Position numbers and translations under genes: made by a program
Source: Sessilibacter corallicola
Lineage (GTDB): Bacteria > Pseudomonadota > Gammaproteobacteria > Pseudomonadales > Cellvibrionaceae
Direction: 5' to 3'
Assembly: GCF_021290925.1 (NCBI RefSeq)
Contig: NZ_JAJSLX010000001.1
Coordinates: 620,001-684,000 of the forward strand
DNA length: 64,000 nt
Part shown: positions 1-64,000 of the stretch, one piece after another
How the letters are laid out: each line of letters begins with the position of its first letter
How positions within the stretch are numbered: the stretch's first letter is position 1
The notes under the pieces: model-generated
Database searches by the model: none
What the model was told of the DNA's origin: nothing
What the model saw: only the letters and a program-made list of their open reading frames with translations

Positions 1-36
1 ACAAGCCACAGGCGGCGAGTTAACCGTTAGAACACA

Positions 37-777
37 CTAATTGTTAGAACACACGGGACAGTCCGGTAACTTGGGTAATGCCAACGTTTGCCAGCGACTG
101 GCGATAGCATCATAAATGGTGAGCTTGCCGGGATGACATGGTAGGCCCGCAGCTATTTTTAGCGCTTCTAACGCTTGCATGGAACCGATCACCCCCACCA
201 ACGGCGAGAATACACCGCTTTCAGAGCAGTTCAGTTCGGTATCCGAATTCTCATCGTACAAACAACGGTAACAGGCTGACTGCTGTGCTGGATCAACCAC
301 CAGCAACTGCCCTTCAAAACCGATTGCAGCGCCCGAAACCAAGGGCGTCCTTTCCTGCCAACAGGTGCGATTTATTAACAATCGCGTCGATAGATTATCA
401 GTACAATCCACGACAACCCGAGCGTCACGAATCTGTTCTTGCAGACTGGTAGCATCTAAGCGTTGTGATAGGTGAGTTACTTTGACGGTGGAATTTAACG
501 CCTGAGCCGACTCGGCGGCCGACTGAGCTTTGTTTTTACCAACAGAAGATTCGTTGTGAGCAATTTGACGCTGCAAGTTGGTCAAATCAACAAGATCATC
601 GTCAACCAACACCAGCTCGCCCACTCCAGATGCGGCCAAATACTGGCTTACTGGTGACCCTAAACCACCTTGACCAATAACCAAAATACGAGATTCAATA
701 ATATTTTGCTGCCCTTCAATATCAATTTGCGGCAGTAAAATATGGCGGCTGTAACGCAGTAATTGCTCATCATTCAC
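37..777 (-). CDS. moeB: MoeB/ThiF-family adenylyltransferase
   Basis: E1-like enzyme that adenylates the C-terminal glycine of the small molybdopterin synthase subunit (MoaD) during molybdenum cofactor synthesis. The 246-aa protein has the ATP-binding loop ILVIGQGGLGS at residues 31-41, the acidic VDDD segment after it, and two zinc-binding CxxC pairs (C169/C172 and C240/C243, the latter at the extreme C-terminus). There is a Cys at 184 in ELNCSESG where MoeB carries its conserved cysteine. It is the last gene of a minus-strand hemA-prfA-prmC-moeB run, 13 bp after prmC. ThiF is the main alternative; the hemA-prfA-prmC context and the lack of any rhodanese domain favour MoeB. Confidence 0.88.
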   Translation of the reverse strand: MNDEQLLRYSRHILLPQIDIEGQQNIIESRILVIGQGGLGSPVSQYLAASGVGELVLVDDDLVDLTNLQRQIAHNESSVGKNKAQSAAESAQALNSTVKVTHLSQRLDATSLQEQIRDARVVVDCTDNLSTRLLINRTCWQERTPLVSGAAIGFEGQLLVVDPAQQSACYRCLYDENSDTELNCSESGVFSPLVGVIGSMQALEALKIAAGLPCHPGKLTIYDAIASRWQTLALPKLPDCPVCSNN

Positions 778-790
778 ACGATCACCTACT

Positions 791-1660
791 TCACCGAAAA
801 CGGCCCAAAGTTACTCGGTCTCGATCACCCAGATCTTGGCGAGTTTCAACTTGTTGATAACCCAATGTTTGAAGCAATTGAAGACAATCATTGCCTTTAT
901 CGTAACCGTGTTCAAACATAAGCCAACCGCCGGGAGCCAAAAATTCCCGAGCATGGGTAGCAATAGTAACGATATCAGCGAGACCTTTTTGTTGAGAGAT
1001 CAACGCACTTTTGGGTTCAAAGCGCACATCGCCCTGGCTCAAATGAATATCTTCGGGATCAATGTAAGGCGGGTTGCTGACAATCAAATCAAAACGGCGA
1101 TGATCATCGAGCGAATCAAACCAGTTGCTCTGCAAAAACTCGGCGTTTGTTAACCCACAACGTGTTTTGTTTTCTTGAGCAAGAGTGACCGCTTCTGAAC
1201 TGAAATCAACACCCGTGACCGACCAAGCCGGATGTTCGCTTGCCAACGCTAGGGCAATAGCACCGGTACCCGTACCCAAATCAAGCACGTTGGCATCGGT
1301 TGAAGACACTTTTTCTAAAGCGATTTCTACCAGTAACTCGGTTTCAGGGCGGGGAATCAGTGTCGATGGATTAACATTTAACGTCAAACTCCAAAACCCT
1401 TGCTCGCCCATCAGATAAGCGACCGGCTCGCCTTGAATTCGCCGAGTAACGCTTTCTTGAAAACAAAGAAATTGGTCGCCAGAGAGCGTTTTCTCCGGCC
1501 AGGTAAACAGGTAAGTGCGATCTTTTTTCAGCGCAAATGCCAGCAGCAGTTCGGCATCCAAACGCGGAGAATCTGAGTCGACGAATTGAGACGACGCCCA
1601 AACCAGCAACTCAGCGATGGATGACGTCTCTGCGACTGAATTCGAACTCGATACCGTCAT
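791..1660 (-). CDS. prmC: Peptide chain release factor N5-glutamine methyltransferase
   Basis: SAM-dependent methyltransferase that modifies the glutamine of the GGQ motif in release factors RF1 and RF2. The 289-aa protein has an N-terminal helical substrate-binding part, a SAM-binding DLGTGTG at residues 127-133 and the catalytic NPPY motif at 196-199. Length is as expected for the family. It sits 33 bp downstream of prfA, which encodes its substrate, and 13 bp before moeB, so the genes probably form one transcript. Confidence 0.95.
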   Translation of the reverse strand: MTVSSSNSVAETSSIAELLVWASSQFVDSDSPRLDAELLLAFALKKDRTYLFTWPEKTLSGDQFLCFQESVTRRIQGEPVAYLMGEQGFWSLTLNVNPSTLIPRPETELLVEIALEKVSSTDANVLDLGTGTGAIALALASEHPAWSVTGVDFSSEAVTLAQENKTRCGLTNAEFLQSNWFDSLDDHRRFDLIVSNPPYIDPEDIHLSQGDVRFEPKSALISQQKGLADIVTIATHAREFLAPGGWLMFEHGYDKGNDCLQLLQTLGYQQVETRQDLGDRDRVTLGRFR

Positions 1661-1693
1661 TGCGTGCCTTGAAGTTAATCGCTAAGGACAGAA

Positions 1694-2776
1694 TTAATTG
1701 GCGAGCGCAGCAAGCTGATCCGCTTGATACTCGTTCACTAATGGCCCAACCACCTCGTCCAAAGAACCTTCCATCACTTCTGCCAACTTATACAACGTTA
1801 AGTTGATGCGATGATCGGTAACGCGACCCTGTGGATAATTGTAGGTACGGATGCGTTCTGAACGGTCGCCACTGCCCACCAAGTTACGGCGTTCGTCGGC
1901 AATGGACTGCGCCGCCGCCGATTCTTGCTCAGACTTTAATTTTGAGGCCAACAAAGACATCGCTCGGGCGCGGTTTTTATGCTGCGAACGCTCGTCTTGG
2001 CACTCCACCACAATGCCGGTGGGTAAATGCGTGAGGCGAATGGCAGAATCGGTTTTGTTGACGTGCTGACCACCGGCACCGCTGGCGCGGAAGGTATCGA
2101 TACGCAAATCGTTTTTGTTGATATCGATTTCTTCCAACTCATCGGCTTCGGCCATGATTGCGACAGTGCACGCAGAGGTATGAATTCGGCCTTGGGATTC
2201 GGTCTCTGGCACACGTTGTACACGATGAGCGCCCGATTCAAACTTCAATTGCGAGTACACACCCTGACCGACAATACGCGCGATAACTTCTTTGTAGCCG
2301 CCGTGCTCGCCTTCATTGGCGTTGGTAAGTTCAACCCGCCAGCCCCGTGTTTCGGCGTATTTGCTGTACATACGGAACAAATCACCGGCAAAAATAGCCG
2401 CTTCGTCACCACCGGTTCCGGCACGAATTTCCAAGAACACGTTTTTCTCGTCGTTGGGGTCTTTCGGCAACAAAAGTTTTTGCAGTTCCAGCTCTAACGG
2501 TTCTTTTTGCTCTTCGGCTTCTTTTAACTCCTCTTGCGCCATTTCGCGCATGTCGGAATCGCCGTCGTTCATCATTTCTTTTGCAGTGGTGATGTCGTCA
2601 AGCACGGTTTTGTAGCTACTGAAGGTTTTCACCACCGGCTCAAGTTCTGCGTATTCTTTGGATAATTCACGGAATTTATCTTGATCGCTGATAATGTCAG
2701 CGTCACCCAATAAAGCCGCTACTTCGTCATAACGATCTTGCAATCGCTCGAGTTTTTCGAGAATAGAATCTTTCAT
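1694..2776 (-). CDS. prfA: Peptide chain release factor 1
   Basis: RF1, which terminates translation at UAA and UAG. The 360-aa length is typical. Residues 190-192 (PET) occupy the P-x-T stop-codon recognition site that distinguishes RF1 from RF2, and the peptidyl-tRNA hydrolysis motif GGQ lies at 235-237 within [12 protein letters not shown]. The gene lies 21 bp after hemA and is followed by prmC, the methylase for its GGQ glutamine, the usual gammaproteobacterial order. Confidence 0.97.
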
Positions 2777-2797
2777 ATAAAGTCTTAATTAACAGCC

Positions 2798-4057
2798 TTA
2801 AGTGAGGTCTTGCTGGTCAAGATCGAACAACTCTTGTGTCCATCCGATCAAATCGGCTCGGCCTTCAGCACTGGCTTGGCGTAATTTTGCGGTAGGTGAA
2901 TGTAACAACTTATTGGTTAAGTTGCGGGCAAGTTGCTGCATGAGCTTTTCAGGGTCACCGCCTGAGGACAACGACTTTAATGCTTTTTGTAATTCAGCAT
3001 CACGCAGCGTTTCAGCTTTCTTGCGATAAGCGCGAATAGTAGAGACCGAATCTTGTACACGCAAGCCGCTAACGTAAGACTTAACGCCATCGGCAATGAT
3101 TTCATCGGCCTGCTCCGCCGCTTCTTGGCGCGAACGAAGGTTCTCTTGAATAACATCGCTGAGATCATCGACGGTGTACAAGTAAACATCGGGAAGGTCG
3201 CCTACTTGCTCTTCGATATCGCGCGGAACGGCAATATCAACCATAAACATGGGTTTATGCTTACGGACTTTTAGCGCCGCTTCAACGGAGCCTTTGCCGA
3301 GAATCGGCAGTGGACTGGCGGTTGAGGAAATAATGATATCAACGTGGGGAAGCACTTCTGGAATTTCTTCGAGCAAAATACCCTTACCATCGAACTCATC
3401 GGCAAGGGTTGCCGCCCTCGAAAGCGTTCTATTTGCAACTATAATGGATTTAATGCCTTGCTCGGACAAATGTCTCGCCACAAGCTCGATTGTCTCACCG
3501 GCGCCAATTAATAACGCGGTGTCTTTTTTCAGATCGCTAAAAATCTGTTGCGCCAGACTGACCGCTGCATAAGCCACAGATACCGGGTTTTCACCGATGG
3601 CGGTTTCAGTGCGAACCCGCTTTGCAATGGCAAACACTTGTTGGAAGGCGTCGTGTAACACGGGTCCGACTGTGCCGCTTTCTCGGGCGTGCGCATACGA
3701 CGCTTTCATTTGACCGAGAATTTGCGGCTCGCCCAGTACCAACGAATCTAAACCAGAAGCCACACGCATCATGTGAGATATCGCACTTTCGCTGGTTTTC
3801 ACGTAGTGACTGGCGTTGAGCTCGTCAAAACTTAAATTTCGGTAATTTGATAGCCAAGTTAAAAGTTGGTTGCATTCATCCTGAGACTGGGCGTAAATTT
3901 CTGTACGGTTACACGTTGAGAGAATCGCAATCTCCGACAAACCGGTTTCCATCGCAGACAATAGCGCAGACTCGATTTGTTCTGGGCTAAATGCCAATTG
4001 CTCACGTAATGCTACAGAAGCCGTGTTGTGATTTATGCCTAATGCAAGTAATGCCAT
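2798..4057 (-). CDS. hemA: Glutamyl-tRNA reductase
   Basis: NADPH-dependent reduction of glutamyl-tRNA to glutamate-1-semialdehyde, the first committed step of C5-pathway tetrapyrrole synthesis. The 419-aa protein begins with the family hallmark [13 protein letters not shown], has the catalytic cysteine at about residue 49 in [11 protein letters not shown], the NADPH-binding segment around [17 protein letters not shown] (here LLIGAGE), and a C-terminal dimerisation helix region. It heads the minus-strand prfA-prmC-moeB run and is divergent from the TPR lipoprotein/lolB genes across a 266-bp spacer, which probably holds both promoters. Confidence 0.96.
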
Positions 4058-4323
4058 GGAAATTGAATGAACTTCCCGTTAAAAATAAACTTTGCGGAAC
4101 TTAGATTTCAATTTACCGCTCAAAAGTCGTGAATTGTCCGCATCTTCTTTGGCTCTGACAAGGGTAAAGAAGGATAAAAGCTAAAATTATAGATAAACTC
4201 AAATCCATTTTAGCGATAAACACCTTTATATTTAAGTGTGTTAACAAAGCAATCGCTAGAAGCCAATCGATTTAAAGATGTTACATTGAATCGTCGATTG
4301 CCCACATTTTAGGGGTCTTACTT

Positions 4324-6060
4324 TTGAACTTCACAATTCAGTCGTTGCTCAGAATTTCCAAATGTTTCGGGGTATCGAGCACCTTATTGCTCGCGGCGTG
4401 CGCTACCCAGCAGCCGTTAGTATCCGATGAAACCATTGAAGAGAAAGCGCAAACTGAACCAGAAATCGTCTATAAAAACTTCGAGCCCGAAACCTTTTAT
4501 TCCTTGATGGTTGCCGAGCTTGCTGGCGATCGCCAACGCTACGACATCGCCCTTCGCAACTACGTACAACAGGCCCATCAAACCCGAGACAAAGCCGTTG
4601 CCGCGCGCGCCACCCGTATCGCTCGCTTCCTCGGCGCACGTCAAGTGACACTTAACTCTTCGCTGTTGTGGCTCGAACTCGAACCCAGTAACGAAGAAGC
4701 CCAAGTCATTGCCGCTACCGAATTGGCCCAGGCCGGCCGCCTCTCGGAATCCATTAAGCTTGCTAAAAACTTGTCGGAAAAAGATGTAGATTCTTTATTC
4801 TTGTCGATTGCCTCCAGAGCCGAACAAAGTACGGACACTCAACGTGAAGGCTTAATCAAAGAGTATACGGAACTTTTAGAAATTCACCCCGAGAAACCCG
4901 AATTAATTATCGGTAAAGGTTTGCTGTTAGCCCAGTCGGGCTCGGTGGATGAAGCCCTTAAGTTGGCCCAAGCTGTTCTCAAAGACGACCCCATGAATGT
5001 GCCAGCGGCAAAGCTTGAAACCAACATTTTGCGCGAACTCGAACGCAACGACGAAGCCAAAGCCCGCTTGAGTTCAATGCTTGAACAAGATCCTCGCAAT
5101 TTGAGTTTGCGCCTGCACTACGCCCGCTTGCTCACGCACGACGATATCGAAGGCTCGAAAGAGCAGTTTGAAATACTGAACGAGCAAAAACCAGGCGATC
5201 CCGACCTGATGTTCTCGCTCGCTCTGCTCAACCAAGAATTGGGCTTATTTGACGAAGCCAAAGCGCTGTACAGCGAATTAATTCACACACCCAATCGCGG
5301 TTCATCAGCTCACTTCTATTTAGGTGAAATCGCCAATGCTCAAGGCGATACCGAAACCGCGCTGGTTCATTACCAACAAGTAGGCGCGGGCCAAGACTTT
5401 ATGCTCGCGATCAACCGAGCGTCAGACATTTTGTTAAGCCAAAATCGATTGGAAGACTTTGGCGATCAATTCAATAAATTAAGAAGAGACTTCCCGCAGC
5501 AAGAAGAACGCCTGTACCTGTCGCAGTCCAACCTGTTGGTTCGACACGCAATGCTGGAAGAAGCCGTGAATATTCTGACCGAAGGCTTAACCTTCCACAC
5601 GCAGAGTTCATCTTTGTTGTACGCACGCGCAATGGCGAACGAGCAGCGAGACTTAATTCATCTGACCGAAGAAGATCTGCGCACCATTCTTAATTACGAC
5701 ACGACCAATGCCACTGCATTAAACGCACTGGGTTACACATTGGCCGACAGAACCGATCGCTTTGAAGAAGCGTTTGAATTAATCAGCGAAGCCTTCGCGC
5801 TCAATCCAGACGATCCTGCAATTATCGACTCAATGGGCTGGGTTCATTACCGTTTAGGCAATTATCAACAAGCCATTACGCATTTGCGCGAAGCCATGAA
5901 AGCCTTTCCCGATCATGAAATTGCGGCTCACTTAGGGGAAGTTTTATGGGTCGTCGGTGAAAAGCAGGAAGCCGAAGCGATTTGGCAGGAAGGTTTACGA
6001 TTGAATCCAGACAGCGACATTATTCCAGGCGTGATTGAACGGCTTAAGGCTGAGCAATAA
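4324..6060 (+). CDS. TPR-repeat outer-membrane lipoprotein
   Basis: A 578-aa protein made of tetratricopeptide-like helical repeats (for example around ALNALGYTLADRTDRFEEA and SMGWVHYRLGNYQQAITHL near the C-terminus). The N-terminus has a lipoprotein signal with the lipobox LAAC at about residues 24-27 (LLLAACATQQ), so it is likely lipidated and periplasmic. The start is TTG at 4324, supported by AGGGG 8 bases upstream and by the absence of another start before the lipobox. It is translationally coupled to lolB: the stop codon and the lolB ATG share a base (TAATG). This TPR gene upstream of lolB is common in Pseudomonas-like genomes; its exact role is not known. Confidence 0.85.
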   Translation: MNFTIQSLLRISKCFGVSSTLLLAACATQQPLVSDETIEEKAQTEPEIVYKNFEPETFYSLMVAELAGDRQRYDIALRNYVQQAHQTRDKAVAARATRIARFLGARQVTLNSSLLWLELEPSNEEAQVIAATELAQAGRLSESIKLAKNLSEKDVDSLFLSIASRAEQSTDTQREGLIKEYTELLEIHPEKPELIIGKGLLLAQSGSVDEALKLAQAVLKDDPMNVPAAKLETNILRELERNDEAKARLSSMLEQDPRNLSLRLHYARLLTHDDIEGSKEQFEILNEQKPGDPDLMFSLALLNQELGLFDEAKALYSELIHTPNRGSSAHFYLGEIANAQGDTETALVHYQQVGAGQDFMLAINRASDILLSQNRLEDFGDQFNKLRRDFPQQEERLYLSQSNLLVRHAMLEEAVNILTEGLTFHTQSSSLLYARAMANEQRDLIHLTEEDLRTILNYDTTNATALNALGYTLADRTDRFEEAFELISEAFALNPDDPAIIDSMGWVHYRLGNYQQAITHLREAMKAFPDHEIAAHLGEVLWVVGEKQEAEAIWQEGLRLNPDSDIIPGVIERLKAEQ

Positions 6061-6665
6061 TGACAAAGCAGTGTGTACAGCCGTTTGTGCGGCTGTTGCT
6101 TTTAGCAGTCTCAGTTGTGATCTTGTCAGCGTGTGAAAGTATCGGTAAAAAATCCAGTTTACCCGTTTACAACTCCCCGGCCTTTGCACTCGACAACTGG
6201 CAAATTCGCGGCAAGCTTGGCATTAAAACCGAAAACGACCGCGCCAGCTCCAGCCTTAAATGGACACAATCTGAACTCGACTCTTACCAGATCAATCTTG
6301 CAGGCCCGCTCGGACAAGGCGCTGTCAAAATGACGGCCAAACCAGATCAATTCACCTTAGTCGCACGCGGAAAAACCTATCACAGCGAATCGCCGCGACA
6401 GTTACTGTTAAATCAGTTGGGCTGGGATTTACCCGTTGATCATTTCCAGCACTGGGTCAAAGGCGTGCCCTCTCCCTATCAACGAGTGGATGCGATTGAA
6501 TACGACGACAATGGCACTTTATTGTCACTGAGCCAAGACGGATGGGACTTAGAATTCAGTCGTTACCAAACCTATGGTTCGTGGACGTTACCGGGTAAAC
6601 TCACGGCAAAAATTCAGTCGCTGTCATTGACCTTAATTATTCGCGATTGGGAAACCGGCCATTAA
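6060..6665 (+). CDS. lolB: Outer-membrane lipoprotein receptor LolB
   Basis: LolB accepts lipoproteins from the periplasmic carrier LolA and inserts them into the outer membrane; LolB is itself a lipoprotein. The 201-aa protein has a lipobox LSAC at about residues 22-25, followed by the typical DNWQIRGKLGI motif of the LolB beta-barrel fold and a C-terminal KLTAKI...LTLIIRDW segment. Its start overlaps the upstream TPR gene stop as TAATG, and ispE follows after 22 bp, the classical lolB-ispE-prs arrangement. Confidence 0.93.
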   Translation: MTKQCVQPFVRLLLLAVSVVILSACESIGKKSSLPVYNSPAFALDNWQIRGKLGIKTENDRASSSLKWTQSELDSYQINLAGPLGQGAVKMTAKPDQFTLVARGKTYHSESPRQLLLNQLGWDLPVDHFQHWVKGVPSPYQRVDAIEYDDNGTLLSLSQDGWDLEFSRYQTYGSWTLPGKLTAKIQSLSLTLIIRDWETGH

Positions 6666-6687
6666 TTCTTCGCGTTAGAACTCAGTT

Positions 6688-7545
6688 ATGCAATCGCTCA
6701 CCTTGCCCGCTCCGGCAAAATTAAATTTATTCCTCCATATTAATCGCCGTCGTGAAGACGGTTATCACGACTTGCAGACCGTTTTCCAACTCTTGGATTT
6801 CGGCGATGAACTGACCTTCACCCCAAATACCGACAATACAATTCGGTTTACCTGTTCGAACAAATCCCTTGAAGGCGACGACAATTTAGTAATGAAAGCG
6901 GCTTATTCATTACAACCGTTCGCACGACAATTTTTGGGTATCGATATTTATCTGAATAAAATTTTGCCCGCCGGAGGTGGTATTGGTGGTGGCAGCAGTG
7001 ACGCCGCAACCACATTATTAGCGCTGAATTATTTGTGGCACTGTGATTTAACTGCCGATCAATTAGCCGATATCGGAAGAGAGCTTGGAGCGGACATTCC
7101 AGTGTTTGTTCGTGGTCAAAGTTCGTTCGCCGAAGGTGTCGGTGAACGTCTACAACCCCTTGATTTGCCTAAAAAATGGTTCATTGTGCTCGATCCTGGT
7201 TGCCACGTATCCACTGCGAAAATTTTTTCACATAAACGTTTGACAAGAGACACTCCCATCATTAAAGTAGCGACCTCTTTCGGGCAAGGCACAAAAAATG
7301 ATTGCCAACCCTTAGTTGAGGAGCTTTACTCTCAAGTTAAAGAAGCTCGACTTTGGTTAGACCAATTTGGTCAAGCTCGAATGACAGGAACAGGTTGTTG
7401 TGTATTTCTTTCTGTCGATGACGAAGATACTGCGCAAACAATATTTAAACAGCGGCCAAAACACATTAACGGTTTTGTTGCTAAAGGAGTAAACACTTCT
7501 CCTGCTGTTGAACAGCTTTCTCTGTCAATTGCTACTGGGGTGTAG
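6688..7545 (+). CDS. ispE: 4-diphosphocytidyl-2-C-methyl-D-erythritol kinase
   Basis: GHMP-family kinase of the non-mevalonate isoprenoid pathway that phosphorylates the 2-hydroxyl of CDP-methylerythritol. The 285-aa protein has PAKLNLFLHI at the N-terminus, the ATP-binding LPAGGGIGGGSSDAA motif at about residues 90-105 and the C-terminal MTGTGCCVFL motif. The last codons (ACT GGG GTG TAG) run into the following tRNA-Gln gene: bases 7536-7545, including the stop codon, are the 5' acceptor strand and position 8-10 bases of the tRNA. The C-terminus (EQLSLSIATGV) therefore extends past the usual family end. Confidence 0.95.
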   Translation: MQSLTLPAPAKLNLFLHINRRREDGYHDLQTVFQLLDFGDELTFTPNTDNTIRFTCSNKSLEGDDNLVMKAAYSLQPFARQFLGIDIYLNKILPAGGGIGGGSSDAATTLLALNYLWHCDLTADQLADIGRELGADIPVFVRGQSSFAEGVGERLQPLDLPKKWFIVLDPGCHVSTAKIFSHKRLTRDTPIIKVATSFGQGTKNDCQPLVEELYSQVKEARLWLDQFGQARMTGTGCCVFLSVDDEDTAQTIFKQRPKHINGFVAKGVNTSPAVEQLSLSIATGV

Positions 7546-7610
7546 CCAAGCGGTAAGGCAGCGGGTTTTGATCCCGTCATGCGAAGGTTCGAATCCTTCC
7601 ACCCCAGCCA
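7536..7610 (+). tRNA. tRNA-Gln (anticodon TTG)
   Basis: A complete 75-nt cloverleaf with encoded CCA. The acceptor stem TGGGGTG pairs perfectly with CACCCCA, discriminator base is G, the anticodon arm is GCGGG / loop TTTTGAT / CCCGT with anticodon TTG, and the T arm is GAAGG-TTCGAAT-CCTTC. The U1-A72 pair is a known identity feature of tRNA-Gln. Its first ten bases overlap the 3' end of ispE. It lies between ispE and prs, the usual location for this tRNA in gammaproteobacteria. Confidence 0.96.
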
Positions 7611-7808
7611 TATTTATAGGCTTACGCATTTAGTTAGTATTCCATTCTCGCGGTAAGCTTCTACGATTTTATTTCAAGCGAATTCTATTTAAATATCCAG
7701 AGCCAAATAATTTTTATTGCATAATTGCTTACAATTAGATAAAAAGCGCGCCTGGATTATTCCAGTCTTTTATCCACACACAAACAAACCACTCAGGATA
7801 AATTTATT

Positions 7809-8750
7809 GTGGCTGATTTGATGTTATTTTCGGGCAATGCTAACAAAGCCCTAGCCCAGGCTGTTGCGGACAAACTCGGTATTCCATTAGGCAATGCTGC
7901 AGTGAGTAAATTTTCTGACGGTGAAATCACCGTTGAACTTAACGATAACGTTCGCGGACGTGATGTTTTCATCATTCAGCCAACTTGCGCACCCACCAAT
8001 GACAACCTCATGGAATTAATTTTCATGGTCGATGCATTAGGTCGTGCTTCTGCTGGAAGAATTACTGCCGTTGTTCCTTACTTTGGTTACGCACGTCAAG
8101 ATCGTCGAGTTCGATCCGCTCGTGTACCTATTTCAGCCAAAGTGGTTGCCGATATGATGGTTGCCGTTGGTGTTGACCGCGTATTAACCGTCGATCTTCA
8201 TTCCGAGCAAATTCAGGGTTTCTTCGCAGTACCTGTGGATAACGTTTACGGCTCGCCAGTGCTACTCAATGACATTGAGCGCCGTGACTTTGAAGACCTC
8301 ATTGTTGTATCGCCAGATATCGGTGGTGTTGTTCGTGCCCGCGCTGTGGCAAAACAACTCGACATCGACCTGGCCATTATCGATAAACGTCGCCCACGTG
8401 CGAACGTTGCCGAAGTGATGAACTTAATTGGTGACGTTGACGGTCGAACCTGCGTTCTTGTTGACGACATGGTCGATACCGCAGGCACCCTATGTGGCGC
8501 AGCCAAAGCCCTGAAGAGCTTTGGTGCAGAAAAAGTGGTCGCCTACTGTACGCACCCAGTACTTTCTGGCAACGCACTCAACAATATTCGCAATTCAGAG
8601 CTGGATGAGCTTGTCGTTACCGACTCGATCCCGCTTTCAGCGGAAGCTCAAGGCATCAGCAATATTCGCCAACTTTCGCTCGCACCGATGCTTGCCGAGT
8701 GCGTACGCAGAATTTGTAACGAAGAATCATTGAGTGCCATGTTTCGATAA
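7809..8750 (+). CDS. prs: Ribose-phosphate pyrophosphokinase
   Basis: Makes PRPP from ribose-5-phosphate and ATP, feeding nucleotide, histidine and tryptophan synthesis. The 313-aa protein has the characteristic FSDGE, the ATP-loop YFGYARQDR, and the PRPP-binding loop [12 protein letters not shown] near residue 220. A GTG start at 7809 is chosen because the resulting N-terminus [11 protein letters not shown] aligns with the well-known E. coli N-terminus MPDMKLFAGNA, and an AGGA lies upstream. It follows ispE and tRNA-Gln on the same strand. Confidence 0.96.
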
Positions 8751-8800
8751 CGTCTGAATTCGTTTAGAAAACATCAAACATTGCACTTATTTTCACACTT

Positions 8801-8870
8801 TAGAACGTTCTAGTTTAGAACAGACTAAAGCTTTTAAAACCAACCAATTCTCTGGTCGCAAGAGATTGGT
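8801..8870 (+). promoter_or_regulatory. Palindrome and stem-loop in the rplY leader
   Basis: Two structures lie between prs and rplY. A perfect 12-base palindrome, TAGAACGTTCTA, is at 8801-8812 with a further AGAAC half at about 8817. Closer to the gene, ACCAAT-T-CTCT (8843-8853) pairs with AGAGATTGGT (8861-8870) around a 7-nt loop, with one bulged T. This ends about 10 bases before the AGAGGA ribosome binding site. A regulatory or autogenous-control role is only an inference. Confidence 0.35.
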
Positions 8871-8891
8871 GTTTATATAGAGGACTCAGCA

Positions 8892-9518
8892 ATGGCTGAA
8901 GATTTTGTACTTAGTGCTGAAGTTCGTGAAGTGTCAGGGAAAGGTGCGAGCCGCCGCCTGCGTCGCGAACAAGGTTTAGTTCCAGGAATCATCTACGGTG
9001 GTGACAAAGAGCCTACTCAAATTACCCTTGCTCATAAAGACTTGATCAAGCAACTTGAGAACGAAGCGTTCTACTCTCACATCGTAACTCTGAACATTGG
9101 TTCTGGTTCTGAATCTGTTATTTTAAAAGATTTGCAACGTCACCCTGCAAAACCAATCATTTTGCACGCTGACTTCTTGCGCGTATCTGCTGATCAGAAG
9201 CTTCACACCAAAGTACCTCTGCACTTCATCAACGAAGCAAGCAGTGTTGGTGTTAAAACTCAAGGCGGCGTTGTTACTCACAACATCACTGAATTGGACA
9301 TCACTTGTCTTCCTAAAGACTTGCCTGAGTTCATCGAAGTTGACGTTGCTGCTCTTGAAGTTGGCCAAAGCCTACACATCTCAGAAATCACCCTTCCTGA
9401 AGGCGTTAGTTCTGTTGATTTGGCTCACGACCACGACTTGGCAATTGCTACCATCTCTAAAACTCGCGGCGCAAGCTCTAGCGACGAAGATGGCGAAGCA
9501 GCAGCCACTGAAGAATAA
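8892..9518 (+). CDS. rplY: 50S ribosomal protein L25/Ctc
   Basis: 5S rRNA-binding large-subunit protein. The 208-aa form has the N-terminal L25 domain ([21 protein letters not shown] at the start, 5S rRNA-binding part to about residue 95) followed by the TL5/CTC-type beta domain and an acidic tail ([14 protein letters not shown]), i.e. the long form rather than the short E. coli L25. ATG at 8892 is preceded by AGAGGA. The order prs-rplY-pth-ychF is conserved in pseudomonads and relatives. Confidence 0.95.
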
Positions 9519-9538
9519 GTTTAAACACTTATCTTCCT

Positions 9539-9562
9539 TGCAGCCGGTTCTACCCGGCTGCA
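9539..9562 (+). terminator. GC-rich hairpin after rplY
   Basis: A perfect 9-bp stem TGCAGCCGG / CCGGCTGCA closes a 6-nt loop 20 bases after the rplY stop. There is no T-run after it, so it may only attenuate transcription into pth or stabilise the rplY message. Confidence 0.45.
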
Positions 9563-9619
9563 TCAACACTCCTTTTCTGGCAAAATCCCCTCTCCTTTTT
9601 ACAACCCGATTCAACATTC

Positions 9620-10204
9620 ATGGATGCTCCGGTAAAAATTCTTGTCGGCCTTGGAAACCCAGGTGCTGAGTACGAAAATACTCGTCATAACGCGGGTGAA
9701 GATTTTGTTCGCCTTATTGCCGAGCAATACAACATCACACTAAAGCAAGACACTAAATACTTCGGCTTTTATGGCAAAGGCATCGTCAATAATCGCGATA
9801 TCAAGCTGTTGATTCCCACCACCTTTATGAATCGCAGCGGCAAATCCATAGCCGCGCTGGCAAACTTTTTTAAGGTGGAACCCAAAAGCATTTTGGTAGC
9901 TCATGATGAACTCGATATGGAACCGGGTGTGGCCCGGCTCAAAGTTGGCGGCGGCCACGGCGGCCACAATGGCTTGCGCGATACCATCTCGGCCCTTGGC
10001 AACAGCAAAGATTTTGCCCGTCTGCGTTTAGGCATTGGCCATCCGGGCAACGCTAAAATGGTATCGGGATACGTTTTAAAGAAAGCCCCGACGATCGATC
10101 GCGACAAAATCAGCGAAGCCAGCTACCAAGCCGCTAAAGTCTTGCCGCAACTGATGGAAGGCAAGTGGAATCAGGCCATGCAGGATTTGCATACCGCGAC
10201 TTAA
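9620..10204 (+). CDS. pth: Peptidyl-tRNA hydrolase
   Basis: Releases tRNA from peptidyl-tRNAs that drop off ribosomes. The 194-aa protein shows the family signature [18 protein letters not shown] (catalytic His in TRHN), the FMNRSG segment and the [10 protein letters not shown] motif around residues 110-120. It follows rplY by 101 bp and precedes ychF. No clear Shine-Dalgarno is seen before the ATG at 9620, but the start fits the family. Confidence 0.95.
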
Positions 10205-10357
10205 TCGTCGGAAAAAGCCTCGCGCATCGAATCGCCAGCGGTTGTATGTGAACCCGCCTTGCACTGGTGTAGAATGCCGAGCTTTTCACCCATTCAGAAT
10301 TTATCGTGATTACAGTCCCAATCGCTCTAATCAACACGCTCACACAGGAACTCAAGC

Positions 10358-11449
10358 ATGGGCTTTAAATGTGGTATCGTCGGTTTGCCAAACGTTGGTA
10401 AATCCACCCTTTTTAACGCACTTACCAAAGCAGGCATCGACGCAGAAAACTTCCCATTCTGCACCATCGAGCCAAATTCGGGCGTCGTACCCGTTCCCGA
10501 TCCACGCCAAGACAAGCTCGCCGAAATCGTGAGTCCTGAGCGCGTAGTTCCAACCACCATGGAATTCGTTGATATCGCCGGGCTCGTAGCTGGCGCCTCC
10601 AAAGGTGAAGGTTTGGGCAACCAATTCCTGGCTAACATTCGCGAAACCGACGCCATTGCCCACGTAGTTCGCTGCTTTGACGATGAAAACGTTGTTCACG
10701 TTGATGGTAAAGTGAACCCGGATTCCGACGTGGAAGTCATCAACACCGAATTAGCATTGGCCGACCTCGACAGCGTCGAAAAAGCACTGACTCGCTACGC
10801 CAAGCTCGCCAAAGGCCAAGACAAAGACGCCAAGGCCATGAAAGAGTTGTGCGAGAAAATTCTTCCACACTTGAACGAAGCACAACCATTGCGCTCGTTT
10901 GCGTTAAATGACGACGAACTGGCCATGCTTAAGCCGTTGAGCCTGCTGACGCTCAAACCAACCATGTACATCGCCAACGTCGACGAAGACGGTTTTGATG
11001 ACAATCCATTGCTCGACAAAGTTCGTGCCATGGCAGAAGGCGAAAACGCCGTTGTTGTGGCAATCTGCAACAAGCTAGAAGCCGAAATCGCCGAACTCGA
11101 CGACGAAGAAAAAACTGAATTCCTCGCCGATCTGGGCATGGAAGAGCCGGGCCTTAACCGTGTTATTCGCGCGGGTTACGAGCTACTGGGCTTACACACC
11201 TACTTCACCGCCGGTGTAAAAGAAGTTCGCGCCTGGACCATTCCCGTTGGCGCCACCGCACCGCAAGCGGCCGGTAAAATCCACACCGACTTCGAAAAAG
11301 GCTTCATTCGCGCAGAAATCGTCTCTTACGATGACTTCGTTGAATTCAACGGCGAATCCGGTGCGAAAGACGCAGGCAAATGGCGTTTGGAAGGCAAAGA
11401 CTACATCGTTAAAGACGGCGACGTCATTCACTTCCGCTTTAACGTTTAA
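10358..11449 (+). CDS. ychF: Redox-regulated ribosome-binding ATPase YchF
   Basis: Obg-family P-loop protein that prefers ATP and binds ribosomes (OLA1/YchF). The 363-aa protein begins [17 protein letters not shown] with Walker A GLPNVGKS, has [17 protein letters not shown] (G3-like), a central coiled-coil region, NKLEAE in place of the GTPase NKxD, and a C-terminal TGS-like domain. Length is exactly typical. It is next to pth, as in most gammaproteobacteria. Confidence 0.95.
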
Positions 11450-11468
11450 TCGATAAAAAACCGAAAAT

Positions 11469-11504
11469 AACCCAGGCTTTTGCCTTGACAGAAACGCCTG
11501 GGTT
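11469..11504 (+). terminator. Hairpin after ychF
   Basis: AACCCAGGC (11469-11477) pairs with GCCTGGGTT (11496-11504) across an 18-nt loop, 20 bases after the ychF stop. No T-run follows, so it is a weak intrinsic terminator candidate. The rest of 11505-11653 shows nothing else recognisable. Confidence 0.45.
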
Positions 11505-11653
11505 AGTAATAATTCGCGCCCTCACCAAGTGACTGATTCGAAACGGAAAACTCCAATTTCCACAACGTCATTTCAGAAATCTTGGTTGCTAATTTTTGAG
11601 TTAATTGCTTAAGTTTTAGAGTAATACTTAAAGTTAGCGAACTGCATGGTAGT

Positions 11654-11730
<77 letters not shown>

Positions 11731-11843
11731 TTTCCAAAACCTTTTTCAGGTTACCTTTCCACAATTATTAATATCATCTCTTTAAAACGTTACCCAAACT
11801 ACGTTTGAATTTACCTAATCTCTTCCTTGAGATTTGTTGATAA

Positions 11844-14558
11844 CTAGCCTTCATCAACCGGTTTAATATCCTCGTCTACCTCAATGGTCGGCAATACAAA
11901 TGAATTGACAAAATCGTAGAGCACTTCCAACTTACTTTTATGAGGGTTTTCAGGAATAAACTGTGCCGCGGTCATTTCAATAATATCTCGCGCTTTACCG
12001 CAAGCAATAGAAACATCGTCAGAAACTAAACCGTCGATTTCACAGCGATTATTTTCGAGCATGTACGCTTCGGCAAATTCGTAGCTGACTTTATCCATTG
12101 AGAATAAATAGCATTTTAATTTTTTGGTGATTTTTAAATTGGTTTGATTATTAACGAATTCAAGCGCAATTAACGACACCAAATACCCAAACGCCAAATG
12201 GTGGCGATTAGAAACCACGGTATCGTTTTTCTCACTGACTAACTGCAACAAGTTGTAACTGTTGTGCAAGCGTTTCAATTGCCTTGGATTCACCAATTGG
12301 AATTGTTGAGTCCAATAGACAAACGCCGCTTTTTGATCGTCGGTTAATCCCTCAAGCAGTTGTTCCGAATCTACCGATTCCGACACCGGCTCTTCTAAAA
12401 CAAAATCAGCCAACTCATCAATCGATTGATAGGTTTCACTTTCTAAAATAGACGCGTTAAATTCTTGGTTTTCGTCGTTATTGCTATTTTGCTCGGAACG
12501 TTCGAACACAGTTTTACCAGGCATAACATCGTTTAGCCAACTTGGCTTACGTGGATTTTCATGTTCCTTCCACACATGGCTCATGTACCCCGCCACTGAA
12601 TTAAAATCTGGTTCCGGTAAATTAATAGGAATGTGAATTATTTTTCCCAAATAATCGCGGGCAATGGATTTAGCATCACCACTGGTGTGATAACCCTGTA
12701 ATTCTCGGTAGTGGTGCGCCAGTGCTGCCAACGCAATACGCTGATCAATGGCGAGAATAACGGTAACGTTTTCAATATCTAAAATTAAACGCACCGCTTC
12801 GAGCGTTTTAACAATACCTTCAGGACTGCATCGATCTAGATCATCAACGACAAAAATCATGCGCTTGGGTTTTAATAAACCAAATAACGATTTCTTTAAC
12901 CGCAAATCACACATTAATGCAATATCGCTGCGCATCTCCGAGACCAAACCAATGTGCTGCGCGTAACTCGGCATTTTTACGTAGGTCAGCAATTCTTTGG
13001 TATAGGGTTGAGAAAACAAGCGTTTAACTTGGCGAATCAGAAAATACACTAGGGTCACCGAGGAACCCAGTGCGGCTATATTCGCGGCAATAATCCCGTC
13101 AATAACACCTTCGAATTCTTTGTAATCGTTAAATTTAGCGTTGTAAATATCCGGCCAACTTTGAACAATAAACATAACCAGCACACACAACACTACCAAT
13201 ACCGCACCCAAACGGATGGATTTAATGGGATGGCTGTGAGTTACAAAATTAGCAGCCAGGTAATTTCGAGCGCACGCATTCCACAAAAACGTGCGTTCAA
13301 GCCTGTATTTTAAATAATCGAAGTACGCGTAAATTTCGTTTTTTAAACCAGTGCCCGTTTTACCGTCATTCTCTTTTTTACCATCACTCTCTTTTTTACC
13401 GTTACTTTCTTTTTTTATGGGCGGCTCGTAAGGAACACGAAATTCTGTTAGCGCATTAATAATTTCATGAGCCATTCCGGCTTGAATATTATCAGTATAC
13501 TCATAAGCCCAAGCGTTAAATTCTCCCCAAATAAAATTGGATTCTTTGGTCACTAAACGCTCTTTGAGTAAATCCAGAATTCGAGTTTTCCCAGATCCCC
13601 AATAACCCAGCAACCCCACGGTTAAATGCCCAGAATTGGACTTGTGGGTAAATTTATTCACCAAGGCATTAACCAACGATTTCCGATTTAATGCATCGGA
13701 AATATCGGAATCAGACTCCGACGATGTCTCAGCACTGATGGTTTGTTTCACCGCCGATTTAATTTGCAACTGCGCAAGAGATTCATACACTTTTAGCAAA
13801 TGCCGAAGTGCGACAACGATTTTTTCATCAATTGAGTCAGAAGCAATTGCCTGTACCAACGGGCGAAAAGAACCACTGTACAGCTCAACAAACGCATCCG
13901 GCGCTGCACCGTGCCACAATGGGCTTTTTAATAAATCGATCGCGCTGGAATTTTTAGCCGCGTCTAAATCTTGCTCGATATTAGCCACCAGCTCGTCACA
14001 ATAGCCACTGCTCTTTGCAGCTTCAATAGAATAAGAATAGGTAAACGCAGGCGCACACACGTCGGCCTCTGCCGCATAAGCGCCCAAATAAGCAACCGCA
14101 TGGGCGGCTTTGGCTGAAACCGAATCACCGGCATCATTCGCTGCCGCGTAAGAGCCTCTGGCGGCTTCAATGGCGGTGTCTACGTAATTGGAGCGGTCGC
14201 CTTCTAAACCGGTACAAATCTGTTTGGCAAGCGATAACGTTTGAAATAACCGCAATAAATTATAGGCACGGTTATCTATAATTTGGTGCTTATTATTGGT
14301 TTTTTCAGCCGATGCATTTTCGTTATTCGTTAACCAATAATTAAAATCACCGGTCACCGCAAGTGCCGGAAAAATTCGAGTAACAGCACGCAAAGCAATG
14401 GCACGCGGCAGGAATTTATCGCGACGATACAATTGCGAGGTTCTGTTACGAATCCGATCTTGAAAAGATTTTAAATCAAACCCCTTTTCACGTTCCGCGT
14501 GAGCGTTGGGATTGGATTTAGAAAAAGACCGAGTGACATTATCAATACTAATGCTCAT
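11844..14558 (-). CDS. KAP-family membrane P-loop NTPase (copy 1)
   Basis: About 904 aa. The KAP family (Kidins220/ARMS and F-plasmid PifA) are STAND-related NTPases with transmembrane helices inserted between Walker A and Walker B. Here Walker A is GYWGSGKT at about residue 320, two hydrophobic segments lie at about 455-475 and 495-515, and Walker B is MIFVVDDLDRC at about 570, followed by ILAIDQR. The N-terminal third is helical and alanine-rich without recognised homology. A Lys/Glu-rich segment of three 6-residue repeats precedes the membrane part. The ATG at 14558 is preferred over a TTG six bases upstream because GGGAG lies 8 bases before it. Its paralogue lies immediately upstream on the same strand. 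Function unknown; some KAP proteins act in phage exclusion. Confidence 0.85.
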   Translation of the reverse strand: MSISIDNVTRSFSKSNPNAHAEREKGFDLKSFQDRIRNRTSQLYRRDKFLPRAIALRAVTRIFPALAVTGDFNYWLTNNENASAEKTNNKHQIIDNRAYNLLRLFQTLSLAKQICTGLEGDRSNYVDTAIEAARGSYAAANDAGDSVSAKAAHAVAYLGAYAAEADVCAPAFTYSYSIEAAKSSGYCDELVANIEQDLDAAKNSSAIDLLKSPLWHGAAPDAFVELYSGSFRPLVQAIASDSIDEKIVVALRHLLKVYESLAQLQIKSAVKQTISAETSSESDSDISDALNRKSLVNALVNKFTHKSNSGHLTVGLLGYWGSGKTRILDLLKERLVTKESNFIWGEFNAWAYEYTDNIQAGMAHEIINALTEFRVPYEPPIKKESNGKKESDGKKENDGKTGTGLKNEIYAYFDYLKYRLERTFLWNACARNYLAANFVTHSHPIKSIRLGAVLVVLCVLVMFIVQSWPDIYNAKFNDYKEFEGVIDGIIAANIAALGSSVTLVYFLIRQVKRLFSQPYTKELLTYVKMPSYAQHIGLVSEMRSDIALMCDLRLKKSLFGLLKPKRMIFVVDDLDRCSPEGIVKTLEAVRLILDIENVTVILAIDQRIALAALAHHYRELQGYHTSGDAKSIARDYLGKIIHIPINLPEPDFNSVAGYMSHVWKEHENPRKPSWLNDVMPGKTVFERSEQNSNNDENQEFNASILESETYQSIDELADFVLEEPVSESVDSEQLLEGLTDDQKAAFVYWTQQFQLVNPRQLKRLHNSYNLLQLVSEKNDTVVSNRHHLAFGYLVSLIALEFVNNQTNLKITKKLKCYLFSMDKVSYEFAEAYMLENNRCEIDGLVSDDVSIACGKARDIIEMTAAQFIPENPHKSKLEVLYDFVNSFVLPTIEVDEDIKPVDEG
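13362..13415 (-). repeat. Three 18-bp in-frame repeats in KAP copy 1
   Basis: Units at 13362-13379, 13380-13397 and 13398-13415 differ by few bases and encode KESNGK, KESDGK and KENDGK on the minus strand. Each unit contains a run of six T/A bases. The paralogue has no such repeat at the corresponding place. Confidence 0.85.
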
Positions 14559-14747
14559 AAGCAAAGCTCCCTGTGCTCACTGAGCTGAGTGAAAATTCCT
14601 GATAATATTTTTAAATTATTCAGAGGTTTCTATAAATAATTAGGAGCAATTGTAAAATAATAATTCAAAAAAATACAGCGCGTAAAAATCAACTCTGAAA
14701 GCCAATACTGAAAGCCAACAAGTAGCTTAAAAATACAATTCAAATGG

Positions 14748-17513
14748 TCAAGTTTTTACTTCGCTATTTTCAAATTTAACCGATTTAGCATTTACCACTT
14801 CAATTGCAGGCAGAACAAATGCGTTTACCAATGAAAAGAGCGCCGATAATTTACTGTGATTAGAATCGTAAGAAACCAACACGTCTGCCGCTGTACAAAT
14901 GACCTCACGCGCATTTCTACACGTACCAATAAGGTTGTCATCGTTCAATGGCTTTAAGGATTCTGGCGTTTCTCCGATTGGCGTATCTTCGTCATCGGTT
15001 TTACCGCTGAATAAATAGTCTTTTAATTCGCTGGCCAAACGCAAATCTAACTGATTATTGATAAACTCCAATGCAATCAAAGTGACCAGATAACCAAACG
15101 CCAAGTGATATTTATCACTGACGATCTTATCGATTTTCTCACTCACCAGCTGCAGTAAATTGTAACTGTTGTGCAAGCGTTTAAGTTGGCGTGGATTGGT
15201 TAACTGGAACTGGTCCGTCCAATAAACAAAAGCAGCTTTTTGTTCTGGCGTTAAGCCTTTTAGGATGCTTTCAGGTTTGGGCTTAACCGCTTCTGGTAAT
15301 GGCTCTTCTAAAATTAATTGTGCTACTTCTTCTACCGTGAGTTTTTTATTACTATCTTTTTCAGAACCAGTATCTTTTCCTGAATCCGAATCTTGCTGTT
15401 CCTCACTTGGCTGTTTTGGGCGTTCATCTGAATTATCACCCTGTTCCATTTTGGCTTTATCTTCTGGCAAGACTAGTTGGCGCCAATCCAATTCTTCCGA
15501 ATCGCCTTCGTCATTTTGCCAAACGTAGCCCATATAACCTTTTACGGTTTCTATATCCGGCTCGGGAATATTAATGGGTAAATGAATAATTTTACCCAAG
15601 TAATCGCGAGCGATGGTTCTGGCATCACCACTGGTATGAAACTCTTGAATTTCTTGATAATGATACGCCAGCGCTGCCAGTGCAATGCGTTGATCGATGG
15701 CGAGAATCACCGTGACATTTTCGATATCTAAAATTAAGCGAACGGCTTCTAAGGTTTTCACGATGCCATCAGGGCTACAACGATCGAGATCGTCTACCAC
15801 AAAAATTAAGCGTTTTTGTTTTCCCAGCCCTAAAAAGGTTCTCTGTAAGCGCAACTTACACATTAGGGCGATATCATCGCGCATTTCAGATACCAAACCA
15901 AGGTGTTTAGCGTAGCTCGGTAATTTAATATAGGTTAATAATTCTTTTGTATAGGGTTGCGAAAATAATTGTTTTACTTGTTTATAGAACCAAACCAATA
16001 AAAAAGGCACACTGCCCAATGCGGCAATGTTACCCAACCCTAACTTGGCAATGGATTTTGAGAATTCAGCGTAACTGCTGGCATTTATTTGAGAAATATC
16101 ACCCCAATTTGCAAAAATAAATTCCGCAATAAAACTGCTGATCAACAATACCACACCAAACAATAACGACTTTACCGGGTAACGATGGGCCGCAAATTCA
16201 GCGGCTAACCACAATCGAGACGATGCCGACCAAACCAACCAACGCCACAAGCGATAACCTTTATATCGTAAATATTCAACAAAACGATAGGACGTTTTGT
16301 TTTCTTTAAAAGGAATTCGATATCGAGTTAATGCTTGAATAATTTCGTGGGCCATTCCCGCTTGTATATTTTCGGTATGTTCGTAAGCCCAAGCGTTAAA
16401 CTCGCCCCAAATAAATTCAGTGTTTTTCTCTTCGTTAGCATTCTTTTTATTTTTATAAAACACTCTATCTTTTAATAAATTTAAAATCCGCGTTTTACCT
16501 GAACCCCAATGACCCAGCAAACCCACCGTTAAATGGCCTTTATTAGAATGGTGTTTCAGCTTTTCATAAAGCGCTTTAACTAAACCCTCTCTATTTAACG
16601 CATCCGATATTGCGGCTTCATTTTCAGCGGCGGTTTCGGGTGAAATAATTTGTGTCAGATTTTCGTCTACATCGCCCAGTTGTAGCAGTACTTCGTAATC
16701 GGCCAGCATTTTTAACAAGGCATCAGCAACAGATTTATCGGCTTGCTCATCAGCAAGGGCAATTACGGCGGGTTTAAATTTCGAGTTGTATACCGCAATA
16801 ACATCGTCAGGAACACCTGAAGGCCAAATGGGTTGTTCTATTAGTTCTTCTAAGGAATGCGTGTTTGCGAAATTTATCTCCTGCTGGTTAACCTCAATGA
16901 CTTTAATAAAGGCGACGTAGGAGGCGGTGGCGTCGGCGGCAGTGGCGGCGGAGACGTCGACGTCGGCGGCAGTGGGGGCAGTAGCGGCGGAGACGTCGGG
17001 GGCAGTGGGGGCAGTAGCGGCGGAGACGTCGGGGGCAGTAGCGGCGTAGACGGCGGAGGCGGCAGCGACGGCGGCGGCGAAGGCGGCGGCGTAGACGGAG
17101 ACGGAGACGACGGCATCGGCGTAGACGGAGACGTAGGCGACGGCATCGGCGGCGGTGATGTAGTCGGCGGCTGCGGAGGCTGCGTTTCCGAATTCTCTTA
17201 GTCGTTTTAAATCGTTATCAGTTTGGGATAAACACGCTTTTGATGTTAACAATAACATCTCGTACAGCGATAGCGCGTAAAACGCTCTCAAATCTTCTTT
17301 AGTGTTCCAAAAATCAAAATGGCCTCTTTCAGCAATTAATGGAAATACACGCAAGGCTGATCGATAAGCTAGGGTGGCAGGCAGATATTTATCTTTTTTA
17401 TACAGTTCTTTAAACTGGGGTTCTAATTCTTCTCGATATTTATCCCGATCAAACTTACCACCGCTATTCTTACCGGTACTATCATCAATTTCTTCCCGCC
17501 CACCATCCGCCAT
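14748..17513 (-). CDS. KAP-family membrane P-loop NTPase (copy 2)
   Basis: About 921 aa, clearly paralogous to the downstream gene along its whole length (shared DKYLPA/DKFLPR N-terminal segment, GxWGSGKTRIL Walker A near residue 333, FIWGEFNAWAYE, two hydrophobic segments near 455 and 498, IFVVDDLDRCSP Walker B near 574, YWT(D/Q)QFQL(T/V)NPRQLKRLHNSYNLLQLVSEK). ATG at 17513 is chosen over an upstream TTG because GAGG lies five bases before it. Unlike copy 1 it has an alanine/valine/threonine-rich insertion at about residues 118-200 encoded by a GC-rich tandem repeat, and a Ser/Glu/Asp/Lys-rich linker after Walker B. The two genes are separated by 189 bp. No obvious operon partner of another family. 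Confidence 0.85.
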   Translation of the reverse strand: MADGGREEIDDSTGKNSGGKFDRDKYREELEPQFKELYKKDKYLPATLAYRSALRVFPLIAERGHFDFWNTKEDLRAFYALSLYEMLLLTSKACLSQTDNDLKRLREFGNAASAAADYITAADAVAYVSVYADAVVSVSVYAAAFAAAVAAASAVYAATAPDVSAATAPTAPDVSAATAPTAADVDVSAATAADATASYVAFIKVIEVNQQEINFANTHSLEELIEQPIWPSGVPDDVIAVYNSKFKPAVIALADEQADKSVADALLKMLADYEVLLQLGDVDENLTQIISPETAAENEAAISDALNREGLVKALYEKLKHHSNKGHLTVGLLGHWGSGKTRILNLLKDRVFYKNKKNANEEKNTEFIWGEFNAWAYEHTENIQAGMAHEIIQALTRYRIPFKENKTSYRFVEYLRYKGYRLWRWLVWSASSRLWLAAEFAAHRYPVKSLLFGVVLLISSFIAEFIFANWGDISQINASSYAEFSKSIAKLGLGNIAALGSVPFLLVWFYKQVKQLFSQPYTKELLTYIKLPSYAKHLGLVSEMRDDIALMCKLRLQRTFLGLGKQKRLIFVVDDLDRCSPDGIVKTLEAVRLILDIENVTVILAIDQRIALAALAYHYQEIQEFHTSGDARTIARDYLGKIIHLPINIPEPDIETVKGYMGYVWQNDEGDSEELDWRQLVLPEDKAKMEQGDNSDERPKQPSEEQQDSDSGKDTGSEKDSNKKLTVEEVAQLILEEPLPEAVKPKPESILKGLTPEQKAAFVYWTDQFQLTNPRQLKRLHNSYNLLQLVSEKIDKIVSDKYHLAFGYLVTLIALEFINNQLDLRLASELKDYLFSGKTDDEDTPIGETPESLKPLNDDNLIGTCRNAREVICTAADVLVSYDSNHSKLSALFSLVNAFVLPAIEVVNAKSVKFENSEVKT
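16962..17051 (-). repeat. 33-bp tandem repeat inside KAP copy 2
   Basis: Units 16962-16994 and 16995-17027 match at 32 of 33 positions, and a shortened third unit runs from 17028 to about 17051. On the minus strand each unit encodes DVSAATAPTA plus P or A. The flanks (16915-16960 and 17052-17190) are looser GNC-type triplet repeats. The whole 280-bp block is strongly G-rich on the plus strand and unlike the AT-richer surroundings. Confidence 0.9.
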
Positions 17514-17991
17514 GGTTTCCTCGCTTTTCGGTTTAAAGTTTTTGCAATAAACAACGTGCATGCACTCATCAGCCAAAAGAATATTAATTCAAAATACTCG
17601 ATAACTGAACGAGAAGAGGCAGTTTTGTAGAACAAAGAGAACGATTTTAAAAACACGCAGAGTGGATTTTTACAGTGTGGTAATTTTAATAACAAGCTGG
17701 ACTTAATTTTATTTTTATACAGCTGGTTTCGGTTTTATTAAGAGCAGAACCATTGAAAACAGCTGACTCAACGTATTAATTCTTTCACAGCTTCGCCAAA
17801 ACAGTTATCCACAGCGAACGAGCCAACCCTTAACAATACCTCAAAATTCTACAATATCCATAAAATTCAAACAGTTACGATATTTTAGACCTACCACAGA
17901 GTACTATTTTGGCATTCCAGCACCGCACTCACTTGCACCCTTACCAACCTTGAATTAGTCTCGGTGGCATATATAGGCTGAGTAACAGAGC
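17514..17991. other. Intergenic region between KAP copy 2 and modB
   Basis: 478 bp, AT-rich. It must contain the promoter of the KAP pair and the promoter of the divergent modBC genes. No convincing ORF, no tRNA-end duplication and no modA gene is present. Confidence 0.6.
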
Positions 17992-18705
17992 GTGCTTTTG
18001 GACTTTTTAACCACACTGGATACCACACCCATTGTGCTATCGCTGAAACTGGCGGTTATCACAACGGTGCTACTGTTGATTATCGCCACGCCGCTTGCTT
18101 GGTGGCTAACGGGGTCGAGCCGCAGAACCAAGAGCATTGCTACGGCGGTGGCAACCTTACCTTTGGTGTTACCGCCATCGGTGTTGGGGTTTTATTTACT
18201 GCTGCTGTTGGGCACTGACGGTCCGCTGGGCCAACTCAGTCAATTTTTGGGTTTTACCAGCCTGGCGTTTACCTTTCAGGGCTTGGTGATTGCCTCCATT
18301 ATTTATTCGTTTCCGTTTGCCCTACAGCCGATTCAAAACGCTTTTGAATCAATGGGCAGAAAACCCATTGAAGCCGCCGCCACGTTAGGCGCTTCACCAT
18401 GGGATCGTTTTTTTACCGTCGCGCTGCCCATAGCCAGACCGGGAATATTAACCGCAGCGGTGTTGAGCTTTGCCCATACTATTGGTGAATTCGGTGTTAT
18501 TTTAATGATTGGCGGCAATATTCCCGGCGAAACCAAAGTACTTTCCATTGCCATTTACGATCATGTGGAATCCATCGAATACGATCAAGCCCATGCACTG
18601 TCGTTATTAATGATTGTATTTTCATTTGTTGTTTTATTTTTACTGTACTTTTTAAACTCTAAATCTCCACTCGCTACCGCAAAAACACCCGCTCACCATG
18701 ACTGA
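17992..18705 (+). CDS. modB: Molybdate ABC transporter permease
   Basis: Inner-membrane permease for molybdate import. The 237-aa protein is highly hydrophobic with about five to six membrane helices and the permease loop [25 protein letters not shown] at about residues 127-150, where the EAA motif contacts the ATPase. Start is GTG at 17992. It overlaps modC by 8 bp. The periplasmic binding protein modA, usually the first gene, is missing here; the preceding gene is a divergent KAP NTPase. Confidence 0.93.
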
Positions 18706-19771
18706 AATTACCGTGCATTATCAAGTCAATCGACCAGAGTTTCATCTGAATGTGAAATTCACGGCAAATGGCACGGGTGTTACCGCTTTATTCGGCCAAT
18801 CGGGTTCCGGCAAAACCACTTTGTTACGCTGCATTGCCGGATTGGAACAAGCGGATGAAGGGATTTTTATTTTTAATGGAGAACCTTGGCAAAACACCGA
18901 TATTAATTTACCAGCCCACAAACGTCCTATTGGTTATGTGTTTCAGGAAGCGAATTTATTTCCGCATTTATCGGTAGAAAAGAATTTGCAGTACGGGTTT
19001 AAACGCCGAAAAGCCAGCGAAAAATCCATCGGCTATGACGACGCTATTCATCTTGTGGGTATTAATTCATTATTAAAGCGCTTGCCGAGTCAGCTTTCTG
19101 GCGGCCAACGCCAACGAGTCGCTATTGCTCGCGCACTGCTTACTAACCCACAGTTATTATTAATGGATGAGCCGCTGGCAAGCTTAGATATTCAAAGTAA
19201 GGCCGAAATTCTGCCCTATTTAGAGCAGCTCAATCAGCAATTGGATATTCCCGTATTTTACGTCAGCCATTCGCCGGATGAAGTATTACGCATTGCCGAT
19301 GATATTGTCCTGCTCAAAGACGGACACGTTGAAGCCACAGGCCACTTAAACGACGTACTCACCCGCACCGATTTACCCTTGGCAAAATTAGAGGAAGCGA
19401 GTGCTGCGGTTACGGGTGTTGTTTCTAAACACAATGAGGAATTTCATTTAACCTACGTCAAAATTCAAGGCGGCACAGTTGCAGTTTCAAAATTAAATTT
19501 ACCTATTGGCCACAAAGCAAGAATTCGAATTAGCGCCAAAGACGTCAGCTTGGCATTGACGCCTGCGCAAAACACCAGCATCACCAATGCATTTCCGGTA
19601 AAAATTGCATCCATCACACCAACGGTTGATCCGGCAAAAGTACTGATTAAATTGGATATGGGCGGCGATTACTTTTTATCACAAATCACCAAATTGTCCG
19701 CCCATCAATTGGAATTGACTGTAGGGAAAATCGTGTATGCGCAGATTAAGAGCGTGGCGTTGATGAGATAA
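18698..19771 (+). CDS. modC: Molybdate ABC transporter ATP-binding protein
   Basis: 357-aa ATPase of the molybdate importer. Walker A GQSGSGKT is at residues 33-40, the ABC signature LSGGQRQR at about 133-140 and Walker B LLLMDEP just after. The C-terminal part from about residue 290 is the molybdate-binding TOBE domain (SAKDVSLAL). The start overlaps the end of modB by 8 bp, so the two are translationally coupled. Substrate assignment rests on the ModB/ModC pairing and TOBE domain. Confidence 0.93.
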
Positions 19772-19946
19772 TCCCGTTACTTAGAATTATTTTTTAATTA
19801 CTAAAAGAAAGTGAAATGCAGAAATAACAATCTGACTAACCCAAAGATAACAAAGCGTAATCTAAGTATTAGTCAGAAATATTTGAAGTAATCCGCTTAT
19901 TTTACGGATACCTCAAAGAAAGAACTTGAGTACCGCCAAGATAAAT

Positions 19947-20174
19947 TTAGATTTCGTAGGTTTTACCACCAGTCGGAATTCCCTGACCACTTCGATACGA
20001 ACCCTCTTCCACATCCGCCTCAGGGATATGATTAAACTCGGCATAATTTTTCTTAGCGTCACGAGTAAATTGACTGGACTCTTCGTGTGAAGGGTGTGGC
20101 TGAGATTGTTTACGATAGTAAGTAATCTTTTCAGTTTTAGGTGAATCCATTGACTGTGTCATGTAATTTGCCAT
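19947..20174 (-). CDS. Small hypothetical protein (75 aa)
   Basis: Hydrophilic 75-aa protein starting MANYMTQSMDSP, with the segment RDAKKNYAEFNHIPEADVEEGSY and ending GGKTYEI. The ATG at 20174 is preferred to one at 20192 because AAGGA lies 8 bases upstream of it only. It follows the chitinase-domain gene by 26 bp on the same strand and probably belongs to the same transcript. No family recognised and no signal peptide or membrane segment. Confidence 0.6.
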   Translation of the reverse strand: MANYMTQSMDSPKTEKITYYRKQSQPHPSHEESSQFTRDAKKNYAEFNHIPEADVEEGSYRSGQGIPTGGKTYEI

Positions 20175-20200
20175 GATATTTTTCCTTAACATCTGATCAA

Positions 20201-21052
20201 TTAATAGTTAAAGTTAGCCATACTAGCGGCTTGATTAATACCATATTCTTCTTCGGTCATCGTTTGCACTCGACCACTGAAATAATTCTCAGAAAAATAT
20301 TGGTAATACTGTTGGCGATTAATTGCCTGTTTGTTCTGAACGCTCTCTAACGCTCTAATAGGTACTACCTCACCTGCCGATGGATTCCAGTTACCGGCTT
20401 CAATACCGCCATTAATGATATTGGTAACTACACCCATTCGATTGGCAAACGTGGTATTTACTCTGCCTTTTTGCTGATCGTTTTCAGAAGGTTGCCACTT
20501 TTGCAAAATAACATCCGAACACGATGGCTTGTTGTTACTGGCCGTACACCAAAACCATAGCGCCGTAGCCCAACCCAAATACGGTACTTGCGCGACGGCT
20601 TTGGGGTTTTGATAAATGTCTTCGTCAGAATTAGGAATCGAGTCTCGCGCTTTTTCGTAATTAAAAGCGTAAGAAATTTGCAAAGCTCCCCGCCCATAAT
20701 AAGATTGCTTACCATCAGGTGTCAGTCCATAACCTGTGCACCACACTTGATCTTCTGGGTTATGGGCACACAATTCTTCGACATACTCGCCACCTTCGTT
20801 AGCGAAATACAATCCCCTGGTGTAGGTGTTACTGTCACTGCCATCACCCGTGGTTTCATGAGCGGCATTTGCCAAAAAAGCGAGAATATTGGTTAAGGTC
20901 AGTTCCATGGTTGAGCCAATCAACTGAGACTCAAATACCTCTACCGCTTCGATTAACCCATCGTAGGTATAAAGCGCGCTACGGTTAGGAAACATGTTTT
21001 TAAAAACGTCTTGCGAAATAACGAACTCACCGTTGTCATCAAATACGGTCAT
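20201..21052 (-). CDS. Glycoside hydrolase family 19 (chitinase-like) protein
   Basis: 283 aa. The fold signature of GH19 is clear: FPNRSALYTYDGLIEA near residue 21, catalytic Glu in NAAHETTG at about 66, second acidic position near 86-89 in LYFANEGGE, and the substrate-cleft motif YYGRGALQIS at about 117-127. This is the plant/bacterial chitinase layout, cleaving beta-1,4-N-acetylglucosamine polymers; GH19 endolysins attack peptidoglycan, so the substrate is uncertain. No N-terminal signal peptide is seen. GGAGGAG lies just before ATG 21052. It is flanked by a RhiA-like gene upstream and the 75-aa gene downstream. Confidence 0.85.
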   Translation of the reverse strand: MTVFDDNGEFVISQDVFKNMFPNRSALYTYDGLIEAVEVFESQLIGSTMELTLTNILAFLANAAHETTGDGSDSNTYTRGLYFANEGGEYVEELCAHNPEDQVWCTGYGLTPDGKQSYYGRGALQISYAFNYEKARDSIPNSDEDIYQNPKAVAQVPYLGWATALWFWCTASNNKPSCSDVILQKWQPSENDQQKGRVNTTFANRMGVVTNIINGGIEAGNWNPSAGEVVPIRALESVQNKQAINRQQYYQYFSENYFSGRVQTMTEEEYGINQAASMANFNY

Positions 21053-21180
21053 AACTCCTCCACATAAATATTGTTCAGAGGTTTACCATTCTGGAGAGAA
21101 TCAGATAGATAAATTGCTTTATCAGTATCTGAATTCTCCCAGAAATATATGTTATCTAACTTGAATAACTAACGAGTAAA

Positions 21181-21786
21181 CTATAGCTCTTTCCAAGTAT
21201 TTTTTGCGGTAAATTCGATTTCAAGATCGGTAACACCACGGTACTCTAGCTTGTACGCATTAGGAGTTACGGTGCCAATATCGAGAATTTCACCTTCGGT
21301 GTAATTTCCGAATACGATCCAATAGGCAGGTTTCGGTCGCATCATGACTTGCATATTCGGTTGTGAACCCACAACAAAGGTACCTTTTCCAGACATACCA
21401 ATACCCAAGCTAACTTCACCGGATTTAATGCGTTGAGTTTGGTTTATGTACAATGTTCCTTCCTGCTCTCCTTGAGCTTGATCATCAAAGGTGTAGGCAT
21501 TGGAGTTGTAATCAAATTCAACTTTGTTTTGGGTTTTTAAGTTTGCATCCCAAGATTGGCTTGCAAACACTTTTGTTCCTGGCTCAAGGTTTTTTGTTCT
21601 CGACCAGATAAAGTTGTAATCTAACGTCCAATCGAATAAAAGCTTAGTTGTTGGGTGCGCTTCTTTCGCCAGCCACGCTAGCGTAGCGATTTCAATTTCA
21701 TTAACATCCGGAGATTCCTGAAATATACAGAAGCTACCTGTTTGCGATGAATTGTTATGTACCTTCAGAGTGTATTGAGTACTCAT
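21181..21786 (-). CDS. RhiA-like protein
   Basis: 201-aa protein without a signal peptide. The sequence pattern YTLKVHNNS, LAWLAKEAHPTT...FDWTLDYNFIWS, GTLYINQTQ and YWIVFGNYTEGE resembles RhiA, the abundant rhizosphere-expressed protein of Rhizobium leguminosarum, by memory only. Beta-rich prediction. AAGGA lies before ATG 21786. It is the first gene of a likely three-gene operon with the GH19 protein and a small protein, and it is next to a regulator gene. RhiA in Rhizobium is under quorum-sensing control; nothing here shows that. Confidence 0.5.
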   Translation of the reverse strand: MSTQYTLKVHNNSSQTGSFCIFQESPDVNEIEIATLAWLAKEAHPTTKLLFDWTLDYNFIWSRTKNLEPGTKVFASQSWDANLKTQNKVEFDYNSNAYTFDDQAQGEQEGTLYINQTQRIKSGEVSLGIGMSGKGTFVVGSQPNMQVMMRPKPAYWIVFGNYTEGEILDIGTVTPNAYKLEYRGVTDLEIEFTAKNTWKEL

Positions 21787-21887
21787 AAAATAATCCTTGG
21801 TAAATGTTATTTAATCGGCTTTGAAAACCGTATAAAAACGATATCAAGCCGTAGCGTTAGTGACGTTTGATTTCTTCATTAAAAGGT

Positions 21888-21915
21888 TTGATTTTTTCAC
21901 AACTGAAAAAATCAA
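21888..21915 (-). terminator. AT-rich perfect 12-bp hairpin after the regulator gene
   Basis: TTGATTTTTTCA (21888-21899) is the exact inverse complement of TGAAAAAATCAA (21904-21915), with loop CAAC. It lies 21 bp beyond the regulator's stop codon and about 100 bp upstream of the RhiA-like start. It may end the regulator transcript or be an operator for the RhiA operon. Confidence 0.4.
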
Positions 21916-21936
21916 TTTAAAAGAAGCTATTCTGCA

Positions 21937-22557
21937 TTAATTACAGCCACGCAGAGACGAGGGTTGACACCCAAATCGTTTTTTAAATAAGGTGGAAAAA
22001 TAATTGAAGTTAGAAAACCCAACATCCAGGGCTATCAAATGAATCGGCTTACGGGTTGTTTTAATCAACTCTATTGATTTCAACAATCTCTGTTCGCGTA
22101 ACCAAGCCATCGGACCGCAACCAACCATCGCGTTAAAAATTGCATTCAATTTATTTCTATTGCAGCCAACGCTCACACACAAATCGTTCAATGCAATATC
22201 ACAATCCATATTGTCTATAAGAAACCTGCATGAAGTCGCAAATAATCGTTCTTTCGGGGAAAAATCATTTTGCTTACTCTGTGTTTTAGGGCTATTCATA
22301 CGATCACAAACACGAGTTACTTTCATATATAACTCAGTATCTAACAAGGGCACAGAAAGATAATCATCCGCACCTAATGCAAATACTTTTTCCCTGTTGA
22401 CATAGGTCGGCTCCATCAACATAAAAATATATATTGAACCAGATATGCGATCTTTAAGATTTTTAATCAGTTGCTTTATATCAATGTTACTGGCGGGATA
22501 CTCAATCAATACGACGTTAATTTTGTCAGGTATAAATGAGTAGACCTCCTTTTCCAA
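21937..22557 (-). CDS. AraC-type regulator with degenerate receiver domain (5' frame break)
   Basis: 206 aa from a TTG at 22557. The C-terminal 100 residues are an AraC helix-turn-helix pair (LNDLCVSVGCNRNKLNAIFNAMV and IALDVGFSNFNYFSTLFKKRFG). The N-terminal part resembles the second half of a response-regulator receiver: VVLIEYPAS where phospho-Asp is expected, then ALGADDYLSVPL. The first half is missing from this frame. It can be recovered from a different frame upstream, starting at ATG 22640, which has GGAG 7 bases before it, and reading MSSVCFLHSNKPRL before a stop. A one-base shift near 22600 would join the two. So this is either a frameshifted pseudogene or a shortened gene. It is divergent in function but on the same strand as the RhiA operon downstream. 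Confidence 0.65.
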   Translation of the reverse strand: MEKEVYSFIPDKINVVLIEYPASNIDIKQLIKNLKDRISGSIYIFMLMEPTYVNREKVFALGADDYLSVPLLDTELYMKVTRVCDRMNSPKTQSKQNDFSPKERLFATSCRFLIDNMDCDIALNDLCVSVGCNRNKLNAIFNAMVGCGPMAWLREQRLLKSIELIKTTRKPIHLIALDVGFSNFNYFSTLFKKRFGCQPSSLRGCN

Positions 22558-22970
22558 CTCAATTATTTTTATATCAGATAAAACTTTTCTAACTACCTTA
22601 ACCTGGGTTTATTACTATGTAAAAAGCAGACTGAACTCATAGATTATCTCCGTGTTATACAATTTTAGCTTTGTCATAATTCAACCAAAAACTTCAATCG
22701 TTATTCAGTGTAAGCTCGGAGAAAAAACTAGTGTATTACACGATATTACGCACAAAAAATATTGATATACAGATACACAAATTAACAGAACAATTTAAAA
22801 CATTTAAAAAATCATTTAGACCAATAACAATCAGACAAGCAAAATAAAAAAAAAATAAATTATAAGAATTGTCACTTCTATTATAGGAAACAACAACCCA
22901 CCCTATTTTTTCCGCCTAAATCGGTAAGCGAATAAATTAATTTTACATTCAGGCATACATTTCAAACAGA

Positions 22971-23228
22971 ATGACAATGCCGCAATTACATAGACAGTAT
23001 TCAGATTATTTTAAAAGCCACCATTGAAGAAAAATATCCTAATGGACTTTTACAAGGTTTAAGCTTTTAAGAACGGCGGTATTTTTTAGGCCAATTTTTA
23101 CTCACACGAGCAACCCAGAATTTATTAGCCGTGTAAGCGAAGGTAAGAAAATTGGAGAAATAACTCGGATTAATTTTGAGCTATTTAAGAACCGAAGAAA
23201 AAGTGATCAAAAAATTCAGCAGATATGA
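22971..23228 (+). pseudogene. Possible remnant of a small gene
   Basis: One frame reads MTMPQLHRQYSDYFK from ATG 22971, meets TGA and TAA stops in about 23025-23040, then is open again to a TGA at 23226-23228, with codons such as PEFISRVSEGKKIGEITRI. Between the two parts a second frame gives a protein-like ATIEEKYPNGLLQGL. Two compensating frame changes would restore a protein of about 85 residues. No family recognised. The rest of 22641-23246 is very AT-rich with nothing identified. Confidence 0.3.
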
Positions 23229-23246
23229 AAATTCACTAACGGAAAA

Positions 23247-23732
23247 TTACGCCCAATAAAAAGCAGGCGCCATCAATCCCATCAAATTATAAAGTCCGTG
23301 AATAATAATGGCGGGTAGTACTCTTCCCCTTATCTCAAAACACATTCCAAAAATAATTGATGGGAAAAATACCGCCAAGGCTCCTACGGATGAAAAATAC
23401 CAGGCGTGGGCTGCGGCAAAAATAGCGCTTACGATAATATTGGCAGGAGTAAGTTGAATACCGGTTGTGAATAAGTTGCAAGAAAGGATTGGTGCTGCAA
23501 GAGATTTTATTTTCAAGGTTTCTTTGAGTAAGAAAGCACGAAAAATAATCTCTTCGCACACAGGGTAAAAAATACAGGCGAGTAAAAGGGTTCGCACAGA
23601 ATCAATGCGAGAAGGGTTTGGCCACTGCTGATTGATCAAACACCAAAGCGCCAATACAAAAAGGGCAACCCATACGGCTGCCCTTAATGTTTTTATTTCT
23701 TTAGCAGAAATACGTAAAAGATCTTTTGTCAT
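23247..23732 (-). CDS. CPBP-family glutamic intramembrane protease, probable MrtJ-type sorting enzyme
   Basis: 161-aa, multi-helix membrane protein. It has the CPBP/Abi catalytic motif EExxxR as CEEIIFRAFL (E60, E61, R65), a His at about 109 (AAAHAWYF) and a third motif with His at about 145 (IIHGLYN). Its ATG shares a base with the stop of the upstream nuclease gene (TAATG), so it is translationally coupled to that gene. The nuclease ends in a JDVT-CTERM-like tail, and CPBP proteases (MrtJ) are the known processing partners of that tail, so this is most likely the dedicated enzyme for one substrate. Confidence 0.8.
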   Translation of the reverse strand: MTKDLLRISAKEIKTLRAAVWVALFVLALWCLINQQWPNPSRIDSVRTLLLACIFYPVCEEIIFRAFLLKETLKIKSLAAPILSCNLFTTGIQLTPANIIVSAIFAAAHAWYFSSVGALAVFFPSIIFGMCFEIRGRVLPAIIIHGLYNLMGLMAPAFYWA

Positions 23733-26700
23733 TAACGCAGTAGGTTAGCAAGCTTTCTGCGGTTAATGAAGATCAATGCTAATGCTGCAAGTAATGGCAA
23801 GGTTGGGTCAATTGGTGCGTTCGGGCCACCGAAAGAACAACCAAAGGTATTGTCATCGTCATCATCTACGTTGATTTCAATGACTTCTTCAACGGTTACC
23901 GATACTTGATCCGTGCTAGAAGCACCTTCGGCGTCGGTTACGGTAACTTCGAACACCAATGTCATTTCAGTGCCGTCAACTAACGGTGCACCAAAACTTG
24001 GGGTCGCGGTATCTGCATCAACTAGGTTCACCGAGTCGCCACTGATTTGCGTCCAAGCAAAGGTTAATTCTCCGCCTTCAGGATCTGTTGAAGCAGAAGC
24101 ATCTAGATCTACCGTTACCCCTTCACCAATGGTGATGTCTGCACCAGCGTTAGCAACAGGTGCTTGGTTAACAACATCGTTAACCGTAACGGCCACCATG
24201 GCCGAATCCGTTGCACCGTCTTCGTCTGTCACCATAACCTGGAACACAAGGTCAGTAGCAACATCAACTTCAGGCGCGACAAAGCTTGCGTTCGCCGTAT
24301 CTGCATTGGTTAGGGTTACCATAGCACCGCTGACTTGAGTCCAAGCAAACGTGCTGATTGCGGCGTCATCGGTTGATGCACTGGCGTCTAGGTTTACGGT
24401 ATCGCCTTCATTAACAGTTTGTGCATTTCCGGCGTTGGCTACAGGCGCTTGGTTTGGTGCTTCTAGGTTTAAACCAACAATCACAGGATCGTGATCGGAA
24501 TAACGCGTTGCCGTGCTATCGTCGAAGTAAGAAAGATCTTTACCGAAGTCGGCGTTGTAATCTAATGCGTCGGCTTCGTCGGCGTTGATGTTCCAAACGG
24601 TTACGTCGTTAAGTTTTTCATTTAATTCATCGCTTAACAGGATGTAATCCAAAGTACCGGTTTGACCCGCAAATACAAACGAATTGGCGTCTGGACCTTC
24701 AACGTTAACAAAACCTTGGCCTAACAAGAATTGAACGGGTTCTTCTTGAGCGTAAGCGTTTAAATCACCCATGATGATCACGTCAGAATCGTCAACACCC
24801 GTTGGGTTGGTTGCCAACCAAGTTACGATGGCTTGTGAAGCTTCTAAACGACGCTGATTCCAGAACGCGGCACCGTCATTTTGATCAAAGTTGAGACTGG
24901 TGGTATCACTGATTCCAGACTGGCCTTTTGATTTGTAGTGATTAACCACAACGGTAAACTGATCACCGCTTGCAACTTCTTCAAACGTTGCCGCCAGTGG
25001 AACACGGTTAGTCGCTGGGCCTTCGAAAATTGGATCGGCGCTAAAATCACGGCCGGTAAATCCATCGAGAGTTGCAGCAATAGTGTCATCTAGCATGGCA
25101 ACGTTACTGCCATCGGCAAGATCAACAATTGCTGGCTTATAAATCATAGCGACGGCGATGGCATCACCACCAACAAACTGCACGCCCGGATTCACAAAAG
25201 TGTAAGTCTCAGAACCGATGGCTGTGTTAACCGCATCAACCAATACTTCTACTGCTGTATCAATTTCTGCATCGGTATCGAATTCGTTTTCGATTTCGAT
25301 TAAACCAACAATGTCAGCATCGATAGCAACAACCGCATTAACCAATTTTGCCAACTGACGATTAAATTCTAAGTCGGCTGGATCAGTACCAAAACGTGTT
25401 AGGTCATCTGCACCGCGAGGCGAGAAACCGTTGGCCGTTTGTGCATTGCCATCATCAATGGTGGAGAAGAAATTTAATACATTCATTGAAGCAACTTTAA
25501 CGCTGCCGCCAACGTCTTCTGGTGTTGCCGGACGTGGGTTTAATGAATCAGTATTGGCTGTTGAAGTGAAAGTATTTAAACCGTCAGCGTGAGAACGCAC
25601 ACGCCAAGTTGCGCCCGAGGCCGCGTTACCGGCAAATTTATAATCCAACACACCAGTTAAACCTGTGATGGTATCGCCCATGCGCGGCGCTGATGCTTCG
25701 TTGTAGGTAAAACCAAATAAACCAGACACGTTTTCGTTTTGGTTATTTAAGCCATCATCAACAACGATTTGACGAGCACCGATGCTGCGAAGGTGAGCAT
25801 CAAAGCCGTCAACATCAGGAGTGTTGTCTTGAGTAAATTGACGTGGACGTTCACCCGCGGTTACGCGAATTTCATTAAAGCGATCTAGCTGGAATTGTTC
25901 GTTGATGGTTAAGGTTTCTGGGAAATTAACCAACATGCCTTCGAAGGCTTCTAAATCGGGCTGGAATGCACCATTACCATTTAATGTTACCGCAGTATTG
26001 CCCAATAAAGTGACATCAACCGCTAACGGAGAAACAATCGATAAAGGATCAGCAACGCACGGCGCAATAATAGTGACGGCGGTTACGGTATCGATTTGAG
26101 TTTCACCGAAGAACTGATCAACGGTACCGGAAACTCGAACCACATCCCCCAGATTTACATCAACGCCAAAAGAATCGTCAAAAACGTAAATACCTTCAGA
26201 AGAGGTTGCGTCGCCATCTTGGTCAGCGGTTTCTTCCATCACGTAGAAGCCACGTAGGTTGCGGCTGTCATCGGCATCGCCATCTTGGAAGTCACCAACT
26301 ACGATACCTTCGATAGTCACCAACTCGCCAATCATTGGACTGACATCGGTTTCGCCGAAATTATTTGTACCGTAAGTGCTTGGATTACCTTGAACAGCAG
26401 AAATTAATGCCAAAGGAGGCTCAGGTGCAGGCATTGGGTCTGGCGGAGTGACTACCGCAGTTCCAGCTAGAGGTACCGGTGTAGAAGCAGATGCGTTAGT
26501 AGTTTCGTTATCTAAAACGTTAGTTCCGCTAAAACTCCACTCTGCCTGAGTAAACGTAATATTTGGCGCAGTGATACTTGGATCACGTGCCGCCCAACCA
26601 TCTAGGTATTCCCAAAAGGTACCGGTTCCATCAACACCAACTTCACCAAATACGTCTGAAGCCGCGCCGTTGAAATATAAAATAAAAGCATCATCACCAT

Positions 26701-27052
26701 TTACGTTAACAACGTTATCAGCGAAATCAGCATCGAATCCAAAAAAAGCATTAAAGTTAGCAACGCCGCCATTGGAGGTTGAGGTGATATAAAGATAATC
26801 ACCCGCGGATACTGACATCACTGGGAAAGTAAATTCTGGCGCGCCACCTGATGCATTGCCGTTAGACGCACTTTCGATCCCATATTGACTTAAATCCGCA
26901 ATATCTTCCAAAGCCAATAGCTCAACAGCTTTAGGAGTACCACCTGACAATGGGCCATCAACCACAGCCGTTATCAATAAATCTTGCGCAAACACCGACG
27001 GTGTTAACGCCCCCAAGAGTGCTCCGGCGAGCAGTTTTTTGTTCATTTTCAT
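23732..27052 (-). CDS. Secreted ExeM/NucH-family nuclease with JDVT-CTERM-like tail
   Basis: About 1106 aa. ATG 27052 (MKMNKKLLAGALLGALTPSVFA) gives a clean Sec signal peptide; the longer reading from a TTG at 27115 adds 21 residues before it. Domains in order: lamin-tail-like domain (LITAVVDGPLSGGTPKAVEL), an OB-fold region, an endonuclease/exonuclease/phosphatase domain with KVASMNVLNFF, NHYKSKGQ, IIMGDLNAYAQEEP and the terminal SDHDPVIVG, then two Ig/PKD-like repeats each starting NQAPVANAG. The C-terminus is an Asp-rich linker, the motif GCSFGGPNAPIDPTLP, a hydrophobic helix and a basic end (RRK). This family degrades extracellular DNA. The tail predicts cell-surface anchoring and processing by the coupled CPBP protease. 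Confidence 0.9.
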   Translation of the reverse strand: MKMNKKLLAGALLGALTPSVFAQDLLITAVVDGPLSGGTPKAVELLALEDIADLSQYGIESASNGNASGGAPEFTFPVMSVSAGDYLYITSTSNGGVANFNAFFGFDADFADNVVNVNGDDAFILYFNGAASDVFGEVGVDGTGTFWEYLDGWAARDPSITAPNITFTQAEWSFSGTNVLDNETTNASASTPVPLAGTAVVTPPDPMPAPEPPLALISAVQGNPSTYGTNNFGETDVSPMIGELVTIEGIVVGDFQDGDADDSRNLRGFYVMEETADQDGDATSSEGIYVFDDSFGVDVNLGDVVRVSGTVDQFFGETQIDTVTAVTIIAPCVADPLSIVSPLAVDVTLLGNTAVTLNGNGAFQPDLEAFEGMLVNFPETLTINEQFQLDRFNEIRVTAGERPRQFTQDNTPDVDGFDAHLRSIGARQIVVDDGLNNQNENVSGLFGFTYNEASAPRMGDTITGLTGVLDYKFAGNAASGATWRVRSHADGLNTFTSTANTDSLNPRPATPEDVGGSVKVASMNVLNFFSTIDDGNAQTANGFSPRGADDLTRFGTDPADLEFNRQLAKLVNAVVAIDADIVGLIEIENEFDTDAEIDTAVEVLVDAVNTAIGSETYTFVNPGVQFVGGDAIAVAMIYKPAIVDLADGSNVAMLDDTIAATLDGFTGRDFSADPIFEGPATNRVPLAATFEEVASGDQFTVVVNHYKSKGQSGISDTTSLNFDQNDGAAFWNQRRLEASQAIVTWLATNPTGVDDSDVIIMGDLNAYAQEEPVQFLLGQGFVNVEGPDANSFVFAGQTGTLDYILLSDELNEKLNDVTVWNINADEADALDYNADFGKDLSYFDDSTATRYSDHDPVIVGLNLEAPNQAPVANAGNAQTVNEGDTVNLDASASTDDAAISTFAWTQVSGAMVTLTNADTANASFVAPEVDVATDLVFQVMVTDEDGATDSAMVAVTVNDVVNQAPVANAGADITIGEGVTVDLDASASTDPEGGELTFAWTQISGDSVNLVDADTATPSFGAPLVDGTEMTLVFEVTVTDAEGASSTDQVSVTVEEVIEINVDDDDDNTFGCSFGGPNAPIDPTLPLLAALALIFINRRKLANLLR

Positions 27053-27813
27053 ACTCAACAACCACTTATTATTAAAAGAACGATTCCTAGCAAAATTTAA
27101 CCGGTTAACTTGCAAATCCTAAGCCGAAACAAACTAAAAGTTATAACCACTTAGTAATGAAGTATTAATTTTTAGACGATTCTGCCATTCCATTAATACA
27201 TTTAAATTACTAAATAACATCACAGAGCTGTAAAGTAATGCTAAAAAAGCATAATTTATAACCACTATTCGAATATGGATAAAATTTTAATAAACAAAAA
27301 ACATAAAGCTAGGGCCGCATTAGTAGTCCTACTTGTAGGTTATTAAATAGTTTTCTTAGATTAATTTATAATAAACGGAAGAAATTCAATAACCATTAAT
27401 AACATCTTTTAACGGTTATCTTTCAGTTTTGAGAATATTTTGTGATGTCTAAAACAACAAATTCATCTGTAAGTATGAAAAAAAGAAAAAAAACAGAAAA
27501 AAAACCAGAATTAAGTATGAATTTCAGAAAAATTTAACGTTGTATTTCGCTCAATTTAATCGCCTTGATTGCGCCATTAATTTTCCGCTACTCTTCCCCA
27601 CGCGTACAAAAAATTAATCTAAGTACACATCTTCTCAACGGATTAGGAAGCTCTAACCCATTTAACAAGAATTAATTCGCAGTAAAAATTTTGAAACATT
27701 TGCGTTATTTATTTACGTCATTTGTTAATAATTATTTTTATTACAAAAAATTCGACGTTAATTAGAACTGCCTACAAAACAAATAAAAACCTAGAAGTTC
27801 ATAGGAGCAAGAC
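27053..27813. other. AT-rich intergenic region
   Basis: 761 bp, very AT-rich with poly-A runs (for example 27477-27510). Divergent promoters for the nuclease and the tautomerase gene must lie here. No ORF, RNA gene or repeat could be supported. Confidence 0.5.
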
Positions 27814-28029
27814 ATGCCTTACATTGATATTAAAGTTTTTAAAGACGAATTAACTTCTGAGCAAGCATCAGAATTAATCAGCAAAGTAACTGACGCAGTG
27901 GCAGAAGTTACCAGTGAAAAACTACGTGATGTTACTTGGATTACTATTGATGAAGTTAAAGACGGCCACTGGGGCGTAGGCGGCAACGCACTGGCGTTAA
28001 GTGACGTTAAAAAAATAATGGAAAGTTAA
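27814..28029 (+). CDS. 4-oxalocrotonate tautomerase-family protein
   Basis: 71-aa protein beginning MPYIDIKVF: proline 2 becomes the N-terminal catalytic base after Met removal, the hallmark of the tautomerase superfamily. The remainder (LTSEQASELISKVTDAVAEVT, then WITIDEV, HWGVGGN) fits the 4-OT subunit fold of beta-alpha-beta. AGGAG stands 7 bases before the ATG. The substrate cannot be inferred; no aromatic-degradation genes are nearby. Confidence 0.88.
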   Translation: MPYIDIKVFKDELTSEQASELISKVTDAVAEVTSEKLRDVTWITIDEVKDGHWGVGGNALALSDVKKIMES

Positions 28030-28039
28030 ATTTCTGTTG

Positions 28040-28071
28040 CTTTGATTAACGCACACCTGCGTTAATCAAAG
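28040..28071. terminator. Perfect 14-bp hairpin between convergent genes
   Basis: CTTTGATTAACGCA (28040-28053) and its exact inverse complement (28058-28071) flank the loop CACC. It lies between the convergent tautomerase and rraA genes and probably serves both, although no long T-run follows on either strand. Confidence 0.65.
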
Positions 28072-28095
28072 TATATCCTAGCGGGTAGAAACCCT

Positions 28096-28581
28096 CTATT
28101 CAGGAAGTTTAGTTTCTGAAATAACAATGCCGTTGTTATCACAATAAATCCAATCACCGGGATTAATGGTGTGGCCAGCAAAGGTAACCGCAACGTTTAA
28201 ATCACCAATGCCGCGTTTATCCGTTTTTAACGGAATAGTATTCAATGCTTTAACACCCAGCTTCAGCGCAGCAATTTCATCGCAATCTCGGATACAACCA
28301 AAGATCACAAAACCTGCCCAGCCATTGGCAACGGCTTTCTCAGCAATCATATCGCCGAGCAAGGCTCTGCGAAGTGAACCGCCGCCATCAACCACCAATA
28401 CCTTGCCTTCACCCGGCTGATTAGCTTGCTCTTTGACGAGTGAATTATCTTCATGGCACTTAACCGTAACCACTTCACCAAAAAACTGTTTATTTCCACC
28501 GTAATTATTGAAGATGGAATCTAGGACTCTCAAACTGCTTTCGTGATCGTCACATATATCAGGGGTTGAAACTTTTTCCAT
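28096..28581 (-). CDS. rraA: RraA-family protein
   Basis: 161 aa, the length of RraA. In E. coli RraA is a trimeric inhibitor of RNase E; related proteins are 4-hydroxy-4-methyl-2-oxoglutarate/oxaloacetate aldolases. The core [28 protein letters not shown]-like segment and [20 protein letters not shown] (the conserved G-x-x-R-D) are present, ending [14 protein letters not shown]. Whether it acts on RNase E or as an aldolase cannot be decided here. Confidence 0.85.
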
Positions 28582-28821
28582 AGATGACTCCTTTTCTTCG
28601 TTTGTTTTCCCTTACTATACAAGGTTCCCGCCAACAGTTTTAGTATTAGGATTCTCTTGTGGGAACCTGTGATTGTATTTTCGGACAAACCCACAACGGT
28701 TACTTTTTGGCCGTCGATATTTGTCCAAGGCAAAAGCAAACAAATGTACAAAAGGTATGATAGCCTAGAGCGTACTATCATTAATGTAATACGCTCTAAT
28801 CAAACGCCCTCGAACACCCGG

Positions 28822-28892
28822 TTGTTGTAACCAGGGTTTAGCCCATTCCTCATGGGTGACAGACATCGGTGGCGGAATCCGTTAGACAACAA
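28822..28892 (+). promoter_or_regulatory. Possible structured leader of the drug-exporter gene
   Basis: TTGTTGT+AAC (28822-28831) pairs with GTT+ACAACAA (28881-28892, AG bulged) to close a roughly 50-nt interior containing a small CCCAT/ATGGG hairpin (28842-28856). A further 7-bp hairpin GCTTTCT/AGAAAGC follows at about 28930-28950, before the gene. A separate 9-bp inverted repeat TAGAGCGTA/TACGCTCTA is at 28766-28798. No known riboswitch class was matched. The rest of 28582-28997 holds no gene. Confidence 0.3.
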
Positions 28893-28997
28893 ATCCAATT
28901 CTCTGATTAAACGACGATTTCAGGTGTCTTTTAGCTTTCTATTTTGAGAAAGCGAACAGCAGCCTACATTGACGCTTTTCAGCTAAGTAGTATCTAG

Positions 28998-30206
28998 ATG
29001 AACGCACAACAAACAGTACAAAAAGCCCCGATATTACTGCTTGCATTAACGGTGGCTTTAACGCCCTTTTCAATCGATGCCTATCTTCCAGCATTACCCA
29101 CCATCGCTGAAGAATTTAATACCAGCATCCACTACATTGAATTGTCTATCAGCTTTTTCTTGGTCGGTTACGCCATTGGCCAGCTGTGCGGCGGACCCAT
29201 TTCCGATTCTATTGGTCGACGAAAATCGATTTTTATCGGGCTCACGTTATTTTGCGTTGGAACCGTGGCGGTTATTTTATCGAACTCGCCCGAAACCCTT
29301 TGGATTTCAAGATTCATTCAAGCCATTGGTGGCGGACTCACTGGCGTTAATCCTCCAGCAATCATTCGCGATGTTAGCAGCGGCCGAGAAGCGGCCAGAA
29401 ATTTAAGCAGAGTGGTCATAATTATGATGATCGCACCGCTGATCGCGCCAATTATTGGCACGAGTATTTTAGCGGTATCCAATTGGCACGCTATTTTTGT
29501 TTTTCTGTTGGTTTACGCGCTGGGAATATTCATCACGGTAACACTAAAACTGCCCGAAACCCGAAGATTGCCAAGCCAGACAACGCCAATAAAAAAAGAA
29601 AACGCGTTACAAAAATATCTCTACGTGGCTAAAAATCGCTATGCGATGGGGTATGTGTTTGCCAATTGCTGCTCTTACGCCGGATTGTTTGCCTACGTCA
29701 CCACAGCATCGTTTATTTTTATTGAATACTTTGGCTTCACCAAAGAAGTGTTCCCCATTTTCTTTGCCATTAACGTTGCAACTTTGGCCGCTTTTAACCG
29801 AGTGAACGTTCACCTGTTGAGTTATTACAACCCACACCAACTCCTAACAGCGGGGCAAGTTGCTTTATTTTCGGTATCGGTGGTTATCTTTCTCTATTGT
29901 TATTTAACGCCAAGCCCTTCGCAGTGGGTGTTCATCCCATTGCTCGTGGCCTATTGCGCGGCGTTGGGTTTGATTTCATCAAACGCCACAGTTTCGACCA
30001 TTGAATACTTTCCCAATCACGCAGCGACAGCCACTGCATTTATTGGAGCGAATTCATTTTTGTGGGGAGCGGGTTCTGGATTTGTCTACGCGTATTTTGC
30101 CGATGGCTCGTTAACACCTATCGCGGCGGTGTTTTTAGGCGCATCGGCACTGGGAATTTGTTTGAGGAATATCTTGCAGATTAAAGGAACACCGAGCATT
30201 CAGTGA
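28998..30206 (+). CDS. Bcr/CflA-family drug resistance MFS transporter
   Basis: 402-aa protein with 12 predicted membrane helices. TPFSIDAYLPALPTIAEEFN at about residues 22-41 and the motif GPISDSIGRRKSIFIGL (MFS motif A) are typical of Bcr/CflA drug:proton antiporters, as is the RFIQAIGGG helix. Such proteins export bicyclomycin, chloramphenicol-like or sulfonamide compounds; the substrate here is unknown. An intrinsic terminator directly follows. Confidence 0.9.
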   Translation: MNAQQTVQKAPILLLALTVALTPFSIDAYLPALPTIAEEFNTSIHYIELSISFFLVGYAIGQLCGGPISDSIGRRKSIFIGLTLFCVGTVAVILSNSPETLWISRFIQAIGGGLTGVNPPAIIRDVSSGREAARNLSRVVIIMMIAPLIAPIIGTSILAVSNWHAIFVFLLVYALGIFITVTLKLPETRRLPSQTTPIKKENALQKYLYVAKNRYAMGYVFANCCSYAGLFAYVTTASFIFIEYFGFTKEVFPIFFAINVATLAAFNRVNVHLLSYYNPHQLLTAGQVALFSVSVVIFLYCYLTPSPSQWVFIPLLVAYCAALGLISSNATVSTIEYFPNHAATATAFIGANSFLWGAGSGFVYAYFADGSLTPIAAVFLGASALGICLRNILQIKGTPSIQ

Positions 30207-30210
30207 AAAT

Positions 30211-30238
30211 AAAAGCCGCATAAAGCGGCTTTTATTTT
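30211..30238. terminator. Bidirectional intrinsic terminator
   Basis: AAAAGCCGC (30211-30219), loop ATAAA, GCGGCTTTT (30225-30233), followed by ATTTT. It ends the MFS gene and, read on the other strand with the AAAA side, also lies at the stop of the convergent VPELN-tail gene. Confidence 0.9.
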
Positions 30239-30863
30239 AAGCGACTCGTATAACTTCTTTTCGGCGAGTTTGCTGTAGCATTAAACAACTAAGTATTAGC
30301 GCTGCAACAATCACTGCCCAGTCACCATTCAACTCAGGAACAGCGGTTACCGTTCCAGAAGTAGAAAAGTCTTTTACAGAGCCTTCACGATCATCGCCTA
30401 CTTGCAATGCGCGAATAGCTGCTAATGTAAAAGTACTTTCGGTGAGAGGTTCACCAAATGAAGGTAAACCAAAAGAAAAACTGCTAACGAAATCCTGACC
30501 TAAACGACCGATAGAGAAAGTATATTCAGGCGATATTCCGGTACCGTTAAAATTACACGCACCATTACATCGACCTACACCAACGCCATCAGTATAACTT
30601 TCGATAAGATCAAGGTTTAAACCACTTGTGCCGTAATTTACACTGGAATCAAAACCAAAACCGATCACATCACCCAAAAGGGATTGGTCACCGATGTCGA
30701 TATTGAAAGTATAAAATCCGTCGTTAGTGGTATCGTCAACAGTAACTTGCCAATCAATTTCATCACTGGTGTTATAAACCCAATTTCCGAAACTGACTGA
30801 AGTCGCTTGCGTTTGTGCCGAAGCAAAAACCATCATTAAAGCAACAATTACCAGACGTAACAT
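30237..30863 (-). CDS. Secreted protein with VPELN C-terminal sorting tail
   Basis: 208 aa. The N-terminus (MLRLVIVALMMVFASAQTQA) is a Sec signal peptide; the middle is a beta-rich, Gly/Asp/Ser-rich domain with two Cys in GRCNGACNF, like many PEP-CTERM proteins. The C-terminus is VPELN, a hydrophobic helix (VIVAALILSCLML) and a basic TRRKE end. The same VPELN/helix/Arg layout occurs in the two small genes next to exosortase E 2 kb further on, so it is probably a third XrtE substrate. GGGAGG precedes ATG 30863. Ligand or function of the beta domain unknown. Confidence 0.75.
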   Translation of the reverse strand: MLRLVIVALMMVFASAQTQATSVSFGNWVYNTSDEIDWQVTVDDTTNDGFYTFNIDIGDQSLLGDVIGFGFDSSVNYGTSGLNLDLIESYTDGVGVGRCNGACNFNGTGISPEYTFSIGRLGQDFVSSFSFGLPSFGEPLTESTFTLAAIRALQVGDDREGSVKDFSTSGTVTAVPELNGDWAVIVAALILSCLMLQQTRRKEVIRVA

Positions 30864-31173
30864 TGTCGTGCCTCCCGCACTTGATTGAAGTATCCACTGA
30901 TATAATCCAAAAAAATCAGCTGCACAAATCTAACACAAAGTGAGAACTAGCTCACCAAAACCGTCAAATCTATCAGTTGTTTTTACACGATTTTATAGAT
31001 TTACAAATTTTGAATAATCAATTTTTTAAATACATAAGCCGCAAACCAGCCTCCAATTCAGACAGGGCTTAATTAGATAAATCAAGTTTTCAAGAAGCGG
31101 TGAATTGATGTGCAAGCTTTTAACGAAAGGAGGGGTAATAGAGTGGATTTTTCAACCGAATAAACACCAAAAT

Positions 31174-31223
31174 CCAAAATTTCACTTTCCCTAAATATAA
31201 GGTTTTATATTTAGGGATTTTGG
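31174..31223. other. Long palindrome downstream of the NIT-like gene
   Basis: CCCTAAATATAA (31189-31200) and its exact complement (31205-31216) flank loop GGTT; an outer pair CCAAAAT (31174-31180) / ATTTTGG (31217-31223) brackets it. It lies 80 bp beyond the stop of the 31303-32244 gene and may end that transcript, though the T-run is poor. The rest of 30864-31302 holds nothing else recognised. Confidence 0.5.
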
Positions 31224-31302
31224 CAGACCGATCCAAGTTATCGAGGCAGTTTTATACTCTATTCAAAAACGCAAAACTGTATACAATTTTTATCAGTATT
31301 AT

Positions 31303-32244
31303 TTAGCTGTATTTAAACCAGTGCTCTAACGATTGCTCTTGCCAATTAACCAACAAAGACAAACCTTCGTCGACCACTTTTAAATAGACATCAATAATCT
31401 CTGTGGCTAATTCAAACAGTTGTCGGCTGTTCATGGTAATGACTTTTGATTCAAGGATTTCGCGTTCAACGGTTGTCATTAAAAACAGTAATTTGAATTC
31501 ATACGCTTTAATCAACGGCAACGACTGAATGTTGTTATCAGTGACTTCTAATAAGCGATCCGCCTGATTGCGAACTTTTTCATGTTGCACACGGGTGCCT
31601 TGGATAAAGTAACGTAATTTGCTCGATTCCAACTCATCCTGGCTGCCGCGGCTCGATGCCAAGGTTGATAAACCGCGAATCTTTGCGACTAATTCCACCA
31701 GCGCTGGCAATTGGTTGCAAACAAACACCAACAGGCCCACCTGACTGAACATTTGTTTGCGAGGTTCTAGCTGTGAAACGATTCCATCGTCTTGATTGGC
31801 ATCGGCAAATTGGACGGCAACAGGTCGCTCTAGGTAGCGAGCCAAAATCATCATGAGCTGAAGTAACTGCTCGATAAAATGGGAGTGGTACTCGAAATTT
31901 TCCATCACCGAGTCACCCTGCCAATCTCGCTCGATGGTCGACCAAGCGGCACTTAATTTTTCCAATTGTGCGGGCGCGAGTAAGTTGTTTGATTGTCCTG
32001 CGAACGCTTGCAGTACTTGCATCCGACGGGTGACTTGTTTTTGTAAAGTTGAGAATTCTTCCTCGAACTCTTCATAACCGGCAATCAGTGACATCCCTAA
32101 ACCACGATGACGTTGGATCGCACGGCACAAGTGGCTAATTTGTTTGATTAAACTGAGCGCCATTAACCTCTCGTTGTAGTTCTGACAAGCTACAACCAAA
32201 TTCCCACTGCTCATTTTCTGTTCTGCTGTTGTTTGATTTTTCAA
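31303..32244 (-). CDS. Helical protein, possibly nitrate/nitrite-sensing (NIT) domain-like
   Basis: 313 aa by a TTG start at 32244; ATG 32214 is an alternative, and neither has a good ribosome binding site. The protein is almost wholly alpha-helical with no signal or membrane segment. LIKQISHLCRAIQRHRGLGMSLIAG near the N-terminus and LVAKIRGLSTLASSRG in the middle look like the two QxxRG-type helices of NIT sensor domains, which bind nitrate or nitrite in some regulators. No DNA-binding or signalling output domain is attached. Assignment is weak. Confidence 0.5.
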   Translation of the reverse strand: MKNQTTAEQKMSSGNLVVACQNYNERLMALSLIKQISHLCRAIQRHRGLGMSLIAGYEEFEEEFSTLQKQVTRRMQVLQAFAGQSNNLLAPAQLEKLSAAWSTIERDWQGDSVMENFEYHSHFIEQLLQLMMILARYLERPVAVQFADANQDDGIVSQLEPRKQMFSQVGLLVFVCNQLPALVELVAKIRGLSTLASSRGSQDELESSKLRYFIQGTRVQHEKVRNQADRLLEVTDNNIQSLPLIKAYEFKLLFLMTTVEREILESKVITMNSRQLFELATEIIDVYLKVVDEGLSLLVNWQEQSLEHWFKYS

Positions 32245-32720
32245 AATAATGTCTGATCGCTTGTTAATCTGGGGCTGAATTTTTCATCGATTCAATGGCC
32301 ACCTTACCGATACAGGTAATTACCCAATAAATAATGCCAGAATTTAGCAAGTGGTGTACCAGCCACTTTAGGGCCTAGGTTCCACGCTTTGCCGAATTGA
32401 AAGCACCAAAATAGGACATTTGTACTTTTTGTAATCACCAATACCGAACACAAATTCAAATATATATTGATTTATTCGATTAAAAAGGTAGTGTAAGAAC
32501 CAAATACGAGCCAATTTAGGTCACACTTACTCGCGGTAATCCCATAGCAGTTCCATTAGCAATTGTATAACCAAATGGAACTAGTATTTTCTACAGCTAT
32601 AACAAGCATTCAAAAGACACCCCTTCTTATGTTATAAATGTCTTAGTAAAGGAGTTTGTTATCTATTAATGGACGAATGTAAAAACAGCTGTACTCAAAT
32701 CAACTTTACGCAACTACTGA

Positions 32721-32782
32721 TTGACACTTTTTACCGCGACTAAGATCATACTTAACAGATCGTATACGTGACCTAAATCACG
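32721..32782 (+). promoter_or_regulatory. Promoter box and CRP-like site of the first VPELN gene
   Basis: TTGACA at 32721-32726 with GATCAT 17 bases later (4 of 6 matches to TATAAT) and, at 32767-32782, the palindrome CGTGA-CCTAAA-TCACG, which fits the CRP/FNR-superfamily half-site spacing. The same elements are kept in the duplicated copy. Position of the palindrome downstream of the TTGACA promoter would suit repression; an activated promoter further downstream is also possible. Confidence 0.5.
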
Positions 32783-32991
32783 CTTTTGGGTGCTGATGTA
32801 AATAATGTATTTAACATGATTTGCACACATATCGCCCAATGTGTTGTTTTTTGAATCACAATTTTTGTGCACTTCAAAGATAACTTAGCCACGGTTTGCG
32901 TTATGTTGAGGGGTTTATTTTGTTGCGTTGTAATTTTTGTCTGGTCAAAAAGTGTTTGCTGTCGGTATAAATCAACGCAAAGGGAAACGCT

Positions 32992-33318
32992 ATGAAATTT
33001 TTGCTTAAATCTTTCGTTTTAGCTTTAGCATTAGGCGCAACATCTTCTGCTTTCGCGGACTCAAACCCAATCAGTTCTTTACTTTCTGATTTTACTGTTG
33101 TCTCTCCTCAACCTCAAAGCGCATCTGGCTCTGATCTTTTCTGTAGTCTTTTTCCTGCTCGGTGTGAAGGAAAGAAGAGATACCCAAACAAAGATCCAAA
33201 ACCAGTACCTGAGTTAAATGCAGCAGCGGCACCAATCTCTGCAGCTATCGCTCTTAGTGCACTTGCTCTAGGTGCGGAACGCCGTCGTCGTAAGCTTAAA
33301 ATTCAGCGTAACGGCTAA
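32992..33318 (+). CDS. Small secreted VPELN-CTERM protein 1 (exosortase E substrate)
   Basis: 108 aa: Sec signal peptide MKFLLKSFVLALALGATSSAFA, a short variable centre (with FCSLFPARCEGKKRYPNKDP), then VPELNAAAAPIS, a hydrophobic helix ALSALALG and the basic end ERRRRKLK. This is the VPEID-CTERM-type tripartite signal cut by exosortase E, with VPELN as the local variant. AAAGGG precedes the ATG. The tail is nearly identical to that of the next gene while the centre differs, so selection acts on export and sorting. Function of the mature peptide (roughly 50 residues) is unknown. Confidence 0.85.
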   Translation: MKFLLKSFVLALALGATSSAFADSNPISSLLSDFTVVSPQPQSASGSDLFCSLFPARCEGKKRYPNKDPKPVPELNAAAAPISAAIALSALALGAERRRRKLKIQRNG

Positions 33319-33338
33319 TTTTAGGTTTTCGAAGTCAA

Positions 33339-33370
33339 AAAATGTGAAGCTTCGGCTTCGCATTTTTGTA
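33339..33370 (+). terminator. Intrinsic terminator after VPELN gene 1
   Basis: AAAATGTGAAGC (33339-33350) and GCTTCGCATTTT (33355-33366) form a 12-bp stem with one T-G wobble and a TTCG tetraloop, followed by TGTA after the T-run. It separates the two duplicated small genes, so each copy is its own transcript. Confidence 0.9.
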
Positions 33371-33572
33371 GTCCTTATTAAGGATATTAGTTTTATCGCG
33401 AACGCAATTTCCTATTGCAATCGTCGTGTTAGATTTTAGTTGTTCATTCAAAAGTACCTGCATTTGCGTACATATGTTTATTAGTAAATCCGCATCTGCT
33501 AAGCGATTTTTATTTATTTAATGAATAAATGTAAAAAGAGTTGTACTTAAACCATCTTTACGTGACAGACAA

Positions 33573-33634
33573 TTGACACTTTTTTCTGTGATTGAGATCA
33601 TACTCAACAGATCGCAAGCGTGATCTTAATCACG
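33573..33634 (+). promoter_or_regulatory. Promoter box and CRP-like site of the second VPELN gene
   Basis: TTGACA (33573-33578), GATCAT 17 bases later, and the palindrome CGTGA-TCTTAA-TCACG at 33619-33634, in the same order and spacing as upstream of the first copy. A second perfect palindrome, TTTTGATATATCAAAA, lies at 33655-33670 in this copy only. Confidence 0.5.
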
Positions 33635-33845
33635 TTTTGAACAACTGTGTTGCTTTTTTGATATATCAAAAGCTGCATGTAGATTGATCAAAATGTTCAT
33701 TTTGAGATTACAATTTTTGTGTATTGCAACGGAAATCTAACCACGGTTCCACGCTCTGGTGGGAAGGTCACTTTTTGTTGCCTACAAATGCGGTCTCATC
33801 AAAAGGTGTCTGTGGTCGGTAAATATCAACGCAAAGGGAAACGCT

Positions 33846-34220
33846 ATGAAATTCTTGCTTAAATCTCTCATTTTAGCTTTAGCATTAGGCGCTACTTCTT
33901 CTGCTTTCGCGAACTCTAATCCAGTAAGTTCTGTTCTAACCGATTTATCGGACTTTACTGTTGTATCTCCTGAACCTCAAAGCTTCTTCTTCGATTTTTT
34001 CTGGAAGCCTAAAAAAGGTAAGGGCAAAGGCAAAGGTAAGGGTAGAAAATGTTATTTCTTCTACTTCTGTAAAAAGCCTGGTCCTAAGGACGATCCAAAA
34101 GCGGTACCAGAGTTGAATGCAGCAGCTGCACCTATTTCAGCGGCTATCGCTCTTAGCGCATTAGCGTTAGGTGCTGAGCGTCGTCGTCGTAAGTTGCAGG
34201 TTGAGCGTACTAACGCTTAA
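33846..34220 (+). CDS. Small secreted VPELN-CTERM protein 2 (exosortase E substrate)
   Basis: 124 aa from ATG 33846; the ORF is open further upstream but the duplicated start context (AAAGGGAAACGCT before ATG) and the signal peptide MKFLLKSLILALALGATSSAFA fix the start. The variable centre has aromatic patches (SFFFDFFW, CYFFYFC) around a GKGKGKGKG lysine/glycine repeat. The end is VPELNAAAAPIS, hydrophobic helix and ERRRRKL as in copy 1. A strong terminator and then xrtE follow, 215 bp after the stop. A cell-surface peptide or polymer-binding role is possible but unproved. Confidence 0.85.
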   Translation: MKFLLKSLILALALGATSSAFANSNPVSSVLTDLSDFTVVSPEPQSFFFDFFWKPKKGKGKGKGKGRKCYFFYFCKKPGPKDDPKAVPELNAAAAPISAAIALSALALGAERRRRKLQVERTNA

Positions 34221-34238
34221 TTTTCTGGCTCGATCGAG

Positions 34239-34268
34239 AAAAAAGCGAAGCTCTAGCTTCGCTTTTTT
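34239..34268 (+). terminator. Intrinsic terminator after VPELN gene 2
   Basis: AAAAAAGCGAAGC (34239-34251), loop TCTA, GCTTCGCTTTTTT (34256-34268): a 13-bp stem ending in a T-run. It isolates the small gene from xrtE. Confidence 0.95.
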
Positions 34269-34435
34269 TATGCCTGACTGTTTTCCTGGTCTAACAACCT
34301 AGAGCCCCAGCGATACTATGGCCTAAGGAATCTGAGTTTTTACGTAAAAGCATTTGAATCACAATCATTTGATCCGTATGGTTCTAGCCCTCATGGATTG
34401 AACTCAGTAATTTCAAAGTAATTTGGCGCCTTCAC

Positions 34436-36040
34436 ATGACTCTTCGCATAGCAGCTATTGCCTTACTCCTGGTCGAAGTTTTAATTATTAGTGTAAGTTT
34501 TGATGCTCAACCGCTGAAAAACTTGGTCGACTCACAAGCCGCATTCCTCTTTTCTAATTTATCCCTAGTTATTGTTTGGTTAAGTGCTTACTTTGGTGCT
34601 TATTTGGTTGTCTTACTGACTCAACAAACAGAGCCTGTAGCACAACCTGTGAGCTACGCTCCTGTAACCACAAAATCAGCGGGAGCATTCTTCGCCTTTA
34701 ATCTTGCCGCGTTTGCCTTTTTCTTTTGGGCAACCAGCTTTTTATTCGCCGAACGTACCGTCATCGACTCTGAATTTTGGTTGGTGTTTTTAACTTGGTG
34801 TGTGTTGGGCGCACTGGTATTTGTGTCTATTTTGGCGGTTGTTTATCACTGGAATTCTTGGCTGAGCAGACTGACACAACACAAGTCGACAATTGCCTTG
34901 TGCGTATTGTTGGCAACCGTGGTATCAAGTACATCGCTGTTGGCGAAAAACCTGTGGCCGTCATTCATTCAACCCACGTTTGCGCTTTCAGAAGTGATTT
35001 TGTTTTCGGTATTTGGCGAAGTTTATACCGATCCAGAAGCGCTAAATTTGGGATTGGAATACTTCATCGTCAACATCTCATCTGAGTGCTCTGGCATTGA
35101 AGGAATGGGCCTTGGTTTTTGCTTTACCATGCTCTATTTGTACTTGTACCGATCCCAACTGAAATTCCCAATCGCACTCATTTTGCTGCCAATCGCGGTG
35201 GCATTAAGCTGGCTCTTTAACGTTATTCGTATCTGCCTGCTTATTTTTATCGGCGAGTACATTTCCAGTGACTTCGCGATCGGTGGTTTTCACAGCCAAG
35301 CGGGTTGGTTTACCTTTATCGCGTTGGCCTTGATCATCATTTACCTGTTCGACAAAATCCCGTTCATTAAGAAGCGACAAGAAGAATCGGCACAACAAAC
35401 CGAGCAAGCCCTTGCACCGGATTACGTTGCAACAGCGATTATTTCCACATTTATTGTCTTTCTGTTGTGTTCTCTAATCTCAGGTTTTGACGAAAGCACG
35501 GTCAACTGGCTGTACCCAGTAAAAGCCCTGGGCTCGATGGCGGCAATTCTCTATTTTTGGAAACGCTTCGAACTCACAGCGCCGAGCCGCTGGTTAGAAT
35601 CGGTGGCATTGGGATTGGTGGTTACGTTGGTATGGGTGCTGCTCATCCCAGAAGATACGGAATACAACCAAACTTTTGCAACCGCCCTGGGTGAAGAATC
35701 AACGACGATGATGTTGGTGTGGTTAGCGATTCGCTTCTTGGGCTCAATCGCAGTAGCACCTATTGTTGAAGAATTAATGTTCCGCGGCTATTTGCTCAGT
35801 CGCGTCGCGGCCCATGAAATACATGAGCGCTCGCCGCAAATCAATTTGTTCGCGATTGTCATCTCTTCTCTCGCCTTTGGTGCCATTCACAATCAATGGA
35901 TCGCAGGCACCGCAGCTGGTGTGCTCTACGCAGTCGTTAGATTACGCGGCAATCTAAGCTCGGCCATTCTGGCGCACAGTGTAACCAACGCGAGCTTATG
36001 TGTTTACGCGTTAACCCACGGCCAATGGTCCTACCTGTAA
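34436..36040 (+). CDS. xrtE: Exosortase E fused to CPBP protease (VPEID-CTERM system)
   Basis: 534-aa polytopic membrane protein. The N-terminal half is an exosortase: catalytic Cys in SSECSGIEGMG (C218), Arg in FNVIRICLL (R255) and His in GGFHSQAGW (H276). The C-terminal half is a CPBP glutamic protease: EExxxR as VEELMFRGYLL (E435, E436, R440), then AFGAIHNQW and ILAHSVTNA. This fusion defines exosortase E of the VPEID-CTERM system. The substrates are the two small genes just upstream and probably the 30237-30863 gene. It is likely to cut and transfer the VPELN-tailed proteins. The start lacks a clear Shine-Dalgarno sequence. Confidence 0.92.
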   Translation: MTLRIAAIALLLVEVLIISVSFDAQPLKNLVDSQAAFLFSNLSLVIVWLSAYFGAYLVVLLTQQTEPVAQPVSYAPVTTKSAGAFFAFNLAAFAFFFWATSFLFAERTVIDSEFWLVFLTWCVLGALVFVSILAVVYHWNSWLSRLTQHKSTIALCVLLATVVSSTSLLAKNLWPSFIQPTFALSEVILFSVFGEVYTDPEALNLGLEYFIVNISSECSGIEGMGLGFCFTMLYLYLYRSQLKFPIALILLPIAVALSWLFNVIRICLLIFIGEYISSDFAIGGFHSQAGWFTFIALALIIIYLFDKIPFIKKRQEESAQQTEQALAPDYVATAIISTFIVFLLCSLISGFDESTVNWLYPVKALGSMAAILYFWKRFELTAPSRWLESVALGLVVTLVWVLLIPEDTEYNQTFATALGEESTTMMLVWLAIRFLGSIAVAPIVEELMFRGYLLSRVAAHEIHERSPQINLFAIVISSLAFGAIHNQWIAGTAAGVLYAVVRLRGNLSSAILAHSVTNASLCVYALTHGQWSYL

Positions 36041-36120
36041 ACAGCACTCAATATTTGTTGCTGACTTAGACCTAATCTGGTCTTGGTCAGCCAAATCGGC
36101 TCTGTTCATCTCTACATTAA

Positions 36121-36162
36121 AAAGCCTTGTTTACGCGAGAGTGTTCGTGTGAACAGGGCTTT
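36121..36162 (+). terminator. Hairpin after xrtE
   Basis: AAAGCCTTGTT (36121-36131) pairs with AACAGGGCTTT (36152-36162) with one G-T wobble across a 20-nt loop. There is no T-run. A second, imperfect stem CTGAC..AGACC / GGTCT..GTCAG precedes it at 36061-36090. Confidence 0.4.
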
Positions 36163-36269
36163 CGTTAAATGCACTGCAAGTTAACATCGCATTCTCTAAA
36201 GCAGTTACCTATAATTGCCAGCTTTCATTTGAACACAACGATTTCATCCAATTAGGTGCAGTTACTGCG

Positions 36270-38873
36270 ATGACAGACCAATACAACCCCGCCGATGTTG
36301 AAGCGAAGGCTCAACAATTCTGGGAAGCCGAGCAAACGTTTAAAGTTACCGAAGACACAAGCAAAGAAAAATACTACTGTCTGGCCATGTTCCCCTACCC
36401 CAGCGGCAAGCTGCATATGGGACACGTGCGTAATTACACCATCACCGACGTTATTGCACGCTACCAAAGAATGCTGGGTAAAAACGTTCTCCACCCAATG
36501 GGTTGGGACGCCTTTGGTCTGCCAGCGGAAAACGCCGCCATTCAAAACAAAACCGCGCCAGCGAAGTGGACCTACAGCAATATCGATTACATGAAATCCC
36601 AGCTCAAAAGCTTGGGCTTTGGTTTCGATTGGTCGCGCGAACTGGCCACGTGTCAAAACGAGTACTACCGTTGGGAGCAATGGTTTTTCACTCGCTTGTA
36701 CGAGAAAGGCTTGGTCTACAAAAAAATGGCCACCGTTAACTGGGATCCAGTCGACCAAACCGTGCTTGCCAACGAGCAAGTGGTCGATGGTCGTGGCTGG
36801 CGTTCTGGCGCGTTAATCGAGCGCAAAGAAATTCCTCAGTGGTTTATTAAAATCACCGACTACGCCGAAGAATTGTTAACCAGTCTCGATAAGCTCCCTA
36901 ATTGGCCTGAGCAAGTTAAAACCATGCAACGCAATTGGATTGGCAAATCCAAAGGTGTTGAATTGTGGTTTGATTTACCCGAAACCATTGCCGAATTGGA
37001 TTCGTTCAGTGTTTACACCACACGCCCAGATACCTTAATGGGTGTGACTTACGTCAGCCTTGCCGCTGAGCACCCAATTTCTTTGGAGCTTGCCAAATCC
37101 AATCCTGAATTGGCCGCGTTTATCCAAGACTGCAAAAAGCAAAGTGTCGCCGAAGCCGATATGGCTTCTATGGATAAAAAAGGGTTGTATTCCGGTATCG
37201 ACGCAAAACACCCAATCACGGGTGAATCGATTCCAGTGTGGATTGCCAATTACGTGTTGATGGATTACGGCTCCGGCGCGGTGATGGCAGTTCCCGCCCA
37301 CGACGAACGCGACTACGAATTCGCTAAAAAGTACGACTTGCCATTAAAACAAGTGATTAAAGGCGGTAAAGACGACGACCTAAGCCAAGCCGCAATCACC
37401 GAAAAAGGCGAGTTAATGAACTCCGGTGAAGGCTTTGAACACTGGGATGGCTTGAACTTTAAAAAAGCCTTCTCGGCCATTGCCCAACACTTAAAGTCGA
37501 TTAATAAAGGCGAAGTGCAAACCAACTACCGTTTGCGCGATTGGGGCGTTTCTCGTCAGCGTTACTGGGGCACCCCCATTCCAATGTTGAATTTGGCCGA
37601 CGGCACCGAAATTCCGGTTCCTGCAGACCGCTTACCGGTATTGTTGCCAGAAGACGTTGAAATGGACGGCGTAAGCTCGCCGATTAAATCCGATCCCGAC
37701 TGGCGCAAAGCCGGTGAAATCAACGGCGTAGTCGCCGAGCACGAAACCGATACCTTCGATACCTTTATGGAATCGAGCTGGTATTACGCGCGCTTCACCT
37801 GCCCGAATTTCCAAGACGGTATGCTAGATAAAACCGCAGCCGATTACTGGTTGCCAGTAGATCAATACGTCGGCGGTATCGAGCACGCAATTTTGCACTT
37901 GTTGTACGCGCGCTTCTTCCACAAATTAATGCGTGATGAAGACTTAATCAGCTCTGACGAACCCTTCGAACGCTTACTTTGCCAAGGCATGGTACTGGCG
38001 GAATCTTTCTTCAAAGAAAACGAAGATGGTTCAAAAACCTGGTTTAACCCAGCGGAAGTTTCGTTAGAAAAAGACAACAAAGGCAAAATTCTTTCGGCGA
38101 GCCATCCCGATGCGGGCGAATTAAGTCTCGGCGGCACCACCAAAATGTCGAAATCAAAAAACAACGGTGTTGATCCGCAATCGACCGTTGATAAATACGG
38201 AGCCGATACCGTGCGTTTGTTTGCAATGTTTGCCGCGCCTCCTGAGCAGACCCTCGAATGGCACGATTCTGGTGTTGAAGGCGCAAGCCGCTTCTTACGC
38301 CGTTTCTGGAAAACCGTTCACGGACACATTCAAGCGGGCACACCTTCGGCATTGAATGTTGAAGCACTGTCTGGCGAGCAAAAGCAATTGCGCCGCAAAA
38401 TCCACGAAACCATTCAAAAGGTTTCCGACGATTTCGGTAAGCGTTTAACGTTCAATACCGCCATCGCTGCAGTGATGGAGTTGCTGAACGACGTCACTAA
38501 ATTCGCCGATCGCTCAACGCCAGAAACCTTAGCCGTAGAACGCGAAGCACTCGAAGCCATGACATTGGTATTGGCTCCAATTGCACCGCACATTTGTCAC
38601 AGCATTTGGCAAGATCTAGGCAACAGCGGCAGCATCGTCGATGCCACTTGGCCAAGCGTTGATGAATCCGCTTTGGTACGCGATTCATTGCATTACGCGG
38701 TTCAGGTAAACGGTAAAGTTCGCGGCGAAATCGACGTGCCAGCCTCTGCGAGCGACGACGAAGTCATCGCCACTGCTAAAGCGGACCCGAATGTATCGAA
38801 ATTCTTGGAAGGCAAAGAGATTAAAATGAACAAAGTCATCAAAGGCAAATTGGTGACTTTCGCGGTGAAATAA
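36270..38873 (+). CDS. leuS: Leucyl-tRNA synthetase
   Basis: 867-aa class I aminoacyl-tRNA synthetase. The HIGH-type motif is HMGH in [15 protein letters not shown] (residues about 43-57), the CP1 editing domain ([13 protein letters not shown]) sits in the middle, and KMSKS is at [11 protein letters not shown] near residue 627. Length is typical. Followed by an intrinsic terminator, then lptE-holA, the conserved gammaproteobacterial order. Confidence 0.97.
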
Positions 38874-38883
38874 ATCGGCCTAA

Positions 38884-38915
38884 GCCTGCAATAACGAATT
38901 ATTGCAGGCATTTTT
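38884..38915 (+). terminator. Intrinsic terminator after leuS
   Basis: GCCTGCAATAA (38884-38894), loop CGAA, TTATTGCAGGC (38899-38909), then ATTTTT: an 11-bp perfect stem with T-run between leuS and lptE. Confidence 0.93.
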
Positions 38916-38959
38916 AGGTTCGTGTGCACCCAACTCTTCATCTCATTTAGGTAAACAAC

Positions 38960-39529
38960 ATGGTCTTTATACGCTTTCTGATCACTGCCATCATTTGCTT
39001 TTCAATAAGCGCCTGTGGCTGGCATTTACGTGGAAGCGTTTCTTTGCCAGAAGATTTACGAGAACTCGCTCTGGAATCCGATGGTGTTAATGCCACCGTG
39101 ATTCGTGAAATCGAACGCGCCTTTGAGCTCAATAAAATTGAGTTAGTTGATGCCCAATACGCGCCTTATCGAATGACTTTATCGGACGAATTCGAAGAGC
39201 GACGTATTTCCGCGGTCAGTTCCGACGGCCTTGCCGAACGTATCAGCTTGACCTTATCGGTTGCATTCGTGATCGAAAATCAAGACGGCTTTATTTTGGG
39301 CGAGCCCGGAAAAGCCACTGTCACCCGCAGTTACGGTTTCGATCGCCAAAACGTCGCCGGTAAAGCCGCCGAAGAGCAACTCGTCAAACAAGAAATGCGA
39401 CAAGAATTGGGGCAACAATTGTTGCGTCGCTACCGCTTTTTAGCGGCCAATGGCACGGTTACCAAGCCTGTGGATAACTCTGTTCCGGTAGAAGCCATTG
39501 ATTCCACTCAACCTGTGAGCAATCCTTAG
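38960..39529 (+). CDS. lptE: LPS-assembly lipoprotein LptE
   Basis: Outer-membrane lipoprotein that plugs the LptD barrel and helps LPS insertion. 189 aa: signal peptide and lipobox ISAC at about residues 17-20, then CGWHLRGSVSLPEDLRELAL typical for LptE/RlpB, and VTRSYGFD in the C-terminal half. It lies between leuS and holA as in most gammaproteobacteria, and holA starts 3 bp after its stop. Confidence 0.92.
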   Translation: MVFIRFLITAIICFSISACGWHLRGSVSLPEDLRELALESDGVNATVIREIERAFELNKIELVDAQYAPYRMTLSDEFEERRISAVSSDGLAERISLTLSVAFVIENQDGFILGEPGKATVTRSYGFDRQNVAGKAAEEQLVKQEMRQELGQQLLRRYRFLAANGTVTKPVDNSVPVEAIDSTQPVSNP

Positions 39530-39532
39530 TTT

Positions 39533-40585
39533 ATGGCGAAGATCCGCGCTGAACAGCTCGCTGGCCACTGCAAAAACCCGCTCGCGCCAATTTACGTTAT
39601 TTTTGGTGACGAGCCACTGTTGCGGCAAGAAGCTTGCGATACCCTTCGCAAAGCAGCAACAGAGCAGGGTTACACGGAACGCGAGCGCTATTACAGCGAC
39701 GCCAGTTTGGACTGGGACGACGTCTTTTCAGGTGCCGCCAACTTTTCATTGTTTGCCGAACGGAAAATGGTGGAAATTCACCTTCACAATGGCAAGCCTG
39801 GCGATAAAGGCGCAAAAGCCATTATGCGCTACTGTGAAGACCCTTCCGAAGATACTCTGCTGTTAATCACCGCTCCCAAACTCGATGGCACCAGCCAGCG
39901 CAGCAAATGGTTTAAGGCGCTGGAAGCTAAAGGACAAATCGTTCAGGTTTGGCCTGTCAATGCCGAACAACTCCCCCGCTGGATTGATCAGCGTTTAAAA
40001 GCCAAAGGATTAAGCGCTTCGAGCGAGGCCATCGACATGCTATCTGCCAAGGTAGAAGGCAACTTGTTGGCCGCTAAGCAAGAGATCGAAAAGCTAACTC
40101 TCATTTCGAGCCAAGACAGTGCTATCTCTGCCGAAGAGATGGCTGCCGTGGTCGGCGACAGTGCTCGCTACGACGTTTTTGGACTGGTGGATAAAGCATT
40201 GACCGGTAAAACCGAATCCGCCATGAAAACCCTTCAGGGTTTGAAAAGTGAAGGCACGGAACCGGTTATTATATTGTGGGCACTGGCCCGCGAAATCAGA
40301 ACGTTGGTTGCCATCTGCGAGGCGGTGGAATCCGGCCAAAGCCAAATGCAAGCGTTTAAAGCCGAGCGCGTTTGGGATAAACGCCAAGGCATGATGCAAG
40401 CCGCCCTCGCTCGGCTTTCCCACAAACATTTGCAGCATTTATTGCGCAAAGCCAACGGCATTGATCGTGCGGTTAAAGGGCTGCGCAAAGCGTCTGTATG
40501 GGACGAACTCACTGATTTAACGCTTCACTTGTGCGGTATTGTCACGATCAAGCCACAAATAGATGCCCTGTCTTTAACAACCTAA
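39533..40585 (+). CDS. holA: DNA polymerase III subunit delta
   Basis: Clamp-loader delta subunit that opens the beta sliding clamp. 350 aa: begins MAKIRAEQLAGHCKNPLAPIYVIFGDEPLLRQEA with the clamp-binding N-terminal segment, an AAA+-like fold without Walker A, and a helical C-terminal collar (ALAREIRTL). It follows lptE by 3 bp. Its 3' end overlaps the end of the convergent DUF815 gene by 4 bp (40582-40585). Confidence 0.95.
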   Translation: MAKIRAEQLAGHCKNPLAPIYVIFGDEPLLRQEACDTLRKAATEQGYTERERYYSDASLDWDDVFSGAANFSLFAERKMVEIHLHNGKPGDKGAKAIMRYCEDPSEDTLLLITAPKLDGTSQRSKWFKALEAKGQIVQVWPVNAEQLPRWIDQRLKAKGLSASSEAIDMLSAKVEGNLLAAKQEIEKLTLISSQDSAISAEEMAAVVGDSARYDVFGLVDKALTGKTESAMKTLQGLKSEGTEPVIILWALAREIRTLVAICEAVESGQSQMQAFKAERVWDKRQGMMQAALARLSHKHLQHLLRKANGIDRAVKGLRKASVWDELTDLTLHLCGIVTIKPQIDALSLTT

Positions 40586-41358
40586 CTCTCGGTTGCCTCA
40601 ACAATGCTCTGATAAAACTGTTTTGCCGTGCGCGCGCTATTGGTTCCGCGAGTACGGGCAAACAGCGCAGCTTTTTGATGCAAGATTTCCTGATCAAAGT
40701 CGTGTGAGGCAAACAACAAATCCACCACTTTAAAATATTCTTGCCAACTGATGGGGTAAAACGACAGCCACAAACCAAATCGATCCGCTAACGACAATTT
40801 TTCTTCCACGGTATCAGAATGCAAAACACTGGAATCGGCCATTCTTGCCGCAAGGGTTTCTTGATTGTCTGCTTGGGTTTGGGGAATTAAATGTCGGCGA
40901 TTAGACGTTGCGTATAACAGCAAATTTTCCGGCGGCAGCTCAATAGAGCCCTCTAAAATACTTTTTAAATGCTTGTAATTGGTTTCATCGTTTTCGAATG
41001 AAAGATCGTCACAGAATAAAATAAACCGGTAATCACAATCACTGATTAAGTCGACGATTTCGGGCAAGTCTTCTAAATCGGCTTTATCGACTTCAATCAC
41101 ACGCAACCCCTGATCAAAATATTCATTGAGCAGCGCTTTTACCAAGCTGGATTTACCCGTGCCGCGCGCGCCCCACAACAAAGCGTTATTCGCAGGCAAG
41201 CCCTGTAAAAACCGAGTAGTGTTGTCAACCAAGAGTGATTTTTGGCGATCGATTTGTAAGAGTTGATTGAGACCAATCGAGTCCAATCGGGTGACCGGTT
41301 TTAAGTACGCTTGTTTTGGCCGCCATACAGCCGCTTTATGAACACTCCAATCGAGCAT
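40582..41358 (-). CDS. DUF815-family AAA ATPase
   Basis: 258 aa. Walker A is WGARGTGKSSLVKALL at about residues 62-77 and a Walker-B-like FILFCDDLSFE lies at about 113, followed by LLYATSNRRHL (sensor-like), then EKLSLADRFGLWLSFYP. These are the landmarks of PF05673/DUF815 ATPases. The cellular role is not established for this family. It is convergent with holA, with which it overlaps by 4 bp. Confidence 0.88.
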   Translation of the reverse strand: MLDWSVHKAAVWRPKQAYLKPVTRLDSIGLNQLLQIDRQKSLLVDNTTRFLQGLPANNALLWGARGTGKSSLVKALLNEYFDQGLRVIEVDKADLEDLPEIVDLISDCDYRFILFCDDLSFENDETNYKHLKSILEGSIELPPENLLLYATSNRRHLIPQTQADNQETLAARMADSSVLHSDTVEEKLSLADRFGLWLSFYPISWQEYFKVVDLLFASHDFDQEILHQKAALFARTRGTNSARTAKQFYQSIVEATES

Positions 41359-41439
41359 GAATTCCCCTAAAATAATAACGAACAGTTAGGGAGATTATAA
41401 ACAGCGACCAACAAGAGAAGAAACCGTAGATGCTTATAC

Positions 41440-42540
41440 CTATACTTGGCAAAGATAAGCGACGGCCGGGTCGGATTTGCCCGCTAAAATTTGCTGATAC
41501 ACCCAGCGAACTTCCTCGGCACCATCAATCAATTGTGGTGACAGCCAACTGGAAAAGGCTTCACAGGCTAAAACACAGTGCTCTTTGAATTCAAACGCCA
41601 TTCTCGCTCGGGTATCGTAGCCCATCACTTGTTGGAAAAAATCTTGCGGATTGAAAATTTCCCCCATGGGAAAAGCATCATTTGTAGGTTTTGATTCCAA
41701 GGTTGCGTGAGGCAAACCAAAGCCGTAAACATACACCAACTGCGATTTCAGATGATAATGCAACATTGCTAATATTTGTGGCCCAGAGGATAAATCCACA
41801 ACCAACGACGGCGCCTGTAACAAACGGCTGATGTCGTTGTAGGTATGAATTTCATCGTAATATTGCAAGCCATCGATGTGGTTTCTATGGCGATGAGAGG
41901 TAATTCCGACAACTTTTGGCACATTAGAAAATCCACCAATACTGCGCCAATATTTTAAGAAAAAAGCCAGAATAAGCGCAGTTTTACTGGAAGCACCGGT
42001 AATCACCAATTGCTGCGCGCCCTTAAATCCGTTTTCCAACAAGGTTCTGCCCAGGGCGAACGCCACGTCTAACATTGGTCGCAAATAGACGTACAAGTCG
42101 GGATCGATGAGATCAAATAACTCGGCCTCATCCAACGCGGGCATGGTGTGGGCTTTGACTACAGAATCATTCTCGCTGCCCACCCTCATTTGAGTCGAGA
42201 CGACTTCACGATCGGGATTCCACACCAAATAGCGTGTCATAGGAAACCAACCGTAAAAACCGAGTCCTTTATCGAAGCCTTCTCGGTTGGATTCGATAAT
42301 CTGCGCATACCCCCACACATAGAGATTTTGAGTGGTATCGGATGTGCTTTCTTGAACAAAATTGGAGGGATTAGAAACCGTGGATTGACTTTGAGGCAAA
42401 CTCGAGCCGGAAAAACCGAATCGTTCCAGCTTTGCTAAAAAAGCACCGTCTTGTAAATAATGCCGAGGCCGCAAAATACCATTGGTCACCAACAGCTGGC
42501 GACTGTCCTTGTTGCATAAGTGTAAGGTCACATTGTGCAT
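41440..42540 (-). CDS. DUF2855-family protein
   Basis: 366 aa with the segments VWGYAQIIES, GFYGWFPMTRYLVWNPDR, VYLRPMLDVAFALG and VITGASSKTALILAFFLKYW, followed by VVGITSHRHRNHIDGLQYYDEI, matching the quinone-oxidoreductase-like DUF2855 family from memory. The SASSKTA-type loop resembles a nucleotide-binding turn of medium-chain dehydrogenases. No partner genes; function unknown. Confidence 0.75.
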   Translation of the reverse strand: MHNVTLHLCNKDSRQLLVTNGILRPRHYLQDGAFLAKLERFGFSGSSLPQSQSTVSNPSNFVQESTSDTTQNLYVWGYAQIIESNREGFDKGLGFYGWFPMTRYLVWNPDREVVSTQMRVGSENDSVVKAHTMPALDEAELFDLIDPDLYVYLRPMLDVAFALGRTLLENGFKGAQQLVITGASSKTALILAFFLKYWRSIGGFSNVPKVVGITSHRHRNHIDGLQYYDEIHTYNDISRLLQAPSLVVDLSSGPQILAMLHYHLKSQLVYVYGFGLPHATLESKPTNDAFPMGEIFNPQDFFQQVMGYDTRARMAFEFKEHCVLACEAFSSWLSPQLIDGAEEVRWVYQQILAGKSDPAVAYLCQV

Positions 42541-42985
42541 AAATACGGCTACTTAACATTCCATTGCGCTGTCGTCACAAAATCGGACACGATTTAAAAG
42601 GATTTACAAAGATCAGCGTCTTATTGTTATCTATATTTACGGCCGTTTGAACATCTGACTTTAATTCTTAGGCTTTACCGATGACTAATTAACAAGAAAA
42701 ACCTCACGCAGCCAATCTTAATTTTGGTACAAGAGGTTTTGAATATTCAACTCACAAACGTTAAAAAAACAACAAGTTTACATTAGAGACCATCAAAACG
42801 CGTATCGCATAAATCGTTCCTGTCTACACAAGGGAATTTGAATAAAGAAATCTCAACAAAAAGACTCAAGTGTGTTGAATCGTATAATTATTCTCCATTG
42901 AGTAATTGGATTCACCGTTGAAGCCTCTAATCTCTCGCCTTTGCGGCGATCTTGTTTCAAATCGTTCTAAAACAAGAAGAATTAC
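42541..42985. other. Intergenic region upstream of the MITE-like element
   Basis: 445 bp, AT-rich. A hairpin AAAACCTC (42698-42705) / GAGGTTTT (42733-42740) with an inner CCAA/TTGG pair is the only structure seen. No coding potential. Confidence 0.4.
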
Positions 42986-43256
42986 TATAGGAGCCTCTGA
43001 CTAACCTCAACATTACTCAGCGTGATCTCAAGCGTGCAATTGCAAGGCGCCGTTTGCAATTAATGGCCGTAGTCCTTAATAAAAACGGCAACGCCGCAAG
43101 TGTGCGCTTGAGACCGCGCCTTTCAGGGCCTGCCAGTTTTTTCCTGCTCTGCGTTGTGCTTTTTCGATTTAACCCGTTAGACCTTCAAAAGCACGCCTTG
43201 ATCAGAAAAAAACTCCTTGGCCTGAGTGATCTTGAGGTTAATCAGAGGCTCCTATA
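42986..43256. mobile_element. MITE-like element with 35-bp terminal inverted repeats
   Basis: The first 35 bases (42986-43020, starting TATAGGAGCCTCTGA) and the inverse complement of the last 35 match at 32 of 35 positions. The element is 271 bp, has a GC content visibly above its AT-rich flanks, and contains further internal inverted repeats such as CTCAAGCGTGC (43028-43038) / GTGCGCTTGAG. No transposase ORF fits; the 67-codon ORF in it (43054-43257) ends in the inverted repeat and is not taken as a gene. A TA dinucleotide at each end could be a target duplication. Known families not identified. Confidence 0.75.
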
Positions 43257-43432
43257 ACTTGTAACTGAATTAGGCCAGTAAAACTAACAGTTGATTGCAT
43301 TAACCGATAAAAAAGCCCCAATGTCGGATAAAAACGCGCTTAATTAAGTAATTTAGGCTCTAGAACACAACGGCTTTCATAAACAGACTACTTTTATCCA
43401 CAATCGATTGCTCGATACGGAGAAACTCCACA

Positions 43433-45529
43433 ATGCTGAAATCTACGCAACGTAAAAAACACAAACCTCTTTGGTTAGCACCTACGGCTCTGGCCGTTAC
43501 CATCGCATTGGTAGGCTGCACACAACAAACTGATCAAATCAGCACAACCGGCACAGAAAATAAAAAAACCGCTGCTGTCTTAGAATCAGGAATAACATTA
43601 GCCAACATGGACGAGCAAGTTCGCCCACAAGACGATTTTTACAATTACGTCAACGGCACGTGGATGGCAAGCACAGAAATTCCTTCAGACCGATCTTCCT
43701 ACGGAAATTTTCAAATCTTGCGGGAGAAATCTGAGCAAAGCGTTCACAAAATCCTTCATGATCTACAAAATCAACCTGCGGATTCTCTATCGGACGAAGC
43801 CAAAAAAGTAAAAGCTCTCTACGAAAGCTTTATGGATGAAGAAGCTGTCAATAAAGCCGGAATTGCCCCCTACCAACAATTTGCTGCAAAAGTTGAGGCA
43901 ATAAAATCAAAATCGGATTTAACCGAGTTTTTAGGAAAACCTTGGATCATCAGCGAATTGGGTCCTATCGGATTTTTTATCGCTGCGGATAAAAAAGATC
44001 CAACACAATACGCTCCCTACTTGTATCAGTCAGGTTTGTCGTTACCCGATCGCGATTATTATTTTGACGACTCCGAAAAAGGTCAATCCATTTTAGCTGG
44101 CTACAAACAACACCTCGTTAACATGATGACACTGGTTGATGAAAACAACCCGGAAACCGCCGCCGAAAACATTCTGAATTTCGAAACAAAACTTGCCCAA
44201 GGCCAATGGCTCAGAGTCGATATGAGAGACGCGGTTAAAACCTACAATCCGGTTTCACCGCAAGAGATTTCCAACACCTATGGCGATTTTGATTGGCCTA
44301 GCTTTTTGGCCACAACAAAATTCGATTCAGAGAAAAAAGTCGTCATTGGCCAACCGTCTTACATAGAACACTTAATTACCTTGGTAAATAACGAATCCTT
44401 AGAACACTGGAAACTGTATTTAAAATGGCGGGGACTGCATGAATTTGCCGGTTACCTTAATGACGACATTGCCCAGGAAGATTTTGAGTTTTTTGCAAAA
44501 ACACTTCGCGGCATACAAGAACAACGCGCTCGTTGGAAACGCGCCATTCAATTTTCGGGTGAATACGCGGGCGAGGCCATTGGCAAAATCTACGTAGACC
44601 AATATTTCCCGCCACAAGCAAAAGAACGCATGGTCACCCTCGTAGAAAATTTAAGAACCGCTTATCGTCAAAGTATTTTAGAACTGGATTGGATGACGGA
44701 AGTTACTAAAAAACGCGCCATCGACAAGCTCGAAAAATTCCTTCCTAAAATTGGCTACCCCGATGTTTGGCGTGATTATTCCGATTTAACGGTGAGCGAT
44801 AACCTGGCTGGCAATTATCTCGCTGGTGTGCAGTTCCAATATCAAACTCAAATCGACAAATTAGGCCAACCTATCGATCGCAACGAATGGCTACTAACAC
44901 CTCAAACCGTCAACGCCTATTATCACCCATTGTTGAATGAAATTGTTTTCCCTGCCGCAATTTTGCAACCGCCATTTTTTAATTTATCTGCCGATGATGC
45001 CGTTAATTATGGCGCTATTGGTGGCGTTATTGGTCACGAAATGGGCCACGGTTTTGACGACCAAGGTTCTCGTTACAACGGAGACGGTAAATTAGAAAAT
45101 TGGTGGGAACCCGAAGATGGTGCTGCATTTGCCGAACGCACTAAGGCATTGGTTGATCAATACGACAGCTACACAGTATTAGACGGTTTGGCCGTCAATG
45201 GCAGCTTAACGTTGGGAGAAAATATCGGAGACCTTGGCGGGTTAACCATTGCTCACAAAGCTTACTTATTATCGCTAAAAGGAAAAGAACCCGAAATAAT
45301 CGACGGTTTTACCGGCGAACAACGATTCTTTTTAGGTTGGGCGCAAGCGTTTTTATCGAAATACACGGATGAAAACCTCACCGTTCGCATCAAAACAGAC
45401 CCACACAGCCCTGCGCAATTTCGCGTCAATGGCGTGGTTAAAAATATGCCAGAATTCCACGCGGCATTTGATGTAACAGAAGGCGACAAACTCTATCTAC
45501 CGTCTGAGCAACAAGTAAAAATTTGGTAA
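43433..45529 (+). CDS. M13-family zinc metallopeptidase, lipoprotein
   Basis: 698-aa neprilysin/PepO-like endopeptidase. The N-terminus has a signal with lipobox LVGC at about residues 26-29, so it is anchored by lipid in the envelope. Zinc-binding HExxH is GHEMGHGFDDQGSRYNGDG and the third ligand Glu is in GENIGDLGGL about 60 residues later. NAYYHPLLNEIVFPAAILQPPFF, conserved in M13 peptidases, precedes it. Stop is followed by an intrinsic terminator 85 bp downstream. Confidence 0.93.
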   Translation: MLKSTQRKKHKPLWLAPTALAVTIALVGCTQQTDQISTTGTENKKTAAVLESGITLANMDEQVRPQDDFYNYVNGTWMASTEIPSDRSSYGNFQILREKSEQSVHKILHDLQNQPADSLSDEAKKVKALYESFMDEEAVNKAGIAPYQQFAAKVEAIKSKSDLTEFLGKPWIISELGPIGFFIAADKKDPTQYAPYLYQSGLSLPDRDYYFDDSEKGQSILAGYKQHLVNMMTLVDENNPETAAENILNFETKLAQGQWLRVDMRDAVKTYNPVSPQEISNTYGDFDWPSFLATTKFDSEKKVVIGQPSYIEHLITLVNNESLEHWKLYLKWRGLHEFAGYLNDDIAQEDFEFFAKTLRGIQEQRARWKRAIQFSGEYAGEAIGKIYVDQYFPPQAKERMVTLVENLRTAYRQSILELDWMTEVTKKRAIDKLEKFLPKIGYPDVWRDYSDLTVSDNLAGNYLAGVQFQYQTQIDKLGQPIDRNEWLLTPQTVNAYYHPLLNEIVFPAAILQPPFFNLSADDAVNYGAIGGVIGHEMGHGFDDQGSRYNGDGKLENWWEPEDGAAFAERTKALVDQYDSYTVLDGLAVNGSLTLGENIGDLGGLTIAHKAYLLSLKGKEPEIIDGFTGEQRFFLGWAQAFLSKYTDENLTVRIKTDPHSPAQFRVNGVVKNMPEFHAAFDVTEGDKLYLPSEQQVKIW

Positions 45530-45613
45530 TTGCTAAAAGTGACAACTTAATTCAATTGCCTATCGTGTTTCTTCTAGCACGTTTCTTCTTATCAGATTTC
45601 ACCTTCATTTTTG

Positions 45614-45641
45614 ATCGAGGCTTCCATGCCTCGATTTTTTT
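45614..45641 (+). terminator. Intrinsic terminator after the M13 peptidase gene
   Basis: ATCGAGGC (45614-45621), loop TTCCAT, GCCTCGAT (45628-45635), then TTTTTT. Confidence 0.92.
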
Positions 45642-46576
45642 GCCTTATCGACTTCAAGCAATGACGTTTTTCAGCAATCTCAGCTCATACATGACCGTTC
45701 AATTTTAAATTACCTATCCTCATGATAGTGATATACTTGGCATTCAAAGTGAGATAAATCAATAAATCGAAACCTTTAATTGCAACACTTGTCACACAAA
45801 TTGAAGGACTGTATTAATTTATTAACAGTCTTGATTTAGACTAACTTAAAATAAGTTACTGCACATATAAGAATAATAATTTGTCGATATTCAATACTTT
45901 TAGCCTAAAAAATAACGCTTTCGAATACTCATACAAAATTTAAAAAATCTTCTAAATTACTTTCTATTCGCTTACCCACCTCAAACATAAATTTACCTTT
46001 TAATACAAAAAATTCTTTTTGTTATTTAGTAAAATACGAAATTAAAGCAGTTAAAAATAGTTTTTCTCAATTTTATTGGCATTTAAAAAAACATTATCAC
46101 CCTCTTCGTGTTTATTTTCCCGGTTTTCTTTTAACAGCCATTAAAATATTAAATTAAAAAATTTTAATACGCCGTTGTTAAAACTGTTAAGTAACGTTTA
46201 CTTTTTTAATTTTAACCTCAGTTGAAAACTATGAAATACCGTATTTATCCTGCTTGTTGATCCGCAAAATTCATACTTATTAATGTATAAATCCTATTAA
46301 TTAGTGCGCAGAAAAAAATCGTACACAAAACAAACTCGACAAAGATTTATTGGCACTTTTTTTAAATTCATCTTGTGATAGGATCGGTTTCGCTCAACAG
46401 GAGATATTGAGCGCTTTCAAATAAAAACTATTTATTTTCCTATCTAGGCAGTTTTCGTAAGGGACGCGTAATGCTGTTGCCTCAAGGCTTCTAATTACCA
46501 CCACTTCGGTAACGCTTAGTTGCAAACCAGCCTGACTAACTCGTTTGTCAATAAATGGATTAAAGGATCAACTCAG
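45642..46576. other. Long AT-rich intergenic region before the haloperoxidase gene
   Basis: 935 bp. Very AT-rich, with long T and A runs. No credible ORF, RNA or repeat seen. It must hold the haloperoxidase promoter, possibly with a long leader. Confidence 0.5.
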
Positions 46577-48301
46577 ATGACTACTGAAAAAAACAATGAT
46601 ATCGAAACCACGACTGAAACCTCTCGTCGTGATTTTCTGAAACTAAGTGCAACTTCAGGTACTGCATTGGCTGCTGGTGCTGCACTGGGTCTTGGTGGTG
46701 CGAGCTCTGCAAACGCTGACGATTTCAACCCATTCCAATTTGAGCCATCAAGCCCATTAGGCAACCGCGCTCTTAAAGCGGCTGAAATTAATATCCGTGC
46801 GGCTAATCAGCAATTCCGCGAAACCCTTCGTCTACCGACTCAATTCGACAACAACGATGAGCGTCGTTACGCGTCTCAAAACTTCTACGCAAGTTACTCT
46901 AAATGTCTTCCTTGTAACCAGTTCGGTGAAGTAAACCCTGCTTCTTTCCGCCAGTTACAACGTGCAATGCGCACCGGCGCAGAAGCCGATTTCCAAGCGA
47001 TCGTTTTAGATGCAACTTCCGACCGTGGTCTTGTTTCTCCACAAGCGGCATTTAAATTTGAGCTATCTGGTTTAGACAGCCACGCGACTCGCATCAACGC
47101 TTCTCACACATTCCGCAGTGCAGACATCGCCGGTGAAATGGCAGAAGTTTACTGGCAAGCGCTTACTCGTGACGTTCCTTACAGCGAGTACGACAGCAAC
47201 CCATTGACCAACGCTGCTGTTGCCGATCTTAACAACTTCACCGTAACCCCAGGTTCTTTCAACAACGGCGAAACTACAACTGCTAACCTTTTCCGTGGTG
47301 AAACTCCAGGGGATCTAGCGGGTCCTTACGTTTCTCAGCTATTGTTGAAAGACTTCAGCTATGGTTCTGTTGACGTAGTACAACGCTACGAAAAAGGTGT
47401 TGAAGGCGTTAACTTCATGGTTGACGAAGCTAACTGGCTAAACGTACAAAAAGGTGCAACTCCAAACGAAACGTTGGAATTTGACCCAGTTAAGCGTTAC
47501 ATCTTCAACGCTCGTACTATGGCTGAGTATGTTCACCGTGACCTAACGTTCTCTGCGTACTTACAAGCAGCGTTGGTTATGTTGTCTTACGGCCCAGGTG
47601 CTGTTGAGCAAAACTTCCCATACGTTAACGGCGGCAACCAAGAAGGCTTCGCAACATTCGGCACGCCTTACATTCTTGATTTGATTGCTCGCGCAGGTAA
47701 CCTAGCGCTTACTGGTGCATGGTTCCACAAATGGCGTGTAAACCGCTTCTTGCGTCCTGAAGCTTACGCTGGCCGTGTTAACTTCATGACCAAAGGTCAA
47801 CGTTCTTACGAGTTGCATTCAGACATCTTAAACTCTGACGCGGTTTCTCGTTTGATGAGTGAAAACGGTACTGCATTGTGTCCACAAGCATTTACCGAAG
47901 GTTCTCCAACTCACCCATCATTCCCTGCTGGTCACGCTTGTTACTCTGGCTCTTGTGCCACTGTATTGAAAGCATTGTTCAACGAAGACTTCGTGATCCC
48001 TGATCCTGTATTCGCTGACAACACGGGTGAAAACCTATTGCCTTACACCGGTTCTGACGACTTGACTCTTCGTGGCGAGATCAACAAGTTGGCTAACAAC
48101 ATTGCTCTTGGTCGTGACGGCGCTGGCGTTCACTACCGTCAAGACGGTGTACAAGGTTTGTTGGTTGGTGAGCAACAAGCAATCACTTTGTTAAGAGACG
48201 CTTCTGAGACTGTTAACGAAGCTCAATTTGGTGGTTTCTCACTCACCAAATTCGACGGCACTCGAATCTTGATTCGCGACCGTCAAGTTATCACTCTTTA
48301 A
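46577..48301 (+). CDS. Tat-exported vanadium-dependent haloperoxidase homologue
   Basis: 574 aa from ATG 46577 (AAAGGA upstream; the longer reading from TTG 46520 is less likely). A twin-arginine signal ETSRRDFLKLSATSGTA exports the folded protein. Vanadate-site elements of the algal bromoperoxidase type are recognisable: HKWRVNRFLRPEAYAG (Lys and Arg 8 apart), HPSFPAGHA (the acid-base His then Ala-Gly-His instead of Ser-Gly-His) and GRDGAGVHYRQD (Arg and His 6 apart). The Ser to Ala change in the P(S/A)GH motif removes one vanadate hydrogen bond. Halide oxidation is therefore plausible but not certain. A terminator follows. Confidence 0.88.
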   Translation: MTTEKNNDIETTTETSRRDFLKLSATSGTALAAGAALGLGGASSANADDFNPFQFEPSSPLGNRALKAAEINIRAANQQFRETLRLPTQFDNNDERRYASQNFYASYSKCLPCNQFGEVNPASFRQLQRAMRTGAEADFQAIVLDATSDRGLVSPQAAFKFELSGLDSHATRINASHTFRSADIAGEMAEVYWQALTRDVPYSEYDSNPLTNAAVADLNNFTVTPGSFNNGETTTANLFRGETPGDLAGPYVSQLLLKDFSYGSVDVVQRYEKGVEGVNFMVDEANWLNVQKGATPNETLEFDPVKRYIFNARTMAEYVHRDLTFSAYLQAALVMLSYGPGAVEQNFPYVNGGNQEGFATFGTPYILDLIARAGNLALTGAWFHKWRVNRFLRPEAYAGRVNFMTKGQRSYELHSDILNSDAVSRLMSENGTALCPQAFTEGSPTHPSFPAGHACYSGSCATVLKALFNEDFVIPDPVFADNTGENLLPYTGSDDLTLRGEINKLANNIALGRDGAGVHYRQDGVQGLLVGEQQAITLLRDASETVNEAQFGGFSLTKFDGTRILIRDRQVITL

Positions 48302-48376
48302 TCGATTGATAATTTAGACATTAATTTTACTGGCGTTAATTTTCCCCAATAAGCGCCAGTCTAAAATTAAGCATCG

Positions 48377-48407
48377 AAAAACCCGGGTATTTTTACTCGG
48401 GTTTTTT
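48377..48407 (+). terminator. Intrinsic terminator after the haloperoxidase gene
   Basis: AAAAACCCG (48377-48385) pairs with CGGGTTTTT (48398-48406) over a 12-nt loop, ending in a T-run. Another hairpin with CGTGAG/CTCACG at about 48484-48518 lies between this and the convergent reductase gene. Confidence 0.85.
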
Positions 48408-48545
48408 ATTGCAAAACTAGAAATAACTAAGAAAAAATAAAGAAGAGAGAACAGCGAGAAGAGAAAAGCAGCAAGAATAATAAACGTGAGCTTACTTTAA
48501 TAAGTTTAAAACTCACGCTCTAATAAGTTATGAACAGAAATAAAG

Positions 48546-49355
48546 TTACACTTGTTCGTCGGGATTTTCGACAGCATCCACTTTTTTCGCTTTTTTGTTA
48601 CCTTCGTCGGATTCGTTGATTTTCCAATAACTGCTGGCGTATATTTTTCCGCGACCAACGCCTTTTTCTTTTTTGAAATAACGACGCAAATTTCTCATCA
48701 TTTCAAATTCTCCTGCCAACCAAATGGCAACATCGCCATCCATCCAATTCAACGATTTAACTTTATCGACTAACAGTGAATTCGGTGTTTTGGGTTCCGG
48801 ATTAATAACCCAGACTAATTCTAGATTTTCCGGTTTTTCTATCGCGACAATATCTGCCTCACTCATCACTTCAATCACACAGTAACCTTGAGCGTTTTTT
48901 GGCAATTGTTGCAAGTTGATAATAAGTGCGGGCAGCGCCGTCATATCTCCGGCGAGAAAAAACCACTGCGCATCTTGATGAATAATTTTTTTATCACCAG
49001 GACCGGCAATAAAAACAGCATCCCCTATTTGGGCATTTTCAATCCAATAATTTGCAGGGCCTTGGTCTTCAGAATTAAAACTGTGCTTAACACCCAGTAA
49101 ATGCAGTTGTTTTTTCTCGGCATCAAATTTAAAGATGGTAAACGTACGCTTGCGTAGGGACGAAAAGTACGTTTTTTCCTGCATTTGCTCAGGCTTAATT
49201 GCATCTTCACCGACAGCCGGAAACAATAATTTTACGTAGCCACTTTCTTGATTTTCAGGGAAGTCATTTAGATCGTCTCCTGCCAAAATGAAAAGGTCGA
49301 GGTTTTCACTAAAAACCTGTTTGGATACCAGCGAAAGTGACAATGTTTTTTTCAT
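48546..49355 (-). CDS. Siderophore-interacting protein (ferric-siderophore reductase)
   Basis: 269 aa, FAD-binding SIP family: GDDLNDFPENQESGYVKLLFP near the N-terminus, an FAD-binding beta barrel, and the C-terminal NAD(P)H-like domain WFFLAGDMTALPALIINLQQLP with WLAGEFEMMRNLRRYFKKEKG and YASSYWK. Such proteins reduce ferric siderophores in the cytoplasm to free iron. It is 4 bp after sufE and the last gene of the SUF run, so it probably links iron release to Fe-S assembly. The C-terminal tail is Lys/Glu-rich. Confidence 0.88.
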   Translation of the reverse strand: MKKTLSLSLVSKQVFSENLDLFILAGDDLNDFPENQESGYVKLLFPAVGEDAIKPEQMQEKTYFSSLRKRTFTIFKFDAEKKQLHLLGVKHSFNSEDQGPANYWIENAQIGDAVFIAGPGDKKIIHQDAQWFFLAGDMTALPALIINLQQLPKNAQGYCVIEVMSEADIVAIEKPENLELVWVINPEPKTPNSLLVDKVKSLNWMDGDVAIWLAGEFEMMRNLRRYFKKEKGVGRGKIYASSYWKINESDEGNKKAKKVDAVENPDEQV

Positions 49356-49359
49356 AAAA

Positions 49360-49776
49360 TTATTTATTCAACTCAGTAACGGCAAGTAATTTAATTTTAG
49401 CAACAATGGCACGTAACCCGTTGCCACGTGTTGGACTCAAATGGCGCTCTAAATCCAGTGCTTCAAAGTAACCATCAACATCAAAGTCGGTAATTTCCTG
49501 TGGCGATTTTTGATCGAACGCCGCCATCACCAACGCTAGTAATCCGCGTACAATAACGGCATCACTGTCGACTAAAAAACAGAAACGACCATCGTCCTGT
49601 TTTACTTCCAACCAAACACTGCTTTGACAGCCCTTAACTAAACGGTCATCTGTGTGCAGACTGTCGTCCATTGGCGATAATTCTTTGCCAAGGTCAATAA
49701 TGTATTTGTATCGCTCTTCCCAATCATCGAAAAAGCCAATGTCATCGATGATTTCTTCGGTATTAAGTTGTGACAT
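49360..49776 (-). CDS. sufE: Cysteine desulfuration protein SufE
   Basis: 138 aa. SufE takes persulfide sulfur from SufS and passes it to the SufBCD scaffold. The acceptor Cys is in VKGCQSSVWL at about residue 50, and the conserved ALVMAAFDQKSPQEI segment follows. It lies 26 bp from sufT and 4 bp from the reductase gene. Confidence 0.93.
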   Translation of the reverse strand: MSQLNTEEIIDDIGFFDDWEERYKYIIDLGKELSPMDDSLHTDDRLVKGCQSSVWLEVKQDDGRFCFLVDSDAVIVRGLLALVMAAFDQKSPQEITDFDVDGYFEALDLERHLSPTRGNGLRAIVAKIKLLAVTELNK

Positions 49777-49802
49777 ATGTTTGGTAACTTCTTATTTATA
49801 AC

Positions 49803-50336
49803 CTAAAAAAACAAACCCGCTTCCAACTGCGCTTCTTCACTCATCATTTCTCTCGACCAAGGCGGATCAAACACCAATTCCACGTTAACCGAGCTGACAT
49901 TCGGGACTTTAGCGGTTCTGTATTCTACATCGCTGACCAATACTGGCCCCATACCGCAACCGGGGGCAGTCAACGTCATTTGAATGTTGACGGATTTTTC
50001 TTCTTGATTGACATCGACTTTATAGATTAGGCCGAGTTCAACTAAATCAATGGGAATTTCAGGATCGAATACGGTTTTTAGAGCAGACCAGACTTGGTCT
50101 TCATGAATGGTGTCGTCGGTGGCTTCGGGAAATTCAAGCACTTCTGGCTCTTGGCCAATGGCGCCGGCATCAGTGCCGTCAATACGAACCATGTTACCTT
50201 GCCAAGTAACGGTGTAGTTTCCGCCGAGTGATTGATTAATCGTAACAAATTGGCCAGCAGGAATTGTGACCGCTTCACCGCTTGGAACTCGGCGGGCGGG
50301 ACAATCACTCTGTGTGACTACCATTTTTTGTTCCAT
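49803..50336 (-). CDS. sufT: SufT-type Fe-S assembly protein (DUF59)
   Basis: 177 aa from ATG 50336, which has AAGGAG 8 bases upstream; an open reading extends upstream but without a ribosome binding site. The N-terminal part (SDCPARRVPSGEAVTIPAGQFVTI) is the SufT-specific extension and the C-terminal part (VWSALKTVFDPEIPIDLVELGLIYKV, then TLTAPGCGMGPVLVSDV) is the MIP18/DUF59 domain with its reactive Cys. SufT helps mature Fe-S proteins. It is in the SUF operon. Confidence 0.9.
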   Translation of the reverse strand: MEQKMVVTQSDCPARRVPSGEAVTIPAGQFVTINQSLGGNYTVTWQGNMVRIDGTDAGAIGQEPEVLEFPEATDDTIHEDQVWSALKTVFDPEIPIDLVELGLIYKVDVNQEEKSVNIQMTLTAPGCGMGPVLVSDVEYRTAKVPNVSSVNVELVFDPPWSREMMSEEAQLEAGLFF

Positions 50337-50568
50337 AGTGATTGCTCCTTGGCGATACTGCGAGTTACTACTTACTATAACACTGACTGAACCCACACAA
50401 TCGTGGGTATACTTTTTAGACAAGAAAACAATTTGTCAGGCTTATCAAGAGGTTTCGCGAAATTAGGTTAAACACGACTTTGCGCTTAACCCAAATTCAA
50501 TTTCACGATGAATGAATTTTCTTTTGGCAGGTGCACCTACAATAATTAGGTGATCTAACACAGAAATT

Positions 50569-50925
50569 TTAATTAACGCTAAAACTTTCACCACAACCAC
50601 ACTCGGCAACGACGTTGGGGTTGTTGAATTTAATCACGTGGTTTAGCCCTTCGGTAACGAGGTCAATTTCAGTGCCATGAACCACGTTAACGGCTTCGTT
50701 ATCGACCGCGAGCACTAATTGATCGTCTAAATCAATCAATCGATCAGATTCTGACGCGCTATCTACGAAATCGAGTACATAAGCAAAACCGGAGCAGCCA
50801 CTTTTCTTGACCGACAGGCGAATCAAACTGCCACCGCCATCTTTTGCATTGCGATGAAAATACTTGAGCGCACGATCCGTCACCGTGATAGGAGTCGCGC
50901 TAGGATCAAACGTCGTAACAGACAT
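50569..50925 (-). CDS. sufA: A-type iron-sulfur carrier (SufA/IscA/ErpA family)
   Basis: 118 aa. The three conserved cysteines are in KKSGCSGFAYVLDF and the C-terminal ECGCGESFSV. It carries Fe-S clusters from the SufBCD scaffold to target proteins. The operon position after sufS suggests sufA, although ErpA or IscA cannot be told apart on sequence alone. AAACTC-type weak ribosome binding site at the start. Confidence 0.88.
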   Translation of the reverse strand: MSVTTFDPSATPITVTDRALKYFHRNAKDGGGSLIRLSVKKSGCSGFAYVLDFVDSASESDRLIDLDDQLVLAVDNEAVNVVHGTEIDLVTEGLNHVIKFNNPNVVAECGCGESFSVN

Positions 50926-51051
50926 AGAAACTCCACTATTTTGGAATCCGAACTCCCACCAACAAGTGTAAAGACTAGAAGAAATGGTGGGATGAAATAA
51001 CAGATAGCCTTAAATAATTCGTCAAACTTTTTGTTAGAAGGTTCAATACTT

Positions 51052-52269
51052 TTATTCAAGCATCATTTTGACTTTTTTGAGACCTTCAAACAGAGCATTC
51101 ACATCTTCAATGGTGTTGTAGAGCGAGAAGGACGCTCGCGCAGTTCCCGGAATACCGAGCCGATTCATCAGTGGCTCAGCACAGTGATTACCGGTGCGAA
51201 TGGCGATGCCTTGTCGATCCAGTAAAAAACCAATGTCAGCGGGATGGCCACCTTCAAGCAAAAAGCTAAGTACACCAACTTTGTTTTTTGACTTACCAAC
51301 AATGGTTAGACCCTGAAAGTCTTCCGCTTGCGCAGTAGCAGCGTCTAATAAACTGGCTTCATGTTGCTCAATGGCTTGACGATCCAAACTTTTGAACCAA
51401 TCGATCGCGACACCAAAAGCAATGGCATCAGCAACATTGGGGGTTCCGGCTTCCAATCGATACGGCAGTTGATTCCAGGTGGCGGTTTGGTAGGTCACTG
51501 AAGAAATCATTTCACCGCCGGTTTGCCATACCGGCCACTCTTTGAGTAATTCTTCGCGCCCCCACAGAGCACCGATTCCCATGGGCCCGTATATTTTATG
51601 CGCTGAAAACACATAAAAATCACAACCTATGGCCTGTACATCAACCGCTTCGTGGGCAATACCTTGCGCACCATCAATCAATACCCATGCACCAACGGCT
51701 TTGGCTTTTTGGGTAAGTTCAACAATCGGGTTAAGCGTTCCCAATGCGTTAGAAACGTGCGGGAAGGCCACTAATTTCGTGCGTTCGGACAATTTGCTGT
51801 CAAAATCAGCAATATTCAATTCACCATTATCATCAATGGCAGCAACCAATAACTCAGCACCTGTTTTATGACAGACCTGCTGCCAAGTAACGAGGTCAGC
51901 GTGGTGCTCCAGCTCCGTGACCAGCACCTGATCACCGGCACTTAAATAATGAGTCAAGCCATGACTGACGATGTTGATTGATTCCGTCGTTCCAGACGTC
52001 CAAATCACTTCTTCGCGTTTATTCGCGTTGAGGAAACTGGCGATAGTATCGCGCGCGCCTTCAAACGCTTGCGTGGCTTCATCGGCTAATCGGTGAGCGC
52101 CGCGATGGACGTTGGAGTTGTAACGAGTGTAATAATCAACGAGAGAATCAATCACGCACTGAGGTTTTTGCGTGGTCGCCGCGTTATCGAGATAAACAAG
52201 CGGATTACCGTCAATTTCACGCGCAAGAATCGGGAACTGGCGGCGAATCTCGTAGACATCAAACGCCAT
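51052..52269 (-). CDS. sufS: Cysteine desulfurase SufS
   Basis: 405-aa group II PLP-dependent desulfurase. FSAHKIYGPMGIGALWG contains the PLP lysine (about residue 224), VIWTSGTTESIN the phosphate-binding segment, and RTGNHCAEPLMNRLG the active-site Cys. It donates sulfur to SufE. Its ATG abuts the sufD stop (both use base 52269). Confidence 0.96.
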   Translation of the reverse strand: MAFDVYEIRRQFPILAREIDGNPLVYLDNAATTQKPQCVIDSLVDYYTRYNSNVHRGAHRLADEATQAFEGARDTIASFLNANKREEVIWTSGTTESINIVSHGLTHYLSAGDQVLVTELEHHADLVTWQQVCHKTGAELLVAAIDDNGELNIADFDSKLSERTKLVAFPHVSNALGTLNPIVELTQKAKAVGAWVLIDGAQGIAHEAVDVQAIGCDFYVFSAHKIYGPMGIGALWGREELLKEWPVWQTGGEMISSVTYQTATWNQLPYRLEAGTPNVADAIAFGVAIDWFKSLDRQAIEQHEASLLDAATAQAEDFQGLTIVGKSKNKVGVLSFLLEGGHPADIGFLLDRQGIAIRTGNHCAEPLMNRLGIPGTARASFSLYNTIEDVNALFEGLKKVKMMLE

Positions 52270-53531
52270 TAAACCGCCTCCACTCCAGGAATCTGGTTAC
52301 GTAAATCGTTAAAGCGACGCTTCAATTCACCTTGGAGCCATTCAACCAACGGCTCCAGCGGTAGCTGCTCAATCAATTCATTGATGAAACCGAAATTCAG
52401 CATAATTCGCGCTTCTTGCTCGCTCACACCACGAGAACGCAAGTAGTAAAGCGCCTTGGTATCAAGTTCGGCCACGGTCGCACCGTGAGCACAACGAACA
52501 TCATCGGCGTAAATTTCAAGCTCTGGCTTGGTATTGACTTCGGCTTTGTTGGTTAACAACAAATTGCGGTTATTCAATTCAGCCAAGGTTTTTTGCGCAT
52601 GGCGATGAATGTGAATACGGCCATTGAACACTGCTTTGGCTTCGTCACCGACAATACCGCGAATGTTTTCCTCGGTAGTGCCGTTGGGCTTGGTGTGCTC
52701 AACGTTTGAATGAAGATCAAAAATTTCTTTGCCTTCAAGCAGATACACAGAGTTCTGTGTCGCCATTGCGTGTTCGCCGCAATGGTTAATATCGATATCC
52801 ACTCGAGACAACAAGCTACCGAAGCCAATCAAGGTTGAGTGCAATTCACTGCGATCGGAAAGATTAAAGTGACTGCCACCTACAACCATGGCTTGGTTTG
52901 TATGCAGAGCAAAGCGGTAATGGTTGAGTTTGGCGTCGTCTTCAAGTTGATATTCAGCGTATTGAGTCGCAACCAGTGGGTTATCGCCACGATACTCTTC
53001 GATAACCGCCAAGCTCGCGCCTTTACCAACACGCACAAGATGACGAACGTGTGATTCACCGCCATTTTGCCAATGCACGAGGCGAATTGGAGTATCCACG
53101 ACGACGGATTCATCAACATCGATAACCACACCAGCTGACGCAAGAACGTCGTTCACCAATCCAAAGACGTGATGTTCGGGCTTAACTTTCTGAAATAGAT
53201 TCTGAGCTGATTCTTTTGACTCAGAAAGTAAGGAAATACTTACTCCAGGGATGTTATCGGTTAATTCACTGACGAGCTTACCGTTAACAAAGACAATCTC
53301 GATACACTCTAAGCCTTCAATAGACTCAGCCGTGAATGCGTCGTTGGTTGGTTCTGCGACAGACGTTCTTTCCAAACAAGCCAGTGGCGTGTAGCGCCAA
53401 TTTTCAGTTTTACGGGTAGGCCAAGCCGTATTATGCAATTGCTGCAGAGACTTTTCGCGCGCTGCTGATAACCAATCGGTCGAATCACTGCTTTGGTATT
53501 GGGCGAGCGCTTGGGTTAACCAATTGCTCAT
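52269..53531 (-). CDS. sufD: SUF system scaffold subunit SufD
   Basis: About 420 aa from ATG 53531, in TAATG overlap with the sufC stop; a longer open reading from a TTG at 53588 lies inside sufC and is less likely. Beta-helix SufBD protein with HRHAQKTLAELNNRNLLL, CAHGATVAELDTKALYYLRSRG (conserved SufD motif) and MLNFGFINEL. With SufB and SufC it forms the assembly complex. Confidence 0.95.
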   Translation of the reverse strand: MSNWLTQALAQYQSSDSTDWLSAAREKSLQQLHNTAWPTRKTENWRYTPLACLERTSVAEPTNDAFTAESIEGLECIEIVFVNGKLVSELTDNIPGVSISLLSESKESAQNLFQKVKPEHHVFGLVNDVLASAGVVIDVDESVVVDTPIRLVHWQNGGESHVRHLVRVGKGASLAVIEEYRGDNPLVATQYAEYQLEDDAKLNHYRFALHTNQAMVVGGSHFNLSDRSELHSTLIGFGSLLSRVDIDINHCGEHAMATQNSVYLLEGKEIFDLHSNVEHTKPNGTTEENIRGIVGDEAKAVFNGRIHIHRHAQKTLAELNNRNLLLTNKAEVNTKPELEIYADDVRCAHGATVAELDTKALYYLRSRGVSEQEARIMLNFGFINELIEQLPLEPLVEWLQGELKRRFNDLRNQIPGVEAV

Positions 53532-54328
53532 TACATAACCTCTTTGTGCATTTCGATAGGATCGGCTGAACGCTGTTCGGTGAGCCAAGAATACCCTTGA
53601 GCTTCCAGTTCTAACGCCAAAGAAGCATCGCCGCTTTTCACGATTTTGCCGTCAGATAACACATGGACAAAGTCAGGCTTGATGTAATCGAGAAGACGCT
53701 GATAGTGAGTAACCACTACAAAGCTACGTTCGCCGTCACGCATACTGTTAACACCTTCTGCAACAACTTGAAGAGCGTCGATATCCAAACCGGAATCCGA
53801 CTCATCAAGAATGCAAAGCTTGGGCTTCAACAGCAGCATTTGCATGATTTCGTTGCGCTTTTTCTCGCCGCCGGAGAAACCTTCGTTCACTCCACGCTTT
53901 AAGAATTCCGCAGGCAAATTAACTTGTTTGCAAGCTTCACGCGCTTCTTTTAAGAACTCTTTCGAACTGATGGGCTCAAGGCCTTGAGCTTCTCGGTGAG
54001 CATCAACGGAGGATTTTAAAAACTCTAAATTGCTCACCCCTGGAATTTCTACTGGGTATTGGAATGCTAAAAACAATCCTGCGCGCGAGCGTTCTTCGAT
54101 ATCGATATCGAGCAGTTCAGTACCCGCTAAGGTTGCTTCACCACCGACAACTTCGTAGCCTTCACGGCCAGACAAAACATAACCTAAGGTACTTTTACCG
54201 GCACCGTTTGGTCCCATAATCGCGTGAACTTCACCGGGCTTGATCTCTAGATCCAAGCCTTTAAGGATGGTTTTGTCTTCGACTTTCGCTTCCAAGCCTT
54301 TAACGGATAATAATGCTGCTTGTGACAT
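53531..54328 (-). CDS. sufC: SUF ATPase SufC
   Basis: 265 aa from ATG 54328 (MSQAALLSVKGLEAKVEDK), 19 bp after the sufB stop; a longer reading from TTG 54367 would overlap sufB. ABC-type ATPase: Walker A GPNGAGKST, signature-like FSGGEKKRNEI, Walker B LCILDESDSGLDIDAL. It drives the conformational cycle of SufBD. Overlaps sufD by the TAATG junction. Confidence 0.96.
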   Translation of the reverse strand: MSQAALLSVKGLEAKVEDKTILKGLDLEIKPGEVHAIMGPNGAGKSTLGYVLSGREGYEVVGGEATLAGTELLDIDIEERSRAGLFLAFQYPVEIPGVSNLEFLKSSVDAHREAQGLEPISSKEFLKEAREACKQVNLPAEFLKRGVNEGFSGGEKKRNEIMQMLLLKPKLCILDESDSGLDIDALQVVAEGVNSMRDGERSFVVVTHYQRLLDYIKPDFVHVLSDGKIVKSGDASLALELEAQGYSWLTEQRSADPIEMHKEVM

Positions 54329-54347
54329 ATCTCTGAACCTTTGCCTT

Positions 54348-55784
54348 TTACCCAACTGAGCCTTCAAGGCTAATTTCTAACAATTTACCCGCTTCTACCG
54401 CGAACTCCATGGGCAGTTCTTTAAATACTTCTTTACAAAAACCGTTCACAATCATCGATACGGCTTTTTCTGGATCTAAGCCTCGCTGCTGACACAAGAA
54501 CAACTGATCATCACTCACTTTAGAGGTGGTTGCTTCATGCTCAACAATGGCACTGGGGTTTTTGCTCTCAACATAAGGGAATGTATGAGCACCGCACTGA
54601 TCACCGATTAACAAAGAATCACACTGCGTAAAATTACGAGCACCGTCTGCACCTGGGTTCATTCGAACCAAACCACGGTAGGAGTTATTGCTTCGACCGG
54701 CTGAAATACCTTTAGAGATGATCGTTGAACGGGTATTTTTACCCAAGTGAATCATCTTGGTTCCGGTATCTGCTTGCTGTTTCGCTCGCGTCAGTGCAAC
54801 TGAATAGAATTCGCCAATGCTGTTGTCGCCTTTCAAAACACAACTTGGGTATTTCCAAGTCACCGAAGAACCGGTTTCTACCTGTGTCCAACTGATTTTC
54901 GCATTGGTATGACAAATGCCACGCTTGGTTACAAAGTTATAAATACCACCGCGCCCTTCTTCGTCGCCGGGGTACCAGTTTTGAACCGTTGAATACTTAA
55001 TTTCTGCGTCGTCCATCGCCACCAATTCAACGACGGCGGCGTGCAGTTGATTCTCATCTCGTTGTGGCGCCGTGCAGCCTTCAAGATAACTGACATAACT
55101 GCCTTCATCAGCGACAATCAATGTCCGTTCAAATTGACCGGTATTTTGTTCATTAATACGGAAATACGTCGACAGCTCCATTGGGCAGCGAACGCCCTTA
55201 GGTATATAGACAAAAGAACCGTCTGTGAACACTGCACAGTTAAGTGCGGCAAAATAGTTGTCTTTCTGTGGGACAACACTGCCTAAATACTTTTTAACGA
55301 GATCCGGGTATTTGTGGACTGCCTCGGAAATTGGACAGAAAATAACTCCAGCTTCTTCTAGCTTCTCACGGAAAGTCGTCACTACCGATACGGAGTCAAA
55401 TACTGCATCGACAGCAACGCCCGCAAGCATTTGCTGCTCAACCAGTGGAATACCTAGCTTTTCATAAGTGCGCAGCAACTCAGGATCAACTTCATCCAAA
55501 CTCTTTGGCTTGTCAGCCATACTTTTCGGTGCCGAATAGTATGAGATGTCTTGGTAGTTAATCTTTGGGAAATCGACGTGCGCCCACTCGGGCTCGGACA
55601 TTTCTTTCCAAGTGCGATATGCTTTTAAGCGCCACTCAAGCATCCATTCTGGCTCTTCTTTACGTGCGGAGATGCGGGCGATGACATCCTCATCGAGCCC
55701 GGGAGGAAAAGTCTCCGACTCCACATCGGATACGAACCCCGCCTCGTATTGTCTGGCAAGGGCCTTATCGATTTCTTCAGTCAT
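54348..55784 (-). CDS. sufB: SUF scaffold subunit SufB
   Basis: 478-aa SufB, the scaffold on which [Fe-S] clusters are built. Motifs: [62 protein letters not shown] and [23 protein letters not shown] with the late Cys. It is the first structural gene after iscR (142 bp downstream), followed by sufC, sufD, sufS. Confidence 0.97.
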
Positions 55785-55926
55785 GGACTAACTCGCTAAT
55801 CAGGTAGAGCAAACACTCTTGGGCGTTTTTCGGATGCGCTTTTTACCAGTTTTTCGCCTGCAATGGAATTGGACGTATAACTAGTAGCGCAAAGAATGCG
55901 GTAAAGTTCTAAGATAGAACTCTATT

Positions 55927-56397
55927 TTACCCCATCATTTCGAGAATTTGATCTTCGGGAGCGTTTTCTTCAAGCTTTTCTTGTTCTTGAGATTCGTTGT
56001 GTTTCTCAAGCAAGCTTTTCAAGCTGATGTTGCTCAGGAATTGGTGGATTTGCATGCTGAGCTGACTCCACAAGTGATGAGTCAAACAGACTTCGCCGTG
56101 ATTGCAGTTGCCCGCACCGCCGCAGCTGGTGGCGTCAATGGATTCGTTGACGGCATCGACAATCTCAGCAATGAAAATAGCATCCGCTTCTCGGCTGAGT
56201 CGGTAACCACCGCCAGGCCCGCGAACGCTGGATACTAAGTCTTGCTTTCTCAATTTCGAAAATAATTGTTCCAAATACGACAGTGAGATTCCTTGACGTT
56301 TAGAAATTCCAGCTAGGCTGATTGGGCCTTCATGGCTGTGAATCGCTAAATCAAGCATGGCAGTAACGGCATAGCGGCCTTTGGTTGTTAAACGCAT
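55927..56397 (-). CDS. iscR: Rrf2-family Fe-S regulator IscR
   Basis: 156 aa. Winged-helix N-terminus [20 protein letters not shown] and [21 protein letters not shown]; three cysteines spaced C-x5-C-x5-C in [13 protein letters not shown] at about residues 93-105 match those that bind the regulatory [2Fe-2S] cluster in E. coli IscR. GAGGAG precedes ATG 56397. It controls the suf operon that follows; a type-1 IscR box lies about 104 bp upstream, consistent with autorepression. Confidence 0.94.
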
Positions 56398-56500
56398 ACG
56401 TGGCTCCTCGTCTTATGCTTTCTCAATGCGTGTTTGGAGTTATCATTCTTAAATCATCGGCGCAGCCATTGTGGTAAATCCTACAAAATTAATCAAGTAA

Positions 56501-56525
56501 ATATCTTACTATTTTAGTAAGATAT
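56501..56525. promoter_or_regulatory. IscR type-1 binding site
   Basis: A 25-bp palindrome starting ATATCTTACTA and ending TAGTAAGATAT around TTT. Against the E. coli type-1 IscR consensus (ATA..YY.ACTRWWWYAGT.RR..TAT) it agrees at 21 of 25 positions, with the four mismatches in symmetric pairs. It sits about 104 bp upstream of iscR and should control iscR and the suf operon. Confidence 0.7.
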
Positions 56526-56770
56526 TATTATCGATTAAATCGATAAACAAAATAAAAAATCCAACAAAAAGTGGGTAAGAAATCTAACGGTTTTCCTACA
56601 GTCATCCAGCTCATCTCGCCAAGGCAATTGCGACCTTTAATCACAGATCATTTACTGTGCATTGACCAAATCATTCAAACACGCAACCTCACCCTATTAA
56701 CAGTTTTTGGGGACCTAATCCGTCGCTTAGCTTTGAACAGCATTACCCGCCATAGCTACAAATTGATTGC

Positions 56771-56822
56771 TACTGAAGATTGATACTGAAGATTGATACT
56801 GAAGATCAATACTGACGATTAA
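56771..56822. repeat. Four 13-bp tandem repeats
   Basis: Units TACTGAAGATTGA at 56771 and 56784, TACTGAAGATCAA at 56797 and TACTGACGATTAA at 56810. The first two are identical and the last two diverged. Noncoding. The rest of 56526-57454 is AT-rich; short open frames there (56571-56783 plus, 56819-57067 minus) have no recognisable content. Confidence 0.9.
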
Positions 56823-57454
56823 CCTCGATCATTCAAAAAATAGAAAAAGAAAAACCACAAAAAATAATCGTTCAAAAATATCTGAATCCTGTCATATATA
56901 CTGACCTCTCCAATTGATGGATCAATATCTCTATGACCACTTCTAATATCCCTTTTAATAGAACTCCCAAATTCAAATGTTAAAAGTAATGAAAGTCTTA
57001 AGCGGGATATCTGACAGGTAAAAATGACAGTAATGACAGCATCTCTTTGATCAAATCTCGAAATCAATATTGAAGAACTTTTTATTACTTAAAAATGGGA
57101 TGCTTAAGGATGAAATCGCAACGGGATATTCAAATGCAGTACTGGTAGAAAAAGTAACCGCAGGCAGTTGATAGTTTAATTGGAAGGCAATTGTAGGAAA
57201 TGGTCTAGATCAGTGCGTTGATTATTGACTCTAAAATTATCAAGAAGGCAATATTTTAGAACGGTAACAGAAACACTAAAAATATTTATCTTACGGCTTT
57301 TAATAGTGGTACTAAAATAACCACTGAAAACCGTTACATAGGTTCGCAAAAAATCCCAGTAAATTACTCGGAGACTCTAAACTTAAATAAAAAAGATACA
57401 CAGTATCATTTGGCTAAAGTAACTTGGCATTGACGATCGTAATCAATGCACTAT

Positions 57455-58126
57455 TTATTTTTGATTCAATGTATTAATTTTTTCTAAATTGTGCTCGAAC
57501 AGTATTTGAAATGAATCAACCCACACTTGCTCAACCGTGGCACCATCTTTCTTTATCTGTTCAAAATTTGCCGTGGGTAAGGTTTTTGAATCAGGTATCG
57601 AATCGGGGAAATTTAACTCAACGAAATTATCGTTCAAAGTAATGACGAGATTAATCTTAGCCATTACCTGTTCCTGGTTACCCTTAACCGTAGTAAAGCC
57701 TGTCTCTTTAAATTCAAATATTACAGGTTTCTTAGATGACTCAATTGCTTTAAGAAAAAGTGCCGAATCTTTCTTATTTAATAAGCTCGTTTTATTTATT
57801 GCTTGGTCGACGTACGATTTTATGAGCGTTTGAAATTCGCTGGTTTCTTTTCCATCTAAAGCCGATTGCGTAATTTCTTTGGAGATACCTTCATCAATTG
57901 CAACTCCTACAGCAATGCCCGCAGGTCCCATTGCAGACATGAGCATAAAACCAGCGCTACTGCCTTTTCCTTCAAAAGAAAATTTAGATTTTTCTAGCTT
58001 AATTTCGTAATCAGTGGCCTTGAGAGAAGTTTTCTCAAAAGTGGTAGTACAACCTGCTAACACACCAATTAGAACGATCGATAAAAAATGCAATGTAAAA
58101 AATTTTCTACAGACGCCACCAATCAT
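57455..58126 (-). CDS. Hypothetical lipoprotein
   Basis: 223 aa. Signal peptide with lipobox LAGC at about residues 24-27 (IGVLAGCTTTFEK). A glycine-rich hydrophobic segment GFMLMSAMGPAGIAVGVAIDEGI follows at about 60, then alternating helices and strands. No known family recognised. It stands alone with AT-rich flanks. Confidence 0.75.
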   Translation of the reverse strand: MIGGVCRKFFTLHFLSIVLIGVLAGCTTTFEKTSLKATDYEIKLEKSKFSFEGKGSSAGFMLMSAMGPAGIAVGVAIDEGISKEITQSALDGKETSEFQTLIKSYVDQAINKTSLLNKKDSALFLKAIESSKKPVIFEFKETGFTTVKGNQEQVMAKINLVITLNDNFVELNFPDSIPDSKTLPTANFEQIKKDGATVEQVWVDSFQILFEHNLEKINTLNQK

Positions 58127-58522
58127 TAACTAACCGCTCTTAAATCAATACAACTATTTAGTACAACTATCTAGTGACAAACTGCACCATAAACTCTCAC
58201 AATGTTTTTCATTTCATTAGATTAACCTGTCAAAGTTCATATTTTGTTAACGCTCAGACACAAGACAATAAAAATTAGGCATTTTAATTGGCATTTATTA
58301 TTTAGAAAGTGAATAAAAGAAGACAGCGTTAGAAAACGATTCGTCACTACCAATCAATTGGTAAGGAACACAAATAACAAAGCAATTAGATTATTTATCA
58401 ATCGACAACGGTAACAGGAAAGAAAGAGAAAGGAGAAAGGGAAGAAATTTCAATGCAAGGAAGGTTTACTGTATCCAACAGGCAGCTCAAGACTGCCTGC
58501 GGATAATTCAGGCAAAAACAGA
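58127..58522. other. Intergenic region
   Basis: 396 bp, AT-rich. A hairpin CAGGCAG (58479-58485) / CTGCCTG (58493-58499) lies 24 bp beyond the SDR stop and may end that transcript. A second GCCTG copy at about 58510 could pair alternatively. Nothing else supported. Confidence 0.5.
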
Positions 58523-59362
58523 TTAATTTGCCTTGGCAGCAGCACCAGATTTTGCAGCTCTGCGGCCGTATACAGCAATCGCGCGGTCGATTAAGAAACC
58601 GAACAATTTAACCGGCGCCCAACGTGGCAACAATCGGTTTTCCCACGCATAAAATTTATTCAGAAGACCGGATACGTTTGAAGATCTCTTACCCAGACTG
58701 TTCAAACCGCAACGAGCAACGTCAGCAGGCTTTTGAGCAATCATAGGCAATTGTGAAAAATCGATCGCCATATTTTGAGAGAAAGGTGTATCCGTTAAGC
58801 CTGGTGACAATACTGTCAAATCAATACCCTTTGACTTAAGCTCAACGTTCAAAGATTCACCCAAAATTAAGATATAAGATTTGCTCGCCGCGTAAGCTGC
58901 AAAATTTGGGATACCTTGATAAGCAAATAAACTAGAAACCAAAATGATACCCGAATGCTTTCTGCCTTCCATTTTCTTGGCGAAAACGTGGGTCAACTCG
59001 GTTGGGGATTTAACGTTAAGATCTAACATTTTATCGATAGAAGCGTAGTCTTTCTCAACAAAACGCCCCATTTCGTCAACGCCGGCACAAGGGATAACCA
59101 AACCTACGTCCAGATCGGCAACACCTTTAGCTAAGGTTTGTACCGCGTATGGCTCCAACAAATCCAATGCAACCGGGCGTACTTCAATATTAGCTTCGGC
59201 TTTTAAGGTGTTTGCTAATTCATCCAACAAAGGTTGACGTCTAGCAACAAGTACTAAGTTAAAGCCTTCTTTCGCCAATAATTTTGCAAATTCTTGACCG
59301 ATACCCGAATTCGCTCCGGTAATTACCGCCCAAGAACCGTATTTATCTAACAATCTGGACAT
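58523..59362 (-). CDS. Short-chain dehydrogenase/reductase
   Basis: 279 aa classical SDR: cofactor motif TGANSGIGQEF (TGxxxGIG) near residue 17, catalytic Ser in ILVSSLFAYQG, and YAASKSYIL with the Tyr/Lys pair. Basic residues after the glycine motif (ARRQP) suggest NADPH. C-terminal extension of about 60 residues ends RRAAKSGAAAKAN. AGGAGAG precedes the ATG. Substrate unknown. Confidence 0.9.
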   Translation of the reverse strand: MSRLLDKYGSWAVITGANSGIGQEFAKLLAKEGFNLVLVARRQPLLDELANTLKAEANIEVRPVALDLLEPYAVQTLAKGVADLDVGLVIPCAGVDEMGRFVEKDYASIDKMLDLNVKSPTELTHVFAKKMEGRKHSGIILVSSLFAYQGIPNFAAYAASKSYILILGESLNVELKSKGIDLTVLSPGLTDTPFSQNMAIDFSQLPMIAQKPADVARCGLNSLGKRSSNVSGLLNKFYAWENRLLPRWAPVKLFGFLIDRAIAVYGRRAAKSGAAAKAN

Positions 59363-59437
59363 TTTGCTCTCCTAGATAGAAATTCATTCGTCGAGGTTGA
59401 TCACTACATGACGCCTCAACGATAAGTAACCCTCAAT

Positions 59438-59472
59438 ATGATTTTTTGAAGGTTATCATGATCAAAAATCAT
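59438..59472. promoter_or_regulatory. Inverted repeat upstream of the SDR gene
   Basis: ATGATTTTTTGA (59438-59449) and TCAAAAATCAT (59462-59472) are inverse complements apart from one T; 76 to 110 bp upstream of the SDR start. Could be an operator. The rest of 59363-59572 is uneventful. Confidence 0.3.
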
Positions 59473-59572
59473 TCTCAACGTAAAACCTTCTATAGTGACT
59501 ATTATTGGTTACCTGTGGTATGGGCGCGGCGTACTTATCGGTCAGTCGTCGATTACGTTAAAAAAATTTCAT

Positions 59573-59608
59573 AAAAAAAGCGCACTAGCTTCACACTAGT
59601 ACGCTTTT
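59573..59608 (-). terminator. Terminator after the CoA-transferase gene
   Basis: AAAAGCG.ACTAG (59576-59588) pairs with CTAGT.CGCTTTT (59596-59608) with one C-A mismatch. On the minus strand the hairpin is followed by seven T residues (59579 to 59573), so it ends the 59694-61193 gene. Confidence 0.8.
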
Positions 59609-59693
59609 CAGGTTTCGCCAATTACCGACTATTACACTTATAATTCGGTCAGTGACGCATTTTTATTTCGATTGCTGAAATACCGTAACAAAC

Positions 59694-61193
59694 CTACCCT
59701 TCAATACTCATCAATTTCAGATCAGATGAAACATTAAATGCACAATCCATTACCGCTTGTAAGTCTTCCACATTGATGCCCGGTGCAATCTCGATTAACT
59801 CCAAAGCACAATTTTTCAACTGGAATACTGCACGTTCGGTAATAAATAAAACAGTTCTGTTGCTAAAATTACCGGAACTGGAACTAAATGTAATTTGTTC
59901 AACAACGTCGACAAACTTACGCGTAGCACCTTCCTGAAGAATTTTTAACTCACCATTTTCGACGGCGACCTTAAGGCCACCTGTAGTAAAGGTACCGCAA
60001 AAACACAGGTTTTTCGCAGACTGAGAAATATTTACGAAGCCGCCAGCGCCCGGCATACGCTTGCCGAATCGGCTCACGTTTACGTTTCCTTGTTGATCCG
60101 CTTGCGCAAATCCAAGGAAAGAAATTGCAATGCCGCCGCCATCATAAATATTAAATAATTCAGACTGCTCCATCATTGCGTCTGGATTTGTTGAAGCACC
60201 AAACGATAAATCGCTTTCAGGGTTACCACCGATAACACCCGATTCAATGGTTAATGCAAATTTACCATCGTCATTTAGTCGCATTTGCTCACCAATTAAT
60301 GCAGGAATTCCAATTCCCAAATTGACGCAACCACCGTCAATCTCGTTCAGAACCTTCATACCACGGCGAACGATAATTGACTTTGCAAGGTCGATAGTTT
60401 CTGAAGCCGAAGCGGCTGCATCACTTGCCTGAGCCAGCGCGCGACCATAAGTTTGTGGGTGATCTTTTTCTTCGGCGATAACAACGTAATCTACTAAAAA
60501 TCCAGGGATTTTCACGTAATAAGGGTTGAGTGATTTTCGCTTAACCACTTCTTTTACTTGAACAATTACGATACCGCCAGAGTTCTTGGCAGCTTGCGCT
60601 TGCGCCAGAGAATCCATGTAAGACACTTCGTCTTCAAACGAAATATTTCCGTCTTCGTCTGCTTTTGTCCCGCGCAATAGCGCAACATCAATTTTTTGCG
60701 AAGGATAAAGTAAGTAGCGCTCCCCTTTAATCATCAGCTCTTCAACGAGAGAATCTGATTTTTCGCGAGTGAAAGCACCACCTTCGATATTGGGATCAGC
60801 AAACGTGTTGATACCAACTTGCGTAATGACGCCCAGAGAGCCGCGCGCAATTTCCTTAAACAAGTTACTGACCACACCTTGCGGCCAGTTATGGGCCTTT
60901 ACCTCACCAGATAAACCCATTGCCGTTAGCTTAGGATTTAACGCCCAAAAGCCACCAATAGCTTGATTAACTAAGCCTGGGTAGGCCAAGCGATCCAATC
61001 CGTTTCCTGACTTATCGCCTGCACCAGAGGCAAATAACAAGTTAATTTTTTCCGGCTTGCCGGTTTCAACAAACCGCGCTTCGATGGCTCTGGTTAACAT
61101 ATCACCATGACCACAACTGCCAAAACCACCAGGAATTATAGTCGCACCATCTTGAATTAATTCAGCAGCTTGCTCTGTACTGATAATTTCCAC
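59694..61193 (-). CDS. Acyl-CoA:acetate/3-ketoacid-type CoA transferase (YdiF-like)
   Basis: 499 aa with fused alpha and beta halves, as in propionate/acetate CoA-transferases. Alpha motif GATIIPGGFGSCGHGDML, and the catalytic Glu in TIESGVIGGNPESDLSFG. CVNLGIGIPALIG starts the second half. Start is GTG at 61193, with GGAGGTAAAG just before it. It moves CoA between short acyl groups; acceptor unknown. Divergent from the FAD-binding gene across an 816-bp spacer. Confidence 0.9.
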   Translation of the reverse strand: MEIISTEQAAELIQDGATIIPGGFGSCGHGDMLTRAIEARFVETGKPEKINLLFASGAGDKSGNGLDRLAYPGLVNQAIGGFWALNPKLTAMGLSGEVKAHNWPQGVVSNLFKEIARGSLGVITQVGINTFADPNIEGGAFTREKSDSLVEELMIKGERYLLYPSQKIDVALLRGTKADEDGNISFEDEVSYMDSLAQAQAAKNSGGIVIVQVKEVVKRKSLNPYYVKIPGFLVDYVVIAEEKDHPQTYGRALAQASDAAASASETIDLAKSIIVRRGMKVLNEIDGGCVNLGIGIPALIGEQMRLNDDGKFALTIESGVIGGNPESDLSFGASTNPDAMMEQSELFNIYDGGGIAISFLGFAQADQQGNVNVSRFGKRMPGAGGFVNISQSAKNLCFCGTFTTGGLKVAVENGELKILQEGATRKFVDVVEQITFSSSSGNFSNRTVLFITERAVFQLKNCALELIEIAPGINVEDLQAVMDCAFNVSSDLKLMSIEG

Positions 61194-61736
61194 CTTTACC
61201 TCCGAAGCGTATTTATATATTTAGAATTGGTTGATTACGATATAAAACGAGCAAATAGAAAATTGCTGTAGGACTCGATATTAAATATTTAATATTTAAT
61301 CCAGGTAAAATAAAAATAACATATTCGAGACACTGAACTCATTTTATAAATTTGTGACGATTAGACTGTATCAAAAAAATATTGAATGTTTTTTAATACA
61401 ACCTACTTGATAAGTGGATTCATGTTACTCGTTATTATTAGCCCTTGACGATACACAAACTACTAATGTCTCGCTGTATAGTAAGATTTCACAAGTGAAT
61501 ACTAATAAAAACCTAACACTTGGTATTTAGACTTAACTATAAGCACATTCTTAAACATTAATAGACATTTATCAAAAACTGAGCGGTTTTATTTTATTTC
61601 TACTTTTAAACACTGTGTGTACAAAAATAGAATCACCTTTCAGTCTCTTAAGTCGTACTAGTAGTGCTCTGCTGCATGAACGAGGTTATCTCATCTCCGA
61701 ATAGTTACTCGCTTAATTAATCACAATTCTATTAAG

Positions 61737-61797
61737 CGTGACCAAATTCACACAGATTTGCATAACCGCCTAAATATTTTTTTAACAGTTATACAAT
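61737..61797 (+). promoter_or_regulatory. CRP-like site and -10 box upstream of the FAD-binding gene
   Basis: CGTGA-CCAAAT-TCACA (61737-61752) matches the CRP core TGTGA-N6-TCACA at nine of ten positions. TACAAT at 61792-61797 is a good -10 box. The implied transcription start near 61804 puts the site at about -60, the class I position, and the -35 region is weak as expected for an activated promoter. The rest of 61194-62009 holds no gene. Confidence 0.5.
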
Positions 61798-62009
61798 AGA
61801 ATCCCCGCCAATTCGAGGTTCTATTATTAAACACACCCGTATTCTATCTGCAAATAGATGTGTCCTTTTATTCGCGGATAAGCTGTAACTAGTGCTTTAA
61901 CAACTGCAGTCAATTTACGCTTGGCGAGCATTTGGAACTAGAAATAAAAAATAATTCGAAATTAAACAAACTAAACAAATTTTAAAGAATCTAGCATAGG
62001 AAGAGTAAT

Positions 62010-63581
62010 ATGGAAAAGGTCATCACCGTAGTCGGTGGGGGTGCAACAGCGCTTTCTTTTTTAGACAGCTTCATCACAGAAAAAACCAATAACCCAGAAA
62101 GTCAGTCAGCTACTATTTATGTTATCGAAAAACAAGACTACTTCGGGCCAGGTGTTGCGTATAACGAAGACAGTGCATCAAATATCTTAAACACTAAAGC
62201 TGGATATATTTCTGCGTTTGCTAATAAACCAGGTGACTTCTTTGACTGGTTACATTCAAACCCGGATCTTTGGGAAGACCGTTTCCCAGGTTATTCTGCG
62301 ACAGAAGACAGCTATGCACCGCGTCCTCTGTTTGGTATGTATTTACAACACTCTTTTGCGAAAGTTGTTAAAAATGCAACCCAGAAAAATATCAAGGTCG
62401 TACAAATTAACGCAGAAGCGGTTGACGTATCTAAAGTAGGTAAATCTTACGTCACCAAAACCAGCTGTAGTTTGAACATCACCTCCGACCTAGTCTTAAT
62501 GGCTTGCGGAACCATTCCAAATTCAAAAATTGAATCACCAGCAACGTTAGGTTCTGTGGTTTCAAATCCGTACCCTGTATGTAAGCTAACTAAGTACGTT
62601 AAAAAAGAACAACCAATTGCAATCATTGGTGCGCGATTGAGTGCAATCGATGCAGTTGTTGCTTTGGTAGAAGAAGGGCACGAAGGTGAAATTCACGTCT
62701 ACTCACGCAGTGGCTTCTTCCCTTCTATTCGCGGAACACAAGGTCGCTTCGCAACTAAATATCTGAACAACGAATATTTAGATACTTTCCTTGCAGAAAA
62801 CCCAGTGATTTCACTCGACGATATCATCACCATGGTTTCTAAAGATTTAGAATACTATTTCGAGTGCAACCCTGATCACGAGCGAGAAGAAATTCCTCTA
62901 CCGCCTAAAGCACCAAACTCCATCGAAGAGTTTATCGAACATGAGTTAGCAATGGCTAAGAAGCCTCGCGGTTGGCAAGCTGTTCTATATTCAACCAACG
63001 CAATCATCGAGCGTCTATGGCTTGCTCTTAAGCAAGAAGACAAAGAGAAGTTCTTGGCTGAATACTTCGCGACCTTCATGTCTTACCGTGTTTCTATTCC
63101 AAGTGAAAACGGTGAGCGCATTCTTAACTACATCAAGTCTGGTCAAGTTAAGTTCTTCAGCGGTGATAGCCGAGTATCAAAAGAATACGGCTCTATGCCA
63201 GTTGTTGCGCAAAATGTTGACGGCGAAGAAATTCAACGTGAGTACGGTTACGTAGTCTACGCTACAGGCTCTCCAAAAGACCCAATGAAGAGTGACTCTA
63301 AGCTTATTCGTAACTTGGTTTCTCGTGGCGATGTTCAACCGCAACAATTCGGCGGTATTGAAATTGACACCGATACTTACCAAGTGACTACAAGCACAGG
63401 TGCAATTCACGAAGGTCTATACGCTTCGGGTGAACTAACCGTTGGTAACTTCTTCTTCACCAGTGCTATGGATATTATTGTTCGCCACGCAATGAAATCT
63501 GCGAAATCAATTTTTGAGCAAAACTTCATTGCTTCGCACGAGCCTTCTGAAGAATTACCTGTTAGCCAAGCCAATGGCTAA
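62010..63581 (+). CDS. FAD/NAD(P)-binding protein
   Basis: 523 aa. The dinucleotide motif GGGATALSFLDSF at about residue 8 and a second glycine-type motif IIGARLSAIDAVVAL at about 208, with CGTIPNSK and YATGSPKDP, fit the FAD-NAD(P)-binding (NAD_binding_9) family related to amino-acid N-hydroxylases and similar monooxygenases. AGGAAGAG precedes the ATG. Substrate unknown. Strong terminator after the stop. Confidence 0.8.
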   Translation: MEKVITVVGGGATALSFLDSFITEKTNNPESQSATIYVIEKQDYFGPGVAYNEDSASNILNTKAGYISAFANKPGDFFDWLHSNPDLWEDRFPGYSATEDSYAPRPLFGMYLQHSFAKVVKNATQKNIKVVQINAEAVDVSKVGKSYVTKTSCSLNITSDLVLMACGTIPNSKIESPATLGSVVSNPYPVCKLTKYVKKEQPIAIIGARLSAIDAVVALVEEGHEGEIHVYSRSGFFPSIRGTQGRFATKYLNNEYLDTFLAENPVISLDDIITMVSKDLEYYFECNPDHEREEIPLPPKAPNSIEEFIEHELAMAKKPRGWQAVLYSTNAIIERLWLALKQEDKEKFLAEYFATFMSYRVSIPSENGERILNYIKSGQVKFFSGDSRVSKEYGSMPVVAQNVDGEEIQREYGYVVYATGSPKDPMKSDSKLIRNLVSRGDVQPQQFGGIEIDTDTYQVTTSTGAIHEGLYASGELTVGNFFFTSAMDIIVRHAMKSAKSIFEQNFIASHEPSEELPVSQANG

Positions 63582-63602
63582 TTAAAAGGTAAATTAAAAA
63601 TT

Positions 63603-63640
63603 AAGTGCTTCCTCTTTTTTTGAGAGGAAGCACTTTTTTT
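63603..63640 (+). terminator. Intrinsic terminator after the FAD-binding gene
   Basis: AAGTGCTTCCTCT (63603-63615) and AGAGGAAGCACTT (63623-63635) with a 7-nt loop, then TTTTT. 13-bp perfect stem. Confidence 0.96.
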
Positions 63641-63855
63641 ATGTTGGAAATAGTTATAATACCAGCTTCATGAGAGACACATAAATATAAACAATAATGG
63701 CCACAATAATTCCGACATAATTTTCTAGTTTAATATCAGCAAATTCAAAATTAGTTTTTCTTCAAATTTCAATATTTAATCAGCGACCTATTTTCACAGC
63801 CGCTTCGTCATTGCATTGCGCATTAATTACTTTTTTTTAATTTAGCATTATCAAT

Positions 63856-64000
63856 ATGAGTTTAACGCATCAAATCAATAACAATATTTGGTTTGCACGC
63901 TGGATTGGCTTCAGCGCAACCTTTATTGGTATTGGCATTAGCCGCATGTCATTTACTCCTCTTGCGGCCACAGCTGTAGAGTTGGAAATTTTTCCGAAAG
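63856..64000 (+). CDS. YbfB/YjiJ-family MFS transporter, N-terminal fragment
   Basis: Open from ATG 63856 to the window edge, 48 codons: MSLTHQINNNIWFARWIGFS followed by FIGIGISRMSFTPL. The pattern GIG(x)xR(x)x(F/Y)TPL is characteristic of the first helix of YbfB/YjiJ transporters. The gene continues beyond the window, so the assignment is tentative. Confidence 0.65.
   Translation, partial: MSLTHQINNNIWFARWIGFSATFIGIGISRMSFTPLAATAVELEIFPK

Follow-up and report, generated by a model that had tools for sequence, protein, structure and literature searches.

An exosortase E locus with two small VPELN-tailed proteins in Sessilibacter corallicola and its probable role in protein sorting

The closest described relative of the locus reported here is the exosortase E/protease, VPEID-CTERM system (models TIGR04162 and TIGR04161), with which it shares the enzyme architecture, a small tail protein encoded upstream and a tripartite tail. 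Curated models of this system exist, and our literature search, with most subscription journals outside its scope, found no study of an exosortase E system. PEP-CTERM/exosortase A systems, which carry choice-of-anchor type passengers, likewise combine an exosortase-family enzyme with tripartite tails; the enzyme of our locus (XrtE) falls outside that class, scoring 35.6 bits against the exosortase A (XrtA) model (cut-off 208).

Many-to-one pairing of tripartite tails with an intramembrane enzyme is described for rhombosortase and GlyGly-CTERM, where enzyme and target are reported to be mostly adjacent in one-target genomes and nearly always apart when targets are many (PMC3237569). The present system shows the same many-to-one pairing, but rhombosortase is an unrelated serine protease, and adjacency is here kept despite many targets. 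Myxosortase MrtX and MrtJ of the JDVT-CTERM system are CPBP-family enzymes for which processing of C-terminal tags is described or predicted, and MrtJ forms a two-gene pair with its target (PMC11980579); they are stand-alone enzymes with other tag motifs, whereas the CPBP half of XrtE is fused to an exosortase.

The locus of Sessilibacter corallicola differs from VPEID-CTERM in that its tails read VPEL[N/S] and have no TIGR04161 match, its small gene is duplicated, and a 208-aa protein and three choice-of-anchor-L proteins of the same genome bear the same tail. The nearest enzyme found (42-43% identical) is that of Marinibactrum halimedae, sister to XrtE in a quick tree (SH-aLRT 100), whose locus also has a small upstream tail protein, but in a single copy and with the tail VPELD. 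We consider it very likely that our locus belongs to an exosortase E sorting system, whose tail proteins would be exported, cut by XrtE near VPEL[N/S] and passed to a surface anchor.

Organization of the locus and properties of XrtE

The window (the whole analysed stretch of 64,000 nucleotides) contains two small genes, P1 and P2, followed by xrtE (Table 1). A preliminary description had reported two small signal-peptide proteins with VPELN/helix/Arg tails adjoining an exosortase-CPBP gene, and a duplication including about 330 bp of upstream DNA. Open reading frames and conserved residues bear out the former, and pairwise alignment the latter (228/337 identical, 67.7%; direct repeats were also seen). 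Both proteins open with MKFLLKS..LALALGATSSAFA and carry VPELNAAAAPISAAIALSALALGAERRRRKL close to the C-terminus; the start of P2 is an internal ATG, a longer GTG start also being offered in the ORF list. In pairwise alignment, the copies agree at 61/66 positions in the signal peptide, 51/63 in the stretch that follows and 76/93 in the tail; the core has 42/81 identical and gaps in 42 columns. The gene of the 208-aa tail protein is absent from the preliminary description.

Table 1. Features of the exosortase E locus (positions in the window)
Feature	Position	Strand	Basis
208-aa protein with VPELN tail	30237..30863	-	ORF and tail profile
Promoter-like TTGACA-N17-GATCAT 5' of P1	32721..32749	+	Sequence pattern
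Palindrome GTGACCTAAATCAC 5' of P1	32768..32781	+	Pattern match
P1, 108 aa: signal peptide, core with CSLFPARC, VPELN tail	32992..33318	+	ORF
P1 sorting tail: VPELN, hydrophobic helix, RRRRK cluster	33205..33315	+	Tail profile, E 9.6e-12 (family genomes)
Terminator-like hairpin 3' of P1, flanked by A run and T run	33338..33367		Inverted repeat, 13-nt arms, 92% complementary
Promoter-like TTGACA-N17-GATCAT 5' of P2	33573..33601	+	Sequence pattern
Palindrome GTGATCTTAATCAC 5' of P2	33620..33633	+	Pattern match
P2, 124 aa: signal peptide, core with FFDFFWKPK, GK-repeat and CYFFYFCKKP, VPELN tail	33846..34220	+	ORF
P2 sorting tail: VPELN, hydrophobic helix, RRRRK cluster	34104..34217	+	Tail profile, E 9.6e-12 (family genomes)
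Terminator-like hairpin 3' of P2, flanked by A run and T run	34239..34268		Inverted repeat, 14-nt arms, 100% complementary
xrtE: exosortase fused to CPBP/CAAX-type protease, 534 aa	34436..36040	+	TIGR04162, PF09721, PF02517, conserved residues

The identification of the enzyme as exosortase E, made in the preliminary description, was confirmed by a score of 237.3 bits against TIGR04162 (cut-off 150; model positions 70-514 of 516). XrtE also belongs to PF02517 (CPBP glutamic protease; 55.7 bits, gathering cut-off 22.4) and passes the cut-off of PF09721, and no other protein of the genome matches the exosortase family at E ≤ 0.1. A single chain contains Cys218, Arg265 and His286 in the exosortase half and E445, E446, R450, H485 and H514 in the CPBP half, residues regarded as catalytic in these families; when the window sequence was aligned with 34 others (35 in all), every one proved invariant except H514, which is conserved in at least 90%. 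The AlphaFold model of XrtE had a mean pLDDT of 88. A Foldseek search with it returned nothing at E ≤ 0.001, and a second structural comparison, whose matches sampled only residues 1-152 well, gave as its best match SpdC (6u0o) over residues 360-532, which is middling (Z 7.9, rmsd 4.2, 138 aligned). A sequence search of solved structures yielded nothing relevant (one match, E 0.34).

The preliminary description had assigned each small gene its own terminator. A hairpin with A and T runs does follow each copy, but the label rests on the inverted repeats, because a consensus terminator scan detected neither hairpin on the forward strand and only that of P1 on the reverse strand. The TTGACA-N17-GATCAT pattern, which was picked after the sites had been seen, occurs with identical spacing in the alignment upstream of the small gene of a sister genome of the same genus (G125); taken together, promoter-like sites show no surplus in the region (6 observed, 7.7 in shuffles). 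The palindromes, presumably CRP/FNR-like, are putative regulator sites; the pattern GTGANNTNANTCAC, chosen after the fact, matches the window only at the P1 and P2 copies (2 matches, 0.14 expected), which are duplicates of one another, and GTGACATGATTCAC stands at the aligned position in G125. Between 30000 and 36500, no match to an Rfam family attained the gathering score.

Sorting tails and their co-occurrence with exosortase E

A search of the whole genome for VPELN tails, as proposed in the preliminary description, was run with a tail profile and gave six matches at E ≤ 2.1e-13, the next one being at 0.097, a gap that argues against chance. The six proteins are P1, P2, the 208-aa protein and three unlinked proteins that belong to the choice-of-anchor-L family NF038133 (163.3, 121.8 and 110.6 bits; cut-off 27). 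VPE is present in all six tails, and Asp at the fifth tag residue in none. The 208-aa protein, encoded 2 kb from the small genes, has an orthologue in G125 (69% identical) and matches nothing in Pfam or NCBIfam at E ≤ 1; its predicted structure was of no use (pLDDT 39).

The VPEID-CTERM model TIGR04161 (cut-off 33 bits) had no match at E ≤ 1 to P1, P2 or the 208-aa protein, nor did it match the three choice-of-anchor-L proteins; six relatives and a G125 protein scored 13.6-24.8 bits, below its cut-off. The tails nevertheless have the features of a VPEID-type sorting tail as a functional class: VPE, helix and basic C-terminal end, location on signal-peptide proteins (signal peptides called by visual inspection and with a crude rule) and co-occurrence with exosortase E. 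VPELN is a local version of the VPEID tag, in agreement with the preliminary description.

Among 144 genomes of the family, XrtE exceeded the cut-off in 11, and the tail was found in 12, namely these 11 and G125, where the C-terminus of xrtE sits at a contig end. Among 390 genomes of the order, the numbers were seven and eight, the additional one (G446) being a doubtful match (E 0.004) with no readable tail. Three genomes (G111, G323 and G379) had sub-threshold matches covering the CPBP part and were left out of the exosortase E counts. Tails in genomes lacking xrtE had been named in the preliminary description as evidence against its reading; outside exosortase E genomes, the tail was found only in G125, which does contain the end of xrtE, and in the doubtful G446. 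Co-occurrence at the family level contains some circularity, as the tails used to build the profile were those adjoining XrtE in these genomes; this affects neither the absences nor the five of the seven order genomes that were new to the profile. Fisher values ignore phylogeny. Comparative genomics shows that enzyme and tail are paired.

The small tail protein in related loci

Neighbourhoods were compared in 86 exosortase E loci, five of which are second copies of a locus; most were taken from a single collection, where they belong to the best 80 of 211 related stretches. Twelve further loci had been dropped because the exosortase E frame was not found by pattern; this pattern proved overly strict, exosortase E being present in at least L191 and L193. 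A tail protein was encoded within 2.5 kb on the same strand in 66/86, upstream in 63 of these, with 2-4 tandem small tail genes in nine of the 63; no adjacent tail was found by the pattern used in 20/86. P1 and P2 are best regarded as old paralogues of the small partner usually located directly upstream of xrtE. A set of 124 different tail proteins included 108 with a signal-peptide call, of which 84 were at most 180 aa long; by a crude cleavage rule, 13 of these 84 have cores of at most 8 residues. The motif C-x3-P-x(2,4)-C, defined after the sequences had been seen, occurred in 8/84 (0.29 in shuffles) and is a lead only, L019/L020 and L121/L122 being close relatives.

Candidate associations were also considered and rejected. 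Co-variation between tail residue 5 and an exosortase loop (Tyr where XrtE has residue 221) had p = 0.043 in the raw table, with few independent pairs: on a tree of 78 loci (60 with both traits; eight duplicates and fragments omitted) there were only 6, the loop being unchanged in 4.7. For tail residue 4, p was 1. Of 81 sources compared, 7 have a fatty-acid hydroxylase gene in the vicinity of exosortase E, three of them immediately downstream; it was not used as a partner, because close relatives, present in 30 of the 144 family genomes, show no association (3/12 exosortase E genomes, G125 counted, versus 27/132 others).

Proposed mechanism and alternative readings

By analogy with related sorting enzymes, P1, P2, the 208-aa protein and the choice-of-anchor-L proteins would be exported via their signal peptides. 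The C-terminal helix and the cytoplasmic Arg cluster would retain them in the inner membrane until XrtE cleaves them in or close to VPEL[N/S] and hands them to a surface anchor. The CPBP half may have a separate role, e.g. trimming the leftover tail helix. P1 and P2, each made from its own predicted promoter, would in the most likely case become short surface-anchored proteins that are for the most part disordered and contain a single Cys-Cys pair.

It is also conceivable, although unlikely, that the small proteins are not cargo and serve XrtE, by way of the tail, as obligate activators, partners or pacing substrates. The small protein adjoins XrtE in groups from several phyla with a passenger ranging from about 2 to more than 100 residues, and stays adjacent even where other tails are unlinked; the 20 loci without an adjacent tail protein and the conservation of some core segments between species speak against it, and in the MrtJ (PMC11980579) and one-target rhombosortase (PMC3237569) systems, too, the neighbour of the enzyme is an ordinary target. 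A related proposal, to which we likewise give little weight, is that a mini-substrate nearly free of passenger is retained with exosortase E, its tail being the functional part (activator, priming substrate or minimal anchor), that the enzyme also sorts ordinary surface proteins, and that the fifth tag residue (Asp versus Asn/Ser) may set private channels. Such channels are suggested by the absence of Asp from the six tags and by G368, where a VPEID mini-protein lies directly upstream of one exosortase E gene and a VPEIN one upstream of another; G003, with VPEID, VPELD and VPELN tails and one exosortase E found, counts against them.

Surface anchoring fits P1 and P2 better, by analogy with studied sorting enzymes, than the preliminary view of a secreted peptide family with cores under diversifying selection. 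That they are signalling or antimicrobial peptides freed by XrtE appears improbable, although their cores differ, each has a Cys loop (C-x3-P-x2-C in P1, C-x5-C in P2), tandem copies recur in relatives, and 3 kb upstream there is a gene for a Bcr/CflA-type efflux transporter (28998-30206), with nothing tying it to P1 or P2. The tails, with dN/dS of about 0.03/1.07 between P1 and P2, are under strong constraint, and the duplication is not recent, because the synonymous divergence of the paralogous tails (1.07) is of the size seen from one species to another (0.98 and 1.57); the two genes appear to be paralogues of long standing. The sister genome retains segments of the P2 core (FFDxFWKPK 8/9, C-x5-CKKP 6/10): the first segment (9 codons) has a dN of 0.04 with saturated synonymous sites, and the second (10 codons) a dN of 0.22 versus a dS of 0.3, in which a mild excess of change may be present. 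Diversifying selection is therefore unsupported, given the constrained tails, the partly conserved core (9 + 10 codons) and nearly coreless relatives, and of the preliminary reading exosortase E, the VPELN variant and the co-occurrence of tail and xrtE stand.

Plain C-terminal membrane anchors linked to xrtE by inherited neighbourhood only are hardly credible. Any helix with an Arg cluster can keep a protein in the inner membrane, and xrtE and the small genes do adjoin, but four of the six tails are out of line with xrtE (the 208-aa gene on the opposite strand 3.5 kb off, three distant), VPE is kept throughout, and in the genomes searched no tails were found where XrtE was negative, apart from G125 and the doubtful G446.

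Exosortase E sorting thus remains the reading that we prefer. The enzyme type was already known, and the altered tag on two mini-proteins and four larger proteins, a group that the curated tail model TIGR04161 overlooks, supports a real enzyme-tag system. Because some relatives are nearly without passenger, the locus raises the question of what the mini-substrates serve for, and with one enzyme, two linked mini-substrates, four further proteins and one altered tag it offers a compact test case.

Enzyme and layout of the locus

XrtE, an exosortase fused to a CPBP protease (534 aa), passed the model for exosortase E (TIGR04162; exosortase E/protease, VPEID-CTERM system) with 237 bits against a cut-off of 150, which confirms its earlier assignment, and fell far short of the exosortase A model. 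It was the only exosortase-family match in the genome at E ≤ 0.1. The Cys/Arg/His residues of the exosortase and the Glu/Arg/His residues of the CPBP domain were retained in an alignment of 35 sequences (H514 in at least 90%), and a quick tree of 78 enzymes placed the enzyme of Marinibactrum halimedae (tag VPELD) as its sister.

The small proteins P1 (108 aa) and P2 (124 aa) have the signal peptide in common, and their 31-residue tails do not differ at the protein level. The duplicated unit comprises the gene, ~337 bases of upstream DNA and a terminator-like hairpin, with an identity of 92% in the signal peptide, 82% in the tail, 68% upstream and 52% in the core (with many gaps). The preliminary description was therefore right about a duplication that includes about 330 bp of upstream DNA; of the terminators that it assigned to each copy, a hairpin is present 3' of each small gene but is only terminator-like. 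Neither Pfam nor NCBIfam matched, at E ≤ 1, a 313-aa reading frame situated between P1 and the gene of the 208-aa tail protein; an efflux transporter gene adjoins the latter gene.

Features of the window and of compared contigs (L-handles)
Feature	Position	Remarks
Bcr/CflA-type MFS efflux transporter gene	28998-30206	
Third VPELN-tail gene (208 aa)	30237-30863	opposite strand to P1, P2 and xrtE; overlooked in the preliminary description
313-aa ORF	31303-32244	- strand
P1	32992-33318	first of the small pair; C-x3-P-x(2,4)-C loop
P2	33846-34220	between P1 and xrtE
xrtE	34436-36040	3' of P2
Large ORF	starts 36270	after xrtE; presumably leuS
Fatty-acid hydroxylase family gene, L034	2175-3047	
Fatty-acid hydroxylase family gene, L043	7333-8175	
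Fatty-acid hydroxylase family gene, L044	7292-8152	
Fatty-acid hydroxylase family gene, L096, L097, L104, L108		
C-x3-P-x(2,4)-C loop, L019, L020, L052, L081, L094, L121, L122		

Tail proteins and their co-occurrence with the enzyme

Six tail proteins were found in the genome, namely P1, P2, the 208-aa protein and three choice-of-anchor-L proteins encoded elsewhere (NF038133, 111-163 bits); four carry the tag VPELN and two VPELS. The searches were unequal in reach: four of the nine matches to a VPELN DNA pattern were tails among the six, a small-tail profile at E ≤ 0.01 recovered P1 and P2 alone, a profile from three of the larger tails recovered all six (three by construction), and an all-tails profile placed the six at E ≤ 2.1e-13 and its next match at 0.097.

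A search of 144 family and 390 order genomes for tails without xrtE, as proposed earlier, returned besides the enzyme genomes only G125, a sister genome of the same genus, and a doubtful G446. In the family sample (144 genomes), exosortase E exceeded the cut-off in 11 genomes and a tail occurred in 12, the same 11 and G125. In G125 a contig terminates 250 bases beyond the tail gene, and a second contig carries at its end the final 31 residues of an exosortase E (58% identical), next to the gene that corresponds to the leuS-like gene of the window; xrtE is therefore most likely present there but split by an assembly gap. In the order sample (390 genomes), the enzyme exceeded the cut-off in seven genomes, five of them absent from the tail profile, and a tail was matched in those seven and in G446 (E 0.004, no tail readable). 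Fisher tests gave p ~1e-15 for the family, a figure that is partly circular, and ~3e-14 for the order, both uncorrected for kinship.

Age of the duplication, cores and expression

The synonymous divergence between the tails of P1 and P2 (1.07) is similar to that between P1 and G125 (0.98), and the signal-peptide region is much closer (0.21); synonymous changes numbered 3 of ~16 in the 5' part vs 15 of ~26 in the tail (p ~0.02; few sites), as if the 5' parts had been partly homogenised by gene conversion. Since the tail divergence resembles a between-genome value, this pattern suggests that the unit was duplicated long ago and its 5' part exchanged afterwards, rather than that the copies diversified recently. 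The diversifying cores proposed earlier were not borne out, as the copies look old and P2 and the G125 protein have core segments in common (FFDxFWKPK, 8/9; C-x5-CKKP, 6/10). Among 84 small tail proteins with a signal peptide by a crude rule, the stretch from cleavage site to tag had a median of 37 residues and was at most 8 residues long in 13, and many cores were by eye rich in Gly, His, Lys or Pro. A C-x3-P-x(2,4)-C loop, defined post hoc, was present in eight of the 84 cores, from distant groups.

Upstream of both P1 and P2 lies TTGACA-N17-GATCAT, with GTGANNTNANTCAC 18 bases further on. Counts of these sites prove little because the patterns were picked post hoc and the copies are duplicated, and promoter-like sites as a class showed no excess in the region (6 found vs 7.7 in shuffles). 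Better support comes from G125, where both elements recur at equal spacing in upstream DNA that is otherwise ~50% identical. The palindrome invites the guess of a CRP/FNR-type regulator. The hairpin after each small gene suggests that P1 and P2 are mostly expressed separately from xrtE, which would lie beyond a terminator or be reached by read-through.

Tags and small partners of exosortase E

The wider comparison covered 86 exosortase E loci, which were drawn from the best 80 of 211 related stretches in one genome collection and from other genomes, and included five second locus copies. VPEID was the most frequent tag, accompanied by APEID, VPELD, VPEMD, VPEFD, VPEIN, VPEMS and others, and in the tree of 78 enzymes residue 5 switched at least seven times between Asp and another residue. 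Given this variation and the VPELD tag of the sister enzyme, VPELN is a local form of a tag that drifts, in line with the preliminary description. Genome G003 (L127, L133) combines VPEID, VPELD and VPELN tails with one exosortase E found, and residue 5 is therefore not strictly read everywhere. There VPEID is the tag of the protein partnered with exosortase E, and the VPELD and VPELN tails are on two long open frames of 580 and 570 aa that lie 2 kb apart. Genome G368 has two exosortase E genes (L190, L191) with an upstream mini-protein tagged VPEID at one and VPEIN at the other, a natural test of tag specificity; in G310, which also has two, a tail beside the second was not seen.

The analogous enzymes sortase, archaeosortase, rhombosortase and myxosortase (PMC11980579, PMC3237569, PMC7157517; passages) suggest that XrtE would remove the tail helix, after which the cut protein would stay surface-bound through a new anchor. 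A passage of PMC7157517 reports that two lipid-synthesis enzymes are required for the archaeosortase pathway of Haloferax. Seven contigs from different groups have a fatty-acid hydroxylase family gene close to exosortase E, and in three of them it follows directly downstream; a genome-level association of the two genes was not found in the window's family.

A tail protein on the same strand within 2.5 kb accompanied exosortase E at 66 of the 86 loci (upstream at 63), and the pattern used found none at the other 20. Tandem small tail genes, in two to four copies, occurred at nine of the 63 loci with an upstream tail, the window among them. The original observation is sound, and the system in the window belongs to a known kind, here with a locally varied tag and two copies of the small partner. 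Of greater interest is why an adjacent mini-protein, the passenger of which is nearly nil in some lineages, is so often retained by exosortase E.
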